Origin: a bacterium
Lineage (GTDB): Bacteria; Myxococcota_A; UBA9160; UBA4427
Length of the DNA stretch: 64,000 bases
Direction of reading: 5' to 3'
NCBI GenBank assembly: GCA_024742285.1
Contig: JANSYR010000009.1
Coordinates: 1 to 64,000, forward strand
Shown piece by piece: positions 1-64,000 of the stretch. Within the stretch, counting starts at the first letter, position 1, and every line of letters begins with the position of its first letter. The position numbers and the translations under genes are program-made. The notes under the pieces are model-generated. The model ran no database searches. It had not been told where the DNA came from and saw nothing but the letters and a program-made list of their open reading frames with translations.

Positions 1-27
1 GCCGCGTCTTCGGCGTCAGCTTCGCGT

Positions 28-33
28 TAGGAT
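28..33 (+). promoter_or_regulatory. Putative -10 element (TAGGAT) ahead of a hairpin
   Basis: TAGGAT lies inside a 13-base string, CGCGTTAGGATGG (23-35), that recurs exactly at 4413-4425 upstream of the FAH-family gene. A transcript from it would start near base 40, exactly where the hairpin at 41-109 begins. The same bases hold a TAG that could end a plus-strand gene entering from the left, but only ten alanine/serine-rich codons are visible. No -35 element is recognisable. Confidence 0.3.
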
Positions 34-40
34 GGAGTTG

Positions 41-109
41 CACCTGAGATCTCCCTTCGGTGGAGGTGGTTGGTCTGCAACCCCATTTCCTCCGAAGGAA
101 TCTCAGGTG
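41..109. repeat. Imperfect inverted repeat or possible structured RNA
   Basis: A perfect 10-base arm (41-50) pairs with 100-109, followed after a small bulge by a further CCTTCGG pairing. The apex is GC-rich with a loop around 70-80. No T-tract follows on either strand, so it is not a standard intrinsic terminator. It could be the 5' part of a small RNA, a REP-like element or the termination region of a gene outside the window. Nothing else is visible in 110-226. Confidence 0.45.
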
Positions 110-226
110 TCAACAAGCCCTTTGGGCCCCAGAACTAGTCGTCGCGCGCGGGCGGTCGAGCAACCCGGTTCGCTCTGCGTCGCCTGACAGCAGGATGCGA
201 CGAAGGCGCGCGGTCGTCGCCCTACC

Positions 227-694
227 TCATGGAAAGTAGAGGAAGACCAGCTCGCCCGTGCAGACCGGGCGCTTCGTGCCCTCGACCTCGAAGCGGACGT
301 CGAGCGCGAGCCGCATGGTTCCGCCCTTCATGGGGCGAACGTTCTTCACCGTCGCTCCGAGGCGCAGCCGGCTCCCGACCTTGACGGGCTCGCGCAGTCG
401 GACCTTGTCGAGGCCGATGTTCACGATCTGGGACCGCTTCGCGACCTCGACGATCTCCGGTAGCAGGGCCGGGGCGAGGGCGAGGGTCATGTAGCCATGG
501 GCGACGGTCGCACCGAAGGGCGACTCGGCTTCGGCGCGCTCCGGATCGACGTGGATCCACTGGTGGTCCCCGGTCGCCTGCGCGAAGGCGTCGATCTTCG
601 TCTGATCGATCTCGTGCCAGTCGGTGACACCGAGATCGGTTCCCTCGTATTCGGGGAGGGACGCGACGTCCGGGATGATGAGCGGTTCGGCCAT
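227..694 (-). CDS. MaoC-family (R)-enoyl-CoA hydratase
   Basis: 155-residue single hot-dog-fold protein of the MaoC dehydratase family, expected to hydrate trans-2-enoyl-CoA to (R)-3-hydroxyacyl-CoA in the cytoplasm. The family signature FAQATGDHQWIHVDPERA (residues about 38-55) contains the catalytic Asp and His, followed by the usual AHGYMTLAL helix. The length fits stand-alone hydratases of the NodN/PhaJ type. It is divergent from the aldo/keto reductase gene with a 158-base gap. The substrate chain length cannot be read from the sequence, and no fatty-acid or PHA genes adjoin. Confidence 0.9.
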   Translation of the reverse strand: MAEPLIIPDVASLPEYEGTDLGVTDWHEIDQTKIDAFAQATGDHQWIHVDPERAEAESPFGATVAHGYMTLALAPALLPEIVEVAKRSQIVNIGLDKVRLREPVKVGSRLRLGATVKNVRPMKGGTMRLALDVRFEVEGTKRPVCTGELVFLYFP

Positions 695-852
695 GGTCGG
701 CCTTATACTTGCCCAGTCCGTCGAGGCCCCGCAAACCGGAAGCGCCGACGAGTGCGCAGATCGTCCGACGCGGGCGGCGCGGCCATCCGATTCGGGGCCG
801 GGCAGCGACGGTTCGAGGACCCACGAGAGGACCCACGATAGGAGGGCGCGCG

Positions 853-2424
853 ATGTCGACCGAGGAATCCGGCAGCGAGACGACGGAGGCGGGCAAGCGG
901 CGCCCCTGGGTGATGATCGCGGTGGGCGTCTCCCTCGTGATCGGCTGGGCCACGAGCGGGGACCTGATCTACCACTCGCTGATCGGGCTCGACTCGAGCT
1001 TCTTCCCAGCCGGCGAGTGGATCCAATCGACCCTCGCTCCGGGCGCGACCAAAGCGGTCGGAGGCATCGTCCTCGGCGTCGTGATCCTGCTGCTCCTCGG
1101 CGGCTTCTTCTTCGTCCTGTCCCGCCGCGAGGCGCCGACCCGTCCGGACGGGCGCCGCGCCTTCCTCGCGGGCTCCGCCGCGGGGGCGAGCGCCTTCGTC
1201 GCCGGACTCGCGGGCGCCCTGGGGCATACGCTCTTTGGTGTCGGAAAGCACGGCGGCGGCTGGCTCGACATCCAGTCGAAGATCAGCGGGGACACCGGCG
1301 TCGTGAAGACCCACCCGAACTGGGACGACGCCTGGAAGGGCGCGCGCGTCGAGTCCTACGGCCGCCTCGGTCGGACCGAATGGCCGATCTCGGACACCGT
1401 CCTCGGTGCGGGTCGGATCCGCGAGGCGAACTGGAAGATCGTGACCGGCGCCTTCGATCGTGGAATCAACTACATCGATACGGCGCCCGACTACTCCGTC
1501 GAAGGCAGCGAGCTCGCCGTCGGTCGCGCGCTGAAGGAGATTCCGCGCGACGAGGTGTTTCTGGCGACGAAGTTCTGCACGCCGATCGGTCATCTGCCGG
1601 CGGGGACTCCGGTCGAGAAATACAAGTCCGTCATCGAGGAGTCCCTCACGCGCATGGGCACGGACTACGTGGACCTCGTGCACATCCACTCCTGTGACGA
1701 GGTCGAGCGCCTGATGGACCCGAACGTCCACGAAGCCTTTGTTCGCCTCAAGGATGAGGGCAAGGCGCGTTTCCTCGGCGTCTCGACCCACACGCCGCGC
1801 CTCGAGCCGGTCGCGAACCAGGCGATCGATTCCGGTCGCTTCGACGTCATGATGCTCGCCTACCACCACGGGATCTGGCCCCACCTCGGATCGATCATCG
1901 ACCGCGCCCACGACGAGCAGGACATGGGCATCGTCGCCATGAAGACGCTCAAGGGCGCGCGCCATCGGAACCTCGAGGATTTCCACGACGCGAACTCCTA
2001 CGCCCAGGCCGCGCTCAAATGGGTGCACTCGAATCCGAAGGTCTCCTGCGCGGTGATTTCGTTCTTCGAGATGCAGCATCTCGACGAGTATCTCTTCGCT
2101 TCAGGCAAGCAGATCACGAACGAGGACCTCGCGATCCTCGAGCGCTACGACCGAGGCATCATCGGGTCGTACTGCGCCCCCCACTGCGGCGCTTGTCTCG
2201 ACAGCTGCCCGGAAGGCGTGCCGATCGCCGACGTCCTGCGGCACCGCATGTACTTCGAGGACTACAAGGACGAGCGCAACGCGATGGAGCTCTACGCGAA
2301 GCTCCCCGTGAATGCGAGTGCCTGCGACGGCTGCTCGGCGCCGTGTCTCGGGTCGTGCCCGGTCGGGATCGACATCGCCGATCGCGTCCAGGGCGCGCAC
2401 GAGCTGCTCACGTTCGGGGCGTAG
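853..2424 (+). CDS. Membrane-tethered aldo/keto reductase with C-terminal ferredoxin-like Cys motifs
   Basis: The ATG at 853 was chosen because an AGGAGG Shine-Dalgarno sequence lies 7 bases upstream; it gives 523 residues. Residues about 17-45 and 70-95 are hydrophobic, and between the second stretch and the catalytic domain sits a Tat-like motif, GRRAFLAGSAAG. The central part (about 150-440) is an aldo/keto reductase barrel with the typical YIDTAPDY and KTLKGA segments. The C-terminus has two Cys clusters, CAPHCGACLDSCP and CDGCSAPCLGSCP, matching the 4Fe-4S-type tail of ferredoxin-like aldo/keto reductases. It is probably an NAD(P)H- or ferredoxin-linked oxidoreductase held at the membrane; the substrate is unknown. 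A TATACT hexamer at 704-709 may be its promoter. Confidence 0.85.
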   Translation: MSTEESGSETTEAGKRRPWVMIAVGVSLVIGWATSGDLIYHSLIGLDSSFFPAGEWIQSTLAPGATKAVGGIVLGVVILLLLGGFFFVLSRREAPTRPDGRRAFLAGSAAGASAFVAGLAGALGHTLFGVGKHGGGWLDIQSKISGDTGVVKTHPNWDDAWKGARVESYGRLGRTEWPISDTVLGAGRIREANWKIVTGAFDRGINYIDTAPDYSVEGSELAVGRALKEIPRDEVFLATKFCTPIGHLPAGTPVEKYKSVIEESLTRMGTDYVDLVHIHSCDEVERLMDPNVHEAFVRLKDEGKARFLGVSTHTPRLEPVANQAIDSGRFDVMMLAYHHGIWPHLGSIIDRAHDEQDMGIVAMKTLKGARHRNLEDFHDANSYAQAALKWVHSNPKVSCAVISFFEMQHLDEYLFASGKQITNEDLAILERYDRGIIGSYCAPHCGACLDSCPEGVPIADVLRHRMYFEDYKDERNAMELYAKLPVNASACDGCSAPCLGSCPVGIDIADRVQGAHELLTFGA

Positions 2425-2430
2425 ACGTCG

Positions 2431-2721
2431 CTAGTCGGCTGCCGCGTTCATCGCGACCGCCAGCTCGAAGTCCAGAACCGTGATCCCGCCCGCATCGTGG
2501 GTCGTCAGGTCGACCTCGACCCGGTCGTAGACGTTCGACCATTCGGGGTGGTGATCCATCTTCTCGGCGACCAGGGCCACGCTCGCCATGAAGCCGAAGG
2601 CTTCGACGAAGTTCGCGAACCGGAAGGAGCGGTGGAGCTTGCCGTCCTCGAGGGACCAGCCCTCGAGATCCGCGAGCTTCGCCTCGATCTCGGGTGTTTC
2701 GAGCGCTTTCGGGCGAGCCAC
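2431..2721 (-). CDS. Pterin-4a-carbinolamine dehydratase
   Basis: 96-residue protein of the PCD/DCoH family, which dehydrates 4a-hydroxytetrahydrobiopterin in pterin recycling. The active-site signature [14 protein letters not shown] is intact and followed by the conserved TTHDAGGIT stretch. The GTG at 2721 lies 5 bases after the stop codon of the upstream DHH gene, so the two are probably co-transcribed. No aromatic amino acid hydroxylase is nearby. In bacteria lacking phenylalanine hydroxylase the function of such proteins is uncertain. Confidence 0.9.
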
Positions 2722-2726
2722 GCCGA

Positions 2727-4139
2727 TCAGCTCTCGTCGCGGTCGTCGTGGATCGCGCGGACGAACGCGTCGTAGAGCGCGCTCTTGATCTGTTCCTTGT
2801 TCGCGCGGCCGTAGACTTCGCGGAAGGCCTTGAGCGGGATGATCCCCTTGGCCATCGAACGGTGGCCGCCGCCGACGCCGAGGCCTTCGACGACGGCGCG
2901 TACGACCTCGCCGGCGGCGCGGACGTAGCCCACGTTCCGGACCGAGAAGACGAGATCGCGCCCGACCGTTCCGACGGCGATCGACCACTCGGCGCCTTCG
3001 GCCTGGAGTGCCATGTCGGCGACCTGCGGGATGACGTCTTCGCGCACGCGGCCCAGCACGAGGATGTTGATGCCGTCGCGGACGTCGACGGCCGAGAGCG
3101 CGCGACCGAGCGCCTTGAGGCCGTCGTGCGGCAGCGCGGGGCGTTCGATCCGTCGCAGCAGCGCCGGCGAGTGCGATGCGTGCAAATAGGAGAACGAGAG
3201 CATGTCCCGGTTGCTCGTCTGCCTGCCCAGGTACTGGGTGTCGCTCTTGATGCCGTAGAGGAGCGCGGTCGCGAGCTTCGCGTTGATCTCGGTGTCGGTC
3301 GCGCGGAGGTACTCGGTGAAGATCGAGGCGGTCGCGCCGTAGGACACGCGAATGTCCTTGATGGTGGCGCTGTAGCCCGTGCGCTCCGGATGGTGATCGA
3401 TCACGACGTCGGGCTGCTTGAGTCGCTCCGGCGGATCGTCGCCGAACACGTTCGGCTGGACGTCGACGAGCACGAGGGCATCGAACTCCGACAGCTCCTC
3501 CGGCGTGATGACCCGGACCTCGATTCCGATCGCATCGCAGAGCGCCTGGTTCTCCGGGCGCTGGACCTCGCCGAAGGAGATCAACGGCGCCGTCGTGCGC
3601 TTGCGTCCGAGCAGGTATCGGAGGGCATACGCGCTCGCGATTCCGTCCGGATCCGGATCCGGCTGGAGCAGGATCCCGACCTTCTCCCGGTCCCCGAGCA
3701 GCTCCCGGATCTTGACCACGCGCTGGAGATTCGCGAGGTGGCCGAACTCGTCGTTGATGTCGTCGCGGATCTGGGTCTTCCAGCCCGTGCGCCGCAGGGT
3801 CGGGTGATCCGGCAGGTCGTCCGAGGTCAGGCTGTCCGAGAGGACGAGGATCGCGGCGTCTTCGTCGAGCTTCCGGATCTCGCGGACGGCGAGGCGGGTC
3901 CACGGTCCTTCGTCGCTGACGAGCGCGAACTCGTCGTCCGGCGTCGGGTCGAGCTTGCCGATCGACTCTTCGTCGAGGCCGCCCTGCAGGATCTTGAAGC
4001 CCGGCGGTCGCGCACGGGCCTCCTCTTCGTCACGCGGAATCCACGTGAGTTCTTCGGACGAATCGGTGCCGATGCGGCTCCACAGGCGCGCGCTCTCGGC
4101 TCCATCGCAGATGATGATTCGACGTCCCAAACGGCTCAC
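2727..4139 (-). CDS. DHH-family phosphoesterase with N-terminal nucleotide-binding-like domain
   Basis: 470 residues from the GTG at 4139, which starts just before the [16 protein letters not shown] strand of a Rossmann-like (TrkA-N type) N-terminal domain. The DHH/DHHA1 part follows: [18 protein letters not shown] and the C-terminal GGGHRSMA loop, all metal or phosphate ligands in NrnA-like phosphoesterases. Members of the family hydrolyse nanoRNA, pAp or cyclic dinucleotides; which substrate applies here is not evident. The start is uncertain because no good Shine-Dalgarno sequence is visible, and an open frame continues upstream to 4709 with unlikely composition. The pterin dehydratase gene follows. 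Confidence 0.85.
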
Positions 4140-4470
4140 CCCACGCCGCGGCGAACACTCGCCTGCACGCCCGGCCGTTTCACTGGGCCGGGGCGGCGTC
4201 CGATCGGGGCCCACGACCTCCGTACACGGACCCACCGCTGGTTTCGGTGGGTCGGGTCGGGGGGCGGACCTCGGTCGCTTCGAAGGCGGGAAGTTACCGC
4301 ATGCCTGCCGGCGGGCGACGGGTGGAATGCCGGCGCCCTGCCCGTGAACGCGGGGCCTCGGCCCCTCGGGACGTGATGCGCCCCCATCCATGCGCCGGCG
4401 GATCGCAGGAGCCGCGTTAGGATGGGCGCCCGATCGCCGCCGGCGGCGGTCCGAGCAGGGGAGATCGCGC
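4140..4470. other. Divergent intergenic region
   Basis: About 330 bases between two divergent genes. The only signal seen is TAGGAT (4418-4423) within CGCGTTAGGATGG, a repeat of the string at 23-35 and a plausible -10 for the plus-strand FAH-family gene 47 bases downstream. No convincing small gene or terminator is present. Confidence 0.4.
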
Positions 4471-5316
4471 ATGCGTCTGGTGAATCTCGAAGGTCGCGTC
4501 GGGCTCGACGTGGCCGGCCGCTTCGTCGATCTGGCCCTCCACAGCGGAGAGCGCTTTTCGTCGGATCCGATGGCGGTCTTCGGACAATGGGACGAGATCC
4601 GTCGCTGGGCCTCGGAGCAGTCGACCGGCGCCGCGGGTCCGATCGTCGAAGTCGAGAAGCTCGGCGCACCCGTGCCGAATCCGACCCAGGTCTTCGCGAT
4701 CGGCCTCAACTACCAGGATCACGCCGAGGAGGCGAGTCTGCCGATTCCCGACGTTCCGATGGTCTTCACGAAGTTCCCGAGCTGCATCGTGGGGCCGAAC
4801 GCGGACGTGCCGCTGACCGGCGAGCGGGTCGACTGGGAAGTGGAGCAGGTCGTCGTGATGGGGAAGGAGGCGCGCGACGTGCCCGCCGACCGTGCCTGGG
4901 ACCACGTCGCGGGCATGACCCTCGGGCAGGACATCTCCGATCGACGGCTGCAGTTCTCGTCGAAGCCGCCGCAGTTCAGCCTCGGCAAGTCCGCCACGAA
5001 TTTCGGACCGATCGGGCCGGCGCTGGTCAGCCTCGACGAGTTCTCCGACCCGGACGCGGTCGGTCTCCGCTGCTGGGTCGCGGGCGAGAAGATGCAGGAC
5101 TCGAACACGAGCAACCTGATCTTCACCGTCCCCCAGCTGATCGAGTACATCTCGAAGTTCTGCGTCCTCTATCCGGGGGATCTGATCTTCACCGGAACCC
5201 CCGGCGGCGTGGGTTCGGTCCGCGAGCCCCGTCGCTATCTGGCCCCCGGCGAAGTCATCGAGAGCGAGATGGACCAGATCGGGCGCCTCTCGAACCGCTG
5301 CGTCACCCGCGGCTAG
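4471..5316 (+). CDS. Fumarylacetoacetate hydrolase (FAH) family protein
   Basis: 281-residue enzyme of the FAH superfamily (fumarylpyruvate/acylpyruvate hydrolase or 2-hydroxyhepta-dienedioate isomerase type). The hallmarks are FAIGLNYQDHAEEA, the metal ligands in VDWEVEQVVVMGKEA, the GQDISDR segment and the C-terminal GDLIFTGTPGGVG loop. The ATG follows a CAGGGGAG Shine-Dalgarno. The stop is 18 bases before the phosphatase gene, suggesting co-transcription. It probably acts in breakdown of an aromatic or acylpyruvate compound in the cytoplasm; the exact substrate cannot be assigned. Confidence 0.9.
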   Translation: MRLVNLEGRVGLDVAGRFVDLALHSGERFSSDPMAVFGQWDEIRRWASEQSTGAAGPIVEVEKLGAPVPNPTQVFAIGLNYQDHAEEASLPIPDVPMVFTKFPSCIVGPNADVPLTGERVDWEVEQVVVMGKEARDVPADRAWDHVAGMTLGQDISDRRLQFSSKPPQFSLGKSATNFGPIGPALVSLDEFSDPDAVGLRCWVAGEKMQDSNTSNLIFTVPQLIEYISKFCVLYPGDLIFTGTPGGVGSVREPRRYLAPGEVIESEMDQIGRLSNRCVTRG

Positions 5317-5333
5317 GCGGACGGGGCGACCGG

Positions 5334-6194
5334 ATGCAGCGCATCTTCGTCGGTGACGTCCAGGGCTGCGCGGACGAGCTCGAGCTCCTCCTCGAGCGGG
5401 TCCGCGGGACGTACGGGGACGATTTCGTGCTCTGGGTGGCGGGGGACCTCGTGAACCGGGGCCCGGACAATCGCCGGCCGCTCGAGCGCGTGCGTGCGCT
5501 CGTCGAGGCGGGCCGCGCGGAATACGTCCTCGGGAACCACGAGATCCACCTGATCTCGGCGCACCTCGGCCTGCGGGACCTCTCGGAGAACGACTCGATC
5601 GGGGACGTGCTCGCGGCGCCGGACGCGGGCGAGTGGGTCACCTGGCTGCGGGGGCGTCCGCTGGTCGTGCCGGGTGAGATCGATGGACAGCATTTCGCGA
5701 TGATCCACGCGAGCTGCGGCGCGGGTTGGTCCCACGCCGAGCTGGTCGAGCGTGGGGCGGCCGCGAGCGCGCGTCTGTCCGCGGGCGAGTCCGATGCGCG
5801 GTCCTTCCTCGCGACGGATCCGCCGGAGGATCCGGTTCGCGACGACCTCGCCCGGCTCACTCGGGGACGCGCGGGCGACGCGAGCGGGTGGTCGAGCAAG
5901 CAGCCGGCGACGCCGGAAGGCGCCTGGCACCACGCCTGGGCCGCGGCCGAACCGGACTACGGCCTCGTCTACGGACACTGGGCGAGGCAGGGACTCCACG
6001 TCGCAAACGGCCTCCGCGGACTCGACACGGGCTGCGTCCACCACGGCCGCGGGCGCGACGGCTTCCTGACGGCCTGGCTGCCGGACTCGCGACCGCGGCC
6101 GGACGGCGGACGGGCCTTCGACGCCCCCGACGACCGCTTCTGGCAGATTCCCGCCCGGCGTCGCTACTACTACCCCACGCAGGATCGGGGCTGA
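5334..6194 (+). CDS. ApaH-like symmetrical Np4N hydrolase (PPP metallophosphoesterase)
   Basis: 286 residues with all PPP-family metal-binding blocks: GDVQGC, GDLVNRGPD, GNHEIH, a MIHASC strand and the C-terminal YGHWA and LDTGC motifs seen in ApaH. The first block has Gln in place of the His of E. coli ApaH, a variant found in other ApaH proteins. The expected reaction is hydrolysis of diadenosine tetraphosphate to two ADP in the cytoplasm. The C-terminal 40 residues, rich in Arg/Tyr, extend past the E. coli enzyme. It follows the FAH-family gene in the same direction. Confidence 0.85.
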   Translation: MQRIFVGDVQGCADELELLLERVRGTYGDDFVLWVAGDLVNRGPDNRRPLERVRALVEAGRAEYVLGNHEIHLISAHLGLRDLSENDSIGDVLAAPDAGEWVTWLRGRPLVVPGEIDGQHFAMIHASCGAGWSHAELVERGAAASARLSAGESDARSFLATDPPEDPVRDDLARLTRGRAGDASGWSSKQPATPEGAWHHAWAAAEPDYGLVYGHWARQGLHVANGLRGLDTGCVHHGRGRDGFLTAWLPDSRPRPDGGRAFDAPDDRFWQIPARRRYYYPTQDRG

Positions 6195-6294
6195 GCCCGG
6201 TCGACGCGCTGCCCCTTCCTCGGATCCCTATGCTCGGGGACGGCCACCCATCCCAGCCGCGGTCGGCGACGAGGACCGCGAAGGAGCCCCCACC

Positions 6295-6573
6295 ATGCCC
6301 AAGGTCATCATCCCGGTCGTCTTCCAGGGCCCCACCCGCGGGGAGCCCGAGGCGATCGTCGACGGCGAGACGATCGCGGCCTGCTTCGATCAGGTCGAAG
6401 AGAAGTTCCCTGGTCTCCGGGAGCTCGTGATCGACCCGAAGACCGGCGAAATCCACAAATTCGTGAAGGTCACCCTGAACGGCGAGCTCCTCGAGCGCGA
6501 CGTCGACACTCTGGCGCAGTCGGTCTCGGCAACGGACGAGATCGAGGTGATCGCGGCGATCGCCGGCGGCTAG
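6295..6573 (+). CDS. MoaD/ThiS-family sulfur carrier
   Basis: 92-residue beta-grasp protein ending in AIAGG, the double Gly used by MoaD and ThiS as the thiocarboxylate carrier. The body includes the typical TLNGELLERDVDTLAQSV region. It is preceded by a GAAGGAGCC ribosome site and by TATGCT at 6229-6234. Its position right before a tungsten/molybdenum enzyme and two moeA genes argues for a role in molybdopterin assembly (MoaD) rather than thiamine. At 92 residues it is slightly longer than E. coli MoaD (81), a length typical of archaeal and AOR-linked MoaD-like proteins. Confidence 0.85.
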   Translation: MPKVIIPVVFQGPTRGEPEAIVDGETIAACFDQVEEKFPGLRELVIDPKTGEIHKFVKVTLNGELLERDVDTLAQSVSATDEIEVIAAIAGG

Positions 6574-6735
6574 CGGTCGATCCCCCTTCCTTGATTCCGC
6601 GCGATTCGCGCGCCGCGTCCGGACCACGAGTTCGGATCGCGCATTGCGGCGAGAGCGCCGCTCCTTCAATCTTCCCCTTCCCGCGCTGTGCGTCGCGGGC
6701 GTGCCTTGCACCCACATCACCAAGGAAACAACAAC

Positions 6736-8466
6736 ATGGCCGGACCCGAGGGAGACCGAATCCTCCACGTCAACATGACGGACCAGACGACGTCCTTCGA
6801 GGACTTCCCCGCCGAGTGGAAGCTGCTCGGCGGTCGCGGTCTCTCCGCGAAGATCCTGACCCGCGACTGCGACCCGACCTGTGATCCCCTCGGTCCGGAC
6901 AACGTCCTCGTGATGGCGCCGGGCGTCCTCTCGGGCACGACCGCCCCGACCTCCGGCCGGATCTCGATCGGCTGCAAGAGCCCGCTCACCGGCGGCATCA
7001 AAGAGGCCAACGCCGGCGGCAACCCCGGCCAGCACCTGATGAAGCTCGGCATCCGCGCGGTCGTCGTGAAGGGCCAGCCCGCCGATGCGGACAAGCGCTA
7101 CGGCCTGCGGATCGACGAGGGCGAGGTTTCCGTCGTCTCCGCCGACGACTACAAGGGAATGTGGAACTACGCGTCCTGCGACAAGCTCTTCGAGGGCGAG
7201 AGCAAGAACGCGAGCGCGATCTCGATCGGCCCGGCCGGCGAGCTCCAGCTCGCGGGCGCTTCGGTCGCCTGCACCGATCAGGACCAGGAGCGCCGCCCGG
7301 CGCGTCACGCCGCCCGCGGTGGCGTCGGTGCCGTGATGGGGAGCAAGGGCCTCAAGTGGGTGCTGGTCGATCCCGGCAAGGCGAAGACCCGTCAGCCTGC
7401 CAGCAAGGACTTCAACAAGCAGAACAAGACCTACTCCCAGGAGTACCTGGACGGTCCGCAGATGTTCAAGTTCGGTACGTCCTCGGTCGTCCCGATGGCG
7501 AACATGCTGAACACGTTCGTCTACAAGAACCGCACCGCCGGCCAGAGCCCCGACGTCGAGACCCTCGACGGCGCGCGGATCGTCGAGAGCTTCGAGACTC
7601 GCGGCGGCGGCATGCACAACTGCATGACGGGCTGCATCGTGAAGTGCTCGAACATCGTCCACGACCGGGACGGCAACTACAAGACGAGCGCGCTCGAGTT
7701 CGAGACGCTGACGCTGCTGGGTGCCTCCTGCGCGATCAAGACCTTCGAAGAGGTCGCCGAGCTCGACCGGCTCTGTGACGAGGTCGGCCTCGACACGATC
7801 GAGACCGGGGGCGCGATCGCGATCCTGATGGACGCGGGCCAGATGGAGTGGGGCGACTCGGACGCCGCGATCCAGCTGCTCAAGGACATCGCAGAGGGCA
7901 CCGACCGCGGCAAGATGATCGGTAACGGCGCCGTCGCGACGGGCAAGGGCACGGGCCACAAGCGCGTCCCGCACGGTCGCGGTCAGGCGATCCCGGCCTG
8001 GGACCCGCGTCCGCTCAAGGCGACCGGCGTGACCTACGCCGCGGGCCCGATGGGAGCGGATCACACGGCCGGCCTGGTCGTGAACCCCGGCCTCGGTCCG
8101 GACGAGTACGCCCAGGCCTCGCAGGAGTGCCAGATCGTGAACATGGTCTGCGACTCCTCGGGCTTCTGTCAGTTCATCTCGCCGACGCTCACGCTCATGG
8201 CCAACTACTACTCGCTGCTCTACGGCGAGGACGTGACGCCGGAGCAGCTCGGTGATCAGGGCTGGGAGTGCCTCGAAGACGAGTGGAAGTTCAACGCCGC
8301 CGCGGGCTGGAAGGACGAGGACAACGGCCTCTCCGAATGCCTGGTGGAGGAGGGCATCGGCCCGGACAACGCGATGAAGTTCGATGTGTCCCTGGACATC
8401 ATCAACCAGTCGAAGGTCCGCTTCGCGCCGCGCCCGGAGCTCTACACCGCCCGCGCGTCTGGTTAG
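6736..8466 (+). CDS. Aldehyde ferredoxin oxidoreductase-type tungsten enzyme
   Basis: 576-residue member of the AOR family, which carries a tungsto-bispterin and one 4Fe-4S cluster and usually oxidises aldehydes to carboxylic acids with ferredoxin. The ATG follows AAGGAAA at 6722. The N-terminal domain (LGGRGLSAKI, SIGCKSPLTGGIKEANAGG) is the pterin-binding beta-barrel. Cys296, Cys300 and Cys304 plus Cys472 or Cys478 fit the cluster ligands, and GADHTAG near 440 is the conserved pterin-contact loop. No electron-transfer partner subunit adjoins. The neighbouring MoaD-like and MoeA genes probably supply its cofactor. The substrate is unknown. Confidence 0.88.
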   Translation: MAGPEGDRILHVNMTDQTTSFEDFPAEWKLLGGRGLSAKILTRDCDPTCDPLGPDNVLVMAPGVLSGTTAPTSGRISIGCKSPLTGGIKEANAGGNPGQHLMKLGIRAVVVKGQPADADKRYGLRIDEGEVSVVSADDYKGMWNYASCDKLFEGESKNASAISIGPAGELQLAGASVACTDQDQERRPARHAARGGVGAVMGSKGLKWVLVDPGKAKTRQPASKDFNKQNKTYSQEYLDGPQMFKFGTSSVVPMANMLNTFVYKNRTAGQSPDVETLDGARIVESFETRGGGMHNCMTGCIVKCSNIVHDRDGNYKTSALEFETLTLLGASCAIKTFEEVAELDRLCDEVGLDTIETGGAIAILMDAGQMEWGDSDAAIQLLKDIAEGTDRGKMIGNGAVATGKGTGHKRVPHGRGQAIPAWDPRPLKATGVTYAAGPMGADHTAGLVVNPGLGPDEYAQASQECQIVNMVCDSSGFCQFISPTLTLMANYYSLLYGEDVTPEQLGDQGWECLEDEWKFNAAAGWKDEDNGLSECLVEEGIGPDNAMKFDVSLDIINQSKVRFAPRPELYTARASG

Positions 8467-8537
8467 TCGCCTGCGGGCGCTCGGCTGCTCATTCGCCTGC
8501 GGGCGCTCGGCTAATCATTCGCCTGCGGGCGCTCGGC
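8467..8537. repeat. Three tandem copies of a 19-base repeat, period 26
   Basis: TCGCCTGCGGGCGCTCGGC occurs at 8467-8485, 8493-8511 and 8519-8537, beginning directly at the stop codon of the AOR-type gene. A related core, CCGCAGGCGCTCG, occurs in the gap at 44578-44690. It may act as a post-transcriptional structure or be a slippage product. Confidence 0.75.
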
Positions 8538-8633
8538 GACGGGGGCTCGCGGTCTAACGAAGGCTCGTGATGGGCAGGGGGTGATGCTCCCTGCCCGTCT
8601 TCCGTTCTGGATGGCGGATTCGAGGTTCCTCCG

Positions 8634-9878
8634 GTGAAGCACGACGTTCGCATGCGCGGGTTCGCGGAACGGGTCGACGTGGAAGTGGTCGAGGCGTTCC
8701 TGGCGGAACACGCGCGCGCGCTCGAAGGCGAGCCGGTCGCGCTGCTCGACTGCGTCGGCCGGGTCCTCGCCGAGGACGTGACCGCCGAGGTCGACGTGCC
8801 GGGCTTCCCGCGATCGGCGATGGACGGCTACGCGATCCGAGGGGAGGAGAGCTTTGGCGCCTCGGACTACGACGCGATCCGCCTCGAAGTCGTCGGTCTC
8901 TCGTTGCCCGGAAACCCGTTCGAGTCGACCCTGCAGGCCGGGCAAGCGGTGCGCATCATGACCGGAGCGCCGATTCCCGACGGCGCCGACGCGGTCGTGA
9001 AGGCCGAGGTCTGCGAAGAAGCGGACGGCGTGGTCTCGATCTCCGAAGCGGTCGCGCCGCGCAAGAACGTCGGCGCGATCGGAGAGGACATCGCGAAGGG
9101 CGATCCGGTCCTCGCGGCGGGGCGCCGGCTGCGTCCCCAGGACGCGGGCTTGCTTTCTTCGATCGGCCGGGCGGAGGTCTCGTGTGTGCGGCGCCCGCGC
9201 GTGCGGCTGGTCGTGACCGGCGACGAGCTGCTGCCCGCCGGCTCCGTTCCCGCCGGCTCGCAGATCGTCGACAGCAACTCCGTGGTCCTGCGCGGCCTGG
9301 TCGCGCGGGACGGGGGCGACTCGCTTCCGTTCGAGATCCTGCCGGACGTGCCCGAGAAGATCCGCGAGGCGATGGCGAGCGAAGACGCCGACGTGGTCCT
9401 CGTCTCCGGGGGGACGTCCGTCGGCCAGGAGGACCACGCGCCTCGCCTCCTCTCCGAACTCGGGGAGCTCACCTATCACGGCATCTCCATGCGTCCGTCG
9501 AGCCCGACCGGGGTCGGACGGATCGGCGACCGCTTCGTATTCCTGCTGCCCGGCAACCCGGTCAGCTGTCTCGCGGCCTACGAGTTCTTCGCGGGGCCGA
9601 CCCTCCGCGCCCTCGGAGGCCGGGCGCGTGCGTGGCCCCATCGACGCGTGACGCTGCCCCTCGCCCGCAAGATCGTTTCCGAGGTCGGGCGAACGGACTA
9701 CGTGCGCGTGGCGATCGAAGACGGACAGGCGACGCCGCTCGCGACCGCCGGCGCTTCGATCCTCTCCTCGACGGTGCGTGCCGCGGGCGCCGTCGTCGTG
9801 CCTCGGGAGCTCGAAGGGATGCGCGAAGGGGCGAGCGTCGAGGTCCTGCTCTACGACGACGAGGTGCCCTCCGCATGA
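8634..9878 (+). CDS. moeA: Molybdopterin molybdotransferase (MoeA)
   Basis: 414 residues starting at GTG 8634 behind a weak GAGG. All MoeA blocks are present: PRSAMDGYAIR, MTGAPIPDGADAVV, VTGDELL, VSGGTSVGQEDH and LLPGNPVSCLAAYE. MoeA inserts molybdate or tungstate into adenylylated molybdopterin in the cytoplasm. It overlaps the next gene by 4 bases (ATGA), so the two MoeA proteins are translationally coupled. Organisms with two MoeA proteins often use them for different metals; given the AOR-type gene upstream, one may be tungsten-specific, which the sequence cannot prove. Confidence 0.93.
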   Translation: MKHDVRMRGFAERVDVEVVEAFLAEHARALEGEPVALLDCVGRVLAEDVTAEVDVPGFPRSAMDGYAIRGEESFGASDYDAIRLEVVGLSLPGNPFESTLQAGQAVRIMTGAPIPDGADAVVKAEVCEEADGVVSISEAVAPRKNVGAIGEDIAKGDPVLAAGRRLRPQDAGLLSSIGRAEVSCVRRPRVRLVVTGDELLPAGSVPAGSQIVDSNSVVLRGLVARDGGDSLPFEILPDVPEKIREAMASEDADVVLVSGGTSVGQEDHAPRLLSELGELTYHGISMRPSSPTGVGRIGDRFVFLLPGNPVSCLAAYEFFAGPTLRALGGRARAWPHRRVTLPLARKIVSEVGRTDYVRVAIEDGQATPLATAGASILSSTVRAAGAVVVPRELEGMREGASVEVLLYDDEVPSA

Positions 9879-11785
9879 GTCGTCCCCAGCAGCAGTTCCT
9901 CGAGGTCCTCGATCGGGACGAAGCGGAGGCACGTTGGCGCAAAGTGGTGGGCGGGGCCGCGCTCGGGAGCGAGACGATCACCCTCGAGAACGCCCTCGGA
10001 CGCGTGCTCGCCGAAGACGTCCGGGCCGGCGTCGACGTTCCGGGCTTCGACCGCTCGAACATGGACGGCTTCGCGATTCGCGCCGCGGACACCTTCGGCG
10101 TCGCCGAGGAAGAGCCGGTTCGTCTCCGGCTGAACGACGAAGTGCTGGCGACCGGAATCGAGCCTGCGATCGAGGTGACCGAAGGCACGGCCACGACCAT
10201 CGCGACCGGCGGCATGCTTCCTCGGGGCGCGGACGCCGTGGCGCCGATCGAGGTCACCGACGTCGACCCCGACGATCCGGCCTTCGTCCTCGTCCGCGCT
10301 CCGCGGGTGCCGGGCGCGGCGGTCAGCTTCGCCGGGACCGACATGGGTCGCGGCGAGACGGTGCTCTTCGCCGGTACGAAGCTCACCTCGCGCGAGACCG
10401 GTGTCCTCGCGGCGATCGGATGCGAGCGGCTCGAGGTCGTGCGGCGGCCGAGGGTCGCGATCCTCTCGACCGGGGACGAAATCGTGCAGCCCGGCGAGGC
10501 GATGCGGCCCGGGCTCGTGTACGACAGCAACGGGCGGATCCTGGCCGACGCGGTGCAGGAGCTGGGCGGTGATCCGGTTTTCTACGGGGCGTTTCGCGAC
10601 GATCTCGAAGCGCTCCGCAAGGCGATGCGCGAAGCGCTGGCGGACGCGGACATGGTCCTGCTCTCCGGCGGCACGTCGAAAGGCGAAGGGGATCTGAACG
10701 CCGTCGTCGTCGGCGAGCTCGAGCCCGGGATCCTCGTCCACGGCGTTGCGCTCAAGCCGGGCAAGCCGATCTGTCTCGCGGCCCAGGGCGACACGCCCGT
10801 CGTGATCCTGCCGGGCTTCCCGACGAGCGCGATCTTCACCTTTCACGAGTTCGTGGCGCCGCTCGTCCGCGACCTCGCCGGCCAGCCGTCCGAGGGTCGT
10901 GAAACCCGTTCGGCGCGGCTCGCGATCAAGACCCAGAGCGAGCGCGGGCGACTCGAGTATCTGCTCGTCGGGCTCGTCGGAGACGGCGAGGGGAGGCTCT
11001 CCGCCTATCCGATGGGCAAGGGAAGCGGAAGCGTGACGAGCTTCTCCCGCGCCGACGGTTTCGTACGGATCGGTCGGAACACCGAGCTCGTCGAGGCGGA
11101 TACGCCCGTCGAGGTCACCCTGATCGGCCGCGACGTCGCGGTCGCCGACCTCGTCGTGATCGGGAGCCACTGCGCGGGCCTCGACCTGATCGCGAGCGAG
11201 CTCGCGGGTCACGGCTTCGGCGTGAAGCTTCTCGCGGTCGGTTCCCACGGCGGACTCGCCGCTGCGTCCCGGGGCGAGTGCGACCTCGCACCGATCCACC
11301 TGCTCGATCCCGAGACCGACCGCTACAACACGCCCTTCCTGAAGCCCGGCCTCGAGCTCGTTCGCGGCTACCGGCGCATGCAGGGGATCGCCACGCGTCT
11401 CGAAGAGACGCGGGGCATCGAAGAACTCCTCGAAGACCCGACCGTGCGGATGGTGAACCGGAACCGCGGCGCGGGCACCCGGGTGTTGATCGATCGGCTG
11501 CTCGGAGACCGCCGACCTCCAGGATATCCCTACGAGCCGCGGTCCCACTATGCGGTCGCGGCCGCCATTGCCCAGGGTCGCGCGGACTGGGGCGTCACGA
11601 TCGAATCCGTCGCACGCGATGCGGGCCTCCGCTTCGTACCGCTCCAGGCGGAGGAATACGACTTCGTCGTGCCTGCGTCGCGCTTCGATCGGCCGGCGGT
11701 CCGTTTGCTCCGTGAGATCCTGTCAGACCCCGAGGCACCGCTCCGGAGCGCGCTCGCCGACCAGGGCTTCGTCGTCGCCGGCTGA
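9875..11785 (+). CDS. MoeA fused to a periplasmic-binding-protein-like (MopR/PBP) domain
   Basis: 636 residues. Residues 1 to about 410 form a second MoeA with FDRSNMDGFAIRA, ATGGMLPRGADAV, STGDEIV, LSGGTSKGEGD and LPGFPTSAIF. Residues about 420-636 are a substrate-binding-type domain (VVIGSHCAGLDLIASEL, APIHLLDPETDRYN, RNRGAGTRVLIDRLL) of the kind found fused to MoeA or ModE and thought to sense molybdate/tungstate or a cofactor intermediate. The second domain has no signal peptide, so the protein is cytoplasmic. It starts inside the upstream moeA stop. This architecture is known in archaea and deltaproteobacteria. Confidence 0.92.
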   Translation: MSRPQQQFLEVLDRDEAEARWRKVVGGAALGSETITLENALGRVLAEDVRAGVDVPGFDRSNMDGFAIRAADTFGVAEEEPVRLRLNDEVLATGIEPAIEVTEGTATTIATGGMLPRGADAVAPIEVTDVDPDDPAFVLVRAPRVPGAAVSFAGTDMGRGETVLFAGTKLTSRETGVLAAIGCERLEVVRRPRVAILSTGDEIVQPGEAMRPGLVYDSNGRILADAVQELGGDPVFYGAFRDDLEALRKAMREALADADMVLLSGGTSKGEGDLNAVVVGELEPGILVHGVALKPGKPICLAAQGDTPVVILPGFPTSAIFTFHEFVAPLVRDLAGQPSEGRETRSARLAIKTQSERGRLEYLLVGLVGDGEGRLSAYPMGKGSGSVTSFSRADGFVRIGRNTELVEADTPVEVTLIGRDVAVADLVVIGSHCAGLDLIASELAGHGFGVKLLAVGSHGGLAAASRGECDLAPIHLLDPETDRYNTPFLKPGLELVRGYRRMQGIATRLEETRGIEELLEDPTVRMVNRNRGAGTRVLIDRLLGDRRPPGYPYEPRSHYAVAAAIAQGRADWGVTIESVARDAGLRFVPLQAEEYDFVVPASRFDRPAVRLLREILSDPEAPLRSALADQGFVVAG

Positions 11786-11982
11786 GCGGTCGCGTCCGGC
11801 CGGACGATCGTTCGTTCTCATGAGCGGTCGGGTCGTCGCCGATCGAGGCGGGACGCGTTGTGGGTCGCGCGCCCGGCGTTCTCCCCAGCCGAGCGCCCGC
11901 CTAACGCCCGATCGGGTTGCCGTCGCAGCGAGACGATAGGAAGGCAAGCTCCGAATGCCCGGAGCACGCGTGGCGGCCGAGC

Positions 11983-14172
11983 ATGGATTCTCCCAGAGAT
12001 GCCAGCGGCGAAGCGGGTTTCACCTTCGACGACGCCCTCGCGACCGCGCTCGCGCGTGATCGCGAGTCCGTGGACGCGCGCGAGATCTTCGCGGACCTCG
12101 GTTGCGACTGGGCGTTCGTGATCCGAATGAGCGCCGACGGATCCTGGGTGCGCGAGTGGGTCGGGGGGGACGTGCCCGGCAGGGCGGGGCCCGTCGATCC
12201 CAGCGCGTGGGACGAGTTCCTCGTTCCCGAGGATCGCACCTTCGTGGTCGAACACGTGCGTCGCACGCTCGAGTATGGACGCGATCGCAGCACCTACCGG
12301 CTCGACCTTCCCGGCGCGGGGATCCGCTTCGTCGAGAGCTCGATGCGCGCGATCGTCGATCCCGACGAGGAGAGCGTCGTCCTCATCTACGCCGCCATGA
12401 CCGACATCACCGATCGGGTCGCGACCGAGGAAGCGTTCCGCAAGAGCGAAGGGCAGTACCGCGCGCTCGTCGAGCAGGCCTCCGACGGGATCCTCGTGTT
12501 CGACGAGAGCGGTCAGATCCTGACGAGCAACGGCGCGGCCCTCGAGCTCTTCGGGCTGCCTCAATCGATTCTCCATCGGAAGCGCGTGATCGAGCTCTTC
12601 CATCCCGACGACGTGGACGACGACCCGCTCGCGCTCCAGAACCTCGCCTCCGGAATGACCCTTCGCAGCGTTCGGCGCCTCAAGCGTCAGGGGAGCAACG
12701 GCTGGATCTGGGCCGAGCTCTCCGCCAGGCGCCTCGCCGACGGACGTGTCCAGGCGACCGCGCGCGACATCACCTCGCGGATCCAGGCCGAACAGCGGAT
12801 CCGCCACCTCGCCTACTTCGACTCGCTGACGGCGCTCCCGAACCGTGAGCTCTTCCGCGAGCAGATCGCGTCGGCGCTCGAGCGCGCGCGCCGAGCGGAT
12901 CGGGTGCTTGCGTTGCTCTTCCTGGACGTCGATCGCTTCAAGCAGGTCAACGACTCGCTCGGACACTCGATGGGCGACGAGCTGTTGTGCCAGATCGCCG
13001 ATCGGCTGCGTGCCGCCGTGCGTGGAAGCGACTCCGTGGGACTCGGACGACGCGAACGCATCGAGCTCGAAGGCCGTGGAGTGCCGATCTCCCGCCTCGG
13101 AGGCGACGAGTTCACCATCCTCCTGCAGGATCTCGAGCACGCGCAGGATTCGGCCCGAGTCGCGCGCCGTGTGCTCCACTCGCTCTCCCGCCCCTTCGAA
13201 GTCCAGGGTCGCGAGATCTTCGTCGGCGCGAGCATCGGAATCGCCGTCTGCCCCGACGATGGAACGGATACCGATACCCTGCTGCGGGCTGCCGACGTCG
13301 CGATGTATCACGCGAAGAGTCGCGGCGGTAATGCCTACGAATTCTTCTCGCCCGACATGAACGCGACGTCCGCGCGACGACTCCAGCTGGAGACCGACCT
13401 CCGCCACGCGCTGGAGCGCGATCAGCTCGTCCTCCACTATCAGCCGCTTCGCGACACGCGGACGGGACGCGTCTCTGCGGTCGAGGCGCTGATCCGCTGG
13501 GTGAACGACGCCGGCGAGATGGTCCGTCCCGACGAGTTCATTCCGGTCGCCGAGGAGACGGGCATGATCGTCCCGATCGGCGAGTGGGTGCTCCGCACGG
13601 CCTGCCGGCAGCTCGTCGCCTGGCGGGAGCAGGGCTTCGCGCCGATCCGGATGTCGGTGAACCTCTCCGTCGAGCAGCTGCGCGATCTCGGGATTGCGAA
13701 CTGCGTAGAACAGTTGCTCTACGAGCACGGCCTCTCCGCCTCGGACATCGAGCTCGAGATCACCGAGTCCTGCATCCTCGACGAGAGCCCGAACATCATC
13801 GCCGGGATCGGTGCCCTCACGGCGCTGGGGATCGGATTCGCCCTCGACGACTTCGGGACGGGCTACTCGTCCCTCTCCGCGCTCCAGCGGTTTCCGATCG
13901 ATCGTCTCAAGATCGATCGTTCCTTCGTTTCCGGAATCGGGGACAGCGAGAGCGACGAGGCGCTGACCTGCGCGGTCGTCGCCCTGGCGAATCGGCTCGG
14001 GCTCGAGGTGGTGGCGGAGGGCGTCGAGACCGAAGCGCAGGCGCGCGTCCTGATCGAGCTCGGCTGCCAGGAGCTCCAGGGCTACCTTTTCGGCAAGCCG
14101 CTGCCCGCCGAGGAATGCGGAATCTTCCTGGAGCGCGCGGAGAAGGTCGAAGAGACCGCCGACGAGGGCTGA
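11983..14172 (+). CDS. PAS-PAS-GGDEF-EAL cyclic-di-GMP enzyme
   Basis: 729 residues from the ATG at 11983. The two N-terminal PAS domains (about 25-145 and 155-270) carry no transmembrane segment, so sensing is cytoplasmic. The diguanylate cyclase domain has an intact GGDEF at 373-377. The phosphodiesterase domain has EAL at 501-503, the DDFGTGYSS metal site, and the downstream EGVET and QGYLFGKP motifs. Both activities may be functional. An I-site-like RGSD (347-350) is separated from GGDEF by about 20 extra residues, unlike the standard 5-residue spacing. Translation start is uncertain because no clear ribosome site precedes it. Confidence 0.92.
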
Positions 14173-14606
14173 TGTTGCCCGCCCCAGGGGCGCGGGGTAG
14201 CTTTTTCCGGACCCATGGATTCCCCTTTTCCATCGTCACGGACGGGCGAGCCCGACGAGCCGCCCCAACCCGAGCGCGGCTCGCCCTCCCTTTTAGGGCG
14301 CGTCCCGCGCCCGCTGAAGGCTCTCTTACGGCGCGTCCCGCGCCGGTTGAAGGCTCTCTTTGGGCGCTGCCCGCGCCCGCTGAAGGCTCCTGAGTCTCGG
14401 TGCGTCCCGCGCCCGCTGAAGGCTCCCCCGCGCGCTTCTCGCCGAAGGGCGCCTCACGCGTCACGCCCGGAAACCTACGCTCGCGCTGACCGACGCTCCG
14501 CTCGCCCGCGATTCAACGGGCTCGAGCGCTCCTCGACCCCCACTTCGACGTGGTCCGAGCCCCTCACTGCAGTGATGGGCTCGATACGCCGATGGGAGGA
14601 ATGGTG
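14173..14606. repeat. Intergenic region with four tandem repeats (period 33/33/36)
   Basis: A unit of the form GCGTCCCGCGCCCGCTGAAGG is repeated four times; the TGAAGG anchors are at 14315, 14348, 14381 and 14417. The periods are all multiples of three, so open frames run through on both strands (plus-frame peptide RVPRPLKA repeated; minus-frame EPSAGAG repeated), but neither frame resembles a protein outside the repeat. No gene is called. A ribosome site GGGAGGA (14594-14600) serves the next gene. Confidence 0.7.
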
Positions 14607-15875
14607 ATGTCCGTACTCGGCGCTGTCCTGATCATCGTGGCCTGTCTGGCGGCCTCCGCCTTCTTCTCCGGAAGCGAGACGGCGCTCTTCCGCCTGCGCT
14701 CCCACGACCTCGATGGGGAGAACAAGGACCAGGTCGGCCCGGCCGACGTGGCGGTTCGCGACCTGACGTCTTCGTCCTCGCGCCTGCTCGTCACGATCCT
14801 GCTCGGCAACAACGTCGTGAACATCCTCGGCGCCTCCGTGGCCTCCGGTCTCGCCATCTCGCTCCTCGGCACCGAGCTCGGCATCCCGGCCGCGACCTTC
14901 GTGATGACGCTCCTCGTCCTGTTGCTCTGTGAGATCCTGCCCAAGGCCGTCGCGGCGCGGCATCCGCGCGGCGTCTCGCGGGTGGTCGGCCTTCCGCTCT
15001 ACCTCTTCCACCAGATGCTGCGTCCGGTGCACGGCCTCTTCGATCGCGGGATCGAGCCGCTCGTGCGGCGCGTGACCGGCGGCATCGAGGGCGATGAATC
15101 CCTGGGCTCCGAAGAGGTGCTCCGGCTCGCCCGCGAGGCCCTCGACGACGTCGAAGATGCGGGCTCGCCGCTCGCGATCATCGGTGCGACCTCGAACGCC
15201 GCCGAGATGGACGTGTCCGAGATCATGGTCCCGCGGACCGAGATCGAGGCCTATCCCACCGACACGCCGGTCTCCGAGCTGATCGAGCAGATGCTCGAGG
15301 GCCGCTATACCCGCGTGCCGATCTACGAGGACTCGATCGACCACGTCCTCGGCGTGATCCATCTGAAGGACCTGATCAAGCTCCATCGCGCCGATGGCAA
15401 GGAGCTCTTCGGGATCCTGAAGCCGGTGCTGCGCGTCCCGGAGCGCAAGCCGATCTTACGGCTGTTGACCGAGATGCAGCGCGCGTTCTGTCACGTCGCC
15501 CTCGTGAAGGACGAGTTCGGCGTGACCAAGGGGCTCGTGACCCAGGAGGACATCCTCGAAGAGATCGTCGGCGAGATTCGCGACGAGTTCGACTCCGAGG
15601 AGCTGCTCACGATCCGCAAGCTGCGCGACGGCAGCTACGAGGTTCTCGGGCGCGTGAGCGTCCTCGACTTCAACCGCGAGTCGGGTTGGCAGGTGCCCGC
15701 CGAGAAGGGCGACACGATCGGAGGCCTCTGCTTCAACACCCTCGAGCGTGCGCCGCGCAAGGGCGAGAAGGTCAGCGTCCCGGGCTACGTCCTCGAGTGT
15801 ACCGACGTGTCCGGGAGCCGGATCACCCGCGTGAAGGTGACCGAAGATTCCGTCGCCACCAGCCTCGCCGATTGA
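14607..15875 (+). CDS. CNNM/CorC-family transporter-associated protein (DUF21-CBS-CorC_HlyC)
   Basis: 422 residues from the ATG at 14607, six bases after GGGAGGA; two earlier in-frame ATGs sit on or before this site. The N-terminal DUF21 domain has about four hydrophobic helices (residues 1-25, 60-100, 105-125, 130-150), then two CBS motifs (IMVPRTEIEAYPTD and the FGVTKGLVTQEDILEE region), then a C-terminal CorC_HlyC transporter-associated domain with GGLCFNTLERAPRKGE. Family members export or homeostatically control Mg2+/Co2+, although older annotations call them haemolysins. It sits in the inner membrane. Confidence 0.9.
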   Translation: MSVLGAVLIIVACLAASAFFSGSETALFRLRSHDLDGENKDQVGPADVAVRDLTSSSSRLLVTILLGNNVVNILGASVASGLAISLLGTELGIPAATFVMTLLVLLLCEILPKAVAARHPRGVSRVVGLPLYLFHQMLRPVHGLFDRGIEPLVRRVTGGIEGDESLGSEEVLRLAREALDDVEDAGSPLAIIGATSNAAEMDVSEIMVPRTEIEAYPTDTPVSELIEQMLEGRYTRVPIYEDSIDHVLGVIHLKDLIKLHRADGKELFGILKPVLRVPERKPILRLLTEMQRAFCHVALVKDEFGVTKGLVTQEDILEEIVGEIRDEFDSEELLTIRKLRDGSYEVLGRVSVLDFNRESGWQVPAEKGDTIGGLCFNTLERAPRKGEKVSVPGYVLECTDVSGSRITRVKVTEDSVATSLAD

Positions 15876-15884
15876 CGCACGAGC

Positions 15885-17144
15885 GTGTCGGTCGATCCGG
15901 AAGACGGTGACACGTCCGACGCGGGCGTGATCGTCGAGGTCGATTCGCTCGCGTCCGGAGGGGACGGCGTCGGCCGGCTGCCGGACGGTCGCGTGGTGTT
16001 CGTCGCCGGTGGCGTGCCGGGCGATCGCGTCGCGATCGAGATCGTCGACGAACGCAAGCGCTTCGTCCGCGCGCGCATCATCCGGGTCCTCGAGCCGGGA
16101 CCCGGGCGCGTCGAGCCGCGGTGTCCGCATTTCGGGACCTGCGGCGGCTGTCTCTGGCAGCGGATCGCGTACGACGTACAGCTCGAAGCGAAGCGGAAGT
16201 CGGTCGCGGACGCCCTCGAGCGGATCGGCCGGGTGTCGCTCTCGGAAGAGCTCGCCGTCGTCGCGTCTCCTTCGCCCTACGCCTACCGCGGGCGCGCGCG
16301 CTTCGTCGAGTGCGAAGGCGGCGTCGGCTACCGCGTCCGGGGCGGCGACGGCGCGCACGCGGTGGACGTCTGTCCCGTGCTCGTCCCCTCGGCGGAGGAG
16401 GCGCTGGCGGCGCGCGGGCGGAAGGTGCGGGCCTCGGACGAAGGGCCGTCGCGACGAGCGCGGGAGTGGGTCGTGACGACGGGCTCCGACGGAACGTCGA
16501 TCCTGACGCCGGTCGGAACACGCAGGAAGTCGCGCCTCGAATCAGGGGCGCCGACGAGCGTCCTCGTGGAAGTCGCCGGCGTGTCCCTACGCGTGTCCGG
16601 CGAGAGCTTCGTCCAGGGCAACCTCCTGCTCTGGGGCGCTCTCGTCGAAGCCGTCGTCGCGGCCTGCAAGGGCGGGGATGCGGGGCCAGGCACGCGTTTC
16701 GTGGAGCTTCACGCGGGCGCCGGCTTCTTCACCCTGCCCCTCGCACGGGCCGGGTTCTTCGGCGCGGCGATCGAGAGCGCGCCCTCCGCCGTCGCCGATC
16801 TTCGGGAGAACCTCGCCCGAGCGGAGCTCACGCAGTCGGTGGAGGTCGTCGCCGGTCGCGCCGAGACCCGACGCGATCTCGCACGCCGTTTCGCCGGCGC
16901 CGACTTCGCCCTGGTCGATCCACCGCGCACCGGCCTCGAGAAGTCCGTCCGCAGCGCGCTCATCGACGAGGGGCCGCCGCGCCTCGTCTACCTCTCCTGC
17001 GACCCCGGCACCCTCGCACGCGACCTCGCAGACCTCACCGCCGCCGACTACACGCTCGCGCAAGCCGTCGCCTTCGACCTCTTCCCCCAGACCCCCCACG
17101 TCGAGACCCTGGTGACCCTCGAGCGAGATCGAGCGCAACGTTAG
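15885..17144 (+). CDS. TRAM-domain 23S rRNA/tRNA (uracil-5-)-methyltransferase, TrmA/RlmD family
   Basis: 419 residues starting at GTG 15885, 9 bases after the previous stop. The N-terminal TRAM domain (GVIVEVDSLASGGDGVGRL) is followed by an iron-sulfur motif, CPHFGTCGGCLWQ. The C-terminal Rossmann methyltransferase has the S-adenosylmethionine site ELHAGAGFFTLPLA, the catalytic-loop VDPPRTGLEKSV and the nucleophile Cys in YLSCDPGTLARDL. It methylates a uridine in RNA; which site (U747, U1939 or tRNA U54) cannot be decided. It ends at a convergent junction containing the intergenic repeat. Confidence 0.9.
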   Translation: MSVDPEDGDTSDAGVIVEVDSLASGGDGVGRLPDGRVVFVAGGVPGDRVAIEIVDERKRFVRARIIRVLEPGPGRVEPRCPHFGTCGGCLWQRIAYDVQLEAKRKSVADALERIGRVSLSEELAVVASPSPYAYRGRARFVECEGGVGYRVRGGDGAHAVDVCPVLVPSAEEALAARGRKVRASDEGPSRRAREWVVTTGSDGTSILTPVGTRRKSRLESGAPTSVLVEVAGVSLRVSGESFVQGNLLLWGALVEAVVAACKGGDAGPGTRFVELHAGAGFFTLPLARAGFFGAAIESAPSAVADLRENLARAELTQSVEVVAGRAETRRDLARRFAGADFALVDPPRTGLEKSVRSALIDEGPPRLVYLSCDPGTLARDLADLTAADYTLAQAVAFDLFPQTPHVETLVTLERDRAQR

Positions 17145-17244
17145 GCGGCGCGCCGCCAGCGTACGGCTACCAGCACCTCAGCCTCGAGCGCAAGACACGG
17201 CCGACAAAGGCCGCGTCGAGAGGCGCGCAGCGCCGAGCGGTAAA
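17145..17244. repeat. Dispersed intergenic repeat, copy 1
   Basis: Contains GAGCGCAAGACACGGCC, a short spacer, AAGGCCGCGTCGAGAGGCG and CGCAGCGCC. Close copies lie at 23600-23748. It fills the 100-base gap between two convergent stop codons and can fold as CGGCC/GGCCG hairpins on both strands, so it may serve as a bidirectional terminator or REP-like element. Confidence 0.65.
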
Positions 17245-17886
17245 TCAAGGCTCGATCAGCCCGTGCCGCAGCGCATAGCGCACGAGCTCGGTCGCCTTGC
17301 GGACGCCGAGCTTGCGCATGAGGCTCGTCCGGTGGGCCTCGACGGTTTTCGTCGAGATCGAGAGCTCGCTGGCCACCTCTTTCGCCGAGAGGCCCTCGGC
17401 GATCAGTTGGAGCACTTCCCGTTCGCGGGACGAGAGCAGGGTGAAGGGATCCGGCGAGTCGGTCTTCGGGGAGCGGACCTGCTCGACGATCTCGCGAGCG
17501 ACGGCCGGCGAGAAATAACTGCCGCCGTTCATGACCTCGCGGATCGCAGTCACGATCTCCGAGGCGCGTCCGTTCTTGAGGACGTAGCCATCCGCGCGCA
17601 GGCCGATCGCGCTCTGGATGAAGGGCGGATCGTTGTGGACCGAGAGCAGGATCACCTTCGTGCCCTTGTGGTCGGTCCGGAGTCGCTCGAGGGTCTCGAG
17701 CCCGCCCATGCGGGGCATCGTGATGTCGAGGACGACGATGTCCGGGCGGTTGCGCTCGACCTCGGTCAACACCTGACGGCCGTCCTCGGCCTCGCCGACG
17801 ACCTTGAGGTCGGGCTCGGCTTCGAGGAGGCGACGGAGGCCTTCTCGCACGATGCCATGGTCATCGGCGACGACGGTCGAGATCAT
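17245..17886 (-). CDS. NarL/LuxR-family response regulator
   Basis: 213 residues from the ATG at 17886. The receiver domain (1-120) has the acidic pair in VVADDHG, the phospho-acceptor Asp in IVVLDITMPRMGG and the Lys of YVLKNG. The C-terminal helix-turn-helix (about 148-210) has LSSREREVLQLIAEGLSAKE and TVEAHRTSLMRKLGV, typical of GerE-type DNA binding. No histidine kinase is encoded nearby, so the partner lies elsewhere. A complete promoter, TTGAAC-N17-TATGCT, ends six bases before the ATG and no ribosome site exists, pointing to a leaderless mRNA. Confidence 0.92.
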   Translation of the reverse strand: MISTVVADDHGIVREGLRRLLEAEPDLKVVGEAEDGRQVLTEVERNRPDIVVLDITMPRMGGLETLERLRTDHKGTKVILLSVHNDPPFIQSAIGLRADGYVLKNGRASEIVTAIREVMNGGSYFSPAVAREIVEQVRSPKTDSPDPFTLLSSREREVLQLIAEGLSAKEVASELSISTKTVEAHRTSLMRKLGVRKATELVRYALRHGLIEP

Positions 17887-17892
17887 CGAGGC

Positions 17893-17921
17893 AGCATAAC
17901 GGTGGCCTCCGGGTGGTTCAA
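17893..17921 (-). promoter_or_regulatory. Promoter of the response regulator gene (leaderless type)
   Basis: On the minus strand TTGAAC (17916-17921) and TATGCT (17893-17898) are 17 bases apart and the -10 ends exactly six bases before the ATG, so transcription should start at or within a base of the start codon. Confidence 0.7.
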
Positions 17922-18025
17922 TCGATCGGGACGGGACGATCGGTCGCCCCGATGCGACGAACGTCCGGTTGGCGTCCCGTCGCCGAGCATGCGGCGCGGC
18001 CCGATGACATCGCGGGCACATCGAT

Positions 18026-18066
18026 CTACGTTGCCCACGTAGCGGATTCGTCGTGCGTGCGAATCC
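18026..18066. repeat. Two consecutive short hairpins
   Basis: CTACGT/ACGTAG (18026-18031 with 18037-18042) and GGATTCG/CGAATCC (18044-18050 with 18060-18066). They lie 25 bases before the GTG of the TOPRIM gene and could be regulatory. The second resembles a tRNA T-arm at first sight but lacks the rest of a tRNA. Confidence 0.4.
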
Positions 18067-18090
18067 CGCCGGAAGGGATGGGGCGAACCC

Positions 18091-18951
18091 GTGCGCCGCA
18101 GTCGTCGCGATCGGAATGCCAGCTCGGACGAGGTTCGAGCGGGCGCGAGGCGAAGCGAGAGAGGCCGGCTAGGAGCGGCCGCGACCCCGAATCCGACCGC
18201 GGCTGCGACGGAGGTTCGGACGGAGGAGCGGCCTTCCGCTTCCGATCGGAACCGCCGCCGCTCCTCGTCGCCCCGTGCGAATGGTGCGCGCCGCGATTCT
18301 CGTGGCCGAACCGCGCGGGGCGGAGGCGCCGGTCGCGCGAAAGGGGACGATCGTTTCGTCCTCTACGTGGAAGGGCCGCGGGATCGCGAGATTCTCGAGA
18401 CCTGGGCGCGTCGGATCGAGCCGGCGGTGGCACGCTGCATCGTCGACCGGACGGTGATCCTGGGTGGGCGCCAACCGGTCCGGGCCCTCGAGGATTTCCG
18501 CAAGCGCGGCGGCCACGAGTCCGGTTGGCGCGGGCTGATCGTGCTCGACCGGGACCATCACCTCGAAGACGAAGTGGCCGACTCGGCGCCGGGCGACCTC
18601 GCGGCGGAGCCGGGCCTCGAGCTCTTCGTCTGGGGGCTGCGCCACATCGAGAGCTATCTGCTCGTGCCGAGTGCGATCCGGCGCCTCGCCGCGGGATTCG
18701 AAGGCGTGGATCAGCTCGATGCGCTCCTGGCGGCCGAGCTCGAGCGGGACCATTCGCTCCACGCGAAGCGGTTCCTCGGGGCTGGCGGCTCCCTTTCCGA
18801 GGCCCTCGGGGTGGATCTGCGGGCGGGCGAGATCGCGCGGGCGATGCGCGCCGACGAGCTCCACGCGGACGTGCGGACCCTGCTCGGACGGATCGGCGTG
18901 CTCTCGGGCGTCGCCCTGCCGCAGCCCGAGGTCGTGATCCGGCGGAGCTAG
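18091..18951 (+). CDS. Stand-alone TOPRIM-domain protein (OLD/DUF4435-like)
   Basis: 286 residues. The first 85 are basic, low-complexity Arg/Ser/Ala sequence and may be partly untranslated, because the GTG start has no ribosome site. From about residue 88 the fold looks like TOPRIM: FVLYVEGPRDREIL supplies the catalytic Glu, and IVLDRDHHLED supplies the DxD pair, followed by LRHIESYLLVP, a pattern of OLD-family and DUF4435 TOPRIM proteins. Those families are metal-dependent nucleases, often paired with an ABC/AAA ATPase, but no ATPase is encoded here. The function is unknown; a role in DNA end processing or defence is only a guess. Confidence 0.65.
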   Translation: MRRSRRDRNASSDEVRAGARRSERGRLGAAATPNPTAAATEVRTEERPSASDRNRRRSSSPRANGARRDSRGRTARGGGAGRAKGDDRFVLYVEGPRDREILETWARRIEPAVARCIVDRTVILGGRQPVRALEDFRKRGGHESGWRGLIVLDRDHHLEDEVADSAPGDLAAEPGLELFVWGLRHIESYLLVPSAIRRLAAGFEGVDQLDALLAAELERDHSLHAKRFLGAGGSLSEALGVDLRAGEIARAMRADELHADVRTLLGRIGVLSGVALPQPEVVIRRS

Positions 18952-18971
18952 GGCCCCGCTCGCTCGCCGAC

Positions 18972-19952
18972 CTAGGGGTCGAGGGCGTCGCGAAGGATCG
19001 GGGACTTGACCGACTCGACGTGCCCGCGGGTCTTCCGGAGATCCGAGAGCAGCGCCATCGCGCGATTGAGGAAGAGCACGCCGATCAGGACGTGCATCAC
19101 GAGGAAGATCACGTTCGTCCAGAGCGCGAAGGCGTAGAGGGACGCCTCGTCGGCGTAGCCGTGGAACATGTTCGCCCACACGATCTCGCGGGTGCCGAAG
19201 TTCCCGAAGGACGGAATCATCATCCAGAAGTAGAGGGTCGGGATTCCGGCGAAGAGCGCCGTCCAGTCGATGGCGTTGCCGAAGGCGCGGCTGGCCATGC
19301 CCTGGATGAACACGTCGGCGGTCGCGAAGGCCGCGAACACCCAGAAATAGGGAAGCAGGTCGCGCAGGTTCACACGGCCGTCCAGGAAGTCGAGCCGCAG
19401 GAGCGCCCAGAGCCGGTCCACGACGCCGAGCGCCCGGGCGATCACGAACGCGCCCACGAGCACCCAGCCGAAGGCGACGACGCCGACGATCACCCCGAAC
19501 TGGACCTGCGCCCGATCGACGAAGATCATCGCGATGGTCCCCTGCAGGAGCAGGACGAAGAAATGGGCGACGAAGGGCAGGGTCGCCACGGCGACGACGG
19601 ACTGGAGGGGCGCTCGACACAGCTGCCAGACGCCGAGAAAGAAGGTCGCGTCCGATACGGAGTTGTTCAGGGCGCGGACGAGCTCTGCACCGCCCTTGAC
19701 CGCGATGATCTGTCGGCGAGGGACCGGCGCCAGGAAGCGGCGGACCATGGAGGCCTGCACCAGCGCCCAGACCAGGAAGAACACGACCTTGTCCACGATC
19801 GTGATCGCGATGAAGAGCGGCATGTTCGCCCGATCGGTCGCTTCGGGAATCGCCTGCCAGTCGATCGCGTAGCCGAACACGTAGATCAGGGCGGCCCCGG
19901 AGATCACCAGGGGCAGTACGTGGCGGGTGAGGACGACCTTGGTGCGGGACAC
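18972..19952 (-). CDS. Flippase-like integral membrane protein (LPG synthase TM-region/AglD family)
   Basis: 326 residues from GTG 19952, with about eight hydrophobic helices and the PSFGNFGTREIVW loop typical of the UPF0104 (lysylphosphatidylglycerol synthase transmembrane region) superfamily. Such proteins are thought to move lipids or lipid-linked sugars across the inner membrane. No synthase domain is attached. A second, distant relative is encoded at 49028-50005. TATGCT ends six bases upstream of the GTG, with no Shine-Dalgarno. Confidence 0.8.
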   Translation of the reverse strand: MSRTKVVLTRHVLPLVISGAALIYVFGYAIDWQAIPEATDRANMPLFIAITIVDKVVFFLVWALVQASMVRRFLAPVPRRQIIAVKGGAELVRALNNSVSDATFFLGVWQLCRAPLQSVVAVATLPFVAHFFVLLLQGTIAMIFVDRAQVQFGVIVGVVAFGWVLVGAFVIARALGVVDRLWALLRLDFLDGRVNLRDLLPYFWVFAAFATADVFIQGMASRAFGNAIDWTALFAGIPTLYFWMMIPSFGNFGTREIVWANMFHGYADEASLYAFALWTNVIFLVMHVLIGVLFLNRAMALLSDLRKTRGHVESVKSPILRDALDP

Positions 19953-19958
19953 GCGCGC

Positions 19959-19964
19959 AGCATA
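19959..19964 (-). promoter_or_regulatory. Leaderless -10 element of the flippase-like gene
   Basis: TATGCT on the minus strand, six bases before the GTG start; same hexamer and spacing as at 17893. No clear -35. Confidence 0.55.
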
Positions 19965-20018
19965 GCCGCTTGCGGGCCCACGGAGGCGGTCTGGTTGGCC
20001 GGTAGCCGAGCGGGGTCC

Positions 20019-20024
20019 TACTCT
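20019..20024 (+). promoter_or_regulatory. Leaderless -10 element of nfu
   Basis: TACTCT seven bases before the ATG, with TTGGCC (19995-20000) 18 bases upstream as a plausible -35. Confidence 0.5.
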
Positions 20025-20031
20025 TCCGCGC

Positions 20032-20589
20032 ATGGATCTCGGTTTTCGCATGCATGCGGAACGGACCCCCAATCCCAACAGCATCAAGTGGGTGCTCGGC
20101 CAGACCGTGGCCGAAGGGGTCGCCTCCGCCTCGTTCAGTGACGCCGTCTCGGCGGACGTTTCTCCCCTCGCCTCGCCGATCCTCGCGATCGATGGCGTCG
20201 AGGCGATCACCCTCGGACCGAACTTCGTGACCGTGTCGAAGACCGAGGGCGCGGAGTGGACCGATCTCGCGGCGCCGATCGTGGCCGAGATCAAGGCTTG
20301 GGCCGGGCGGGACGAACCCGCCCTCGGAGCCGCCTTCGAGCCCCCGCAGGCAGCCGACGAAGACGAGGTGGTCGCGCGGATCCGGGAGATCCTCGAACGG
20401 GACGTCCGACCCTACGTCGAGTCCGACGGGGGTGAGGTGAACTTCGCGGGCTTCCGCGACGGGGTCGTCGAGGTCGTCCTCCAGGGCGCTTGCGCCGGCT
20501 GTCCGAGCTCGTCGATCACCCTCAAGATGGGGATCGAGGCGCGGCTGAAGGAAGAGATCCCCGAAGTCGAGTCGGTCGTTGCGATCTGA
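20032..20589 (+). CDS. nfu: NFU-type iron-sulfur cluster carrier
   Basis: 185 residues. The N-terminal Nfu_N domain (RTPNPNSIKWVLGQ, about 10-95) is joined by an acidic linker to a NifU C-terminal domain (about 108-185) whose ACAGCPSSS segment holds the CxxC that binds a 4Fe-4S cluster in a dimer. It delivers clusters to target apoproteins in the cytoplasm. The two-domain layout matches mitochondrial and alphaproteobacterial NFU1 more than E. coli NfuA. No isc/suf genes are in the window. The following transpeptidase gene starts within its last codons. Confidence 0.9.
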   Translation: MDLGFRMHAERTPNPNSIKWVLGQTVAEGVASASFSDAVSADVSPLASPILAIDGVEAITLGPNFVTVSKTEGAEWTDLAAPIVAEIKAWAGRDEPALGAAFEPPQAADEDEVVARIREILERDVRPYVESDGGEVNFAGFRDGVVEVVLQGACAGCPSSSITLKMGIEARLKEEIPEVESVVAI

Positions 20590-22174
20590 GGGAACTGCAG
20601 CCGGTCCGCCGGTCCTTTCGATCGCGCTCCTCTTCCTCGGCTTCCTCGGCCTCGGGCGCTTCTTCGGTCGAAGGCGTCGGATCCGCCGCGCGGCACTGTC
20701 CCGGGGCGGTGGCCGCTCGTTCTTCTTCCGAACCGGCAATCGTCGTCGCGGTGGGCCCCGCCTGACGGGATTCGGCCGGCTCGCCGTCGCCGCGAGGACG
20801 CCGGCGATCCCCGCGTTCGGCTGGGGCGTCCAGGCGGCCTTCCGGAGCTGGCGGTCGAGCCCGTCCGAGCCTCTCCCGTCGGTTTCTGCCCCCCCGCCCA
20901 GGGCGGAGCTCGAGGCCGAGCGCCTGACGGATCTGCCACGCACCCGCGAGCGATTCGAGTTCGCCCGCGCCCACGCGAACCGCTTCGATCCCCAGGCGAA
21001 TCCGCGCCTCGTCGAGTGGCTCGCGGCGGGCTCCGGTTCACCCCGGGCCGACCTTTCGGGCTGGCCCGACGATGCCCTGCGGGTCGAGTACAGCCTCGAC
21101 GAGACGCTCACGGCCGACGTCTTCGAGGTGCTGCGCAAGGGCCGCGTCGAGCGCGGGCACGCGATCGTGATCGACCCGCGGACGGCGCGCCTGCTGTCCT
21201 ACGTATCGACGGATCCCGACGGATTTCCGGCGGAGCGCGCCTACCCCGCCGCCTCGATCGTGAAGGTGCTGTCCGCCGCCGCGCTCCTCGAGGAGGAGTC
21301 GAAGGGGGCGGACACCTCCTGCGTCTATCGGGGCAACAAGTACAGGCTGAATCGGCGGCGACTCGACCGGCCGCGATCGGGGCGCGAGTCGGGTCTCGAA
21401 GAGGCGCTCGCGACCTCGAACAACCAGTGCTTCTCGCAGTGGGCCGTTCACACGCTCGGGGAGGAACGTCTGCGGTCGACCTTCGAGCGCTTCGGTTGGC
21501 TGGCACGGCCCGCGCCCGGACACGAAGCCGGACGAATCGAGCTCGTCGAGTCGCGCCTCGATCTCGGGCGACTCGGGAGCGGCCTCGACGGCCTGCGCGT
21601 GACACCGCTCCACGTCGCAGCCCTCACGACGATCCTGACGGATGGATCGCTGCGCGAGCCCTGGTGGGTCGATCGCGTGGTCGATCCCGCGGGCCGATCC
21701 GTGGCGTTGCCCGCGCGCGCCGAGCCGCGGACCGTTCTTTCCGAGGCGCGCGCGAAGGAACTGCGGGAGATGCTCGTCTCGACGACGACGCGCGGAACCG
21801 CGAAGAGCGCGTTTCGTACCCGGCGGGGGCGACCCGTGCTCGGCAAGGTCCGGGTCGCAGGCAAGACCGGCAACCTGACCGGCCGCGATCCCTACGGGCG
21901 CTACGAGTGGTTCGTCGGCCTGGCGCCCGCGGAGGATCCGAAGATCGGAGTCGTCGTGCTTCAGCTCCAGAGCAATCTGTGGTGGAAGAAGTCGAGCGAG
22001 CTCGCAGCGAACATCCTGCGCGAGGTCTTCTGTGACCGCAGGACCTGCGAGGCGAAGCATGCCGATCGCTTCACGGGCGACCTGGGGCCGGTCGCGGATC
22101 CCCGAAGGCTCTCGGAGCTGGACGTGCCCCTGCGGATCGCCGGCGTGCGAGACGAGACGATCGCCGAGCCCTAG
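20579..22174 (+). CDS. Penicillin-binding-type transpeptidase (serine DD-peptidase/class D-like)
   Basis: 531 residues if the TTG at 20579 is the start; it overlaps the end of nfu and gives one N-terminal membrane anchor (about 11-27) followed by an Arg-rich, Pro-rich linker to about 110. The catalytic domain has SIVK (Ser226, Lys229), SNN (280-282) and KTG (429-431), the three motifs of penicillin-interacting serine enzymes. The ASIVKVLSAAALLEE context fits PBP transpeptidases and D,D-peptidases more than secreted beta-lactamases. It acts on peptidoglycan in the periplasm. Start choice and exact class are uncertain. Confidence 0.8.
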   Translation: MRSEGTAAGPPVLSIALLFLGFLGLGRFFGRRRRIRRAALSRGGGRSFFFRTGNRRRGGPRLTGFGRLAVAARTPAIPAFGWGVQAAFRSWRSSPSEPLPSVSAPPPRAELEAERLTDLPRTRERFEFARAHANRFDPQANPRLVEWLAAGSGSPRADLSGWPDDALRVEYSLDETLTADVFEVLRKGRVERGHAIVIDPRTARLLSYVSTDPDGFPAERAYPAASIVKVLSAAALLEEESKGADTSCVYRGNKYRLNRRRLDRPRSGRESGLEEALATSNNQCFSQWAVHTLGEERLRSTFERFGWLARPAPGHEAGRIELVESRLDLGRLGSGLDGLRVTPLHVAALTTILTDGSLREPWWVDRVVDPAGRSVALPARAEPRTVLSEARAKELREMLVSTTTRGTAKSAFRTRRGRPVLGKVRVAGKTGNLTGRDPYGRYEWFVGLAPAEDPKIGVVVLQLQSNLWWKKSSELAANILREVFCDRRTCEAKHADRFTGDLGPVADPRRLSELDVPLRIAGVRDETIAEP

Positions 22175-22237
22175 CGCGGAACGCACCTGGGGTTCGCGCC
22201 GCGCGCGCGGCGATCGAGTCATCACCGCAAGGCCCGC

Positions 22238-22243
22238 TATACT
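22238..22243 (+). promoter_or_regulatory. Putative -10 element (TATACT)
   Basis: Consensus-like TATACT about 50 bases before the small zinc-ribbon-like gene. The same hexamer is found at 27956 before the formaldehyde dehydrogenase gene. No obvious -35. Confidence 0.4.
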
Positions 22244-22292
22244 CGTGCTTTGCGTTGGTTCGAACCGGACTCGCGCGCTTCGGGGGTGGGCG

Positions 22293-22562
22293 ATGAACGA
22301 GTCCGATCGATCGAGACAGGCGTCCCCCGTTGTGACCGCTGCCGCCGGATTGACGGGCGTCTCCCCGTCCCCGAACGCTCCGGAATCGGTGCGCGGTATG
22401 GATCCCGCCGATCGCCCCGCCGCCTCGGGCCATCGCTTCGGTCCCGACCTGGCCTGCTCCGAGTGCGGGATCCAGTGGGACGCCCATCAGCGTGAGCCCG
22501 CGCCCTGCGGCAAGCAGGACGCCAGCGACGTCTTTCTTCGACGGCCAGCCGTAGAGGGCTAG
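22293..22562 (+). CDS. Small protein with a Cys/His zinc-ribbon-like motif
   Basis: 89 residues, not recognised as a named family. The N-terminal half is Ser/Ala/Pro-rich; the C-terminal half contains LACSECGIQWDAHQ and PAPCGK, a CxxC...H...C arrangement that could bind Zn2+. The preceding TATACT box and the clear switch to a Cys-containing domain suggest a real gene, but the ribosome site is weak. It stands alone between the transpeptidase and the pilin promoter region. Confidence 0.5.
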   Translation: MNESDRSRQASPVVTAAAGLTGVSPSPNAPESVRGMDPADRPAASGHRFGPDLACSECGIQWDAHQREPAPCGKQDASDVFLRRPAVEG

Positions 22563-22987
22563 CGCGTTCGCGCGCGCGATTCCGCTGCTGCGCGAACACT
22601 GCGTCCCACTTGCCGCGCGCATTCCGTTCAGCATGAGAGCGGGTGACGTGTTTCGTCATTGGGACTGCCCCACGCCGTCACTTTTCGGCTCCCTGGACAC
22701 GATTCGGCACCGCCGTGATCTCGTGGCCAGAACGCCTCTCGAAAAAGTTCAGCTTCGAATCCGGACGGCCGATCGGTGATCTGCATGCGGACTTGCGGGT
22801 CGCATGGTGGAACCTCTCGGGTCTTCTTCGGAGCTGGCACACCGCTTGCTCTTGGGTAGGTCCGGCGGAACCAGCCCCCTCCTGGACGGGAACTCGGGGA
22901 GACCGCAGCCAAACCCTGCACGTCGCAGGGACTCGTTCACTCGAGTGACCTAACAGACCCAGTCAACTCTTTAGGAGAGACACCACA
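22563..22987. other. 425-base upstream region of the pilin gene
   Basis: No convincing gene. It holds the sigma-54 promoter at 22835-22850 and a 137-base untranslated leader with a TTAGGAGAG ribosome site. The upstream 250 bases are the likely landing area for an enhancer-binding protein, but no repeated operator was identified by eye. Confidence 0.5.
22835..22850 (+). promoter_or_regulatory. Sigma-54 promoter of the pilin gene
   Basis: TGGCAC-N5-TTGCT, an almost perfect -24/-12 element (GG and GC 10 bases apart). Transcription would start near 22862, giving a leader of about 125 bases. Sigma-54 control through PilR is established for pilA in Myxococcus and Pseudomonas. The element closely resembles the one at 33363-33378. 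Confidence 0.85.
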
Positions 22988-23536
22988 ATGAGCAAGCTCA
23001 TTCGCAAGTCCAAGAAGGGCTTCACCCTCATCGAGCTCATGATCGTGGTCGCCATCATCGGTATTCTCGCCGCGATCGCGATCCCGAACTTCCTTCGCTT
23101 CCAGCTCAAGTCCAAGAGCTCGGAAGGCAAGGTCAACATCGCGGCGATCCGCACCGCCGAGGAGTCCTACCTCGCGGAGTTCGGTGTCTACGTCGGCGCG
23201 ACGGTGAACCCGGCGGCGGACGTCCCCGGCTCGCAGAAGGCTGGCTTCGACACGGGCGGCGGTTTCGACACCCTCGGCTGGAGCCCGGAAGGCAACGTCT
23301 TCTTCCAGTACGCGGTCAACGCCCCGTCCGGTGAGAACCACTACACGATCTCCGCGGCTGCGGACATCGATGCGGACGACACGGATCAGTTCTGGGGCTA
23401 CGTCAAGCCCGACGGTGCTGATGCCACGGTCGCCGGCGTGCACGCTTCGTGCCTCGACTCCGGTGTCGGTGCCGGCCAGAACCAGCTGTCCACGGTTGGT
23501 CCCTGCGCCGCCACGTTCGGCCAGTCGGTCTTCTAG
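22988..23536 (+). CDS. pilA: Type IV major pilin
   Basis: 182-residue prepilin. The short leader MSKLIRKSKKG is followed by the processing/assembly motif FTLIELMIVVAIIGILAAIA, with the conserved Glu at position 5 of the mature protein. The mature N-terminal helix is followed by a globular domain containing two late Cys residues (about 154 and 171) that could form the disulfide-bonded D-loop. The ribosome site TTAGGAGAG is strong. A strong terminator follows, so the gene is probably monocistronic. No other pil genes lie in the window. Confidence 0.95.
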   Translation: MSKLIRKSKKGFTLIELMIVVAIIGILAAIAIPNFLRFQLKSKSSEGKVNIAAIRTAEESYLAEFGVYVGATVNPAADVPGSQKAGFDTGGGFDTLGWSPEGNVFFQYAVNAPSGENHYTISAAADIDADDTDQFWGYVKPDGADATVAGVHASCLDSGVGAGQNQLSTVGPCAATFGQSVF

Positions 23537-23563
23537 TCCGACTCGGTCCTACGACCGAAAAGA

Positions 23564-23600
23564 AGCGGGGTCGGGCTCACGCCCGGCCCCGCTTTTCTTT
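23564..23600 (+). terminator. Rho-independent terminator of the pilin gene
   Basis: Stem GCGGGGTCGGGC / GCCCGGCCCCGC (23565-23576 with 23581-23592, one G-U pair), four-base loop, followed by TTTTCTTTTT. Confidence 0.9.
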
Positions 23601-23748
23601 TTGGCGCTCGCTGCGGCCCCGAAGCCAGCACGGCCACAGCCCTGAGCGCAAGACGCGGCCAGAAAAGGCCGCCCCGAAGTCAGCTCGCACACAGCCCTGA
23701 GCGCAAGACGCGGCCAGAAAGGCCGCGTCGAGAGGCGCGTCGCGCCGA
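23600..23748. repeat. Dispersed intergenic repeat, copies 2 and 3
   Basis: Two tandem copies (period about 54) of CCTGAGCGCAAGACGCGGCC, a 4-5 base AGAAA-type loop and GGCCGC. The second copy continues into GTCGAGAGGCGCG like copy 1 at 17145-17244. It lies between the pilin terminator and a convergent minus-strand gene, the same position type as copy 1. Confidence 0.7.
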
Positions 23749-24153
23749 CTAGGAAATAATGCGCCCGCCGCCGCCCGGCATGCCGCCCGGGCCGCCCATT
23801 CCGCCGGGACCCTGGCCGGGTACGACGATGCGGTTCGCCTCCTGGCGCTGCAGCTCGCGTGCTTCTTCCATGAGACGCTCGACGGCGTCCTGGACAGCCT
23901 GCGGGAACGCAGCGAAGGCTGCGGTCAGCGTGTCCGCTTCGATCGGGCAGTTGATCGGGAGCGGGCCGCGCGCAGACATCAGCGTGGTCTCGCCGATGAA
24001 GAGCGTCGGGCGCGAGGGGTCGTCGAGCCCCTCCGCGGTCACGGGGGTCAGGCGGCGGATCGAGGCCACCTTCAGATCGCTGAAGGTCTCCTCGCGGTAG
24101 AGGTTCTCGGTGTCGACCGCGATGTCGGCCAGCGGGTTGGATTCTTCGCTCAC
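23749..24153 (-). CDS. Hypothetical protein with Gly/Pro-rich tail
   Basis: 134 residues from GTG 24153, preferred over the ATG at 24177 because a GAGGAGA ribosome site lies six bases before it. No known family was recognised. Residues about 35-100 look like a compact alpha/beta domain (LFIGETTLMSARGPLPINC, then an amphipathic helix DAVERLMEEARELQRQEA). The last 25 residues are Gly/Met/Pro-rich and probably disordered. There is no signal peptide or membrane segment. The PilZ gene lies just upstream on the same strand, so a regulatory association is possible. Confidence 0.65.
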   Translation of the reverse strand: MSEESNPLADIAVDTENLYREETFSDLKVASIRRLTPVTAEGLDDPSRPTLFIGETTLMSARGPLPINCPIEADTLTAAFAAFPQAVQDAVERLMEEARELQRQEANRIVVPGQGPGGMGGPGGMPGGGGRIIS

Positions 24154-24229
24154 AGGGGTCTCCTCGGTGGACCCCATGTTCGCAAAAGACGGCGCGAAAC
24201 GCCCGGCATCGGGCGGCTCCGCTCGATCC

Positions 24230-24310
24230 GCCTCAGTCCTTCGGGCGCGAGACGATCTCCGACGACCGTCCGATGTGCCTCAGTCCTTCGGACGCGAGAC
24301 GATCTCCGAC
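24230..24310. repeat. Direct duplication of the PilZ gene 3' end
   Basis: A 34-base segment including the stop codon and the codons for SEIVSRPKD occurs twice, at 24277-24310 (the actual gene end) and at 24230-24263 (beyond the stop), 47 bases apart with one difference. A readthrough or frameshift would give the same terminal peptide again. Confidence 0.75.
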
Positions 24311-25536
24311 AGGATGGCGCCGAGGCCGGCCATCTCCCCGTCCTCGAGGGACTCCACGTCCGGGAGACAGGCGACCATCTTCTCGAGCTCCTCGGCCGCC
24401 GCGCCTCCGAGGTGGTCGAAGACGAGACCGAAGCCACCCGGCCCGTCGTCGCGCACCACCTCCGCGTCGACGACGAGGGGTTCCGCCGGACTCGGGCTGT
24501 GGAGGGCGAGGGTGAAGCGGTCGCCGACGTGGAGATCGGGGTGCCGTTCGATCCGCATGCCGCCGGCGGAGAGATCGCGGCCGATCAGGACGAAGGGTCC
24601 GTCGCCGCCTTCCGCGACGATGGAGGACACGAAATGCCCGCGAGCGTGCACTCGGCGATCGCGGGGGTCCTCGGCGGTCGGCGCCCGGGAGCCGGACCCG
24701 GCGCTGAGCTCCACCAGGGTCTCCGTGGTCGCCAGGACCGGCGGGTCGGTCTCGTCGTCGAGGGTCAGGTCGGGGAGCGACGGCAGCTGGGCGGCCGGAA
24801 TCGGCGGCGCCCCGGCGACCGTCGCCGCGTCGAGGGACTGGGGACCGGACGCCCAGTGATTGATCAGCGCCGTGAGGCGCGTGCGGTCGTGCTCGGGCAG
24901 ATCCGGATCGAAGAGGATCGCGAGCATCGAGCGATCGTCCCCCGATTCGCGGACGAGGCGCCGGACGCTGCCCCGGAGTGCCAGGGGCTCGCGGTCGCCC
25001 CAGATCTGGTCGTTCGCCGGGAGGGAGAACTCGATCGGGTCGCCGACCGTGAGGTTGGCGGTCGTCTGGAGCCGGCATCCGCGATTCGAGAGATCGACGA
25101 GCACCGTCTGGTCACCGCCCCGGTCGAGCTCGACCGGGGAGCCCACGGCGACGCGCGGATCCTCGCGGCGCTCGCTGCCCTTGTAGAGGGCGCGCGCGAT
25201 CAGCAGGCGCCAGATCTCGGCATCGGCCGGAAGGCGGATCAAGAGATGGAGGCCACCCCGGCGGAGGCGTCGGCGCATCGCCGGCGAGTCCTCGGCGACG
25301 GCGATGATCCGGAGCGGTCGGCCCGGAGCGGCATCCGCCGGGCTGCCCCGCCGTACGCGCTCGACCCGCCGCGGCGTGACGATCAGCAGGTCCCGCGGCG
25401 GCGCGATCTCGTCGGGGATCTGTCCCCCGCGAAGCCGCGTGTATCGGAGGCCCTGGTCGTCCAGGACGCGGGCGACTTCGTCGAGCTCTCCGTCGTCGAC
25501 GAGGAGGATGCCGGGAGGGGTGGAGGCGATGCTCAT
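24280..25536 (-). CDS. Receiver-like domain with two PilZ domains (c-di-GMP effector)
   Basis: 418 residues. The N-terminal 110 residues resemble a degenerate response-regulator receiver (GILLVDDGELDEVARVL) lacking a clear phosphorylation site. PilZ domain 1 (about 125-230) has RREDPR and DLSNRG; PilZ domain 2 (about 300-395) has DRRVHAR and DLSAGG. Both therefore keep the RxxxR and [DN]xSxxG c-di-GMP-binding motifs. Such proteins act as cytoplasmic readouts of c-di-GMP in motility or surface behaviour, which suits the adjacent pilin gene. The region between the domains is Pro/Asp-rich. Confidence 0.88.
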   Translation of the reverse strand: MSIASTPPGILLVDDGELDEVARVLDDQGLRYTRLRGGQIPDEIAPPRDLLIVTPRRVERVRRGSPADAAPGRPLRIIAVAEDSPAMRRRLRRGGLHLLIRLPADAEIWRLLIARALYKGSERREDPRVAVGSPVELDRGGDQTVLVDLSNRGCRLQTTANLTVGDPIEFSLPANDQIWGDREPLALRGSVRRLVRESGDDRSMLAILFDPDLPEHDRTRLTALINHWASGPQSLDAATVAGAPPIPAAQLPSLPDLTLDDETDPPVLATTETLVELSAGSGSRAPTAEDPRDRRVHARGHFVSSIVAEGGDGPFVLIGRDLSAGGMRIERHPDLHVGDRFTLALHSPSPAEPLVVDAEVVRDDGPGGFGLVFDHLGGAAAEELEKMVACLPDVESLEDGEMAGLGAILSEIVSRPKD

Positions 25537-25644
25537 GGAATCTCCGCTGCTGCGCGCGGTTCTTCGGTGGGCGCAGCGCACGGCTAGGGAATCGTCAGAT
25601 CGCCGACCCGTCTGAAGTCCGCGGTCCCGTGTCGCCCGGGACGT

Positions 25645-26184
25645 TCATGGCCGCGCGCTGCGCACTTCCTGCGCGAGGGCTGCGAGTGCGCTGCCGGCGG
25701 TCAAGAGGGCCACGCCGAAGACGGACGGGCCCTCGAAGATGGCCACATCCGGGAACGCGACGATCGCCAGCGCTGCGAGATTGCTCGCGCCATGGGCCGC
25801 GATCGCGAGGCCCAGGCCCCGGGCCTCACGGAGGGCCGCGAGCTGGAGTCCGAGCAGGAACGCGATCCCGGCCTGCGTAGGCGGTGCGTGCAGCGCGGCG
25901 AAGAGGAGCGCGCTGCCCAGGGCGGCCGCGGGGAAGCCGGCGCGGCTGCGGAGCCAGCCGAAGAGCGCTCCGCGGAAGGCGAGCTCCTCGACGGCGGCGA
26001 GCGCGAGGGTCCAGACCGCGAGGCCTGCGCCGATTCCGGCCGAGGCCCCACCCCCGCCCGAAGCCTCCGGGCCGGTGAGGAGTCGGGTCCACACGTGATT
26101 GGCGGCGACCAGGCCGACGACCTGCCAGAGACCGGTCGCGAGGGCGCTCGCGCGTGCACCGACGATCGGACGGGAAACGGTCAC
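25645..26184 (-). CDS. CPBP-family intramembrane metalloprotease
   Basis: 179 residues from GTG 26184, with about five hydrophobic segments. The three Abi/CPBP motifs are present: EELAFRGALFGWLRSR (Glu-Glu and Arg), LLFAALH (His) and AIAAHGASNLAA (His and Asn). The family includes Rce1-type CAAX proteases and bacteriocin-immunity proteins; the substrate is unknown. It lies divergently next to algH. The start is uncertain because no ribosome site is apparent. Confidence 0.82.
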   Translation of the reverse strand: MTVSRPIVGARASALATGLWQVVGLVAANHVWTRLLTGPEASGGGGASAGIGAGLAVWTLALAAVEELAFRGALFGWLRSRAGFPAAALGSALLFAALHAPPTQAGIAFLLGLQLAALREARGLGLAIAAHGASNLAALAIVAFPDVAIFEGPSVFGVALLTAGSALAALAQEVRSARP

Positions 26185-26285
26185 GATCTCGGAAGGGTAC
26201 CGATCGCGCTGGGAGCAGGCGCGCCGCGGTCCGCCCCGCGCGGCGGCGGAGCGCGAGACGATGGAAGGGGCGAGGGGCCGGCTGC

Positions 26286-26291
26286 TACGCT
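26286..26291 (+). promoter_or_regulatory. Leaderless -10 element of the algH-like gene
   Basis: TACGCT ends exactly six bases before the GTG start; no Shine-Dalgarno is present. Confidence 0.5.
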
Positions 26292-26297
26292 TCGGGC

Positions 26298-26861
26298 GTG
26301 TCCCAATCCGAGCTCCGATCGTCGTTGTTGGTGGCGATGCCACAGCTCTCCGACCCCAATTTCCGGCGCGCGGTGGTACTGGTGGTCCATCACGACGCCG
26401 AGTCGACCTTCGGCCTCGTCCTCAACCGGGAGGTCGAGCTGACCGTGGACGAGCTCTGCGAGAGCCTCGAGTTTCCGTGGAACGGGGAGCGCGGCGCCGA
26501 GGTCGCGTGGGGCGGACCGGTCGAGTCGAATACCGGGTGGCTCCTCTTCCAGGACAGCCTCGACATGGAGGTCGAGGAGGAGCACGTGTCGCGGCTCGAA
26601 GGTTCGCTCTGCTTCGCTGGATCGATGGACGTGTTCCGTCAGCTCGCGGAGCGGCCGCCGGCGGATCTGCGGATCTTTCTCGGCTACGCCGGATGGGGCG
26701 AAGGACAGCTCGAGACGGAGCTCGCCCAGGGTGCCTGGGTGGTCGCGCCGCTCAGCTCGGACGTCGTGTTCGACGTGCCGAAGGAAGCGATGTGGGATCA
26801 CGTGCTGCGCGCGATGGACATCGATCCCGCGACGCTGATCTCGACGGCGGGCGTGCACTAG
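26298..26861 (+). CDS. UPF0301 protein, YqgE/AlgH family
   Basis: 187 residues with the family hallmarks: LLVAMPQLSDPNFRRAVVLVVHHD near the N-terminus (here quoted in part), FGLVLNR, VAWGGPVE and LFLGYAGWGEGQLETEL-like segments near 145. The family is widespread and its biochemical role remains undefined; AlgH influences alginate genes in Pseudomonas. It is cytoplasmic. The gene is followed after 2 bases by the zinc-ribbon membrane protein gene and then GST, forming a tight three-gene run. Confidence 0.9.
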   Translation: MSQSELRSSLLVAMPQLSDPNFRRAVVLVVHHDAESTFGLVLNREVELTVDELCESLEFPWNGERGAEVAWGGPVESNTGWLLFQDSLDMEVEEEHVSRLEGSLCFAGSMDVFRQLAERPPADLRIFLGYAGWGEGQLETELAQGAWVVAPLSSDVVFDVPKEAMWDHVLRAMDIDPATLISTAGVH

Positions 26862-26863
26862 TC

Positions 26864-27283
26864 ATGCGGATCTCGCGCCGCGACAAGTCCTCTCCCTACG
26901 AGGTGCGCTGTCCGCGCTGCGACGTGAGCTTCCCGGTCGAGACGCGGACCTGCATCCACTGCGGCGGGCCGACGAGCGACCAGGGCGCCTTCCTCACGAT
27001 GGAGGACCCCGCCGAGTTCGCGACGTCCGCGGCGCCCGGCGACTACACGATCTCGTCGAGTGCACCCGAGTCCAGGACGTCGAGCGCCGATACGCCCTTC
27101 GGCGTGTTCGACGAGGCCGGGATCTTCAAGGACGACTCCCGATCGGAGCCGGTGAACGATCGCGCCTACCAGGAGGAGGCGGAGGCGCCGGGCTTCGTGC
27201 AGATGCTCCTGCGCTCCGCGGGCAGCTTCATCTGGATCCTGCTGCTGATCGCGTTCTCCCTCTCGAGGAGCTGCGAGAACTGA
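26864..27283 (+). CDS. Zinc-ribbon protein with C-terminal membrane anchor
   Basis: 139 residues. Two CxxC knuckles, RCPRCDVSFP and CIHCGGP (residues about 16-40), form a zinc ribbon. A Ser/Asp-rich linker follows and a single C-terminal transmembrane helix (about 115-135, FIWILLLIAFSL) would leave the ribbon in the cytoplasm. No family name is recognised. Its stop overlaps the GST start (TGATG). Confidence 0.75.
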   Translation: MRISRRDKSSPYEVRCPRCDVSFPVETRTCIHCGGPTSDQGAFLTMEDPAEFATSAAPGDYTISSSAPESRTSSADTPFGVFDEAGIFKDDSRSEPVNDRAYQEEAEAPGFVQMLLRSAGSFIWILLLIAFSLSRSCEN

Positions 27284-27945
27284 TGTCGGACGTCGCGAAG
27301 CCCTTCGGCGGCCGCCTCCACGGCGTGAGCCTCTCTCCCTACGTCCGGAAGGTACGCGCGATCCTGGCCGTCAAGGGAATCGACTACGAGCTGGTGAACG
27401 TGATGCCCGGGGCGATGTCGCCGGAGTTCCTTGCGCTCTCGCCGCTCTCGAAGGTGCCGGTCTGGGAAGAGGACGGATGGAGCGTCCCCGACTCCTCCGT
27501 GATCGCCGCCTATCTCGAGCGTCGCGTGCCGACGCCCCCGGTCCTCCCGGAGGATCCACGCCGCATGGCGCGGGATCTGTTCTGGGAGGAATACGCCGAC
27601 ACGCGGCTCGTCGAAGCGGGCGCGCCGATCTTCTTCCAGCGCGTCGTGCGGGCGAAGGTCTTCGGCGAGCAGCCCGACGAGGAGATCGTCCGTCGCCACG
27701 TGGAGGAGTTCCTGCCTCCCGTCTTCGACCAGCTCGAGGCGCTCTTCCTGCCGGACGTCGACCCGGATCGGCTCACCCTCGGCGCCCTCTCCGTCTGGGC
27801 ACCGATGGTGAACCTCGAGCACGCGGGGGAGCCCTTCGACGCGAAACGCTGGCCGGGCCTGGGCGCATTCGCCGCGCGCATGAGTGCCGAGTCCGCGCTC
27901 GCCTCGCTGCTCGAAGAGGAACGATCGATGCTGAGCGGCGGCTGA
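27283..27945 (+). CDS. Glutathione S-transferase family protein
   Basis: 220 residues. The N-terminal thioredoxin-like domain has SLSPYVRKVRAILAVKGIDY, the cis-Pro in LSKVPVW and the glutathione-contact PDSSVIAAYLE. The C-terminal helical domain spans about 88-215. The Ser in the first turn could activate the thiol. Placed just before a glutathione-dependent formaldehyde dehydrogenase, it suggests this organism uses glutathione. The start codon overlaps the previous stop by one base. Confidence 0.88.
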   Translation: MSDVAKPFGGRLHGVSLSPYVRKVRAILAVKGIDYELVNVMPGAMSPEFLALSPLSKVPVWEEDGWSVPDSSVIAAYLERRVPTPPVLPEDPRRMARDLFWEEYADTRLVEAGAPIFFQRVVRAKVFGEQPDEEIVRRHVEEFLPPVFDQLEALFLPDVDPDRLTLGALSVWAPMVNLEHAGEPFDAKRWPGLGAFAARMSAESALASLLEEERSMLSGG

Positions 27946-29142
<1,197 letters not shown>

Positions 29143-29151
29143 TCAGTCTCG

Positions 29152-29225
29152 GCTCGGCCTTCGGCCTCCCCTTCGACCGGGGGGTTCGGTCCGAGGCGGT
29201 CTGGGTGGGCGCTCGGCCTTCGGCC
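29152..29225. repeat. Two copies of a 15-base palindromic motif
   Basis: GCTCGGCCTTCGGCC at 29152-29166 and 29211-29225. Each contains a GGCCTTCGGCC-type mini hairpin. They separate the dehydrogenase stop from its terminator. Confidence 0.6.
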
Positions 29226-29246
29226 GATCGACCTGCCAACGTCGAC

Positions 29247-29280
29247 ACGGGCGCTCCCGAGAGGGGGTGCCCGTTCTTCG
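29247..29280 (+). terminator. Probable terminator after the formaldehyde dehydrogenase gene
   Basis: Twelve-base-pair stem (29247-29258 with 29263-29274, two G-U pairs), GAGA loop, then TCTTCGTTC. Confidence 0.65.
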
Positions 29281-29299
29281 TTCGGGAACGCGGCCTTGC

Positions 29300-30055
29300 T
29301 CAGCTCGTTGCGAGGGCCGAGACGCCGCTCCAGACGAGACGGAGGGCGACGAGGGTGAGGGCGGCCTTGTAGAGCTGGGTGAAGCGCGCGTCGTCGAGGC
29401 GGTGGAGGACGCGGGTGCCGAGGGCGGTGCCGACGATCACGCTGAGGGCCATGCCCGCCATCAACGGGCCGTACTCGAGGAAGCCGAAGCCGGCGATCCC
29501 GAAGAGGATCATCTTGGCGACGTGGGTGCCCGCCTGGCAGGCGGCCTTGGTGCCGATCAGCTCGGTGCGGGTCAGGCCGATGCCGAGGAAGAAAGGCGCG
29601 ATGAAGGGGCCGGTCGCGCCGAGGAGCGGACCGAGGGCGCCTGCGCCCGCGCCGACCAGCGCGAAGCGCGCGCGCTGGCCGACCCGCTCGGGATCGAGGC
29701 CGAGCAGCAGCCAGTCCTTCCGCCAGGTCGCGACGATCGTGAAGGCGCCGATCACGAGGCGGAGCACGTCGGCCGGTGCGATCTCGACCAGCGGCAGGGT
29801 GAGGGCGCCGGCGGGAAGGAGCAGGAGAAGGAAGGGAAAGAGGAGGTCGCGGCGGACGACCTTGCGGTGAATCACGGCGCGACTCGAGTTCGACGTCAGC
29901 TGGACGAGGGCGTGGACGGGGATGGCGACCGCCGGCTCCAGAAAGAGGAGCATGACCGCGAGCAGCATGATCCCGCCGGCCATGCCCAGGACGGCGGAGA
30001 CGCCGGCAGTCAGGACACTGGCGACACAGAGGATCGCGAACGTCGTCGGCTCCAT
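29300..30055 (-). CDS. TSUP (TauE/SafE) family anion permease
   Basis: 251 residues with seven to eight predicted transmembrane helices. The paired repeat signature is visible: GVSAVLGMAGGIMLLAVML in the first half and GATGPFIAPFFLGIGLTRTE in the second half. The family exports or imports sulfite, sulfoacetate, sulfonates or other small anions across the inner membrane. It is transcribed divergently from the HTH-citrate synthase gene with an 87-base shared control region, so the two may be co-regulated. Confidence 0.85.
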   Translation of the reverse strand: MEPTTFAILCVASVLTAGVSAVLGMAGGIMLLAVMLLFLEPAVAIPVHALVQLTSNSSRAVIHRKVVRRDLLFPFLLLLLPAGALTLPLVEIAPADVLRLVIGAFTIVATWRKDWLLLGLDPERVGQRARFALVGAGAGALGPLLGATGPFIAPFFLGIGLTRTELIGTKAACQAGTHVAKMILFGIAGFGFLEYGPLMAGMALSVIVGTALGTRVLHRLDDARFTQLYKAALTLVALRLVWSGVSALATS

Positions 30056-30099
30056 ACGGCGTGGGTCTCCTCGTGCTCAGGGAATCGAACGGGGGCAGC

Positions 30100-30145
30100 T
30101 TGACAAGGACGGCGACATTGATCAAGTTGACGGACACAATCAATG
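30100..30145. promoter_or_regulatory. Control region with TTGACA and inverted repeats
   Basis: TTGACA (30100-30105) begins a cluster of symmetric sites: the palindrome TTGATCAA (30118-30125) and a wider inverted repeat CATTGAT (30116-30122) / ATCAATG (30139-30145) whose right arm includes the ATG of the HTH-citrate synthase gene. This AT-richer patch is unusual for the window and is a candidate operator. Confidence 0.5.
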
Positions 30146-31543
30146 ATGAGGAACATGCGCGACGCGATCGGCGTCGATGGATTTCTCATCGTGCGCCGAG
30201 ATCGACCCATGGAAGAATCCGAAGCCTTTCCGAGCGGCCAGCCCAACGTCGCCGGCCACTTTCCGCGTGAGAGCGAGAGCGAGTTCCTGAGCGCCCGGGA
30301 GGCCGCAGCGATGCTCGGGGTCAAGCTCCCGACCGTCTACGCCTATACGAGCCGCGGATTGATCCAGAGTGTCCCCGGCGGAAAGGGGCGCTCGCGGCGC
30401 TATCGGCGTCGGGACCTCGAGCGGCTCTGCGCTCGCCGTGATGCCCGGGCCGGGCACGGTCCCGTCGCGGCCGCGGCGCTCCGGCAGGGCGAGCCGGTCA
30501 TGGACAGCTCGATCACGCTGATCTCGGTCGAGCGCGGGCCCATCTACCGGGGTCGCTCGGCGATCGACCTCGCGAGCGAGGGACGGAGCTTCGAATGGGT
30601 CGCCGAGGGGCTCTGGTCCGGGGATTGGAGCGACCGCGAGCTGCCGGAGAGCTGGCAGCCGGCGGGCCTCGGCATCGATCTCGAAGGGCTGATCCGGGTC
30701 CTTCCGCCCAAGGCCGGTCCCCTGCCCGTACTGAGCTTCGTGATCCCTCTTCTCGCGTCCCATGATCCCGGGCGCTTCAGCTGGCACCCGGAGGCCGTCC
30801 TCGCCCGCGCCCGATTCCTGCTCCGTCGTTCGGCGGCGCTCCTCGCTCTCGGCCAGGAGGGCGCGGATCCGCGGCCCGCGGTCGAGGCCGCCCTCGCGGC
30901 GCCGACGATCGCCGCGGCCGTCGGCGCAGCCTTCTCGCTGGCGCTGCGCCCGGAAGAGATCGACGTGCTCGACCAGTCCCTCGTGCTGGCCGCCGATCAC
31001 GAGCTGAACGCCTCGACCTTCGCGGCGCGCGTCGCCGCCTCGACCGGGGCCGACATCTACGGCTGCATCTCGGCCGCCCTCGCGGCGCTGTCCGGCCCGC
31101 GCCACGGAGGGGCGGCGGATCGCGTCGACGCGTTGCTGCTCGAGGCGGGGCCGGCGGAACGGGTCGAAGACGTCGTTCACGACCGGCAGCGCCGGGGCGA
31201 GGTGATCGAGGGCTTCGCGCACCCGATCTACGCGCCTCGCGCCGATCCGCGCGGTACGCGATTGCTCGAACTCGCCCGTGGTCTGCGCGGCAACGCCGAG
31301 GAGGTCCAGTCGGTGATCGCACTCGTGGACGCGATGCAGCAGGGGGGATTCGGCGGGCCGTCGATCGACGTCGGGCTCGTCGCGGTCGCGCGCGCGCTCG
31401 GGCTGCCCGCCGGGACGGCCACGGCGCTCTTCGCGCTCGGTCGGACCGTCGGCTGGGTCGCGCACGCCCTCGAACAGTACGACGCCGGCTTCCTCGTGCG
31501 CCCGCGCGCGCGATATCGACAGGACCCCGCAGCGACCGGATAG
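30143..31543 (+). CDS. Citrate synthase with N-terminal MerR/excisionase-type HTH
   Basis: 466 residues from ATG 30143 (30146 and 30155 are also possible). Residues about 48-100 form a winged HTH (LSAREAAAMLGVKLPTVYAY ... GRSRRYRRRDLERL). The remainder is citrate synthase: ADHELNAS (His about 284), SGPRHGGAAD (His about 319), GFAHPIY and the C-terminal GWVAHALEQ and VRPRARY. The enzyme part condenses oxaloacetate or a related oxoacid with an acyl-CoA; methylcitrate or a related activity cannot be excluded. The fusion suggests a DNA-binding enzyme or a regulator using the synthase fold as sensor. No other TCA-cycle genes adjoin. Confidence 0.85.
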   Translation: MMRNMRDAIGVDGFLIVRRDRPMEESEAFPSGQPNVAGHFPRESESEFLSAREAAAMLGVKLPTVYAYTSRGLIQSVPGGKGRSRRYRRRDLERLCARRDARAGHGPVAAAALRQGEPVMDSSITLISVERGPIYRGRSAIDLASEGRSFEWVAEGLWSGDWSDRELPESWQPAGLGIDLEGLIRVLPPKAGPLPVLSFVIPLLASHDPGRFSWHPEAVLARARFLLRRSAALLALGQEGADPRPAVEAALAAPTIAAAVGAAFSLALRPEEIDVLDQSLVLAADHELNASTFAARVAASTGADIYGCISAALAALSGPRHGGAADRVDALLLEAGPAERVEDVVHDRQRRGEVIEGFAHPIYAPRADPRGTRLLELARGLRGNAEEVQSVIALVDAMQQGGFGGPSIDVGLVAVARALGLPAGTATALFALGRTVGWVAHALEQYDAGFLVRPRARYRQDPAATG

Positions 31544-31649
31544 GAAGCCCGGTAGTCTCCCGCTTCGCGCGCGCCCTCGCCTGCTCCTCCTCGTCGGATG
31601 GCGGCCCGCGACCGAGACGCCCCCGTGCCCCCCGGCTCGAGAGGACCGA

Positions 31650-33269
31650 GTGAGCGATCCCGATAGCGATGACCGCGCGATGGCCGAGGATCCGGTCGAG
31701 GAACCGACCGCGCCGGCGTTCTGGTCGACGCCCCGGGCCTGGCTGCTGATCGTGGCGGGTGGGCTGATCGCATGGATCTATCAGCCCCTCTTCTTCCCGC
31801 AGAGCGATACGACCCTCGCGCTCCAGAGCGAGGAATTCTTCTTCGAAGCGAACGAGGCCGCCGGCGCGCCCGTCCTGATCCTGACGGCCTGGCTCGTCTA
31901 TCGCCGCAGCCACCGCCTCGACGTCTTCCGCGCCGGCGGCGCACTCCTGCCCGGTGCCGGCCTCTTCGCGGTCTGCGTGGGGCTCTATGCCTGGGGCCAC
32001 TACACGGGCGCGTCGGATCTCCAGCTCTCGAGCGTGATCCCGTTCCTCTTCGGTGGCGTCGTCGCGCTCGGCGGCGCCGCAGCGGCGCGTGCGTTCTGGG
32101 TCCCGATCGTCTTTCTCGGGTTCGCGCTGCCGATCCCGCCCGTGTTGCTCTCGGCGACGATCTTTCCCGTGCAGCTGATGACGGCGGAATACGCCGGCAC
32201 GATCCTGAATCTGATCGGCGTGAAGTCCCTCGTTTCGGGCGACATGATCTTCCGTCCCGAGAACCGCTTCATCGTGATCGAGACCTGCAGCGGCGTGCGA
32301 ACCGTCGTGACCCTCACGATGTTGACGGTGCTGTTGATCGACCTCTTCGAGCGGCGCGGCCGACATGCGGTGATCCTGCTCTTGCTCGTGCCCTTCGTGG
32401 CATTCGTGACGAACGGCTTCCGCGTCGTCTCCCTCGTGCTGAACCCGCATTCGTCGGTCGCGTCGATCCACAACCTCCAGGGCATCCTGATGCTCCTGGT
32501 CGGACTCACCGGGATCTACCTGCTCGACCTCGCGCTCGAGAAGGCGCTCGGGAGTGGAGAGCCCGGGACGGACCCGATCGCCTACGGGCGCGTCCGCGAG
32601 TCGGCGTCCGTCCAGAACGGGCTCGCCGGGCCCGCGCTCGCCGTCGTCGTGGCCGGACTGATGCTGGTGATCCCGAGCGTGATCGTGCCCTACGCGCCGG
32701 CCTCGGGTCTCGCGGAGATGCCCTCCGCGTTGATCGATCGTGCCTTTCCGGATGCGCCGTGCAAGGAGATTCCGCCGGACTACGAGTTCCGCGGGAGCAT
32801 CCGCTACCTCGCCCACCACGACCGGGAGCTCCTCCGATTCGAAGGCGGCCCCCTCAAGGTCTTCCTCGGCGTGGCCAACGAGCCGCTCCGCTCGCACACC
32901 GTCCTCAGCCCTCGGCTCGCCTGGCCGCAGTCGGGCTGGGTCCCGATCCAGGACGAGGAGGTCGACCTCGACGAGGACGCTCGGGGCGTGCGGCGGGTCC
33001 TGCTCGAGCGGAGCGGTCGCCGCGAGCTCTCCTATTCCTGGTACGTCCGAGCCGGCAGCTTCGCGGGAGAGTGGTTCCGTCAGGCCCTCGCCCTCGATCG
33101 ATCCCCGCTCGAGCGGGAGGCGCACATGCTCGCGGTCCGGATCACGGTGCCGATTGCGCGGGGCGACACCCGGATCGAGGAGGCGGAGGAGCGGGTTCGG
33201 CGCGCCTGGCGCCGACTGGCGCCGCAGCTCGAAGGCTACGCGCCCCTCCGCGTGGGCGATCGAGGGTAA
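31650..33269 (+). CDS. Exosortase fused to an EpsI-type domain
   Basis: 539 residues starting at GTG 31650 behind GAGAGGA. The first 300 residues have about eight transmembrane helices and the exosortase catalytic residues: Cys213 in ETCSGVR, Arg258 in NGFRVV and His274 in IHNLQG. Residues about 310-539 form the EpsI (DUF3485) domain after one more helix. Exosortases cleave PEP-CTERM tails and are associated with surface polysaccharide systems. Two PEP-CTERM genes lie 1-3 kb downstream, the presumed substrates. No EPS biosynthesis genes are in the window. Confidence 0.92.
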   Translation: MSDPDSDDRAMAEDPVEEPTAPAFWSTPRAWLLIVAGGLIAWIYQPLFFPQSDTTLALQSEEFFFEANEAAGAPVLILTAWLVYRRSHRLDVFRAGGALLPGAGLFAVCVGLYAWGHYTGASDLQLSSVIPFLFGGVVALGGAAAARAFWVPIVFLGFALPIPPVLLSATIFPVQLMTAEYAGTILNLIGVKSLVSGDMIFRPENRFIVIETCSGVRTVVTLTMLTVLLIDLFERRGRHAVILLLLVPFVAFVTNGFRVVSLVLNPHSSVASIHNLQGILMLLVGLTGIYLLDLALEKALGSGEPGTDPIAYGRVRESASVQNGLAGPALAVVVAGLMLVIPSVIVPYAPASGLAEMPSALIDRAFPDAPCKEIPPDYEFRGSIRYLAHHDRELLRFEGGPLKVFLGVANEPLRSHTVLSPRLAWPQSGWVPIQDEEVDLDEDARGVRRVLLERSGRRELSYSWYVRAGSFAGEWFRQALALDRSPLEREAHMLAVRITVPIARGDTRIEEAEERVRRAWRRLAPQLEGYAPLRVGDRG

Positions 33270-33284
33270 TTCCTTTCCCTCGAT
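33259..33284 (+). terminator. Hairpin at the end of the exosortase gene
   Basis: ATCGAGGG (33259-33266) pairs with CCCTCGAT (33277-33284) around a 10-base loop; the stop codon lies in the loop. No long T-tract follows, so termination is only possible. Confidence 0.4.
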
Positions 33285-33646
33285 GGGAAGAATTGTCTCT
33301 ACTGCGTACTCGTTCGCAAATCGAAGCGCTTTGAAATCAGCCGCTTACGTGTCGACCCGCGCTGGCATGTCGCTTGCTGTGCATAAGGGAGGAGCCTCCC
33401 GGGTGGGTGGCTCCCATCGATGGAGAGGTCCAGGAAGTTCATCAAACGAGGTTTGAATCCAGACTCGAGGTCACCCAATCGTCGCCGAATGCTCACTCGG
33501 CAGCGTGTATTTCCCTGGGGGAATCGAGTAGGGTTTGGACACAGGGAAGATTCCCCTCAGATGGTGAGAATAATTCCTTGACCTTTCTCGCTCACGATGG
33601 CCAAATGGCTTTCACTGGCTCGTACTCTCAAAGGAGAACCCAACCC
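33270..33646. other. Upstream region of the first dockerin-like gene
   Basis: 377 bases without a convincing gene. It contains the sigma-54 element at 33363-33378 and a long transcribed leader of about 255 bases with a hairpin GGGAGGAGCC...GGCTCCC near 33388-33418 and a second short one near 33513-33565. The sequence is AT-richer than its surroundings. No known riboswitch, including c-di-GMP types, was recognised. Confidence 0.45.
33363..33378 (+). promoter_or_regulatory. Sigma-54 promoter upstream of the dockerin/PEP-CTERM genes
   Basis: TGGCAT-N5-TTGCT with GG and GC correctly spaced. It shares GCTGGCA and CGCTTGCT with the pilin promoter at 22835-22850. Sigma-54 regulation of PEP-CTERM genes through PrsK/PrsR is known in other bacteria, so this is plausible. 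Confidence 0.75.
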
Positions 33647-34066
33647 ATGAAGCTCAAGCTCATCATGCTTGCAAGCGTTTTTGCTTTCGGATTCGCGTTC
33701 ACGGCGAACGCTGGCTCCGTCGTCGACACCGACTCGGACCTCGTTCCGGACGCGTACGACAACTGCACCACGGTCGACAACGGCCCGGGCGAGGCCTCGA
33801 ACCAGGTCGATTCCGACCAGGACGGCTACGGCAACGCCTGCGACACGGACTACACCGGGGACAACCAGACGACGACGGCCGACTTCGGCGTCTTCTTCCC
33901 GGCGTTCACGGGTGCCACCCCGGACCTGCAAACCGATCACAACGGCGACGGTGACACGACGACGGCCGACTTCGGTCCGTTCTTCGCGGACTTCTCGTCC
34001 AGCCCGCCGAACCCGCCCGGCCCCTCGGGCCTGGCCTGCGCTGGGACGCCTCCCTGCCTGCCCTGA
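33647..34066 (+). CDS. Secreted dockerin/thrombospondin-3-like calcium-binding protein
   Basis: 139 residues with a 22-residue signal peptide (MKLKLIMLASVFAFGFAFTA, cleaved after ANA). The first mature part has TSP3-type acid repeats (DTDSDLVPDAYDNC, DSDQDGYGNACD). The second part holds two dockerin-like repeats, DYTGDNQTTTADFGVFF and DHNGDGDTTTADFGPFF, with DxNxDG-type calcium loops. The end is Pro-rich. An AAGGAGAA ribosome site precedes the ATG. It is the first gene after the sigma-54 element and is followed by a hairpin and the PEP-CTERM gene. A role as a soluble partner of the neighbouring cohesin-like protein is inferred. Confidence 0.75.
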   Translation: MKLKLIMLASVFAFGFAFTANAGSVVDTDSDLVPDAYDNCTTVDNGPGEASNQVDSDQDGYGNACDTDYTGDNQTTTADFGVFFPAFTGATPDLQTDHNGDGDTTTADFGPFFADFSSSPPNPPGPSGLACAGTPPCLP

Positions 34067-34080
34067 TCGGCTGATCTTCT

Positions 34081-34118
34081 GGATCGATCGCCCGGGAAGG
34101 GTCTCGGGCGGTCGATCC
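34081..34118 (+). terminator. Hairpin after the first dockerin-like gene
   Basis: GGATCGATCGCCCG (34081-34094) pairs with 34105-34118 with one mismatch. There is no T-run, so it may be a processing or attenuating structure rather than a full terminator. Confidence 0.45.
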
Positions 34119-34266
34119 TGATGGAGGGTGCCGTCGTCGACAAAGTGACAATTTCTGCCTCGGAACTTGCCACATTCCCGTCCACGACGTCACTCATGAA
34201 ACAGAGCCCCAAAACCTCGTCCACGCGGATGCTGAAAGCTCTGGTTCCTATTTTTCAAGGAGAATA

Positions 34267-34908
34267 ATGATGCGGCTGTTTTCTTCCATTCTCGCGGGCC
34301 TCGCGACGTTCGCGATCGCGACGACGGCCTCCGCGGGCCTCAACATCGACGTGCAGGCGGACCGTGACCCGTTGGGGCTGCTTCCCGATAGCGGTCAGCT
34401 GACGCTCACGATCACGCTCGACGTCGACACCCTCGGCGAAGCGCAGGGTCTCACCCTCCGCGCTGCTGGCCTCGGCAACGGTCTGACCTTCGCCTCCGCC
34501 ACGCTCGCGAACCAGGGCGTCTTCGGCGCCGCGGCGGGTGGCTCGGCCTTCGGTACCCTCACGGAGATCGCCCCCGGCTTCTTCGCCTACTCGGGCGGGA
34601 TCGACAGCATCCTCGCGGGCGCGGTCGACAACGGCGACAACGTCGTCCTCTTCGACGGCGTCTCGACGGGAACCACGACCGGTGCCGGTCCGGAGGTCTT
34701 CACGCTGACCCTGGACGTCGGTACGACCGGCTCGGGTGTGCTCGAGATCGGTGCGATCGAGTCCTTCGGCGACGCGTTCGTGAGCAACGTCGACGGTACG
34801 TCCTTTCCGACGACGACGGTTGCCTACAACATCGTCCCGGAGCCCGGCACGGCGCTCCTGATGGGCCTCGGCCTCGCGGGCCTCGCTGCGGCGGGCCGAC
34901 GCGAGTAG
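34267..34908 (+). CDS. PEP-CTERM protein with cohesin-like ectodomain (paralogue A)
   Basis: 213 residues: signal peptide (cleaved near TASA/GLN at about 23), an all-beta ectodomain (about 24-185), then the sorting tail VPEPG, a hydrophobic stretch LLMGLGLAGLAAA and GRR. The tail is the exosortase recognition signal. The ectodomain pattern (a TITLDV strand, EAQGLTL, VLFDGVS, EVFTLTLDV, SGVLEIG) resembles cohesin-type beta-sandwiches, but this is only pattern recognition. It is clearly paralogous to the protein encoded at 35866-36513. A CAAGGAGAA ribosome site precedes two adjacent ATGs (34267, 34270). Confidence 0.88.
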   Translation: MMRLFSSILAGLATFAIATTASAGLNIDVQADRDPLGLLPDSGQLTLTITLDVDTLGEAQGLTLRAAGLGNGLTFASATLANQGVFGAAAGGSAFGTLTEIAPGFFAYSGGIDSILAGAVDNGDNVVLFDGVSTGTTTGAGPEVFTLTLDVGTTGSGVLEIGAIESFGDAFVSNVDGTSFPTTTVAYNIVPEPGTALLMGLGLAGLAAAGRRE

Positions 34909-34977
34909 CGTCCATCGCGACTCCGTCGCGAACAAGGAACTTCGAGCGCGATCGCTGATCGCTCCCGAATCCGACTG

Positions 34978-35018
34978 AGAGCGCCCTGGATCCTCGAGAT
35001 CCAGGGCGCTCTTCGTTG
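34978..35018 (+). terminator. Terminator of PEP-CTERM gene A
   Basis: Perfect 15-base-pair stem (34978-34992 with 34998-35012) with a five-base loop, followed by TCGTTGT. Confidence 0.75.
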
Positions 35019-35773
35019 TGCGGCGCCGCGCTGGGGCGGGGGCCGCACCGCCTGGTCCGAAGCGCCGCGAGACGAATGGCAGCCTCGAGTCGAGGTGCCT
35101 GCCGCGCAATGGATCCGTCGCGCATCGAGGGAGAGCGGCTCGCGGGATGGAGAGGACCCGAACCCGCCCCCGTGAGCGAGTCGCGAGAAGCCGCCGTGGC
35201 AGGGAGCCGCTGCGCCCCGCGAGTTCTCTCGATTGGCCCTGCGCGCGCTGCCCCAGGGAGACCGTCGCCGCGACCGAGCCGAGCCAGTCGCCGGGTGTAG
35301 GAAGGTCCGATCTGCCCCGCGACCCGCTGCCCCCACCGTCGCGCCCGATCCTTTGGTCCGGACCGCACCGAAGAAGGCGCCCGGCCTACGTGAGCCCCGG
35401 CGCCCCACCCGCCCGCCCTCCGAGACCCACTCGGGAACGAGTCTCGAAGCGACCACGAACGGAGAGTCGACTCCAGTCGACAACGGTCCGGAGCGGTTCG
35501 CGACGGCCTCGGACTCGGCGGTCGGGTCGCCCGGGAAGCGGGAGACCCCACTCTCGCCGGCGAGCTCGACTCAGCCTGGAGGGCGCTCCCAGGCGCTACC
35601 TCGATGGGCCCGCGAGCGCGACTGCACGTCGCGGACCCTTCGTCGGCGTCACGTCACACACGCCCCGCCGCCGCTGGCCGAGGGGAACCGCGAGCGCTCA
35701 GGCGTCGCCGCGTGACTTCCGTGCCCTCTGCGATCCGCTTTCGAGCTTCCCTCTGCCCCTCTAGCCCGTGCAC

Positions 35774-35807
35774 GAAAAACGGCCGGGAGCACTAGGCTCC
35801 CGGCCGT
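35774..35807 (-). terminator. Terminator of PEP-CTERM gene B
   Basis: Perfect 12-base-pair stem ACGGCCGGGAGC / GCTCCCGGCCGT (35779-35790 with 35796-35807). Read on the minus strand it is followed by TTTTT, a classic intrinsic terminator. Confidence 0.85.
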
Positions 35808-35865
35808 TGTCGAGCGAACGGTCCCAGCCCTGCGCGCACGCAGGGCCGGTCCTGTCAGGCTTCGA

Positions 35866-36513
35866 TCAGTCGTTTCGCCGGCGGCGAATCCCGACGACCC
35901 CCATGACCGATCCGAGCGCCGCCAGGCTGGCCGCGGCCGAGCCGGGTTCGGGCACGGTCACCGAGAGCAGCGTCGTCGGGAAGGTCGTGCCGTTGACGCG
36001 GCTCACGAACGCGTCGCCGAAGGACTCCACGGCCCCGATCTCGAGCTCCATGGTGCCCTCCTGCAGGGCGTCGAAGGTAATCGTGAAGACGTCGGGGCCG
36101 GCACCGTTGGGCGTACCCGTCGAGACGCCGTCGAAGAGGACGACGTTGGTCCCGTTGTCGACGGCATCCGCGAGGATGCTGTCGATCCCGTCCGAGTAGG
36201 CGAAGAAGCCCGGGGCGATCTCCTCGAGGGTGCCGAAGATCGAGCCGCCATCAGCGGCGCCGAAGACGCCAGCATTCGCGAACGTCGCGGAGTCGAACGC
36301 GATCACGGTGTCATCGATCTCGGCGACGCGCAGCGTGAGGCCCTGCGCTTCCGGGGCCGGCGTCGTCAACGTGATCTCGATCGTGAAGGGCTGCCCGACC
36401 GGGAGCGCGTCGAGATCGCTCGTAGAGCTGGTCTGGATGTTGAGCTGGGCTACGGCCGGGATCGCGAACGCGGCCGTCATCAGCGCAGCGAAGAACGAAG
36501 TCGTTAGGCGCAT
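35866..36513 (-). CDS. PEP-CTERM protein with cohesin-like ectodomain (paralogue B)
   Basis: 215 residues: signal peptide (cleaved near AVA/QLN), beta-rich ectodomain, then VPEPG, a hydrophobic helix and a basic end IRRRRND. Roughly 60 per cent of positions match paralogue A by eye, including PEAQGLTLRV, IAPGFFAYS, DGIDSILA, NVVLFDGVSTGT and VESFGDAFVS. It is the mirror-image counterpart of paralogue A, on the opposite strand. It should be sorted by the exosortase encoded upstream at 31650. A GGAAC ribosome site precedes the ATG. Confidence 0.88.
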   Translation of the reverse strand: MRLTTSFFAALMTAAFAIPAVAQLNIQTSSTSDLDALPVGQPFTIEITLTTPAPEAQGLTLRVAEIDDTVIAFDSATFANAGVFGAADGGSIFGTLEEIAPGFFAYSDGIDSILADAVDNGTNVVLFDGVSTGTPNGAGPDVFTITFDALQEGTMELEIGAVESFGDAFVSRVNGTTFPTTLLSVTVPEPGSAAASLAALGSVMGVVGIRRRRND

Positions 36514-36649
36514 TGTTCCTGTGTTCCTCTCGAACGGTATCAGGCTGCTCGTCGCCGGGCTCGAAACGATTCATCCCGGTTCGAACGAAGGGCAGCCACC
36601 GAATAACAGTTGGAAAGTAGATAAGGTGAAGCGAGTCGAAGCCGACTCC

Positions 36650-36901
36650 CTAGCTGCAGTCGAGCAGCACTCCGTAGTCTTGCGTCGTCACGCGTCCGTC
36701 GCCGTTGAGATCGGCCGCCGGGACGTAGCCCGCATCACCCTCGTAGGTGCCGAGCGCATCACGCAGCACGATCACGTCGCTCTCGTCGGTCACTCCGTCG
36801 CCGTTGATGTCGGTTACGGGGCAGGCGTCCTGGGCGAACGCAGCGGGCGCCAGAAAGAGCGTGACAGCCGCAACGAAGAAACGCCCCCAGGTCTTTTGCA
36901 T
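36650..36901 (-). CDS. Secreted dockerin-like protein
   Basis: 83 residues: signal peptide (MQKTWGRFFVAAVTLFLAPA, cleaved after FAQ region at about 24), then essentially a single dockerin-type module with two calcium-binding loops, TDINGDGVTDESD and ADLNGDGRVTTQD, separated by 30 residues, ending in Cys. Such a tiny free dockerin is unusual. The start at 36901 is supported by GAGGAG upstream. It precedes PEP-CTERM gene B on the same strand, repeating the order dockerin-then-PEP-CTERM seen at 33647-34908. Confidence 0.75.
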   Translation of the reverse strand: MQKTWGRFFVAAVTLFLAPAAFAQDACPVTDINGDGVTDESDVIVLRDALGTYEGDAGYVPAADLNGDGRVTTQDYGVLLDCS

Positions 36902-36981
36902 CGAACTACTCCTCTCATCCTCTCTTGAGCGGGACCGGTCGATCCCAAGCGGCAATGATAGCGACAACGCTCCCCGGCACC

Positions 36982-37009
36982 ATCGAGGCGGTTCGTATCT
37001 CGCCTCGAT
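36982..37009. repeat. Perfect 9-base inverted repeat
   Basis: ATCGAGGCG (36982-36990) and CGCCTCGAT (37001-37009) around a 10-base AT-richer loop, 80 bases upstream of the minus-strand dockerin gene and 160 before the subtilase gene. Possible operator for either divergent gene. Confidence 0.5.
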
Positions 37010-37168
37010 CGCGCGCGTGTTCGCCCGGATCGCCACGAAACCAAGACGCTTCCGCTTTCGTTTCTGACGCCGCGTAGGCATGATGGTCAATGCCTACGTC
37101 CTGCCCCCGCTTCCCCCTCCGGCTAGATTCATCCCGGGCAGGAAGCGGCTTTTCGAGGAGAGCATCCC

Positions 37169-40100
37169 GTGCATCGTCTGGCCTCGGCGCGAACCCTCCG
37201 TGCACCGACTCCGATTCGACGGGTGGTCGCCACCCTCGTGATCGCGATCGTCGGCGCGATGACGGGGTTCGCTCGAGCCGATCAGGAGCGCGTCGAGGGC
37301 TTCGCTGCGCAGCACGGCGCGCACTCCGATTCGCGCGCCCACGCGCGCTCCTCCGCCTCCAGACCGCACCTGGTCGTCAAGTACCGGGGCGCCGGTCCGC
37401 ACGCGCTCAACGACTGCGCCGAACGCCTCAGTCGTCGCGGACAGCGGTTCGCCCCCTTCGCCGCCGACGGTGGGGCCGACCTCGACCGCTTCCAGCGGCG
37501 CTTCGGGGTCCTGCCCCATCGTGCGCTGTTCCGACGCACGACCGGCGCGGGCTTCGCCGCGGAGTCTCGGGCGTTGCGGCGTCGGTTGCGGCGGGCTCGT
37601 GAGAATAGAGGCCAAAACGCTACGAATCGCGCGATGGCCGGGCTCCCGGAGCTCGGACACGTGTATCGGGTCGAAACACCCACAGAAACGGATCCGGAGG
37701 AGGTCCTCGACCAGCTGCGCGCACTCCCCCAGGTCGAGTGGGCGCAGCTCGACTACGAGATCCAGCCCGAGCAGCTCGCTCCGTTCTTCGATGATCCCTT
37801 CCTGGCGACCGCTGGGAGCTGGGGCCAGCCCTATGCGGACCTGTGGGGACTCGAGCAGATCGGGGCGCCGAGCGTGTGGGCCGACGGGCTGGGCGAAGGC
37901 CGGATCGTCGCCGTCGTCGACACGGGAATCGACACGACCCATCCCGACCTCGCCGACAACATCTGGGTCAACCCCGGAGAGGATCTCGATGGAGACGGCG
38001 TCGCCGAGCCGAGCGACCGCAACGGCATCGACGACGACGGGAACGGGTTCGTGGACGACCTCGTCGGGTTCGATTTCGGCGATTCGTTCGATGCCAACCA
38101 GGACGGTGACTACGACGATCCGGGGGACGTCTCCGATCCGGATCCCTTCGATGAGCGTGGCCACGGGACCCACGTCGCGGGCACGATCGCCGCGGTCGCC
38201 GACAACGGGCTGGGGATCGTCGGCGTCGCTCCGGGCGTCCGGGTCATGGCCGTCAAGGGCTTCCCCCGCGAAGGATCCGGCGTCGATTCCGTCTTGTGGC
38301 GCGCCGTCCTGTACGCGGCCGAGAACGGCGCTCACGTGATCAACAACAGCTGGTCCTGCGGCGATCCGTGCCCATCGAACCCGCTCGCGACCGACATCCT
38401 CGAGCACGTCGAGGCGCTCGGCGCCGTCGTCGTGACCAGCGCGGGCAATGCGTCGTCGGATGTCTCGCTGCGAAGCCCCGAGAACACGGACGCGGTCCTG
38501 ACCGTCGGCGCCCTCGGCTTCGACGATCGTCTTCCGAGCTTCACGAATCGCGGCTGGGGGATCGATCTCGTCGCGCCCGGTGGAGGCCCCTCGGTCGAGC
38601 CGGGGGTTCAGGTCGCGCGCCGCAACATCCTGTCGCTGCTCACGAGCGCGCCGCTCGAGAGCGAAGCCCCCTTCGTCGTCGGAGAGTTCTATCGACGGCT
38701 TGCGGGGACGTCGATGTCGGCACCGCACGTCGCTGGCGCGGTCGCTCTCGCGAGTGCGCGCCGGCCGGACCTCGCGCCGGCCGCGCTCCGTGACTGGCTG
38801 CGCCTCGGCGTTCGTGATCTCGGCCCCCCGGGCTACGACTGGCTCAACGGCGCCGGCGCGCTGCATCTTCCGACGCTGCTCGAGAGCGCGCCGCCCGAGG
38901 TCGACCTCGCGCTCGAGGCGCCGGCTTCCGGGAGCCTCGTCGATCCGGCCGATGGTGCGGTTCGTTTCGAGGTCGTCGCGACGGGTCCGGACGTCGCGGG
39001 CCTCGAGCTCTCCATCGCCGAGGGCCTCGTGGGCCGCGAGTTCGTCCCGCTCGAGAGCCTGCCGGGCGTCGAGCGCGTTGCGCCCTCGGTTCGCGGGGCC
39101 GCCGAGTTCGCCGCCGACTGGGACGCGCGGTCCGCCGCGTCCGGGCCCCGCACGCTCCGTGTCCGGGTCCTTCTCCGGGACGGGCGAGAGATCCTTCGCT
39201 TTCGAGTCTTCGGACTCGATCGTGTCCGGCCGGCTGCGTACACCCGGGGAGACCTCGGCGTCGCGGCGCCCTCGACCGACGGGCGTCGCGTCGCGTGGTT
39301 GATGGAGCACCGCGGAGAAGACGAACGATTCGGTGTCTCGGTCGATCGCGTTCGAACGGCCACCGCGAAACGTCCCTTCGCCTCCTCGCGGGCCGAGAAC
39401 GTCGCGAACGGTCGGCGGGACCGATCCCGATCGGCGCAGGAGGGCCCGGTCACCGCGCCGCCGACGGCCGTCGACGGGCGTCCCATCCACGTCGACATCG
39501 ACGGCCGAGTGATGGCCTGGCGATCGAGGGAAGAGACCCGGTTCTCGATCGGATGGTGCTTCCTCGAACCCGATGGCCGCTCCTGGAAGGAACGCTCCGT
39601 ATCCCGTTCGACGACGGACGAATGTGTTCCGCGCGCACTGGACGCGGCCGCTGAGAGTCTCTCGCGACCCTGGGTCGGGCGCGGGTGGATCGTGTGGCAA
39701 GAGGGCCTGGGGGCGGGCGGACCGATCGAGGGATGTCGCCCGAACCGCGGGCGGCGAGGGTGTGCTCCGATTCCCCTCGTCGAGTTCGCCGAAGGCGATC
39801 CGCTCTGGCGCCTTCAGTCCTTCGACGGGCGGACGTTGCTGCTCGAGGGGAGCGGCGTGCTGGCCCGGTGCCGGTTGTCCCGCGACGGTCGGCCCTGCAC
39901 GCCCGAGCCGATCTCCCTCGGCCCGGGCCGCGTCGATCCGGACGGCCCGATCCACTCGGGTGACCTCGTGGTCTTCGGTGTTGCGGACATCGAGCTCCGG
40001 CCGCCCGACGGTTGCGTGTTCGGAGACCTGCTGCCCGAATGCCGGCCTGCACTCCAGGTCGTCACCCGACTCCACGCATGCGAGCTGGAGGAGTCGGAGG

Positions 40101-40723
40101 ACGACTCGGGTCCGCGATGCGATGCGCGAGCGATCTCGTCGTCGCTCCGTGTGGACCAGCTGACGGGCCCGCAGGTTTCGGGGCGCCGCGTCGTCTGGTC
40201 GATCGGGAGCGCGATCGAGGCGCCCTCGATCACGTTCTGCGAGTTCGATTCGCGCACCGGGTCGTGTCCTCTGCAAAGAGTCACGGGAACGCTCGCCTCA
40301 CAGGCCCAGCCCGACGTCGCAGGGCGAACGCTGGTGTGGCGTGGCGCTCGGGAAGCGGGCGAGTCGATCTGGTCGCTCTCGCTGCCGGATCTGAGCGTGC
40401 CGACGCGTCCGGTTCCGGTTCGCGGGCGCGTCTTCGTCGTTCCCCTCTACGCACGCGCCGGAGATGCGGGAGACTTGTCCTACGAGGTGTCGGTCTCCGG
40501 AGCGGATCCATCCCCGGGCCTCGTCTCGAAGATGGAGATCCTCGACTTCGGACGGCCCGGCGGCCGTATCTGGCTCGTCGGTCACGCCTCCGGGTCGGAC
40601 TCGGGGAGGGAGCGAGTCGAGGTCGTCGCCCGGGATCGCTGGGGACTCGAGAGCCGCGGCGCGATCGACCTGGAGATTCGTCCGTGGAATCTCGCCGAGA
40701 AGGATTCCTCCGACTCGCCCTAG
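37169..40723 (+). CDS. Secreted S8 subtilisin-like protease with predicted C-terminal beta-propeller
   Basis: 1184 residues from GTG 37169 behind GAGGAGAG. Signal peptide to about 37, propeptide-like region 65-205, S8 domain about 230-570 with Asp251 (VVDTGID), His332 (GHGTHVAG) and Ser515 (GTSMSAPHVAG), and an acidic calcium-binding insert at 272-300. Residues about 576-690 look immunoglobulin-like. Seven repeats ending in [DVSH]xGRx[VL]xW-type strands (about 704, 778, 837, 886, 930, 1004, 1051) suggest a TolB-like seven-bladed propeller with several Cys pairs. Another beta domain ends the protein. It is probably an extracellular or surface protease. Its stop overlaps the convergent pqqE stop (CTAG). 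Confidence 0.9.
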   Translation: MHRLASARTLRAPTPIRRVVATLVIAIVGAMTGFARADQERVEGFAAQHGAHSDSRAHARSSASRPHLVVKYRGAGPHALNDCAERLSRRGQRFAPFAADGGADLDRFQRRFGVLPHRALFRRTTGAGFAAESRALRRRLRRARENRGQNATNRAMAGLPELGHVYRVETPTETDPEEVLDQLRALPQVEWAQLDYEIQPEQLAPFFDDPFLATAGSWGQPYADLWGLEQIGAPSVWADGLGEGRIVAVVDTGIDTTHPDLADNIWVNPGEDLDGDGVAEPSDRNGIDDDGNGFVDDLVGFDFGDSFDANQDGDYDDPGDVSDPDPFDERGHGTHVAGTIAAVADNGLGIVGVAPGVRVMAVKGFPREGSGVDSVLWRAVLYAAENGAHVINNSWSCGDPCPSNPLATDILEHVEALGAVVVTSAGNASSDVSLRSPENTDAVLTVGALGFDDRLPSFTNRGWGIDLVAPGGGPSVEPGVQVARRNILSLLTSAPLESEAPFVVGEFYRRLAGTSMSAPHVAGAVALASARRPDLAPAALRDWLRLGVRDLGPPGYDWLNGAGALHLPTLLESAPPEVDLALEAPASGSLVDPADGAVRFEVVATGPDVAGLELSIAEGLVGREFVPLESLPGVERVAPSVRGAAEFAADWDARSAASGPRTLRVRVLLRDGREILRFRVFGLDRVRPAAYTRGDLGVAAPSTDGRRVAWLMEHRGEDERFGVSVDRVRTATAKRPFASSRAENVANGRRDRSRSAQEGPVTAPPTAVDGRPIHVDIDGRVMAWRSREETRFSIGWCFLEPDGRSWKERSVSRSTTDECVPRALDAAAESLSRPWVGRGWIVWQEGLGAGGPIEGCRPNRGRRGCAPIPLVEFAEGDPLWRLQSFDGRTLLLEGSGVLARCRLSRDGRPCTPEPISLGPGRVDPDGPIHSGDLVVFGVADIELRPPDGCVFGDLLPECRPALQVVTRLHACELEESEDDSGPRCDARAISSSLRVDQLTGPQVSGRRVVWSIGSAIEAPSITFCEFDSRTGSCPLQRVTGTLASQAQPDVAGRTLVWRGAREAGESIWSLSLPDLSVPTRPVPVRGRVFVVPLYARAGDAGDLSYEVSVSGADPSPGLVSKMEILDFGRPGGRIWLVGHASGSDSGRERVEVVARDRWGLESRGAIDLEIRPWNLAEKDSSDSP

Positions 40724-41787
40724 CGTCGGGGTTGGAATCCCGGCGCTCTCACTTCTCTCGCGTTCGCGATCACTTCGTGCGAAGGCGATTTGGTGCACGC
40801 CGGATCGGTCAGGCGAGCATCCCCCAGGAGCCGGAAGGCCTGACATCGGCAGCCACCGAAGTCGACCTCGCGGTCCTCGCAGCTCCGGCAGGGCTCGGGC
40901 ATCCAGTCCGTGCCTCGGTACGCGTTCATGCCGGGGCTGTCTCGCCAGCAGGCCTCCACGGAATGATCCTGAACACGCCAGAACTCGAGCTCGGGGATCT
41001 CGCCCGCCTCGTGGCAGGGAAGGACCCGCCCGGTCGGATCGATCACCATCGCGAGGCGGCCCCATCCCCCCATGCAGGGCTTCGGTCGATCCGAGAAGTA
41101 GTCGGGGAGGACGAAGAGCATGTTCAGCCCCGACCCGGCGAGCCGCGTCTGCTCGGCCTTCACGACGCGGCTCGCCTCGGCGAGCTGCTCTGCGGTCGGA
41201 ATCAGCGCTGAACGATTCAGCAGCGCCCAACCGTGGTACTGGGTGTTCGCGAGCTCCAGGCGATCCGCGCCGAGTCGCTCGGCGAGGGCGATGACCTCGC
41301 CGATCGCGTCCAGGTTCTCGCGGTGGAGCACGCAGTTGATCGTCAGCGCGAGGTCGAGCGCCTTCGTCCGCTCGCAGAGCGCGAGCTTCGCGTCGAAGCT
41401 GCGCGTTCCGGCGATCCGGTCGGAGCCCTCCGCGGTCGCGTCCTGAATCGAGACCTGCACGCTTCGCAGGCCGACGTCCGCGAGCTCCGAGAGGCCGTCG
41501 GGCGTGAGCGGGAGGCCCGCCGTGACGAGATGCGGGTAGAGGTCGGCGGCGACGGCGCGCTCCACGATCTCGGGCAGGTCCTTGCGAGTGCTCGGCTCGC
41601 CGCCGGTCAGACCGACGTGGACGACGCCCAGCGCGGCGGCTTCCCGGAAGACGCGTCCCCAGTCCTCGGCCGAGAGCCCCTCGCGCCGCTCCCGGAACGC
41701 CAGGGGATTCGAGCAATACGGGCATTGGAGCGGACAGCGATACGTCAGCTCCGCGATCAGGTTGAGCGGCGCGATCCCCTCGGTCAT
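40720..41787 (-). CDS. pqqE: PqqE radical SAM enzyme with SPASM domain
   Basis: 355 residues. The radical SAM cluster is in TYRCPLQCPYCSNPL; the SPASM region has KPCMGGWGRL, LPCHEAG, MPEPCRSCEDREVDFGGCRC and ACTKS. PqqE forms the Glu-Tyr carbon-carbon crosslink in the PqqA precursor, the first step of pyrroloquinoline quinone synthesis. The match to known PqqE proteins is close over the whole length. It overlaps pqqD by 4 bases (ATGA). Confidence 0.94.
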   Translation of the reverse strand: MTEGIAPLNLIAELTYRCPLQCPYCSNPLAFRERREGLSAEDWGRVFREAAALGVVHVGLTGGEPSTRKDLPEIVERAVAADLYPHLVTAGLPLTPDGLSELADVGLRSVQVSIQDATAEGSDRIAGTRSFDAKLALCERTKALDLALTINCVLHRENLDAIGEVIALAERLGADRLELANTQYHGWALLNRSALIPTAEQLAEASRVVKAEQTRLAGSGLNMLFVLPDYFSDRPKPCMGGWGRLAMVIDPTGRVLPCHEAGEIPELEFWRVQDHSVEACWRDSPGMNAYRGTDWMPEPCRSCEDREVDFGGCRCQAFRLLGDARLTDPACTKSPSHEVIANAREVRAPGFQPRR

Positions 41788-42065
41788 CCCGACTCTCCGT
41801 CGGCGTCGATCGAAGTGATCCCGCCCATCGTGATCATCTCGTCCAGGAATCGCTCGACTTCGTCCGCGAGGCCCTCCGTCCCCGGGTATCGGTCGGCGAG
41901 GATCGACGTGATCTCGTCGCGGCTCCGCGTTCCGTCGACGAGCTCGAGGATCTCGCCTCCGCTGCCTTCGAGCCGGATCGCGCGCTCGGGAAGCACGAGG
42001 ACGTGCCCCTGCGCGCGGACCTTGAGCGCGGCGTGCCGCGAGAGGGCGTAGCGAGCGGCGGCCAT
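41784..42065 (-). CDS. pqqD: PqqD peptide chaperone
   Basis: 93 residues of the PqqD/RRE (RiPP recognition element) family: LSRHAALKVRAQG, VLVLPERAIRLEGSGGEILE and DGTRSRDEITSILADRY. It binds the PqqA precursor and presents it to PqqE. It overlaps pqqE and starts 2 bases after the pqqB stop codon, so the order on the minus strand is pqqB-pqqD-pqqE without pqqC. Confidence 0.92.
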   Translation of the reverse strand: MAAARYALSRHAALKVRAQGHVLVLPERAIRLEGSGGEILELVDGTRSRDEITSILADRYPGTEGLADEVERFLDEMITMGGITSIDADGESG

Positions 42066-42067
42066 GC

Positions 42068-42964
42068 TCAGATCTCGACCTCGAGTCCGTCGAGTCCGAC
42101 CTCCACGCCGGCCTCCGAGACGCGCTTCGCCTCCTTCGCACCGAGCCCCGCGAGAGGATTGCTGGCGGCGACGTGGACGTAGATCGAGCGCCCGTTCATG
42201 CCCGCGAGCACCGCGAGGGAACCGCCGGCGCCGTCGATCGGGACGTGGCCGAGCTCATCGGGTGTCCGCGCACCCGGCCGTAGACGCCGCGCCTCCTCCG
42301 CCGCATAACACGTGCCGTCGACGAAACGCACGTCCGCTTCGCGGAGCTCCGCGAGGGTGGCGGTGTCGAGTCGCTCGATTCGCGGCGCCCAGACCAGGCG
42401 TCGCCCGCTCCGTCGGTCGGTGATCCGGACGCCGCAACGTGCGCGCCCGACGCTCGTCGAGCGATCCCGCAGATGATCCGGGATCGGCCCGGGCAGGGGG
42501 AAGAGCCGCGCCTCGAGGATCTCGTCGCGGTCGAGGGGGAAAGGTCGATCCCAGCCCAGTCCGGTCCAGAGCGGCTCGAGGGTCACGAAGGCGGCATCGT
42601 GATCGAGCAGCTCGCGACGAAGATCGGCGGGCGAGGCGATGCGGATCGCGAGACCGCTGCGGAGCGCGAGCGCACCGGCGCTCCCGTCGAGATCACCCGA
42701 AGTGAGCACGAGGGAGTCGATCGGAACCGCGCGGCTTCCCTCCGGCGGCGCGAAGAGGGGCTCGTTCGCGAGGCTCGCCGCGAGATGGAAGGGTGCTTCG
42801 AGGATCGAGAAGCGAACGCCGTCGGCGCTGACGGCGAGGCAGGCGCCTGCGCGGCGCGGATGGTCCGGGTCGCGTGTCCGCGCCTTCCGGGCGATCTCGG
42901 AGCCGTCGTTCCAGGTCGGGACGCCGGTCGCGACACCGGAGCCGAGCAGCCGCGCCTTCATCAC
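42068..42964 (-). CDS. pqqB: PqqB-like metallo-beta-lactamase-fold protein (divergent)
   Basis: 298 residues. The start LLGSGVATGVPTWNDGSE and the strand GACLAVSADGVRFSILEAP correspond to the PqqB N-terminus, and LTSGDLDGSAGALALRSG is in the position of the metal motif (usually TDGEIDHTxG), here with the His lost. The C-terminal LGHVPIDGAGG matches PqqB. In PQQ synthesis PqqB is an iron-dependent hydroxylase acting on the excised Glu-Tyr. Loss of the metal His suggests altered activity or a different ligand set. It is 25 bases from recX. Confidence 0.82.
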   Translation of the reverse strand: MMKARLLGSGVATGVPTWNDGSEIARKARTRDPDHPRRAGACLAVSADGVRFSILEAPFHLAASLANEPLFAPPEGSRAVPIDSLVLTSGDLDGSAGALALRSGLAIRIASPADLRRELLDHDAAFVTLEPLWTGLGWDRPFPLDRDEILEARLFPLPGPIPDHLRDRSTSVGRARCGVRITDRRSGRRLVWAPRIERLDTATLAELREADVRFVDGTCYAAEEARRLRPGARTPDELGHVPIDGAGGSLAVLAGMNGRSIYVHVAASNPLAGLGAKEAKRVSEAGVEVGLDGLEVEI

Positions 42965-42989
42965 GACGTCCCGCCCTCGGGTCGCCGCC

Positions 42990-43625
42990 TCATTCCGCGG
43001 ACTCCGCGTCGATCACGTGGTGGGCGACGTCGCTCGAGAAGCCGCGGCGGGCGAGGAAGCCGAGATGGCGCTGGCGCTTGGCGATCCGCTCGTCCGGGTC
43101 GGGGCAGAAGGGGCCGAGGCGCTTCTTGCGCGCGATCCGGAAGGCGGCTTCGACCTCGTCCGCGTGGGCGAAGCCGCCGCCGTCGTCGTCTCGCGCGCCG
43201 GTCGCCTCCTCCGTTCGTTCGCGCTCGATCTCGCGAAGGGTCGAGGGTTCGATCCCCTTCGCGAAGAGCTGCTGCTCGATCTGGGCGCGCGAGCGACCCG
43301 CGGCCCGGCCGCGCTCGAAGAGGTGTGTCGCGAGTCGGCGATCGTCGACGTAGCCACGATCGATCAGTCGATCGACGATCCCGGGGATCGACGCCCGGAC
43401 GGCCTCGCCCTGCTCGTCGGTCCGCGCGCAACGCTCGTCGAGCTTCCTTTCGAGGGTCTCGATCAGTCGTCGCCGCGATTGGTCCGAGCGCGCGAGGGAA
43501 CGGACCGCCTCGTCCTCGAGCCAGGTCTCGTCGAGGGGCAGGGCGTCCCGACGTTTCCGTCGGCGCGGCGCCTCGTCCGGTGCGCCGGAGTCGGCTGCGA
43601 CTGACGTGGGGCGATGCGGTTCCAT
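42990..43625 (-). CDS. recX: RecX-family regulatory protein
   Basis: 211 residues with an N-terminal basic extension of about 45 residues, then three RecX helical repeats: AVRSLARSDQSRRRLIETL, LIDRGYVDDRRLATHLFERG and RARKKRLGPF-type helices. RecX modulates RecA filaments. It is divergent from mutM with a 76-base gap. On the minus strand TAGCGT lies seven bases before the ATG, so the mRNA may be leaderless. No recA is in the window. Confidence 0.85.
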   Translation of the reverse strand: MEPHRPTSVAADSGAPDEAPRRRKRRDALPLDETWLEDEAVRSLARSDQSRRRLIETLERKLDERCARTDEQGEAVRASIPGIVDRLIDRGYVDDRRLATHLFERGRAAGRSRAQIEQQLFAKGIEPSTLREIERERTEEATGARDDDGGGFAHADEVEAAFRIARKKRLGPFCPDPDERIAKRQRHLGFLARRGFSSDVAHHVIDAESAE

Positions 43626-43632
43626 GCCCTCC

Positions 43633-43638
43633 ACGCTA
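43633..43638 (-). promoter_or_regulatory. Leaderless -10 element of recX
   Basis: TAGCGT on the minus strand, seven bases before the ATG. Fits the window-wide pattern but is the weakest sequence match. Confidence 0.35.
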
Positions 43639-43701
43639 CCAAATCGGCGAAACGCCCTCGCGGGCCGGTCTCCGACCCTTCCCCGCGGAATCCATCTGAC
43701 G

Positions 43702-44577
43702 ATGCCCGAGCTTCCCGAAGTCGAAACGACCCGCCGCCGGATCGCGCCGCTCCTCGTGGGCCGGCGCATCGCGCACCTCGTCACGACGCCGCCCAGCTAC
43801 TTCTTCATCACGCCGCCCGAAGAACTGCGCACACGCCTCGAAGGGCGCCCCGTCGAATCGCTCGATCGGGTGGGCAAGTACCTCGTGATGGGCCTCGATC
43901 ACGGGGACCGCGTCCTGCTCCACCTGGGCATGACCGGTCAGCTCTTCTCCAGCAAGGCGACGAGCGTGCGGCTCCTCTCCGCCACGGCGCGCGCGTCCCT
44001 CGCCCCCGACGAGCAGCGGGCCTTCGAGCCCGACGAGCACACCCATCTCCGGTTTCAGATGGAGGGGCCGGGACCGGAGATCTACTTCCGGGACGTGCGC
44101 AAGTTCGGCAAGGTGCAGTGGCTTCCGGCGGGGGTGTCGAACGAACGCCTGGATCGCCTCGGGACCGATGCCCTGGAGGTGACCGGCGAGGAGCTCTTCC
44201 GGGCGAACCGGGGACGGCGGGTCGCGATCAAGGCGATGCTGCTCGACCAGTCGGTGGCCGCCGGGGTCGGGAACATCTATGCCGATGAGGCGCTCTTCCT
44301 GGCCGGCGTCCGTCCTGGGCGGGCAGCGAAGCGCGTGACGCGTCGCGAATGCGAAGCGATCGCCGACGGGCTCCATCGCGTGTTGCGCCGCTCGATCGAG
44401 ACCGGCGGCTCGAGTATCAGCGACTACGTGGCACCGGACGGCAGCGACGGCGGCTACCAGGACGAGCGCCGCGTCTACGGACGCAAGGACGAGCCGTGCC
44501 TGACCTGCCGCGAACCGATCAAGCGTCGGCTGATCGCCCAGCGTTCCAGTCACTATTGTCCAGCGTGCCAGCGATAG
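43702..44577 (+). CDS. mutM: Formamidopyrimidine-DNA glycosylase (MutM/Fpg)
   Basis: 291 residues starting MPELPEVETTRR, the invariant N-terminus whose Pro2 is the catalytic nucleophile and Glu3 the acid. The helix-two-turn-helix region has DQSVAAGVGNIYADEALF, and the C-terminal zinc finger is CLTCREPI ... YCPAC with the H2TH-finger Arg in RRLIAQRSSHYC. It excises 8-oxoguanine and formamidopyrimidines. A stretch of about 25 residues (around 96-120) between strands is longer than in E. coli MutM. Confidence 0.95.
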   Translation: MPELPEVETTRRRIAPLLVGRRIAHLVTTPPSYFFITPPEELRTRLEGRPVESLDRVGKYLVMGLDHGDRVLLHLGMTGQLFSSKATSVRLLSATARASLAPDEQRAFEPDEHTHLRFQMEGPGPEIYFRDVRKFGKVQWLPAGVSNERLDRLGTDALEVTGEELFRANRGRRVAIKAMLLDQSVAAGVGNIYADEALFLAGVRPGRAAKRVTRRECEAIADGLHRVLRRSIETGGSSISDYVAPDGSDGGYQDERRVYGRKDEPCLTCREPIKRRLIAQRSSHYCPACQR

Positions 44578-44690
44578 CTGGCACTTCGCCGCAGGCGCTT
44601 GCTCGCGATGCCAGCGGTCGCTGGCACTGCTGGGCCGCAGGCGCTCGTCCAGCGGGCGCTCACGCGCAGCGCCGGCGCTAAGCTCGCCGC
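44565..44690. repeat. Hairpin and CCGCAGGCGCTCG repeats after mutM
   Basis: GTGCCAGC (44565-44572) pairs with GCTGGCAC (44577-44584) across the mutM stop. Then two degenerate copies of CTGGCACT...CCGCAGGCGCT[TC]G follow (around 44578-44606 and 44620-44650), related to the repeat at 8467-8537. Confidence 0.55.
44679..44684 (+). promoter_or_regulatory. Leaderless -10 element of the rqcH gene
   Basis: TAAGCT ends exactly six bases before the ATG; no Shine-Dalgarno. Confidence 0.5.
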
Positions 44691-46187
44691 ATGTTGAGTC
44701 TGGTGGAGCTCGAGCGGGTCGCGACCGCGCTCACGGCGGAGTTCGTCGGCGGGCGGGTGGAGCGCTGGGTCGAGCCGGACCGGGGACGGCTCGCCTTCAC
44801 GATCTATCGGCGCGACGAAGCGGGGAAGCGGAAGTCGACCCTCGGGATCGACGCGCGTCCCGAGCTCGCACGGGTCGGTCTCCTCGGCCGGATGCCTGCG
44901 GCACCGGACAGCCTGCCGGCCTTCAGTGCCTACCTGCGCGCCCATCTCGGCCGCGCCCGCCTCGAACGGGCGACGCTCCGCGGAGACGATCGGCAGCTCG
45001 CGCTCCGCTTCTCGGCTCGGGACGGGGAATACACGCTGCTCTTCTCGATCTTCGGCCGGCGGAGCAATCTCTACCTCCTCGACGCCGACGAGAGGATCGT
45101 CCAGGCGCTGCGCCCTGTGGCGGACACGCGGTCCGAGCTCGCCCTCGGCGATCGCTGGGCGGATCCGGGTTCGGGGAGTCCGCAACGGGGTGAAGATCGG
45201 TTCGCCGACCAGGATGGACTCGACCTGCTCGAGGCGGTCGAGGCGTGTTATGCGGAACGGATCGGCGAGCGGACCGCGGACGAGGGGCGCCGTCGTCTCG
45301 CCAGCGCGCTCAAGAAGGCGCGCAAGACGGCCGAGCGGCGCCTCGAGCGGATCGAGGCGGAGCTCGCCGAGGCGGATCAGGCGACGACGCTCCAGGAACA
45401 CGGGGAGCTCCTCAAGGCGAACCTCGGCCGGATCGACCCGGGCGCCTCGGAGATCACGGTCGATGATTTCACGACGGGTGAGCCGGTCACGATCGCCCTC
45501 GATCCGAAGAAATCGCCCAAGGAGAATCTCGACGCGATCTTCAAGCGCTACCAGAAGCTCCTGCGTCGTCTGACCAAAGCCGGCGGGCAGGTCGACGGGG
45601 CACAGCAGGCGATCGACGCGATCGTGGCGCTCGAAGGCGAGCTCGAGACGACCGACTCGCTCGATTCCCTCCTCGAGCGCGCCGATGTCAGGAAGATCCT
45701 CGGGCGGCACACGACGAAGCCGAGCGCGACCGCCGTGTCGAAGGCGCCGGAGTTGCCGCCGCTCCCCCAGGCCTACCGAAACCTGCCGCGGAAGCTCCAC
45801 CCGCGTCGCTACCGCTCGGCGGAGGACCTCGAGATCTGGGTCGGTCGGAGCGACGAGGCGAACGACGTGCTCACGACGCGTCTCGCCCGGGGAAAGGACC
45901 TCTTCTTCCACCTCGACGGCGCGCCGGGCAGCCACGTGATCCTGCGGACCGAAGGGCGCGAGGATCCGCCCGCTGAAGCGGTCATCGATGCCTGTGAGCT
46001 GGCCGTGCACTTCTCGAAACAGAAGAATGCGGGTCGCGCGGATGTGCACGTCGTGCCGATCAAGAACGTCAAGAAGCCGAAGGGGGCGAAGCGCGGACTC
46101 GTCTACGTGACCGGAGGGAAGTCCGTCCACCTGCGCAGGGAGCCGGAGCGCCTCGAACGACTGCTGAAGTCGAGGATCGAGGACTGA
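44691..46187 (+). CDS. NFACT-family ribosome quality control factor (RqcH/Rqc2)
   Basis: 498 residues. The N-terminal NFACT-N domain (1-135) includes the DR pair in GDDRQLAL used to recruit tRNA. A long coiled-coil follows (about 200-310, LKKARKTAERRLERIEAELAE-like), then the NFACT-R domain with GRSDEANDVLTTRLARGKDL, HLDGAPGSHVIL and VKKPKGAKRGLVYV. RqcH adds C-terminal Ala tails to peptides on stalled 50S subunits; older annotations call it fibronectin-binding protein. It is shorter than Bacillus RqcH (about 570). Confidence 0.88.
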   Translation: MLSLVELERVATALTAEFVGGRVERWVEPDRGRLAFTIYRRDEAGKRKSTLGIDARPELARVGLLGRMPAAPDSLPAFSAYLRAHLGRARLERATLRGDDRQLALRFSARDGEYTLLFSIFGRRSNLYLLDADERIVQALRPVADTRSELALGDRWADPGSGSPQRGEDRFADQDGLDLLEAVEACYAERIGERTADEGRRRLASALKKARKTAERRLERIEAELAEADQATTLQEHGELLKANLGRIDPGASEITVDDFTTGEPVTIALDPKKSPKENLDAIFKRYQKLLRRLTKAGGQVDGAQQAIDAIVALEGELETTDSLDSLLERADVRKILGRHTTKPSATAVSKAPELPPLPQAYRNLPRKLHPRRYRSAEDLEIWVGRSDEANDVLTTRLARGKDLFFHLDGAPGSHVILRTEGREDPPAEAVIDACELAVHFSKQKNAGRADVHVVPIKNVKKPKGAKRGLVYVTGGKSVHLRREPERLERLLKSRIED

Positions 46188-46190
46188 CGC

Positions 46191-48866
46191 CTAACGTCCA
46201 TGGGACGGTACCCGGAGCGAGAGCAGCGCCGGGAGGACGACGAGGTTGCTCACGACCGTGAGTACCATGCCGATCGTCAGGACGAGTCCGAGGCTCGACA
46301 CGCCCTGGTGCGAGGACAGGGCGAGGGTTCCGAAGCTGACAGTCGTGGTCAGGGCGCTGTAGAAGACCGCGCGCGCGGTCGTGCTCGCGAGGAGCTCGCC
46401 GCCGGTCTCGCTCTTCGCGAGGGCTTCGGCGCGGTGGACCAGGTGGATGCCGGAGTCGACGCCGATGCCCAGCAGGAGCGGGACGACGACGACGTTCACG
46501 AAGTTGAACGCGATGCCCGTGACGGTCATCAGCCCGATCGTGAGCAGGTTGCTCAGGAGGAGCGGCGCGAGGACGAGGCCGACCGGCGTGAATCGCTGCC
46601 AGAGGAGACCGAGCAGGATCGTGATCAGGACGATCGCGGCGACGAGGGCTTCCTGGAAGCTGTCCCTCGTCGCCTGCGCGAACGCGACCATGTTCATCGG
46701 GAGTCCCGTCGCCTCCGGGACCAGCGCCTGGACGTCGTAGGCGAATCGCGTGAAGGCGACTTCTTCGGTCAGCTGCTCCGCAGGGAAGATCTGGACGCGC
46801 GCGCGGCCGTCCGCGGTCATCATCCGTTTTCGCAGCTGCTCGGGGAGGTCGTCGAGGGTGACTTCCTCGAGGAGCGTGGCCTCGCGCAACCGGACGAGCT
46901 GCTCCGTCAGCCCGCCGAGCAGCACGGTCTCCAGGCGTTCCAGGGCCGCGTCGACGTCGTCGTCGGTGTCGGCTCGTGCGAGGAATTCGTCGAGGTTCGC
47001 GCGCAGGGCGCGCATGCTCATCCCGAGGACGCCGGCTTCGTCCTCGATCGCCGGGTCGCGGAGGAAGTCCCGGAGCGCGCGCAGGGCGGCGACCTGCTCT
47101 TCGGTCGTGGGCGGCTCCTCGTACGTCGTCGTCCCGCGCGGCGCATCGAGGATCATCCCCACGTCCTCGAGCAGGTAGAGCTTGTCCTCCTGGTCGGTCG
47201 GGATGTAGTCGGCGAGGGAGATCGCCATGTCGACGACCTCGAGCTCCTCGACGGCGCGCGCGATCTCGGTCGCCGCCTCGAGGTCGGGGGCGATCGTGTC
47301 CATCGGCCAGGGCGAGCGCTGCCCCGCCTCTTCGAGCATCTCGTTGAAGGTCTGCACGCTCTCGGTCGACGGGTCGCGCATGCGGACGACGTTGGCGTCG
47401 AAGTCGACCTGGAGCGCCTTCCAGCCGCCGAAGATCAGCAGCCCGAGTGCGGTGAGGGCGATCGTCCGGGGCCAGGCCGAGACGGCGCGCGACCAGGTGT
47501 TCCGGAACGTCATCGCGTGCGGCACGTCCCGCTCGGGATCGAGGCGACAGCCTTTCGCGAGCAGCGCCGGGAGCAGCGTCGTCGTGAGGAAGAGGTTCAC
47601 GATCATGCCCGTGCCGGCGATCAGCCCGAGCTCCGCGACGCCGATGTTGTCCGTCGGAATGAAGACGTAGAACCCGATCGCCGTCGTGACGGTGCAGATC
47701 ACGAAGGAGCTGCCGACCTGCTCGAAGCCGTGGGCGAGGGCGGCCCTGTGGACATCGTCCACCCCGTTCTCGAGGGAGCGGCGGAAGCCGTCGACGTAGG
47801 CCATGCCCAGGTGGATCGCGAAGTCGACGCCGAGACCGATGAAGAGGATCGCGAAGGCGACGGAGACGAGGTTCAGCGCGCCGACCGTCGCGGCGGCGAA
47901 GGCGCCGGTCCAGACGAGCCCGGCGAGGAGCGTCGCGACGGAGGCGATCACGAGCCTGACCGAGCGAAGGGCGCGGAAGAGCACGACGACGACGAAGCCG
48001 AAGGTGATCACGCCGCCGAGACCGATGTCCCAGAGGAGGCCGGCCATCTCTTCGTAGTTGAGGACCGGATTGCCGGTCAGGCGGATCGTCACCCCGTGGT
48101 CCGGGTCGAGGTCGTTCTCTTCGGCGATCCGGCGGATCTCGGCCATTGGCCCCGCGGCGGCGAAGATGCTCCCGAAGTCGAGAACCGGGTCCACCACGAT
48201 CACCCACTGCTTCACGCTCTCGACGGAGGAGCCGCGTAGCAGGATCTCCTCCCACGAGATGGCGAGGGGGAACTCCTGGTAGGCCTCGACCGTCGCGTCG
48301 CCGATCCGGTCGAGGAGGGTCGCCAGCTCGTCGAGGGCGAGGTCCGTATCTTCGCGTTGCTCGAGGCCGCTCTGGATGAGCGAGGCGAGGTTCGCGACGG
48401 TGGGCTCGCGCTCGAGTGCGGTCAGGATCGGCTGGACCCGCGCGATCTGCAGGGCGAACTCGTCGAGGTCGTCGAGATCGCGGTAGAGCAGGCCGTGCTT
48501 CTCGAAGAAGGGCCCGGAGCCCGGGATGTAGACGTCGTGGAAGAGATCCGGCCGTTCGGCGAGGGCCTCGCGGAGGGCGTGGGTCGCCTCGCGCGCGACC
48601 TCCGGGGTCTCGCCGTCGATCACGACGAGCATCACGTTTTCGATGTTCGGGAAGCTCCGGGCGAACTCGAGGTAGTTCTGACGCGCAGGCAGATCCTCGG
48701 AGACGAGCTGGACGTTGTCCGAGTTGATTCCGAGATTCAGGGCCGCGAAGACGAAGAGGGCGAGCGTCGCGATCCCGATCGCGGTGAGCACCTGGCCGGC
48801 GCGCGCGTGCACGCCCAGCGACCAGCGCACGAGCACGTGGGAGAGCAGGGCCTCGAGCCGATCCAT
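46191..48866 (-). CDS. MMPL/RND-family transporter, HpnN-like
   Basis: 891 residues with the duplicated RND plan: a transmembrane helix, a periplasmic loop of about 230 residues, five helices, then the same again. Core motifs are FIGLGVDFAIHLGMAYVDG in the first half and LLGIGVDSGIHLVHRAEAL in the second, the Asp residues carrying protons. Similarity is to hopanoid transporter HpnN, which moves hopanoids to the outer membrane. No hopanoid synthesis genes are nearby, so the substrate is inferred. TAGGAT (minus strand, 48879-48884) is a likely -10. Confidence 0.87.
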   Translation of the reverse strand: MDRLEALLSHVLVRWSLGVHARAGQVLTAIGIATLALFVFAALNLGINSDNVQLVSEDLPARQNYLEFARSFPNIENVMLVVIDGETPEVAREATHALREALAERPDLFHDVYIPGSGPFFEKHGLLYRDLDDLDEFALQIARVQPILTALEREPTVANLASLIQSGLEQREDTDLALDELATLLDRIGDATVEAYQEFPLAISWEEILLRGSSVESVKQWVIVVDPVLDFGSIFAAAGPMAEIRRIAEENDLDPDHGVTIRLTGNPVLNYEEMAGLLWDIGLGGVITFGFVVVVLFRALRSVRLVIASVATLLAGLVWTGAFAAATVGALNLVSVAFAILFIGLGVDFAIHLGMAYVDGFRRSLENGVDDVHRAALAHGFEQVGSSFVICTVTTAIGFYVFIPTDNIGVAELGLIAGTGMIVNLFLTTTLLPALLAKGCRLDPERDVPHAMTFRNTWSRAVSAWPRTIALTALGLLIFGGWKALQVDFDANVVRMRDPSTESVQTFNEMLEEAGQRSPWPMDTIAPDLEAATEIARAVEELEVVDMAISLADYIPTDQEDKLYLLEDVGMILDAPRGTTTYEEPPTTEEQVAALRALRDFLRDPAIEDEAGVLGMSMRALRANLDEFLARADTDDDVDAALERLETVLLGGLTEQLVRLREATLLEEVTLDDLPEQLRKRMMTADGRARVQIFPAEQLTEEVAFTRFAYDVQALVPEATGLPMNMVAFAQATRDSFQEALVAAIVLITILLGLLWQRFTPVGLVLAPLLLSNLLTIGLMTVTGIAFNFVNVVVVPLLLGIGVDSGIHLVHRAEALAKSETGGELLASTTARAVFYSALTTTVSFGTLALSSHQGVSSLGLVLTIGMVLTVVSNLVVLPALLSLRVPSHGR

Positions 48867-49027
48867 GAACGCTCCTCGATCCTAGGGGGTCGCCGCGAAC
48901 GGGCTCTTCCCGGCGACGGGCGGGGACGAGATAGCGAAGCCGCCCGCTTCGTTCGACCACGCGGCTCACACGAAGCCGCCGGCTTGGACTCGGGGCCGGA
49001 TTCGGTCGGATGGGTTCCGACGCGCGC

Positions 49028-50005
49028 TCAGCCGTCGGTGGCTTCCCCGCGCGTCGCCGCGATCGCCTCTCGCGTGAACTCCGGCGCGAAGAGCAGGCCG
49101 AGCAGGGCGCGGGTGACGATGATCGAGGTCGTCAACACGATGCTCATCGCGAGGAGCTCGGCGTCCCGGGCGAGATCCCGGAAGACCGCGACGAACACGA
49201 CCTGGCCGGTGCCGATTCCGGCGATCGCCAGAGGCAGGGCAGCGACCGCCAGCATGACGCCGATCCCGAAGACGAGCTCGAGGAGCGTGATCTCGACGTC
49301 GAAGGCGAGGAAGAGGCCGCCGACCAGGGAAGCGAAGCAGACGAGCATGCAGAGGCGGACGAGGGCCAGCTCGAGCAGGAGCGGGAGCGGGACGAGCCGG
49401 GCCGCGTCGAAGAGGGGCAGCTCGCGAACGACCTCGAGCGGACCGAGGTCCACCGGGGCGCGCAGGAAGGCGAAGCCGGCCACGACCATCGCGACGAGCA
49501 CGGCGACCCCGCCGAGTCGCAGCCCCACGTCGTCGACCTGCAGCAGGCTCCCGCCGAGCACGATCGAGGTGAGCACGGCGCCCACGTCGAGGAGCGCGAG
49601 AAGGAGCACCATCCCCGAGGCGACCGCGAACGACGCACCGGTCCGCCGCGACACCAGGAGCGCGAGTCCTCCGGCGCCGATCAGGTGGTTGAGGACGCCG
49701 ATCAGGTAGCAGGCGGCCTTGAGCCGAGCCGCGACGCGCCGGGGGAGCGGGGCCGCCTCCTCGGGCCGGCCGGCGACCACGCGATGGAGGCTGTGGGCCT
49801 CGATCGCGACCCCGACCGCGGTGAAGAGAACGAGGGTGGGGAAGAATCGCAACAGGACCTCCACCGTCACGTGATCGAGGGCGAGCCGGATGTCGATCCG
49901 GTCGAGAACCCAGGCCAGGAGCGCCACGCTCACGACGGAGGGAACCGCGGTCCGCGCGATCCGCATGAAGACGCCGGGCTCCCGCTGCGCGTCCACGCTG
50001 TTCAC
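49028..50005 (-). CDS. Flippase-like integral membrane protein (UPF0104/AglD family), second copy
   Basis: 325 residues with about eight transmembrane segments, including ACYLIGVLNHLIGAGGLALL and LPLAIAGIGTGQVVFVAVF, the positions that carry the family's conserved Gly/Phe loops. Probably involved in moving a lipid or lipid-linked compound. The start (GTG at 50005) is uncertain; the ATG 39 bases downstream (MRIARTAVPS) is an alternative. It lies next to a CDP-alcohol phosphatidyltransferase gene on the other strand, which supports a lipid role. Confidence 0.75.
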   Translation of the reverse strand: MNSVDAQREPGVFMRIARTAVPSVVSVALLAWVLDRIDIRLALDHVTVEVLLRFFPTLVLFTAVGVAIEAHSLHRVVAGRPEEAAPLPRRVAARLKAACYLIGVLNHLIGAGGLALLVSRRTGASFAVASGMVLLLALLDVGAVLTSIVLGGSLLQVDDVGLRLGGVAVLVAMVVAGFAFLRAPVDLGPLEVVRELPLFDAARLVPLPLLLELALVRLCMLVCFASLVGGLFLAFDVEITLLELVFGIGVMLAVAALPLAIAGIGTGQVVFVAVFRDLARDAELLAMSIVLTTSIIVTRALLGLLFAPEFTREAIAATRGEATDG

Positions 50006-50138
50006 GCCCTTCCCCCCGAACCGCCCCGCGGAGCGGTCGTCCTTCTTCTTCCTCCCCTACTTCGGCCGGATCCGCGTCCGACTGTCGAGGACCCTGGCCG
50101 CGCGGCGCCTTCCGCCACGGAATCGAGAGGGCCTCCGA

Positions 50139-50144
50139 TAGACT
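50139..50144 (+). promoter_or_regulatory. Leaderless -10 element of the CDP-alcohol phosphatidyltransferase gene
   Basis: TAGACT ends exactly six bases before the ATG; no Shine-Dalgarno. Confidence 0.5.
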
Positions 50145-50150
50145 CGACCC

Positions 50151-50798
50151 ATGATCGACAACGCCTTCCGCAGGATCGTGCCGCGTTTTGCCGGTCCCCT
50201 GCTCGCGCTCTACACGCGATGGGGTTGGACCCCCGATCACGTGACCGTGCTCGGGCTGTCGCTGGCGCTTCTCGCCGCCGCCGCCGTCGCGACGGGACAT
50301 CTCTGGCTGGGTGCCGGCCTCTGGTGGGTGTCGCGCCTCGCGGACGGCACCGACGGTGTCTTCGCCCGGGCTTCGGGGCAGGAGACCGATTTCGGCGCCT
50401 ACCTCGACATCGTGCTGGACATGGCCGCCTACGGGGCGATGGTGCTCGCGTTCGGGATCGTCTGGCCGGAATTCGGCCCCCAGTGGACGATGATGCTCTT
50501 TCTCTATGTGCTCTGTATCGCCAGTGCGCTCGCGCTCGGGATGCAGGAGGCGAAGCGCGATCTGCCGGCCCGGGACGATCGGGGGCTGCGACTCGGCGCG
50601 GGTCTCGCCGAGGGGGGCGAGACCGGGATCGCGTACACGGTCTTCCTTCTGTTCCCGAACCTGCTCCCGGTCACCACCTGGCTCTGGGTCGCGATCCTGG
50701 CCCTGACCGTGGTCGCCCGGACCCTGCTGGCGCGCCGCCTGCTGGCCCCGGACGTGGGGAACCCACGTCAGGAGGACCCGGAATCGCCCTCGGTGTGA
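50151..50798 (+). CDS. CDP-alcohol phosphatidyltransferase family protein
   Basis: 215 residues with about six transmembrane helices. The family signature D-G-x2-A-R-x8-G-x3-D-x3-D is complete (DGVFARASGQETDFGAYLD, then ILD with the last Asp three residues on). These enzymes replace CMP of a CDP-alcohol or CDP-diacylglycerol with an alcohol in phospholipid synthesis at the inner membrane. The head-group (inositol, glycerol phosphate, ethanolamine or other) cannot be told from the sequence. Confidence 0.88.
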   Translation: MIDNAFRRIVPRFAGPLLALYTRWGWTPDHVTVLGLSLALLAAAAVATGHLWLGAGLWWVSRLADGTDGVFARASGQETDFGAYLDIVLDMAAYGAMVLAFGIVWPEFGPQWTMMLFLYVLCIASALALGMQEAKRDLPARDDRGLRLGAGLAEGGETGIAYTVFLLFPNLLPVTTWLWVAILALTVVARTLLARRLLAPDVGNPRQEDPESPSV

Positions 50799-50887
50799 CA
50801 TCCATCATCAAGACACCCACCACGCTCGGCCGATAGATCACGGAGTTTCTCAGGCAGCGAGCCGGCAGGCTCGCGGGGAGGCCTTCC

Positions 50888-51727
50888 GTGACGCGCGACC
50901 GAAAGCTCCACACCCCGTTCCGCACGTGGGGGCTCGTGATCCTTCTCGTTCTCGGGGTACCGGCCTCCGCCGTCGCCGACTGGGAGGTCTACGTCGCCGG
51001 TGGGCTCGGCATCTCCCTCGCCGAAGGCAATGCGGTCGGTCGTCAGAGCGCCAGTCCAGTGGTCGATATCGGTGGTGAGGACCTCGACGGTGCGCCGATG
51101 ATCGACGGGATCATCGGTCTCGAGATTCCGATGGACGAGCTCGTTCCGCGCGAGATGCTGCTCGACGTCCGGCTGCCCGACTGGCCGGTCCGCGTCGAGC
51201 TCGAGGCCGCGGGGCTCCGCGAGTACGAGCTCAAGAACTTCTTCGGAGGCGATCTCTTCTTCACCGAGGTCGAGACGACCACCGTCTTCTTCAACGCCTG
51301 GCTCGACATCCCGATGACGTCCATCTATCGGCCGGTCCAGTACACCTTCGGCTTGGGTCGTCAGCCGCGTATCCGGCAGTGGCTCGAGCCTGCGAGCTTC
51401 TACGTCGGCGTCGGCATCGGCTACGCCCACACCGACCTGTCGGGCACGTCGAACGAGGGTTTCGCCTCGGGCGAGTTCGACGAGTTCGCATGGAACGCGG
51501 GTACGGGTTTCAACTACGCGCTGACGGATACGGTCGATCTCTCCCTCGGCTACCGTTTCGTCTGTCTCGCCGGTGAGCAGTGCATGGCCACGGACGAGGG
51601 ATTCGAGCTGACGCCGACCGGTGGCGCGCCCGAGCCGACCGACTACCTCGAGTACGACCTCCTGGCGCACGAGGTGCGCGTGCAGGTTCGCGTCGAGGTC
51701 TTCGAGTTCTTCTCTCCCTGGCGATAG
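50888..51727 (+). CDS. Secreted/outer-membrane beta-barrel-like protein
   Basis: 279 residues from GTG 50888 behind GGGGAGG. Signal peptide (hydrophobic 14-29, cleavage near AVA/DWE). The mature protein alternates polar and hydrophobic residues in strands such as WEVYVAGGLGISLAEG, SFYVGVGIGYAHTDLSG, FNYALTDTVDLSLGYRF and ends in the aromatic EFFSPWR, all features of small outer-membrane barrels. No specific family was recognised. The secretin gene follows 87 bases later. Confidence 0.7.
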   Translation: MTRDRKLHTPFRTWGLVILLVLGVPASAVADWEVYVAGGLGISLAEGNAVGRQSASPVVDIGGEDLDGAPMIDGIIGLEIPMDELVPREMLLDVRLPDWPVRVELEAAGLREYELKNFFGGDLFFTEVETTTVFFNAWLDIPMTSIYRPVQYTFGLGRQPRIRQWLEPASFYVGVGIGYAHTDLSGTSNEGFASGEFDEFAWNAGTGFNYALTDTVDLSLGYRFVCLAGEQCMATDEGFELTPTGGAPEPTDYLEYDLLAHEVRVQVRVEVFEFFSPWR

Positions 51728-51802
51728 CGCGAGGCGGGCGCGACTCGCTTCTCTGACGGTCCTTCCGGTCGGGCGCGATTCGCCGCACGAAGCCCCTTCG
51801 GA

Positions 51803-51808
51803 TAGCTT
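51803..51808 (+). promoter_or_regulatory. Leaderless -10 element of the secretin gene
   Basis: TAGCTT ends exactly six bases before the GTG; no Shine-Dalgarno. Confidence 0.5.
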
Positions 51809-51814
51809 CTGCGC

Positions 51815-54262
51815 GTGCAGCGACTCCCGCGCCACCGCCCGAACCCGCTCGCCGCGCTGGTCCTCGTGTGGACCTGCGTCCTGGCTCCGGTCATGCCGAG
51901 CGCAGCGCAACCCGTGCCGGCGCCTTCGCCGGAGGCGATCCGCGGAGGCCACGCCGCGTCCGATCCGGACGTGGTCCGCCCGGATCCGCGTCGCGTCGGG
52001 GAGACGACAGGTCGGGAACGCGCCGATCGGGTGCGGCAAGCTGCCCGCGAGCGCGCCGAGCAGGTGCGTCGCGAACGGGCCGCACGCGCTGCGCAGGATC
52101 GCCCTTCGCGCGTCGAGCCCGAGCGTGCCGGACGCGCGCAGCCTTCGAGACGGGCGCCGAGCCGTCGGGCCGCCTCGCGTCCGTCCACGCTCACGCTGAA
52201 CCAGAAGCGCGCGCGGATCGAGCAGCTGGTCCAGAAGATCGGCGAGGCCGCCGGTCGAACGATCCTCGTGCCCGACGACGTGCGGGGCAACGTCACGATC
52301 ATCGCGAAGCGACCGATGACGATCGACGAGAGCTGGGCCGTGCTCGAGACGGCGCTCTCGCTCCTGGGGCATTCGTTGCTCCCGGGGCCCGAAGGGGTGT
52401 GGCGGATCGCGAAGGTGGCCGACGCCGTCGGTGAGGCACCCTTCGAGCGGGTCAGCGACGGACGAGGCGAGTCCTTCGTCACGACCCTGATCCCGCTCCG
52501 CACGGCCGACGTCGAAGACGTGATGCCCGTGCTCGAGCCGCTCTCTGGATCGCGTGTGACCCTTGTGCCCTTCGCGGAGACGAACAGCATCATCGCGAGC
52601 GGCTCGGAGGTCGCGATCGCCCGCCTCACGACCCTCGCCGACGAGCTCGACCGGATCGAGGAGCAGACGCTTCGGATCCGCGTGCTGCGCCACCGCGGCG
52701 TCGAAGACGTCGAGGGTTTCGTCGAAGAATACCTCGAGTCCGGCGACTACGAGCTGCAGGACGTCCAGGTCTGGAGCGACCTCCGTACCAACAGCCTCGC
52801 CGTTCGGGGCTCGAAGAAGGGCGTCGACGAGGTCGTCGCGTTCATCGAAGACGTCGACCAGCCGATCGAGCGCGGCGGGGCGATCCGGATCCTCCGCGTG
52901 CTGAACCGCGACCCGGAGGAGGTCGCCGAGCTGATCCGCAGTCTCTCGAACGGGACGACGGCCGCGACGACCGAGGCGGCCTCGGTCGCGGGGCCCCTCG
53001 ACGGCGCCGACTACACGATCGCCGTGGATGCGCCGTCGCGCTCCCTCGTCGTGAAGGCCCCGCCCGAGGCGCAGGGCGTGATCCGCGAAGTGGTCGAGCT
53101 GCTCGACCAGTCGCCGCAGCTCGTCGCCGTGGACATCACGGTCTCCGAGCTCCGGATGCCCGAGGCCTACGGGCTCGCGACGGGCTTCTCGCTCCCCTTC
53201 ACGGATGGTTCCGACGGCAACAACGATCTCGTCGGCGTCGTCGTCAACGAAGCCTCCTCGGCGGGCATCGATCTCCCGCCCACCGTCGTCGGCCGGATCA
53301 GTCGGGACACCGGCGTCGCCTTCCAGCAAAACGTGAACGGAAACCTCGTGTCGGTGCCGATCCTCCAGTCGGGGACGATCGCCGGGGTCGACTTCGAGGC
53401 AACCAACGAGGTCCTGATCCAGCCGAGTCTCGTCGTGACCGCCGGCGATCAGCACGAGATCTTCGTCGGGAACAACGTGCCGATCCCGGTGACCGATTCG
53501 GACAGCTCGGGTCTCGGCGCGAATACCGTCGCCGGCGTCAACATTCCCCAGATCTCGCGCACGACGAATTTCGATCGCCGCGACATCGGCACGCGCGTCA
53601 CGCTCGAGGCGACGACCGGAACCGAAGGAAAAATCCAGCTCGATCTCGAGATCGAGCTCTCGAACATCGACCTGACGCGCGCGAACCTGGGCGGCGATGC
53701 GGCGCAGGTCGGCCCGTCGTACGTGGAGCAGTCGTTGGTCACGACCGCACGCCTCGATGACGGCGAGACTGCGATCCTCGCGGTCAACACCGACAAGAAG
53801 ACGCAGGACGTCGAGACCGGCGTTCCCTTCTTCCGGAGCATCCCCTTCCTGGGACGCTTCTTCCGTTCGACGGGAACCGTCGTCGACGACATCAAGCTCG
53901 TGATCGCCGTGCGCGTCCGACGCATCTCGAACCCGTCCGAGCTGGTCGCCGACACGATCCGGAGGCGGCTCGTCTTCGAGCGCCGCGCCTCGCGCGCGAC
54001 GAATCTGCCGCTGGTCGAGGGCCCGCCCTACGGCGTCCGCGTCACGACGCGCGTCTACGAAGAGGACGCGACCGCGATCGCGGACTCGATCGCGAGCGAG
54101 GGTCTCGCGACCCGGGTCCACGGGTGGAGCACGGACACCGCGGACTACTGGGACGTGTACGTGACGGGACTGCCCTCGATGGTCGACGCGGGCGTCGTCG
54201 CGCGCGAGCTCGCCGAGCAGGGTTGGGAGACCGATCTCGTGGTCTTCTCGAAGCGACGCTGA
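51815..54262 (+). CDS. Type II/III secretin (GspD-like) with C-terminal SPOR-like domain
   Basis: 815 residues from GTG 51815. Signal peptide (1-31), then an Arg/Glu-rich low-complexity segment (about 50-120), N-domains typical of secretins (about 125-440: KIGEAAGRTILVPDDV, VTLVPFAETNSIIASG, VLNRDPEEVAELIRSL), the C-domain beta-barrel with GVAFQQNVNGN, EVLIQPSLVVT, VEQSLVTTARLDDGETAIL and VPFFRSIPFLGRFF. Residues about 740-815 (VRVTTRVYEEDATAIADSI ... WDVYVTGLPS) look like a SPOR peptidoglycan-binding domain. It forms an outer-membrane channel, but no other secretion genes are present, so the system it serves is unknown. Confidence 0.88.
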   Translation: MQRLPRHRPNPLAALVLVWTCVLAPVMPSAAQPVPAPSPEAIRGGHAASDPDVVRPDPRRVGETTGRERADRVRQAARERAEQVRRERAARAAQDRPSRVEPERAGRAQPSRRAPSRRAASRPSTLTLNQKRARIEQLVQKIGEAAGRTILVPDDVRGNVTIIAKRPMTIDESWAVLETALSLLGHSLLPGPEGVWRIAKVADAVGEAPFERVSDGRGESFVTTLIPLRTADVEDVMPVLEPLSGSRVTLVPFAETNSIIASGSEVAIARLTTLADELDRIEEQTLRIRVLRHRGVEDVEGFVEEYLESGDYELQDVQVWSDLRTNSLAVRGSKKGVDEVVAFIEDVDQPIERGGAIRILRVLNRDPEEVAELIRSLSNGTTAATTEAASVAGPLDGADYTIAVDAPSRSLVVKAPPEAQGVIREVVELLDQSPQLVAVDITVSELRMPEAYGLATGFSLPFTDGSDGNNDLVGVVVNEASSAGIDLPPTVVGRISRDTGVAFQQNVNGNLVSVPILQSGTIAGVDFEATNEVLIQPSLVVTAGDQHEIFVGNNVPIPVTDSDSSGLGANTVAGVNIPQISRTTNFDRRDIGTRVTLEATTGTEGKIQLDLEIELSNIDLTRANLGGDAAQVGPSYVEQSLVTTARLDDGETAILAVNTDKKTQDVETGVPFFRSIPFLGRFFRSTGTVVDDIKLVIAVRVRRISNPSELVADTIRRRLVFERRASRATNLPLVEGPPYGVRVTTRVYEEDATAIADSIASEGLATRVHGWSTDTADYWDVYVTGLPSMVDAGVVARELAEQGWETDLVVFSKRR

Positions 54263-54295
54263 GCCGAGTCCAAGCGACGTCGATCAGAGGTTTCG

Positions 54296-55255
54296 CTAGA
54301 GGCGACCCACCGCCGCGCCTCGTGTGCGTCGGCGCGGCCGCGGCGCGATCTCGACGAGACGCGTCTCTCCGAAGATGCGCCCGGCCTGGGTGATCCCGAG
54401 ATGCGGTAGGCCGAGGTCGGCCAGGAATGCCTCGGCGGAGGGCTCCTCGTGGAGCATCGCGATCGTCGCCGTGACACCGGCGACGAGGCAGTGCGGGGCG
54501 CGCACCGAGACGCAGGCGGGTCCGCTCCGGAAGCTCTCCCCGGTCCGAGGGTCGAGCAGGTGCGAATAGCGTACGCCGTCGACGACCATGCATCGCTCGT
54601 AGTCTCCGCTCGTCGCGAGTCCGCCCGAATGGAGAGCGATGCGCGCGATCGCCTCGGAAGGCGCACGCGGGTCGCGTACGCCGATCAGCCAGGGAGAGCC
54701 ATCGGGATGCGGGCCGACGATCGCCATGTCCCCGCCGAGATCGACGAGTCCGAAGGCGAGGCCTTCCTGGCGCAGGCATTCTGCGACGCGATCCGCCGCG
54801 TACTCCTTGACGAAGCCCCCGAAGTCGAGCTCCATGCCGACCGTCGGGAGGGCGAGTCGTGGCCGCTCCCAGCGGATCCTGGACCACCCGACGAGCCGAT
54901 GAACCGCTTCGGTCTCGCTCGGGTCGGGGACGTGTCCGGAGCGGAAGTCCCAGGCACGGCGCAGGACGCCGGAGGTCGGGTCGAAGCGCCCTTCGCTCTC
55001 CGTCCAGGCCGTCGCCGCGAAGTCGAGGAGTGCGGCGGTTTCGTCGTCGACCTCGATCCCGCAGGCGCTGCCGGCGCTGCGGTTGATGCGCGAGGCGAGG
55101 CTGTCGTCGCGGTAGCGCGAGTACTTCGCCTCGAGGCGGGCGATTTCGCGGCACGCGACGTCCCGCGCGCGCTCGAGCGCCGGGCGGCTTTCGGCGTAGA
55201 GCGAGAGCTCGCAGGGGCTTCCCATGGCGCGGAAGCGGAAGCGATCGAAGAGCAT
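54296..55255 (-). CDS. apbE: FAD:protein FMN transferase (ApbE)
   Basis: 319 residues. ApbE motifs are present: FRFRAMGSPCELSLYA, RYRDDSLASRINR, MELDFGGFVKEYAADR, VDLGGDMA, SGDYERCMVVDGVRYSHLLD and AGVTATIAM, the last two holding the Mg and FAD contacts. It covalently attaches FMN to a Thr/Ser in a flavinylation motif of exported proteins. It is the last gene of a minus-strand run with the DUF3570 gene 13 bases upstream. No obvious lipoprotein signal, so the N-terminus may be cytoplasmic or the start may lie further upstream. Confidence 0.9.
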   Translation of the reverse strand: MLFDRFRFRAMGSPCELSLYAESRPALERARDVACREIARLEAKYSRYRDDSLASRINRSAGSACGIEVDDETAALLDFAATAWTESEGRFDPTSGVLRRAWDFRSGHVPDPSETEAVHRLVGWSRIRWERPRLALPTVGMELDFGGFVKEYAADRVAECLRQEGLAFGLVDLGGDMAIVGPHPDGSPWLIGVRDPRAPSEAIARIALHSGGLATSGDYERCMVVDGVRYSHLLDPRTGESFRSGPACVSVRAPHCLVAGVTATIAMLHEEPSAEAFLADLGLPHLGITQAGRIFGETRLVEIAPRPRRRTRGAAVGRL

Positions 55256-55268
55256 CCCGCGCCAGGCC

Positions 55269-56594
55269 TCAGAAACGGCCGTTGAGCGAGAACGAGATGA
55301 TCTGGAAGTTCACGAGGCCGGGGTTCTGGTCGAACTCGCCGACCGAGGTGAGTCCGATGTCGCCGTCCGAGATGTAGCGTTCGTAGGCGACCGAGAGCAG
55401 AAGGTCGAGCCCGTCGCTCAGTCCGAACCGCTCGCTCCAGCCCTCGGCGTCGTATGAGAGCACGTCCTCGAACTCGACCTCGAACTTGATCCGCGCCGAG
55501 ACCGCGCCGAAGGGCGAGAGACGGTAGTCGGCGCTGCGTTCGATCGGGACGACGATCCCGTTCAGCAGCGGCTCGTAGAAGTCGGCCTTGCTCTGGCTGT
55601 AGTACCGGAAGCTCGGGGCGATCGTGAAGATGTCGGCGAGGCGCTGGTACCACCCGAGATCGGCGGCGTGGGAGATGATGCCCCAGGTGTCCGCGTGGAA
55701 CTGATAGTCGACGTGGAGCGAACCCTCGATGTCCTCGAAGTGGTGGCGGTAGCGCGTCAGGATGGTCACCTGGTCGCGGTCGTGGGGACGTGCGTCGGAG
55801 ACGTTCGCGCCGCCGCCGATCGGGGCGACCAGCTTGTAGGGGTCGTCGAGGAAACCGTCGGAGTGCTTGAAGTTGACGGTGACCTGGGCGATCGAGGCAC
55901 GCGAGAGGACCTGGCTGAGGCCGGCGAACGCCGTGATCGCCCACTTCTGATCGCTCACGATCCGGCTGCTGAATCCGTCGCGGGTCGGCTCGATCTCGTC
56001 GAAGTTCGCGCCGAGCGCGAGGTTGAAGGTCGTGTTCTTGTCGTTGAAGTTGCGCTCGGTCGCGAGCCCGATGCTCCAGGATTCGTAGTCTCGCTCGACC
56101 GAGTATCCCAGCGAGATCGTGTCCTTGCCGGTCTCCATGTAGTAGTCGAGATCGACTCGTACGTCGGTTCGCTCTTCCTCGATCGTCGCCCCGCTCATGA
56201 CCTGGACGCGTCGTCCGCCCTCGGCCGTGACGTACCAGGGGGATGCGCCGCTCATCTCTTCGTAGAGGATGTCGATGCCGATGTCCGTTCGCTCGGACGT
56301 CGGAATGTCGAAGCGGAGCTGCTTGGCGAAGATCTCGTAGCGTTCGTTCTCGCTGCCCGCGGCGAGGCGCTTCTGCGGGATCTGGTCCTCGCGGTAGTAG
56401 CTGAAGGCGCTCGAGGCCGTGGCGCGCTCGATGGGCGCGTCGGCGCGGGCGGAGCCGGCGATGCCCGGCAGGGCGAGGGCACCGGTCGCGAGTGCGGTCA
56501 GCGTCCGGTTCGGACGCGGGAGCGGGAACGCGGCGCGGGTGTCCGCGTCGCCGACCGCTTCGAAGCGTTGTTCATTCTCGTCCGAACGATCCAT
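55269..56594 (-). CDS. DUF3570 outer-membrane-type protein with flavinylation-like motifs
   Basis: 441 residues from ATG 56594 (56603 is possible). After a hydrophobic segment (about 30-50) the protein is a chain of beta strands ending in SFSLNGRF with a terminal Phe, typical of an outer-membrane barrel. DUF3570 proteins are known to be encoded beside DUF4266, thioredoxin-like and ApbE proteins. Two motifs of the type used for covalent FMN, MSGAS (114-118) and MSGAT (133-137), are visible close together. It probably sits in the outer membrane. Confidence 0.85.
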   Translation of the reverse strand: MDRSDENEQRFEAVGDADTRAAFPLPRPNRTLTALATGALALPGIAGSARADAPIERATASSAFSYYREDQIPQKRLAAGSENERYEIFAKQLRFDIPTSERTDIGIDILYEEMSGASPWYVTAEGGRRVQVMSGATIEEERTDVRVDLDYYMETGKDTISLGYSVERDYESWSIGLATERNFNDKNTTFNLALGANFDEIEPTRDGFSSRIVSDQKWAITAFAGLSQVLSRASIAQVTVNFKHSDGFLDDPYKLVAPIGGGANVSDARPHDRDQVTILTRYRHHFEDIEGSLHVDYQFHADTWGIISHAADLGWYQRLADIFTIAPSFRYYSQSKADFYEPLLNGIVVPIERSADYRLSPFGAVSARIKFEVEFEDVLSYDAEGWSERFGLSDGLDLLLSVAYERYISDGDIGLTSVGEFDQNPGLVNFQIISFSLNGRF

Positions 56595-56671
56595 GATCCC
56601 CATCCCGATTCGAGCGACGGCGTATGACCGTCGCGGATCGCCTTCTGGTCGCGATCGGTGTGCGATCGCCG

Positions 56672-56899
56672 TCAGTTGCAGCCGCAGCCGCCTCCACCGC
56701 CGCTGCCACCCGGCATCGTGGCTTCCTTGCTCCAGTAGATATGCGCTTCCCGCTTCGCCTCGAGGCCGTCGGGTTCGAAGCTCATGTCGCGTCGCGCGAG
56801 GAGGTCGCGCTCCCAGGGCTTGACGACGGCGCATCCCGTAGACGCGAGCGTGCAGGCCGTGAGGGCGGCGATCACCGCGAATCGGAACGATCGGGTCAT
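56672..56899 (-). CDS. DUF4266 small lipoprotein
   Basis: 75 residues with a lipoprotein signal (TACTLASTGC; acylated Cys about 23). The body has the family sequence VKPWERDLLARRDM and EAHIYWSKEA, and the tail is GGSGGGGGCGCN, a Gly/Cys-rich end possibly binding metal or haem. DUF4266 and DUF3570 form a conserved pair. Its ATG abuts the stop codon of tlpA, so they are co-translated. Confidence 0.88.
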   Translation of the reverse strand: MTRSFRFAVIAALTACTLASTGCAVVKPWERDLLARRDMSFEPDGLEAKREAHIYWSKEATMPGGSGGGGGCGCN

Positions 56900-57418
56900 C
56901 TACTTCTTCCCCAGCTTCTGCTCCTTGAGGAGCATTCGGATCTCTTCGCGGATGCGGGAGCCGTCGCCGCGGGAGAAGCCCTTGTGGACGTATCGGATCA
57001 CGCCGTCACGATCGATCAGGTACGAGGTCGGCATGGTCTCGACGCCGAACTGACCCGGCAGCGAGCCCTTCGGGTCCGCGGCGCTCGGGTAGCCGATCGG
57101 GTTCTTCTCGAGGAAGCGCAGCGCCTTCTTGGCCTTCTGGTCGAGGTTGACCGCGACGACCTGGAACTGGTCGTCGGGGAACTCACCGCGCATTTCTTCG
57201 ATCTCGGGAATCGCCTTGAGGCACGGGCCACACCAGGACGCCCAGAAGTCGAGGTAGACGATCTTGCCGCGGTACTTGCCGAGCTCGACGTTGCCGTCAC
57301 CGAAGAGCGAGGGCACCGAGAACGCCGGCGCGCGGTCACCCTCGTCGAGGGCCGTGGCCGAGAGCGGCCATGCGCAGCTAGTGAGCAGAAAGAGGAGGGC
57401 GAGAGTTCGAGATCGCAT
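56900..57418 (-). CDS. TlpA/ResA-like thiol-disulfide oxidoreductase
   Basis: 172 residues with a signal sequence (1-24) and a thioredoxin fold with WCGPC, cis-Pro in ETMPTSYLID and the TlpA insert. Periplasmic. It probably receives electrons from DsbD encoded upstream and reduces a partner, for instance cytochrome apo-proteins or the Cys residues of DUF4266. A GGAGAAG ribosome site precedes the ATG at 57418. Confidence 0.9.
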   Translation of the reverse strand: MRSRTLALLFLLTSCAWPLSATALDEGDRAPAFSVPSLFGDGNVELGKYRGKIVYLDFWASWCGPCLKAIPEIEEMRGEFPDDQFQVVAVNLDQKAKKALRFLEKNPIGYPSAADPKGSLPGQFGVETMPTSYLIDRDGVIRYVHKGFSRGDGSRIREEIRMLLKEQKLGKK

Positions 57419-57552
57419 GCAGGCTTCTCCGACGGTCGCGCGGGCGGGGGGCCACGCACGTCCTGACTTGCATCGTCTCGTCGGCCCGCGGTGCTGAGGG
57501 AAATGTGATGTGCGTCGCAGGCGCGAGGTGGCCTGCCCGCGGCAGATCGCGC

Positions 57553-59886
57553 TCAGATCCGCTTCGTGGGGCGCGCTTCGTCGATCGCGGCCAGGACTTC
57601 CTCGGTCGTGAGGAGCTCCGAGAGGACCCGGGGCGCGTCCGGTCGGTCCGGTGAGTAGACCAGGTAGAGCGGGACCCCGGCCCGGTCGAACTCGGCGAGC
57701 TTGCGTCGGATCCCCTCGTCCCGCCGGGTCCAGTCCGCCTCGAAGAGTGCGTATCCGCCGTCGCGGAATGCCGCATGGACGGCCTCGCGGTCCAGGACCG
57801 TCGCCTCGTTCATCTTGCAGGTGAGACACCAGTCCGCCGTGAAGACGACGAAGGCGGGGCGCCCGTCTTCGAGGGCGGCCGCGACGGCGCCTTCGGAGTA
57901 GGTCGCCCAGGCCTCGGCCTTCGCTTCGGCAGAGGTCGTCTGGTCGGCGGTCGCGACCGGGACGCGGTCGATGCCGATCAGGTTGAACCCGCCGAGGGCG
58001 ACGCCGGCGATCCCGACCGCCGCGACGCGACCGAGCCAGGCGCTCCGCATCGGCTGCAGCCGACCGAGACAGAAGAGCAGGAAGGCAAGGACGAGGAGCG
58101 TGGCCGTCGTTCCGATCACGGCGTCCACCCCGCCGCTCTGCCCGAGCACCCAGAGCAGCCAGACGCAGGTGGCGAGGAGCGAGAAGCCCAGCCCCGACCG
58201 AAGCGTGTTCATCCACGGCCCGGAGCGCGGGATGAAGCGCGCGGCCTTCGGCTGGAAGCTCACGATCAGGAAGGGCGAGGCGAGGCCGAGACCGATCGCG
58301 AGGAAGATGGCGAAGATGCCGAGCCCGTGACTCGCGAAGGCGAAGCCGACGGCGGTGCCCAGGAACGGCGCCGTGCACGGCGTCGCGAGGACCACGGCGA
58401 GCAGGCCTTCGAAGAAGGAGCGTCGCGCGCCGACGGCGTCGTGACCGATCGCGGCGAGTCGCCCCTGCCCGAGATCGATCTCGAAGGCGCCGAAGAGGTT
58501 CATGGCGAAGGTGACGAGGACGGCCGCGATGATCGCAACGAAGAGGGGCTCCTGGAACTGGAAGCCCCAGCCGACCGAGTGACCGGCGGCGCGCAGCGCG
58601 ACGACGACTCCGGCGAGGGCCGTCATCGAGCCGAGCACGCCCGCGCCGTACGCGACGCCGTGCATGCGAACCTCGCGCGGATCCTTCTCCGCCATGTCGG
58701 CGACCGCGACGACCTTGATCGCCAGGACCGGCAGCACGCACGGCATGCCGTTCAGAATGAGGCCGCCGAGCAGGGCGAGGCCGATCACCTGGAGCCAGCG
58801 GACGAGCGTCGGGGAAGCGGGTTCGGCCGCTGCGGTCGAGGGTCCCGGAATCGGGCGCGTGGCGGCGTCTGCGGGCGGATTCGCCATCGGGGGCGCCGGC
58901 GGAGTCACGGCGAGCCCCTTCGCCGTGGCCGTCGTCGCAGGCGGCGACTCGATCTTCGTGTCGATCGCGACGTGGCGAAGCGCGCCGCCGGAAGCGCGGA
59001 TCGGGATCAAGCCGCGGAGGCGCTCGTCCGTCTTCGGGACGTCCTCGAGTCGCGTCAGGGCGATGTCGACCACGTGTCGGTCCGCGAGGGTCGCTTCCTC
59101 CCACTCGAAGAGATCTCCGTCTTGCAGAAGGAAGAGCGAGCCTGCACCGCGCGCGGCGAGGGAGGGGCAGGGCGCTTCGTCGCACGGCGCGAGCTCGAGG
59201 CGGACCGTGCCGAGCTCGTCGACTTCCGGTCGGGTGTCGTGCCAGCGGGCCTGGACGCCCAGGCCGAGCTCGCTCGCGCTGACGGGAACTCGGGAGAGGG
59301 CCTCGGCGAAGCGACGGTCGATCCAGGTCCGGTCTTCGGGGGCGAGCTCGGGTTCGAGCGGCGAGCGGAGCGCGAAGTCCGCCGGAACGCACTGCGTCCG
59401 GCAGACCAGCACGCTCACGTCGGCTTCGACCTGACCGGAGGACGGGTCGGCGTCGCGCGTGATCGGCGCGGAGAGCAGGACGGATCCTTCGTAGCCCCAG
59501 GTGGTGAAGAGACCGTCGGCCTCGACGAACGTGAGGGGGGCGGGCCAGGCGACGTCTCCGAACGCGTGACCGTCGGCGGCGAGGCCGAGCTCGGGGGCGA
59601 TGCCGGTGCCGCCGGGATTCCGCCAGTAGAGGTGCCAGCCCTCGGCGAGATCGAAGAGGACGCCGACGCGGCGTTCGCCCTCGGTGTTCCCGACGAGGAG
59701 GCGCGCGCGAACCTGGGGGACGTCGTTCTCGACGACGCCCGAGGCCGTGGCGGAGGCCGGCAGCGTGGGAAGCTCGACCGGGTCCGGGACGGCGCTCAGC
59801 TCGAGGGCGCTCGCCTGGACGCCGGACAATAGAAGGAAGAGAGCGGCGATGAGTCCGACGTGGACTCGGCAGGACACAGCGCGCAT
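57553..59886 (-). CDS. Protein-disulfide reductase, DsbD family
   Basis: 777 residues. Signal peptide, N-terminal periplasmic DsbD domain (about 30-330, RTQCVP, CDEAPCPSL), then a ten-segment membrane part with the redox Cys pair in LNGMPCVLPVLAIKVVAVAD and ATPCTAPFLGTAVGF, and a C-terminal thioredoxin domain with FTADWCLTCKMNE. It moves electrons from cytoplasmic thioredoxin to periplasmic thiol proteins. The start at 59886 is chosen at the signal peptide; an open frame extends further. It is the first gene of the minus-strand redox operon. Confidence 0.87.
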   Translation of the reverse strand: MRAVSCRVHVGLIAALFLLLSGVQASALELSAVPDPVELPTLPASATASGVVENDVPQVRARLLVGNTEGERRVGVLFDLAEGWHLYWRNPGGTGIAPELGLAADGHAFGDVAWPAPLTFVEADGLFTTWGYEGSVLLSAPITRDADPSSGQVEADVSVLVCRTQCVPADFALRSPLEPELAPEDRTWIDRRFAEALSRVPVSASELGLGVQARWHDTRPEVDELGTVRLELAPCDEAPCPSLAARGAGSLFLLQDGDLFEWEEATLADRHVVDIALTRLEDVPKTDERLRGLIPIRASGGALRHVAIDTKIESPPATTATAKGLAVTPPAPPMANPPADAATRPIPGPSTAAAEPASPTLVRWLQVIGLALLGGLILNGMPCVLPVLAIKVVAVADMAEKDPREVRMHGVAYGAGVLGSMTALAGVVVALRAAGHSVGWGFQFQEPLFVAIIAAVLVTFAMNLFGAFEIDLGQGRLAAIGHDAVGARRSFFEGLLAVVLATPCTAPFLGTAVGFAFASHGLGIFAIFLAIGLGLASPFLIVSFQPKAARFIPRSGPWMNTLRSGLGFSLLATCVWLLWVLGQSGGVDAVIGTTATLLVLAFLLFCLGRLQPMRSAWLGRVAAVGIAGVALGGFNLIGIDRVPVATADQTTSAEAKAEAWATYSEGAVAAALEDGRPAFVVFTADWCLTCKMNEATVLDREAVHAAFRDGGYALFEADWTRRDEGIRRKLAEFDRAGVPLYLVYSPDRPDAPRVLSELLTTEEVLAAIDEARPTKRI

Positions 59887-60302
59887 CGGACGTGGACTCC
59901 TTCGCGAGGCCGGGCGGGATCCCGGTCGACTCCCGATATCGGCCGACGCGGGTGCCGAACCTTTGTCCATTTCGCCCCCGCGACCCGAACGACGTGTGAC
60001 GGATGACCGGGGCAGACACCGACGTGATCCCCCGCACGCAACTGAGGGGCAGCGCGAACACGCCCATGTCTTGGGGGTGAAGTACCGAGGCAGATTCGAC
60101 TCGTTTTGTGAGGGATGTCGCGAAAAGACCACAATTTAGTGAGCTGGATCACCGAGAAGACCTGTGGCCGGCCGAATGGGGGATGAGCCCCGGCCCTCGC
60201 TGCGACTGTTCCTCGGTGGGAGACCGGGCAGTCGCGTGTAGGGGGCGGCCAGATAGCGGGTCTGCTCCTGGGGAGGGGCGGCCAAGACGAGGTCCACCTC
60301 CG
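59887..60302. other. Divergent intergenic region, 416 bases
   Basis: Lies between dsbD and the cytochrome gene. It is AT-richer near 60060-60140 (for example ACAATTTAGTG), a likely promoter area for the plus-strand operon, but no clear consensus box or small gene could be identified. Confidence 0.4.
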
Positions 60303-61550
60303 ATGTTCCACGATCGCTCTACGAAGCCGAGCGCCCGTCCGGGCGCGACTTCCTTCGTCGCGTTCCTGCTGACGCTCACCGCGCTCGTCGCTCTCGCCGT
60401 TCCGGCGGCGGCGCAGATGGATGACACCGATCGCGCGCGACGCATGCACGACCGCCTCGCGGGCGTCCCGCCGGACGACACCACGCCCATCCCGGGGAGC
60501 TCTCCGCCGGAGACCGTGCTCGAGCGCATGACCCGCCACATCGGCGATGGCAACGCGGATCTCGCCGCCGAGATCGCGATGCAGAACCCCAACTTCTACA
60601 ACGTCGTCCTCAAGAACTGGGTCAAGCCCTGGACCAACGAGGACATGAGCGTCTTCGTGCCGCTCAACGACTACGTGGCCACGGTCATCGGCATGATCCG
60701 TGACGACGTCCCCTTCAACACGGTCCTCTCCGAGGACATCATCTACACGGCGCCCAACGGCCTGGTCAATCCGAACTACGAGCAGACCAGTAACGACCAC
60801 TACGTGGCGCTCGAAGACCAGGGGATCGACCTCTCCAACCCGGCCAACCTGATCCGCCGGACCCAGTCCGGTCTGCCGGGCTCCCAGATGGGTGCGGGCG
60901 ATACCGCCGGGATCATGACGACGCGCGCCGCCGCCGAGGCCTTCTTCCCGGCCGGCACGAATCGCGCGATGTGGCGCTTCACCTCGCTCAACTACCTCTG
61001 CCGTGATCTCGAGGTGATGAACGACATCACCCGTCCCGGCGATCGGATCCGACAGGACGTGACCCGAAGCCCCGGCGGTGACTCGGAGATCTTCCTCAAC
61101 ACCTGCTTCGGCTGTCATGCCGGCATGGACGGTCTCGCCGGCGCCTGGGCCTACTTCGACTGGGACGAGGACCAGGAACGCCTGGTCCACACGCCTGGCC
61201 AGGTCCAGGAGAAGTACCTGCTCAACGGCAACACCTTCCCGGCCGGGTACATCTCGACCGACAACAGCTGGATCAACTACTGGCGCGAAGGACCGAATTC
61301 GCTCCTCGACTGGCGGGGCGCCTCGGACCGCGGCTTCGGAGCGAAGAGCCTCGGCGCCGAGGTGGCGTCGACGCGCGCCTTCTCCGTCTGTCAGGTCGAA
61401 AAGGTCTTCGAGCAGGTCTGTTTCCGCCCGCCGAAGGATCAGGACGACCGCGACGCGATCGAGCTCGCGGCGGACAACTTCGAGCAGGACGGGATCTACA
61501 GCATGCGCGGTGTCTTCGCGGAAGTCGCCGAACACTGCATGGACGAGTGA
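60303..61550 (+). CDS. Secreted c-type cytochrome-like protein
   Basis: 415 residues: signal peptide (about 1-37, ending PAAAQ), then a family-unassigned helical region. One CXXCH haem motif, CFGCH, lies around residue 268 in NTCFGCHAGMDGLAGAWAY. Further Cys residues near the C-terminus may pair. It looks like the cytochrome partner of a periplasmic electron-transfer or oxidase system. The LamG/haem lipoprotein gene follows 10 bases after its stop and a Tat protein after that, a three-gene run. Confidence 0.7.
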   Translation: MFHDRSTKPSARPGATSFVAFLLTLTALVALAVPAAAQMDDTDRARRMHDRLAGVPPDDTTPIPGSSPPETVLERMTRHIGDGNADLAAEIAMQNPNFYNVVLKNWVKPWTNEDMSVFVPLNDYVATVIGMIRDDVPFNTVLSEDIIYTAPNGLVNPNYEQTSNDHYVALEDQGIDLSNPANLIRRTQSGLPGSQMGAGDTAGIMTTRAAAEAFFPAGTNRAMWRFTSLNYLCRDLEVMNDITRPGDRIRQDVTRSPGGDSEIFLNTCFGCHAGMDGLAGAWAYFDWDEDQERLVHTPGQVQEKYLLNGNTFPAGYISTDNSWINYWREGPNSLLDWRGASDRGFGAKSLGAEVASTRAFSVCQVEKVFEQVCFRPPKDQDDRDAIELAADNFEQDGIYSMRGVFAEVAEHCMDE

Positions 61551-61560
61551 GGAAGCCGAC

Positions 61561-63804
61561 ATGAGGACTTCGAATCGCTCGGTCCGCCCGGGCAACTTTG
61601 ATCACCGCGAGGGGGCGGGAGTGCACGAGATGCACCAGCTCGAAGAACAACGAACCAGGACGTCGCTCTGGACGGCACTCGTGGCGCTGCTGCCGCTCGT
61701 CGCCCTGGCCTGCGGCGACTACGGCGCGCCGTCCACGGACGCGACCACGGCTTCCACCACCTTCGGCACCGGGCTGCCCGACGGCCTCTCCGTCGCCGAG
61801 CAGGTGACGAGCTTCGAGACGACGGTCTACCCCGTCCTCCGCGCGAATTGCGCGGGTTGTCACGATGCAGCGGGCCCCGGCGCGCCGCGAATCGCTCACG
61901 TGGACTCGTCGACGGCATGGTCGGCGGTGGTCGACAACCAGAAGGTGAACTTCTCGGACCTGGCTCAGTCGCGCCTCGTGCGCCGACTCGGCTCCGACCT
62001 CCACTTCTGCTGGTCGGACTGTGCGACCGACGCGAATACGATGCTCACGGAGATCCAGAACTGGCAGGACGCGATCGAAGCGTCCGGCGGTTCGACTGCG
62101 AGCGTCGACGTGGCGAACCTGACGAGCAACACCCGGACGAGCCTCGACGGCTTCGAAGAAGTCGGCGACGAGCGCTACGAGACCGGTGTCATCGCGCGTT
62201 GGGACTTCAAGGAGCTCACGGGCACCGTCGCCGCCGATACCAGCGGTGTCGCGCCGCCGATGGACCTGACCCTCGAGGGCGACGTCGAGTTCATGACGAG
62301 CTACGGCATCGACCTCACCGGCGGCCGCGCGATCGCGGACGAGACCTCGAGCCGCAAGTTCTACGACCGCGTCGCGGACGTGGACACCGGCTCCCAGCAG
62401 TACACGCTCGAGATGTGGCTCGCGCCGGCGAACATCACCCAGGACGGTCCTGCGCGGATCTTCACCTACTCCCGGTCGACCGGTCAGCGCAACATGATGC
62501 TCGGCCAGGTCGCCTATCAGTACATCGCCCGGAACCGAAGCTTCAGCACGGAGACGAACGGCAACGGCAGCCCGGAGCTCGAGACCTACGACGTCGACCA
62601 GGACGCGCAGGCGACCCTTCAGCACGTCGTGCTCACCTACGACCAGGTCGCTGGCCGTCGCATCTACGTCGACGGGCGCTGGACCGACGACATCGATGAG
62701 ACGCCGTCGAGTCGCCTCTGGAACTGGCTCACGAACCAGCAGGTCATCATCGGCAACGAACGCTCCAACGATCGGCCGTGGATCGGCAAGGTCCGCTTCG
62801 CGGCGGTCTACGATCGGGTCATGCCGGCGGCTGCCGTTCGCCAGAACTACGAGGCCGGCATCGGAAAGCGCATCACCCTCGCGTTCGACGTGTCCGAGTG
62901 GACCGGCGGCAACTCGACGATCGAGTTCTCGCTGACCGAGCTCGACAGCTACTCCTATCTCTTCTGTTCGCCGACGTTCGTGACCGACGTCGGGGCTCCG
63001 ATCCGCGTCCAGAACATGCGCATCTCGCTGAACGGCGTCGTGCCGGTCTCGGGTCAGGGCTTCACGACGATGGACGCGCTCGTCACGTCCTCGCGACAGC
63101 TGCTCTCCCGACAGTGCTCCGTGGTCGGCGGGCTGGTCGATCCGAACACCGACACCTTCCAGCTCTCCTTCGAGCAGCTCGGCATCTTCCAGGAGCCGGT
63201 CGTCGCTTCGACGCCGCCGACGCCGGGTGCCGAGGACTTCGGCGACCCGGTGCCGGTCCTCGGTGTCCGGAGCTTCGCTCGCGTGAACGCTTCGATGGCC
63301 GCGGTCTCGGGCGTCGATCCCCAGACCGCCGCGGTCGACACGACCTACGACGCGCTCGTCACCCAGCTGCCCGCGACGAACGACCTGCGGAGCTTCGTCT
63401 CCGCGAACCAGGTCGGCATCGCGAAGCTCGGCATCGAGTACTGCGACACGATCGTCGAGGACTCCGGGGTCGGGGGCATGCGCGAGACCTTCTTCGAGGG
63501 TTCGGCCGGCTTCGGCTGGACCTCGCCGCCGGCGACGGCCTTCGCGGATCCCGCGGACGTCGATCTGATCACGGACCCGATTCTCGACAAGATCGTCGGT
63601 GCGGGTCTGCGTGGCATGGTCGGCGGGAACCCCGCCCGCGACGAGGCCGAGGCCACTCTCGACCTCTTGGTCATGGACCTTCTCGGAAGCTGCGGTGGCG
63701 CCGGTCCGCCGGTCCAGCCTGCCTGCGATGACGAGTACACGCGCTCCATCGTGAAGGGCCTCTGTACTGCGGCCATCTCGAGCGGCGCCGTCCACATCCA
63801 CTGA
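61561..63804 (+). CDS. Haem-binding lipoprotein-like protein with LamG domain
   Basis: 747 residues from ATG 61561, supported by TGAGGAAG; ATG 61630 is an alternative. A hydrophobic segment ending LVALAC (Cys51) may be a lipoprotein signal, though position -3 is not ideal. CAGCH at 97-101 is a c-type haem motif in a domain like those of DUF1592-linked cytochromes. Residues about 215-400 contain a LamG/concanavalin-like domain (YTLEMWLAPANIT, HVVLTYDQVAGRRIYVDG). Residues 400-747 are novel, with several Cys. Extracellular binding of a carbohydrate or surface polymer coupled to electron transfer is possible, but not shown. Confidence 0.7.
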   Translation: MRTSNRSVRPGNFDHREGAGVHEMHQLEEQRTRTSLWTALVALLPLVALACGDYGAPSTDATTASTTFGTGLPDGLSVAEQVTSFETTVYPVLRANCAGCHDAAGPGAPRIAHVDSSTAWSAVVDNQKVNFSDLAQSRLVRRLGSDLHFCWSDCATDANTMLTEIQNWQDAIEASGGSTASVDVANLTSNTRTSLDGFEEVGDERYETGVIARWDFKELTGTVAADTSGVAPPMDLTLEGDVEFMTSYGIDLTGGRAIADETSSRKFYDRVADVDTGSQQYTLEMWLAPANITQDGPARIFTYSRSTGQRNMMLGQVAYQYIARNRSFSTETNGNGSPELETYDVDQDAQATLQHVVLTYDQVAGRRIYVDGRWTDDIDETPSSRLWNWLTNQQVIIGNERSNDRPWIGKVRFAAVYDRVMPAAAVRQNYEAGIGKRITLAFDVSEWTGGNSTIEFSLTELDSYSYLFCSPTFVTDVGAPIRVQNMRISLNGVVPVSGQGFTTMDALVTSSRQLLSRQCSVVGGLVDPNTDTFQLSFEQLGIFQEPVVASTPPTPGAEDFGDPVPVLGVRSFARVNASMAAVSGVDPQTAAVDTTYDALVTQLPATNDLRSFVSANQVGIAKLGIEYCDTIVEDSGVGGMRETFFEGSAGFGWTSPPATAFADPADVDLITDPILDKIVGAGLRGMVGGNPARDEAEATLDLLVMDLLGSCGGAGPPVQPACDDEYTRSIVKGLCTAAISSGAVHIH

Positions 63805-63878
63805 TCGATCCCGGGCGGTCGTCCGCGCAAGGACGCGCAGGCGCGTCCTTCGGACCGACTCCCTCGCGGAGGAACGAC

Positions 63879-64000
63879 ATGAAACCCCTGAAGCGACTGA
63901 AGAAGACGCCCAAGTTCGAGGGCCGTGGCAAGGAGAGCGACGCGCCGATGTTCCATCCGGATCATCCGCGCCCGGTCTCGCGACGGCAGTTCCTCGGGCA
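63879..64000 (+). CDS. Tat-exported protein, N-terminal fragment at window edge
   Basis: Only the first 40 residues are present. A GGAGGAA ribosome site precedes the ATG. The sequence is basic then has RPVSRRQFLG, a twin-arginine Tat motif, so the protein is exported folded, often with a cofactor. Its family cannot be assigned; DUF1501-type proteins with this kind of start often follow cytochrome genes. It appears to be the third gene of the cytochrome operon. Confidence 0.6.
   Translation, partial: MKPLKRLKKTPKFEGRGKESDAPMFHPDHPRPVSRRQFLG

Follow-up and report, generated by a model that had tools for sequence, protein, structure and literature searches.

Two paralogous dockerin/PEP-CTERM operons in mirror image beside an exosortase gene: candidate sorted cohesin-like receptors with co-encoded dockerins

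Layout and conservation of the locus

The window, meaning the whole stretch of 64,000 nucleotides that was analysed, comes from a 6.5-Mb genome assembled into 56 contigs. Within it lie two paralogous two-gene operons, each consisting of a small dockerin gene followed by a PEP-CTERM gene: operon A (P0001-P0002) on the plus strand and operon B (P0004-P0003) on the minus strand. The features of the locus are:

31650..33269, plus strand: P0005, exosortase (PF09721) fused to EpsI/DUF3485; matched by Pfam, Cys213, Arg258 and His274 present, adjacency kept in the genus
33647..34066, plus strand: P0001, operon A dockerin; signal peptide, TSP3-like loops, divergent dockerin pair, C-terminal GPSGLACAGTPPCLP motif
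34081..34118, plus strand: strong intergenic hairpin of operon A, with no T run after it; recurs in sister genomes
34267..34908, plus strand: P0002, operon A PEP-CTERM protein; cohesin-like ectodomain, tail class A
34489..34717, plus strand: inverted repeat arm, partner 36069-36297, 84% over 229 nt; the homogenised ectodomain segment
34740..34815, plus strand: second inverted repeat arm, partner 35971-36046, 87% over 76 nt
34979..35011, plus strand: perfect terminator-like hairpin 3' of P0002, read from the sequence
35780..35806, minus strand: hairpin with a T run behind it, resembling a terminator for operon B, read from the sequence
35866..36513, minus strand: P0003, operon B PEP-CTERM protein; cohesin-like ectodomain, tail class B
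35971..36046, minus strand: partner arm of 34740-34815
36069..36297, minus strand: partner arm of 34489-34717
36650..36901, minus strand: P0004, operon B mini-dockerin; signal peptide and one dockerin domain, nothing else
37223..40723, plus strand: S8 protease, a syntenic neighbour in the genus

The four open reading frames of the cassette were confirmed in position, order and orientation; their frames are intact and each begins with a signal peptide. Their coordinates and strands bear out the order dockerin, PEP-CTERM, spacer, PEP-CTERM, dockerin in mirror image that had been described in an earlier note on this DNA. The exosortase-EpsI gene, which the same note had placed ∼0.4 kb upstream, ends 377 bp before the start of P0001 and encodes a true exosortase, with PF09721 matched over threshold (121 bits, E = 7e-35) and the Cys, Arg and His residues kept. 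The S8 protease on the other side of the cassette has no dockerin by Pfam and probably stands outside the dockerin/PEP-CTERM pair.

Both PEP-CTERM proteins exceed the PF07589 cut-off of 20.7 bits (25.2 for P0002 and 21.2 for P0003), and each has a signal peptide, a PEP motif, a transmembrane stretch and a basic end. They are 62% identical, the note having already called them paralogs, and are distinguished by their sorting tails, of the type TALLxGLGLxGLxxAGRR in operon A and AASLAALxSVxxxxxRRR in operon B. The source genome encodes four exosortases and 55 PEP-CTERM proteins, and exosortase adjacency to the cassette is limited to the source genus; the adjacent enzyme is therefore one of four candidates for acting on these two substrates.

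The note had also described two small secreted proteins of dockerin type. For P0004 this was confirmed directly: it scores 33.8 bits against a PF00404 (Dockerin_1) gathering cut-off of 22.9 bits (E = 4e-8), both DxNxDGxxxxxD calcium-loop repeats are present, and its best PDB sequence match is 2y3n_B, a cellulosomal dockerin chain (E = 3e-6). P0001 is not matched by PF00404, TSP_3 matches it weakly, and only the second of its DxNxDGxxxxxD loops is canonical, the first being degenerate. Its placement comes from profile comparison, in which the C-terminal loop pair aligned with a profile of P0004-like proteins over 50 columns (98.2% probability, E = 6e-14); the same profile matched P0001-like proteins of two sister genomes. 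By this comparison P0001 is classed as a divergent dockerin behind TSP3 loops.

The intergenic hairpin of operon A is more stable than expected in five genus genomes (z from −2.3 to −5.2). Its covariation term is slightly unfavourable, so its conservation was judged by recurrence rather than by covariation energy. The hairpin might raise the output of dockerin over that of receptor.

The pairing of a dockerin with a PEP-CTERM gene, which the note had suggested looking for in related genomes, is strongly conserved. Among 379 genomes of the phylum the operon B mini-dockerin, as a stand-alone protein, was seen in one family only. Of the 19 copies that could be judged, spread over 17 genomes, every one is followed by a PEP-CTERM gene on the same strand, although four of the 19 end at a contig edge where only the start of the partner is visible. 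One more copy (G026), which runs off its contig, stands outside the 19, and a more distant arrangement in G012 (contig C32), a 153-aa dockerin ORF followed by a 701-aa protein and then a PEP-CTERM gene, was left out of the count. Given that the 6.5-Mb genome has 55 PEP-CTERM genes, adjacency of the two gene types is expected by chance in about 1% of cases. The operon A pairing is likewise conserved: most genomes of the family have it, as do three from a second family in the order. A scan of genome contigs for distant dockerins elsewhere (Poribacteria, Latescibacterota and others) found no pairing with PEP-CTERM genes.

The cassette, or the portion of it present on the contigs, was found in all eight sister genomes. 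G003, G004 and G008 show the full mirror arrangement, flanked by the S8 protease and the exosortase; in G006 the two units are in tandem and in G007 they are rearranged. Other genera of the family have the same two-gene units, often at unrelated loci. The layout is not a product of chance, because it is kept in related genomes. The earlier reading of this DNA had overlooked the two separate family-wide operons, their different tail classes and their homogenised ectodomains.

Cohesin-like ectodomains and the proposed pairing

The ectodomains had been described as cohesin-like from their strand patterns, with PF00963 (Cohesin) as the family for comparison. Neither P0002 nor P0003 is matched by PF00963. 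Across 61 genomes the family gave 16 matches, four of them in operon B partners (G007, G018, G024 and G026) and a fifth, in G009, at the beginning of the operon A partner. The matched partners in G007, G018 and G024 sit directly behind a mini-dockerin; that of G026 lies at the start of a contig, with its dockerin at the end of another. The G007 partner alone of the four is above the cut-off (24.5 versus 24.1 bits). Since PF00963 matches neither P0002 nor P0003, we name them cohesin-like rather than cohesins, a designation in which we have moderate confidence from sequence and model comparisons.

A joint profile was built from 21 partners, the Pfam-positive counterparts included, and searched against all PDB sequences. 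Two cellulosomal cohesins ranked first, aligned over the whole domain (E = 0.005), and nine of the first 11 matches were scaffoldin or cohesin-dockerin entries. The top match was 2y3n_A, the chain that partners 2y3n_B, which is in turn the best PDB match of P0004. Profiles restricted to the genus found no cohesin, and P0002 alone returned only noise from the PDB sequences. Against bona fide cohesins of related genomes, the profile of all partners gave P = 4e-5 and the genus profile a weak P = 9e-4, the latter mostly over N-terminal strands; five other PEP-CTERM proteins of the source genome, compared as single sequences rather than as profiles, gave P = 0.05 or worse. Two relatives of the ectodomain elsewhere in the source genome have no dockerin neighbour.

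As a guide to whether the ectodomain has the nine-strand jelly-roll fold of cohesins, a modest AlphaFold2 model of P0003, obtained from only six sequences (pLDDT 64, pTM 0.66), was compared with the PDB using Foldseek, and the top three matches were cohesins (E = 4e-6 to 1e-4, TM about 0.47-0.64). A second model, of a UBA4427 counterpart, was set aside, its quality being too poor and its Foldseek list uninformative. Thus the description as cohesin-like is moderately supported by the Pfam-matched counterparts, the joint profile and the Foldseek comparison, and is not supported by PF00963 on the window proteins themselves or by the genus-only profiles.

The reading we consider probable is that the cassette encodes exosortase-sorted surface receptors, whose ectodomain is a cohesin-like but strongly diverged beta-sandwich, with co-encoded free dockerins, in two paralogous operons that were brought into mirror image in the genus. 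The signal peptides of P0001-P0004 predict export of the dockerin and PEP-CTERM products via Sec, after which, from what is known of such proteins, the PEP-CTERM protein would be processed by an exosortase for surface display. The conserved pairing suggests that the co-encoded dockerin binds the cohesin-like domain, in a calcium-dependent manner. Because the mini-dockerin carries no cargo, it would most likely cap, cross-link or chaperone the receptors, and the cargo would be secreted proteins of larger size that also carry the TSP3-dockerin module. A candidate cargo protein is an S8 protease on contig C33 of the source genome, whose C-terminus is a P0001-type module.

In a different role, the free dockerins would be decoys or regulators that sit on the surface cohesins and are displaced by larger TSP3-dockerin proteins, so that the function would be to control cargo loading and not to form a pair in itself. 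Such a role is possible, if on the unlikely side. P0001-type modules do occur in large secreted proteins, the C33 protease being one, and are abundant in some relatives, and an excess of dockerin could arise through the operon A hairpin; against this, binding of the large carriers to these receptors is hypothetical and the operon B mini-dockerin resembles them only distantly.

We think it unlikely that the ectodomain is instead another adhesin-type beta-sandwich (pilin, TasA or Ig-like), with the dockerin a non-binding calcium accessory protein or chaperone. Pfam is silent on the window ectodomains, the joint profile also gave weak matches to the TasA family, and other adhesin beta-sandwiches (AgI/II, integrin and pilin domains) rank closely below the cohesins in the Foldseek list for P0003. 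However, cohesins come first in both of these searches, and the operon B partners account for a quarter of all PF00963 matches in the 61 genomes.

Concerted evolution of the two receptors

In the favoured reading, of sorted receptors with co-encoded dockerins, both receptors share one rapidly diverging ectodomain, and gene conversion or inversion would maintain its likeness within a species. Within each of five genomes of the genus, A and B are 65-92% identical in the middle segment of the ectodomain, against 16-48% between genomes for genes in the same position; in G001 only 12 positions are comparable. The tails follow class instead: class A tails are 88-100% identical between genomes, and A and B tails within a genome 46-54% (G001 apart). 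Across the family, an A ectodomain has its best-scoring alignment with the B ectodomain of its own genome, and not with any other A, in 12 of 14 genomes, the two others being a tie (G009) and an exception (G012). Seen from B, the closest ectodomain is the A of the same genome in nine of 14 genomes; two of the five exceptions have truncated A genes and the others are G012, G018 and G026. In a likelihood tree, A and B of the same genome group together, strongly supported for G000, G004, G007, G019 and G021. The similarity is visible in the window at the nucleotide level, as the inverted repeats of 229 nt and 76 nt between the A and B genes.

Since the dockerin class and the tail class persist together across genera, these comparisons show the likeness within a genome to reflect concerted evolution rather than recent duplication. 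Gene conversion or inversion is the molecular cause that we infer. In G001, a class A tail is on the gene beside the B dockerin and a class B tail is on the facing gene, as an inversion between the repeats would give; an assembly artefact is also possible, because two contigs seem to carry separate parts of the facing gene. Counting against the favoured reading, the dockerins show no visible change in step with the fast segment of the ectodomain: P0004 is 87% identical between G000 and G003, the segment 48%.

Receptors that are alike within a species and strongly different between species would suit species-specific surface attachment. A more far-reaching version, which we find distinctly improbable, is that the paired receptors mediate species-specific recognition of self or kin, with one diversifying ectodomain presented in two forms, homogenised by conversion and furnished with different tails and dockerin partners, and with the segment between the repeats invertible so that tails are swapped in the mirror-image genus. 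It is very improbable that the mirror image and the paralog likeness merely record duplications that each lineage underwent recently, without any functional pairing, and this reading was rejected: the grouping of A and B ectodomains by genome would fit, but separate recent duplications would not yield dockerin and tail classes conserved together across genera, and the adjacency persists at unrelated loci.

Relation to known systems

The cohesin-dockerin pair of Archaeoglobus fulgidus is archaeal and is not known to carry a PEP-CTERM tail; at the present locus the dockerin is a protein of its own, the cohesin-like domain has diverged much further, and there is a second, parallel operon. Cited in two papers (PMC9705933, PMC9012536), that pair is non-cellulosomal and resembles the present one in having a dockerin and a cohesin outside any cellulosome; its members bind each other, while binding is proposed here. 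The methane-oxidising archaea and the sulfate reducers that partner them have also been proposed to use cohesin/dockerin adhesins (PMC9012536, PMC10553843). The passages available from these sources mention a non-cellulosomal setting, a proposed role in cell-cell contact and adjacent cohesin and dockerin domains, as here, but the proteins in them are multidomain or multi-cohesin, and those passages describe no single exosortase-sorted receptor with a free mini-dockerin.

The locus shares with cellulosomal scaffoldin-dockerin systems a Pfam dockerin, and the best PDB matches of both partners are the two chains of 2y3n. In contrast to a cellulosome, it lacks both a multi-cohesin scaffoldin and glycoside hydrolase cargo, and anchoring would be through PEP-CTERM tails rather than sortase or S-layer repeats. 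Each receptor has a single ectodomain, Pfam found no polysaccharide-degrading enzymes in the cassette, and none was recognised beside it in related genomes, where genes were recognised by homology to those of the window. With the PEP-CTERM/exosortase system (Haft 2006, PMC1569441) the locus has in common the PF07589 tails and an EpsH-type enzyme with Cys, Arg and His and an EpsI fusion. Most PEP-CTERM proteins are reported to be encoded in single-gene operons (Haft 2006, PMC1569441), which makes the two-gene operons found here, with the PEP-CTERM gene second behind a conserved dockerin, unusual.

Among the open-access papers searched, none treats dockerin and PEP-CTERM together. Non-cellulosomal cohesin-dockerin pairs are already known; the predicted combination of a free dockerin with an exosortase-sorted, cohesin-like receptor in paired operons would be a variant of them. 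Most PEP-CTERM ectodomains have no known ligand; each of those here arrives with a candidate one, and four recombinant proteins suffice to probe the pairing. An ectodomain that evolves fast and is homogenised within the genome raises the question of self recognition or phage pressure. If the proposed reading is true, non-cellulosomal dockerins would gain a concrete co-encoded partner, and the cohesin-dockerin module would be linked to exosortase sorting.

Facing receptor genes and their sorting tails

The PEP-CTERM partner genes (receptors) of operons A and B, which face each other, share an ectodomain segment that is alike inside each genome and diverges rapidly from genome to genome. This homogenisation is also seen in genera whose operons lie ∼10 kb or more apart.

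34489-34717 and 36069-36297, window: homogenised ectodomain segments

In the sister genome G001, the facing PEP-CTERM genes carry exchanged sorting tails when compared with the other sister genomes.

L105 6330-6980 and 8155-8406; L220 2109-2315: tail-swap sites in G001

Such an exchange is the pattern expected from an inversion between repeats; an assembly artefact is a possible alternative, because the facing gene seems to be divided over two contigs.

Further receptors and operon A-like units

In the source genome the ectodomain profile also hits two additional PEP-CTERM proteins, with E-values of 4e-5 and 6e-10, both without a dockerin neighbour. The sister genome G008 carries three tandem copies of the operon A receptor gene, facing the operon B copy. 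A second operon A-like unit is found elsewhere in the sister genome G003, as two TSP3-dockerin genes followed by a PEP-CTERM gene, and elsewhere in the source genome, there without its dockerin genes.

L007 928-1671; L011 1081-1791: additional profile-matching PEP-CTERM proteins, source genome
L077 1635-4099: triplicated operon A receptor gene, G008
L085 6852-8816 (G003); L084 7729-8355 (source genome): second operon A-like units

S8 proteases and TSP3-dockerin modules

Adjoining the S8 protease beside the cassette is a syntenic gene group. By eye, it resembles a radical SAM gene accompanied by a small PqqD-like partner, together with a gene for a PqqB-like protein.

40720-42964 (-), window: syntenic gene group, recognised by eye

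Elsewhere in the source genome, a 992-aa protein has cohesin and dockerin matches on a single chain, both sub-threshold, and a 1492-aa S8 protease ends in a C-terminal TSP3-dockerin module with a GPSGL..C motif, as in P0001, the first protein of operon A.

L206 2723-5698 (-), contig C12: 992-aa protein with sub-threshold cohesin and dockerin matches
L208 7171-11646 (-), contig C33: S8 protease with P0001-type end

P0001-type TSP3-dockerin modules are numerous in some relatives, with up to 43 matches per genome.
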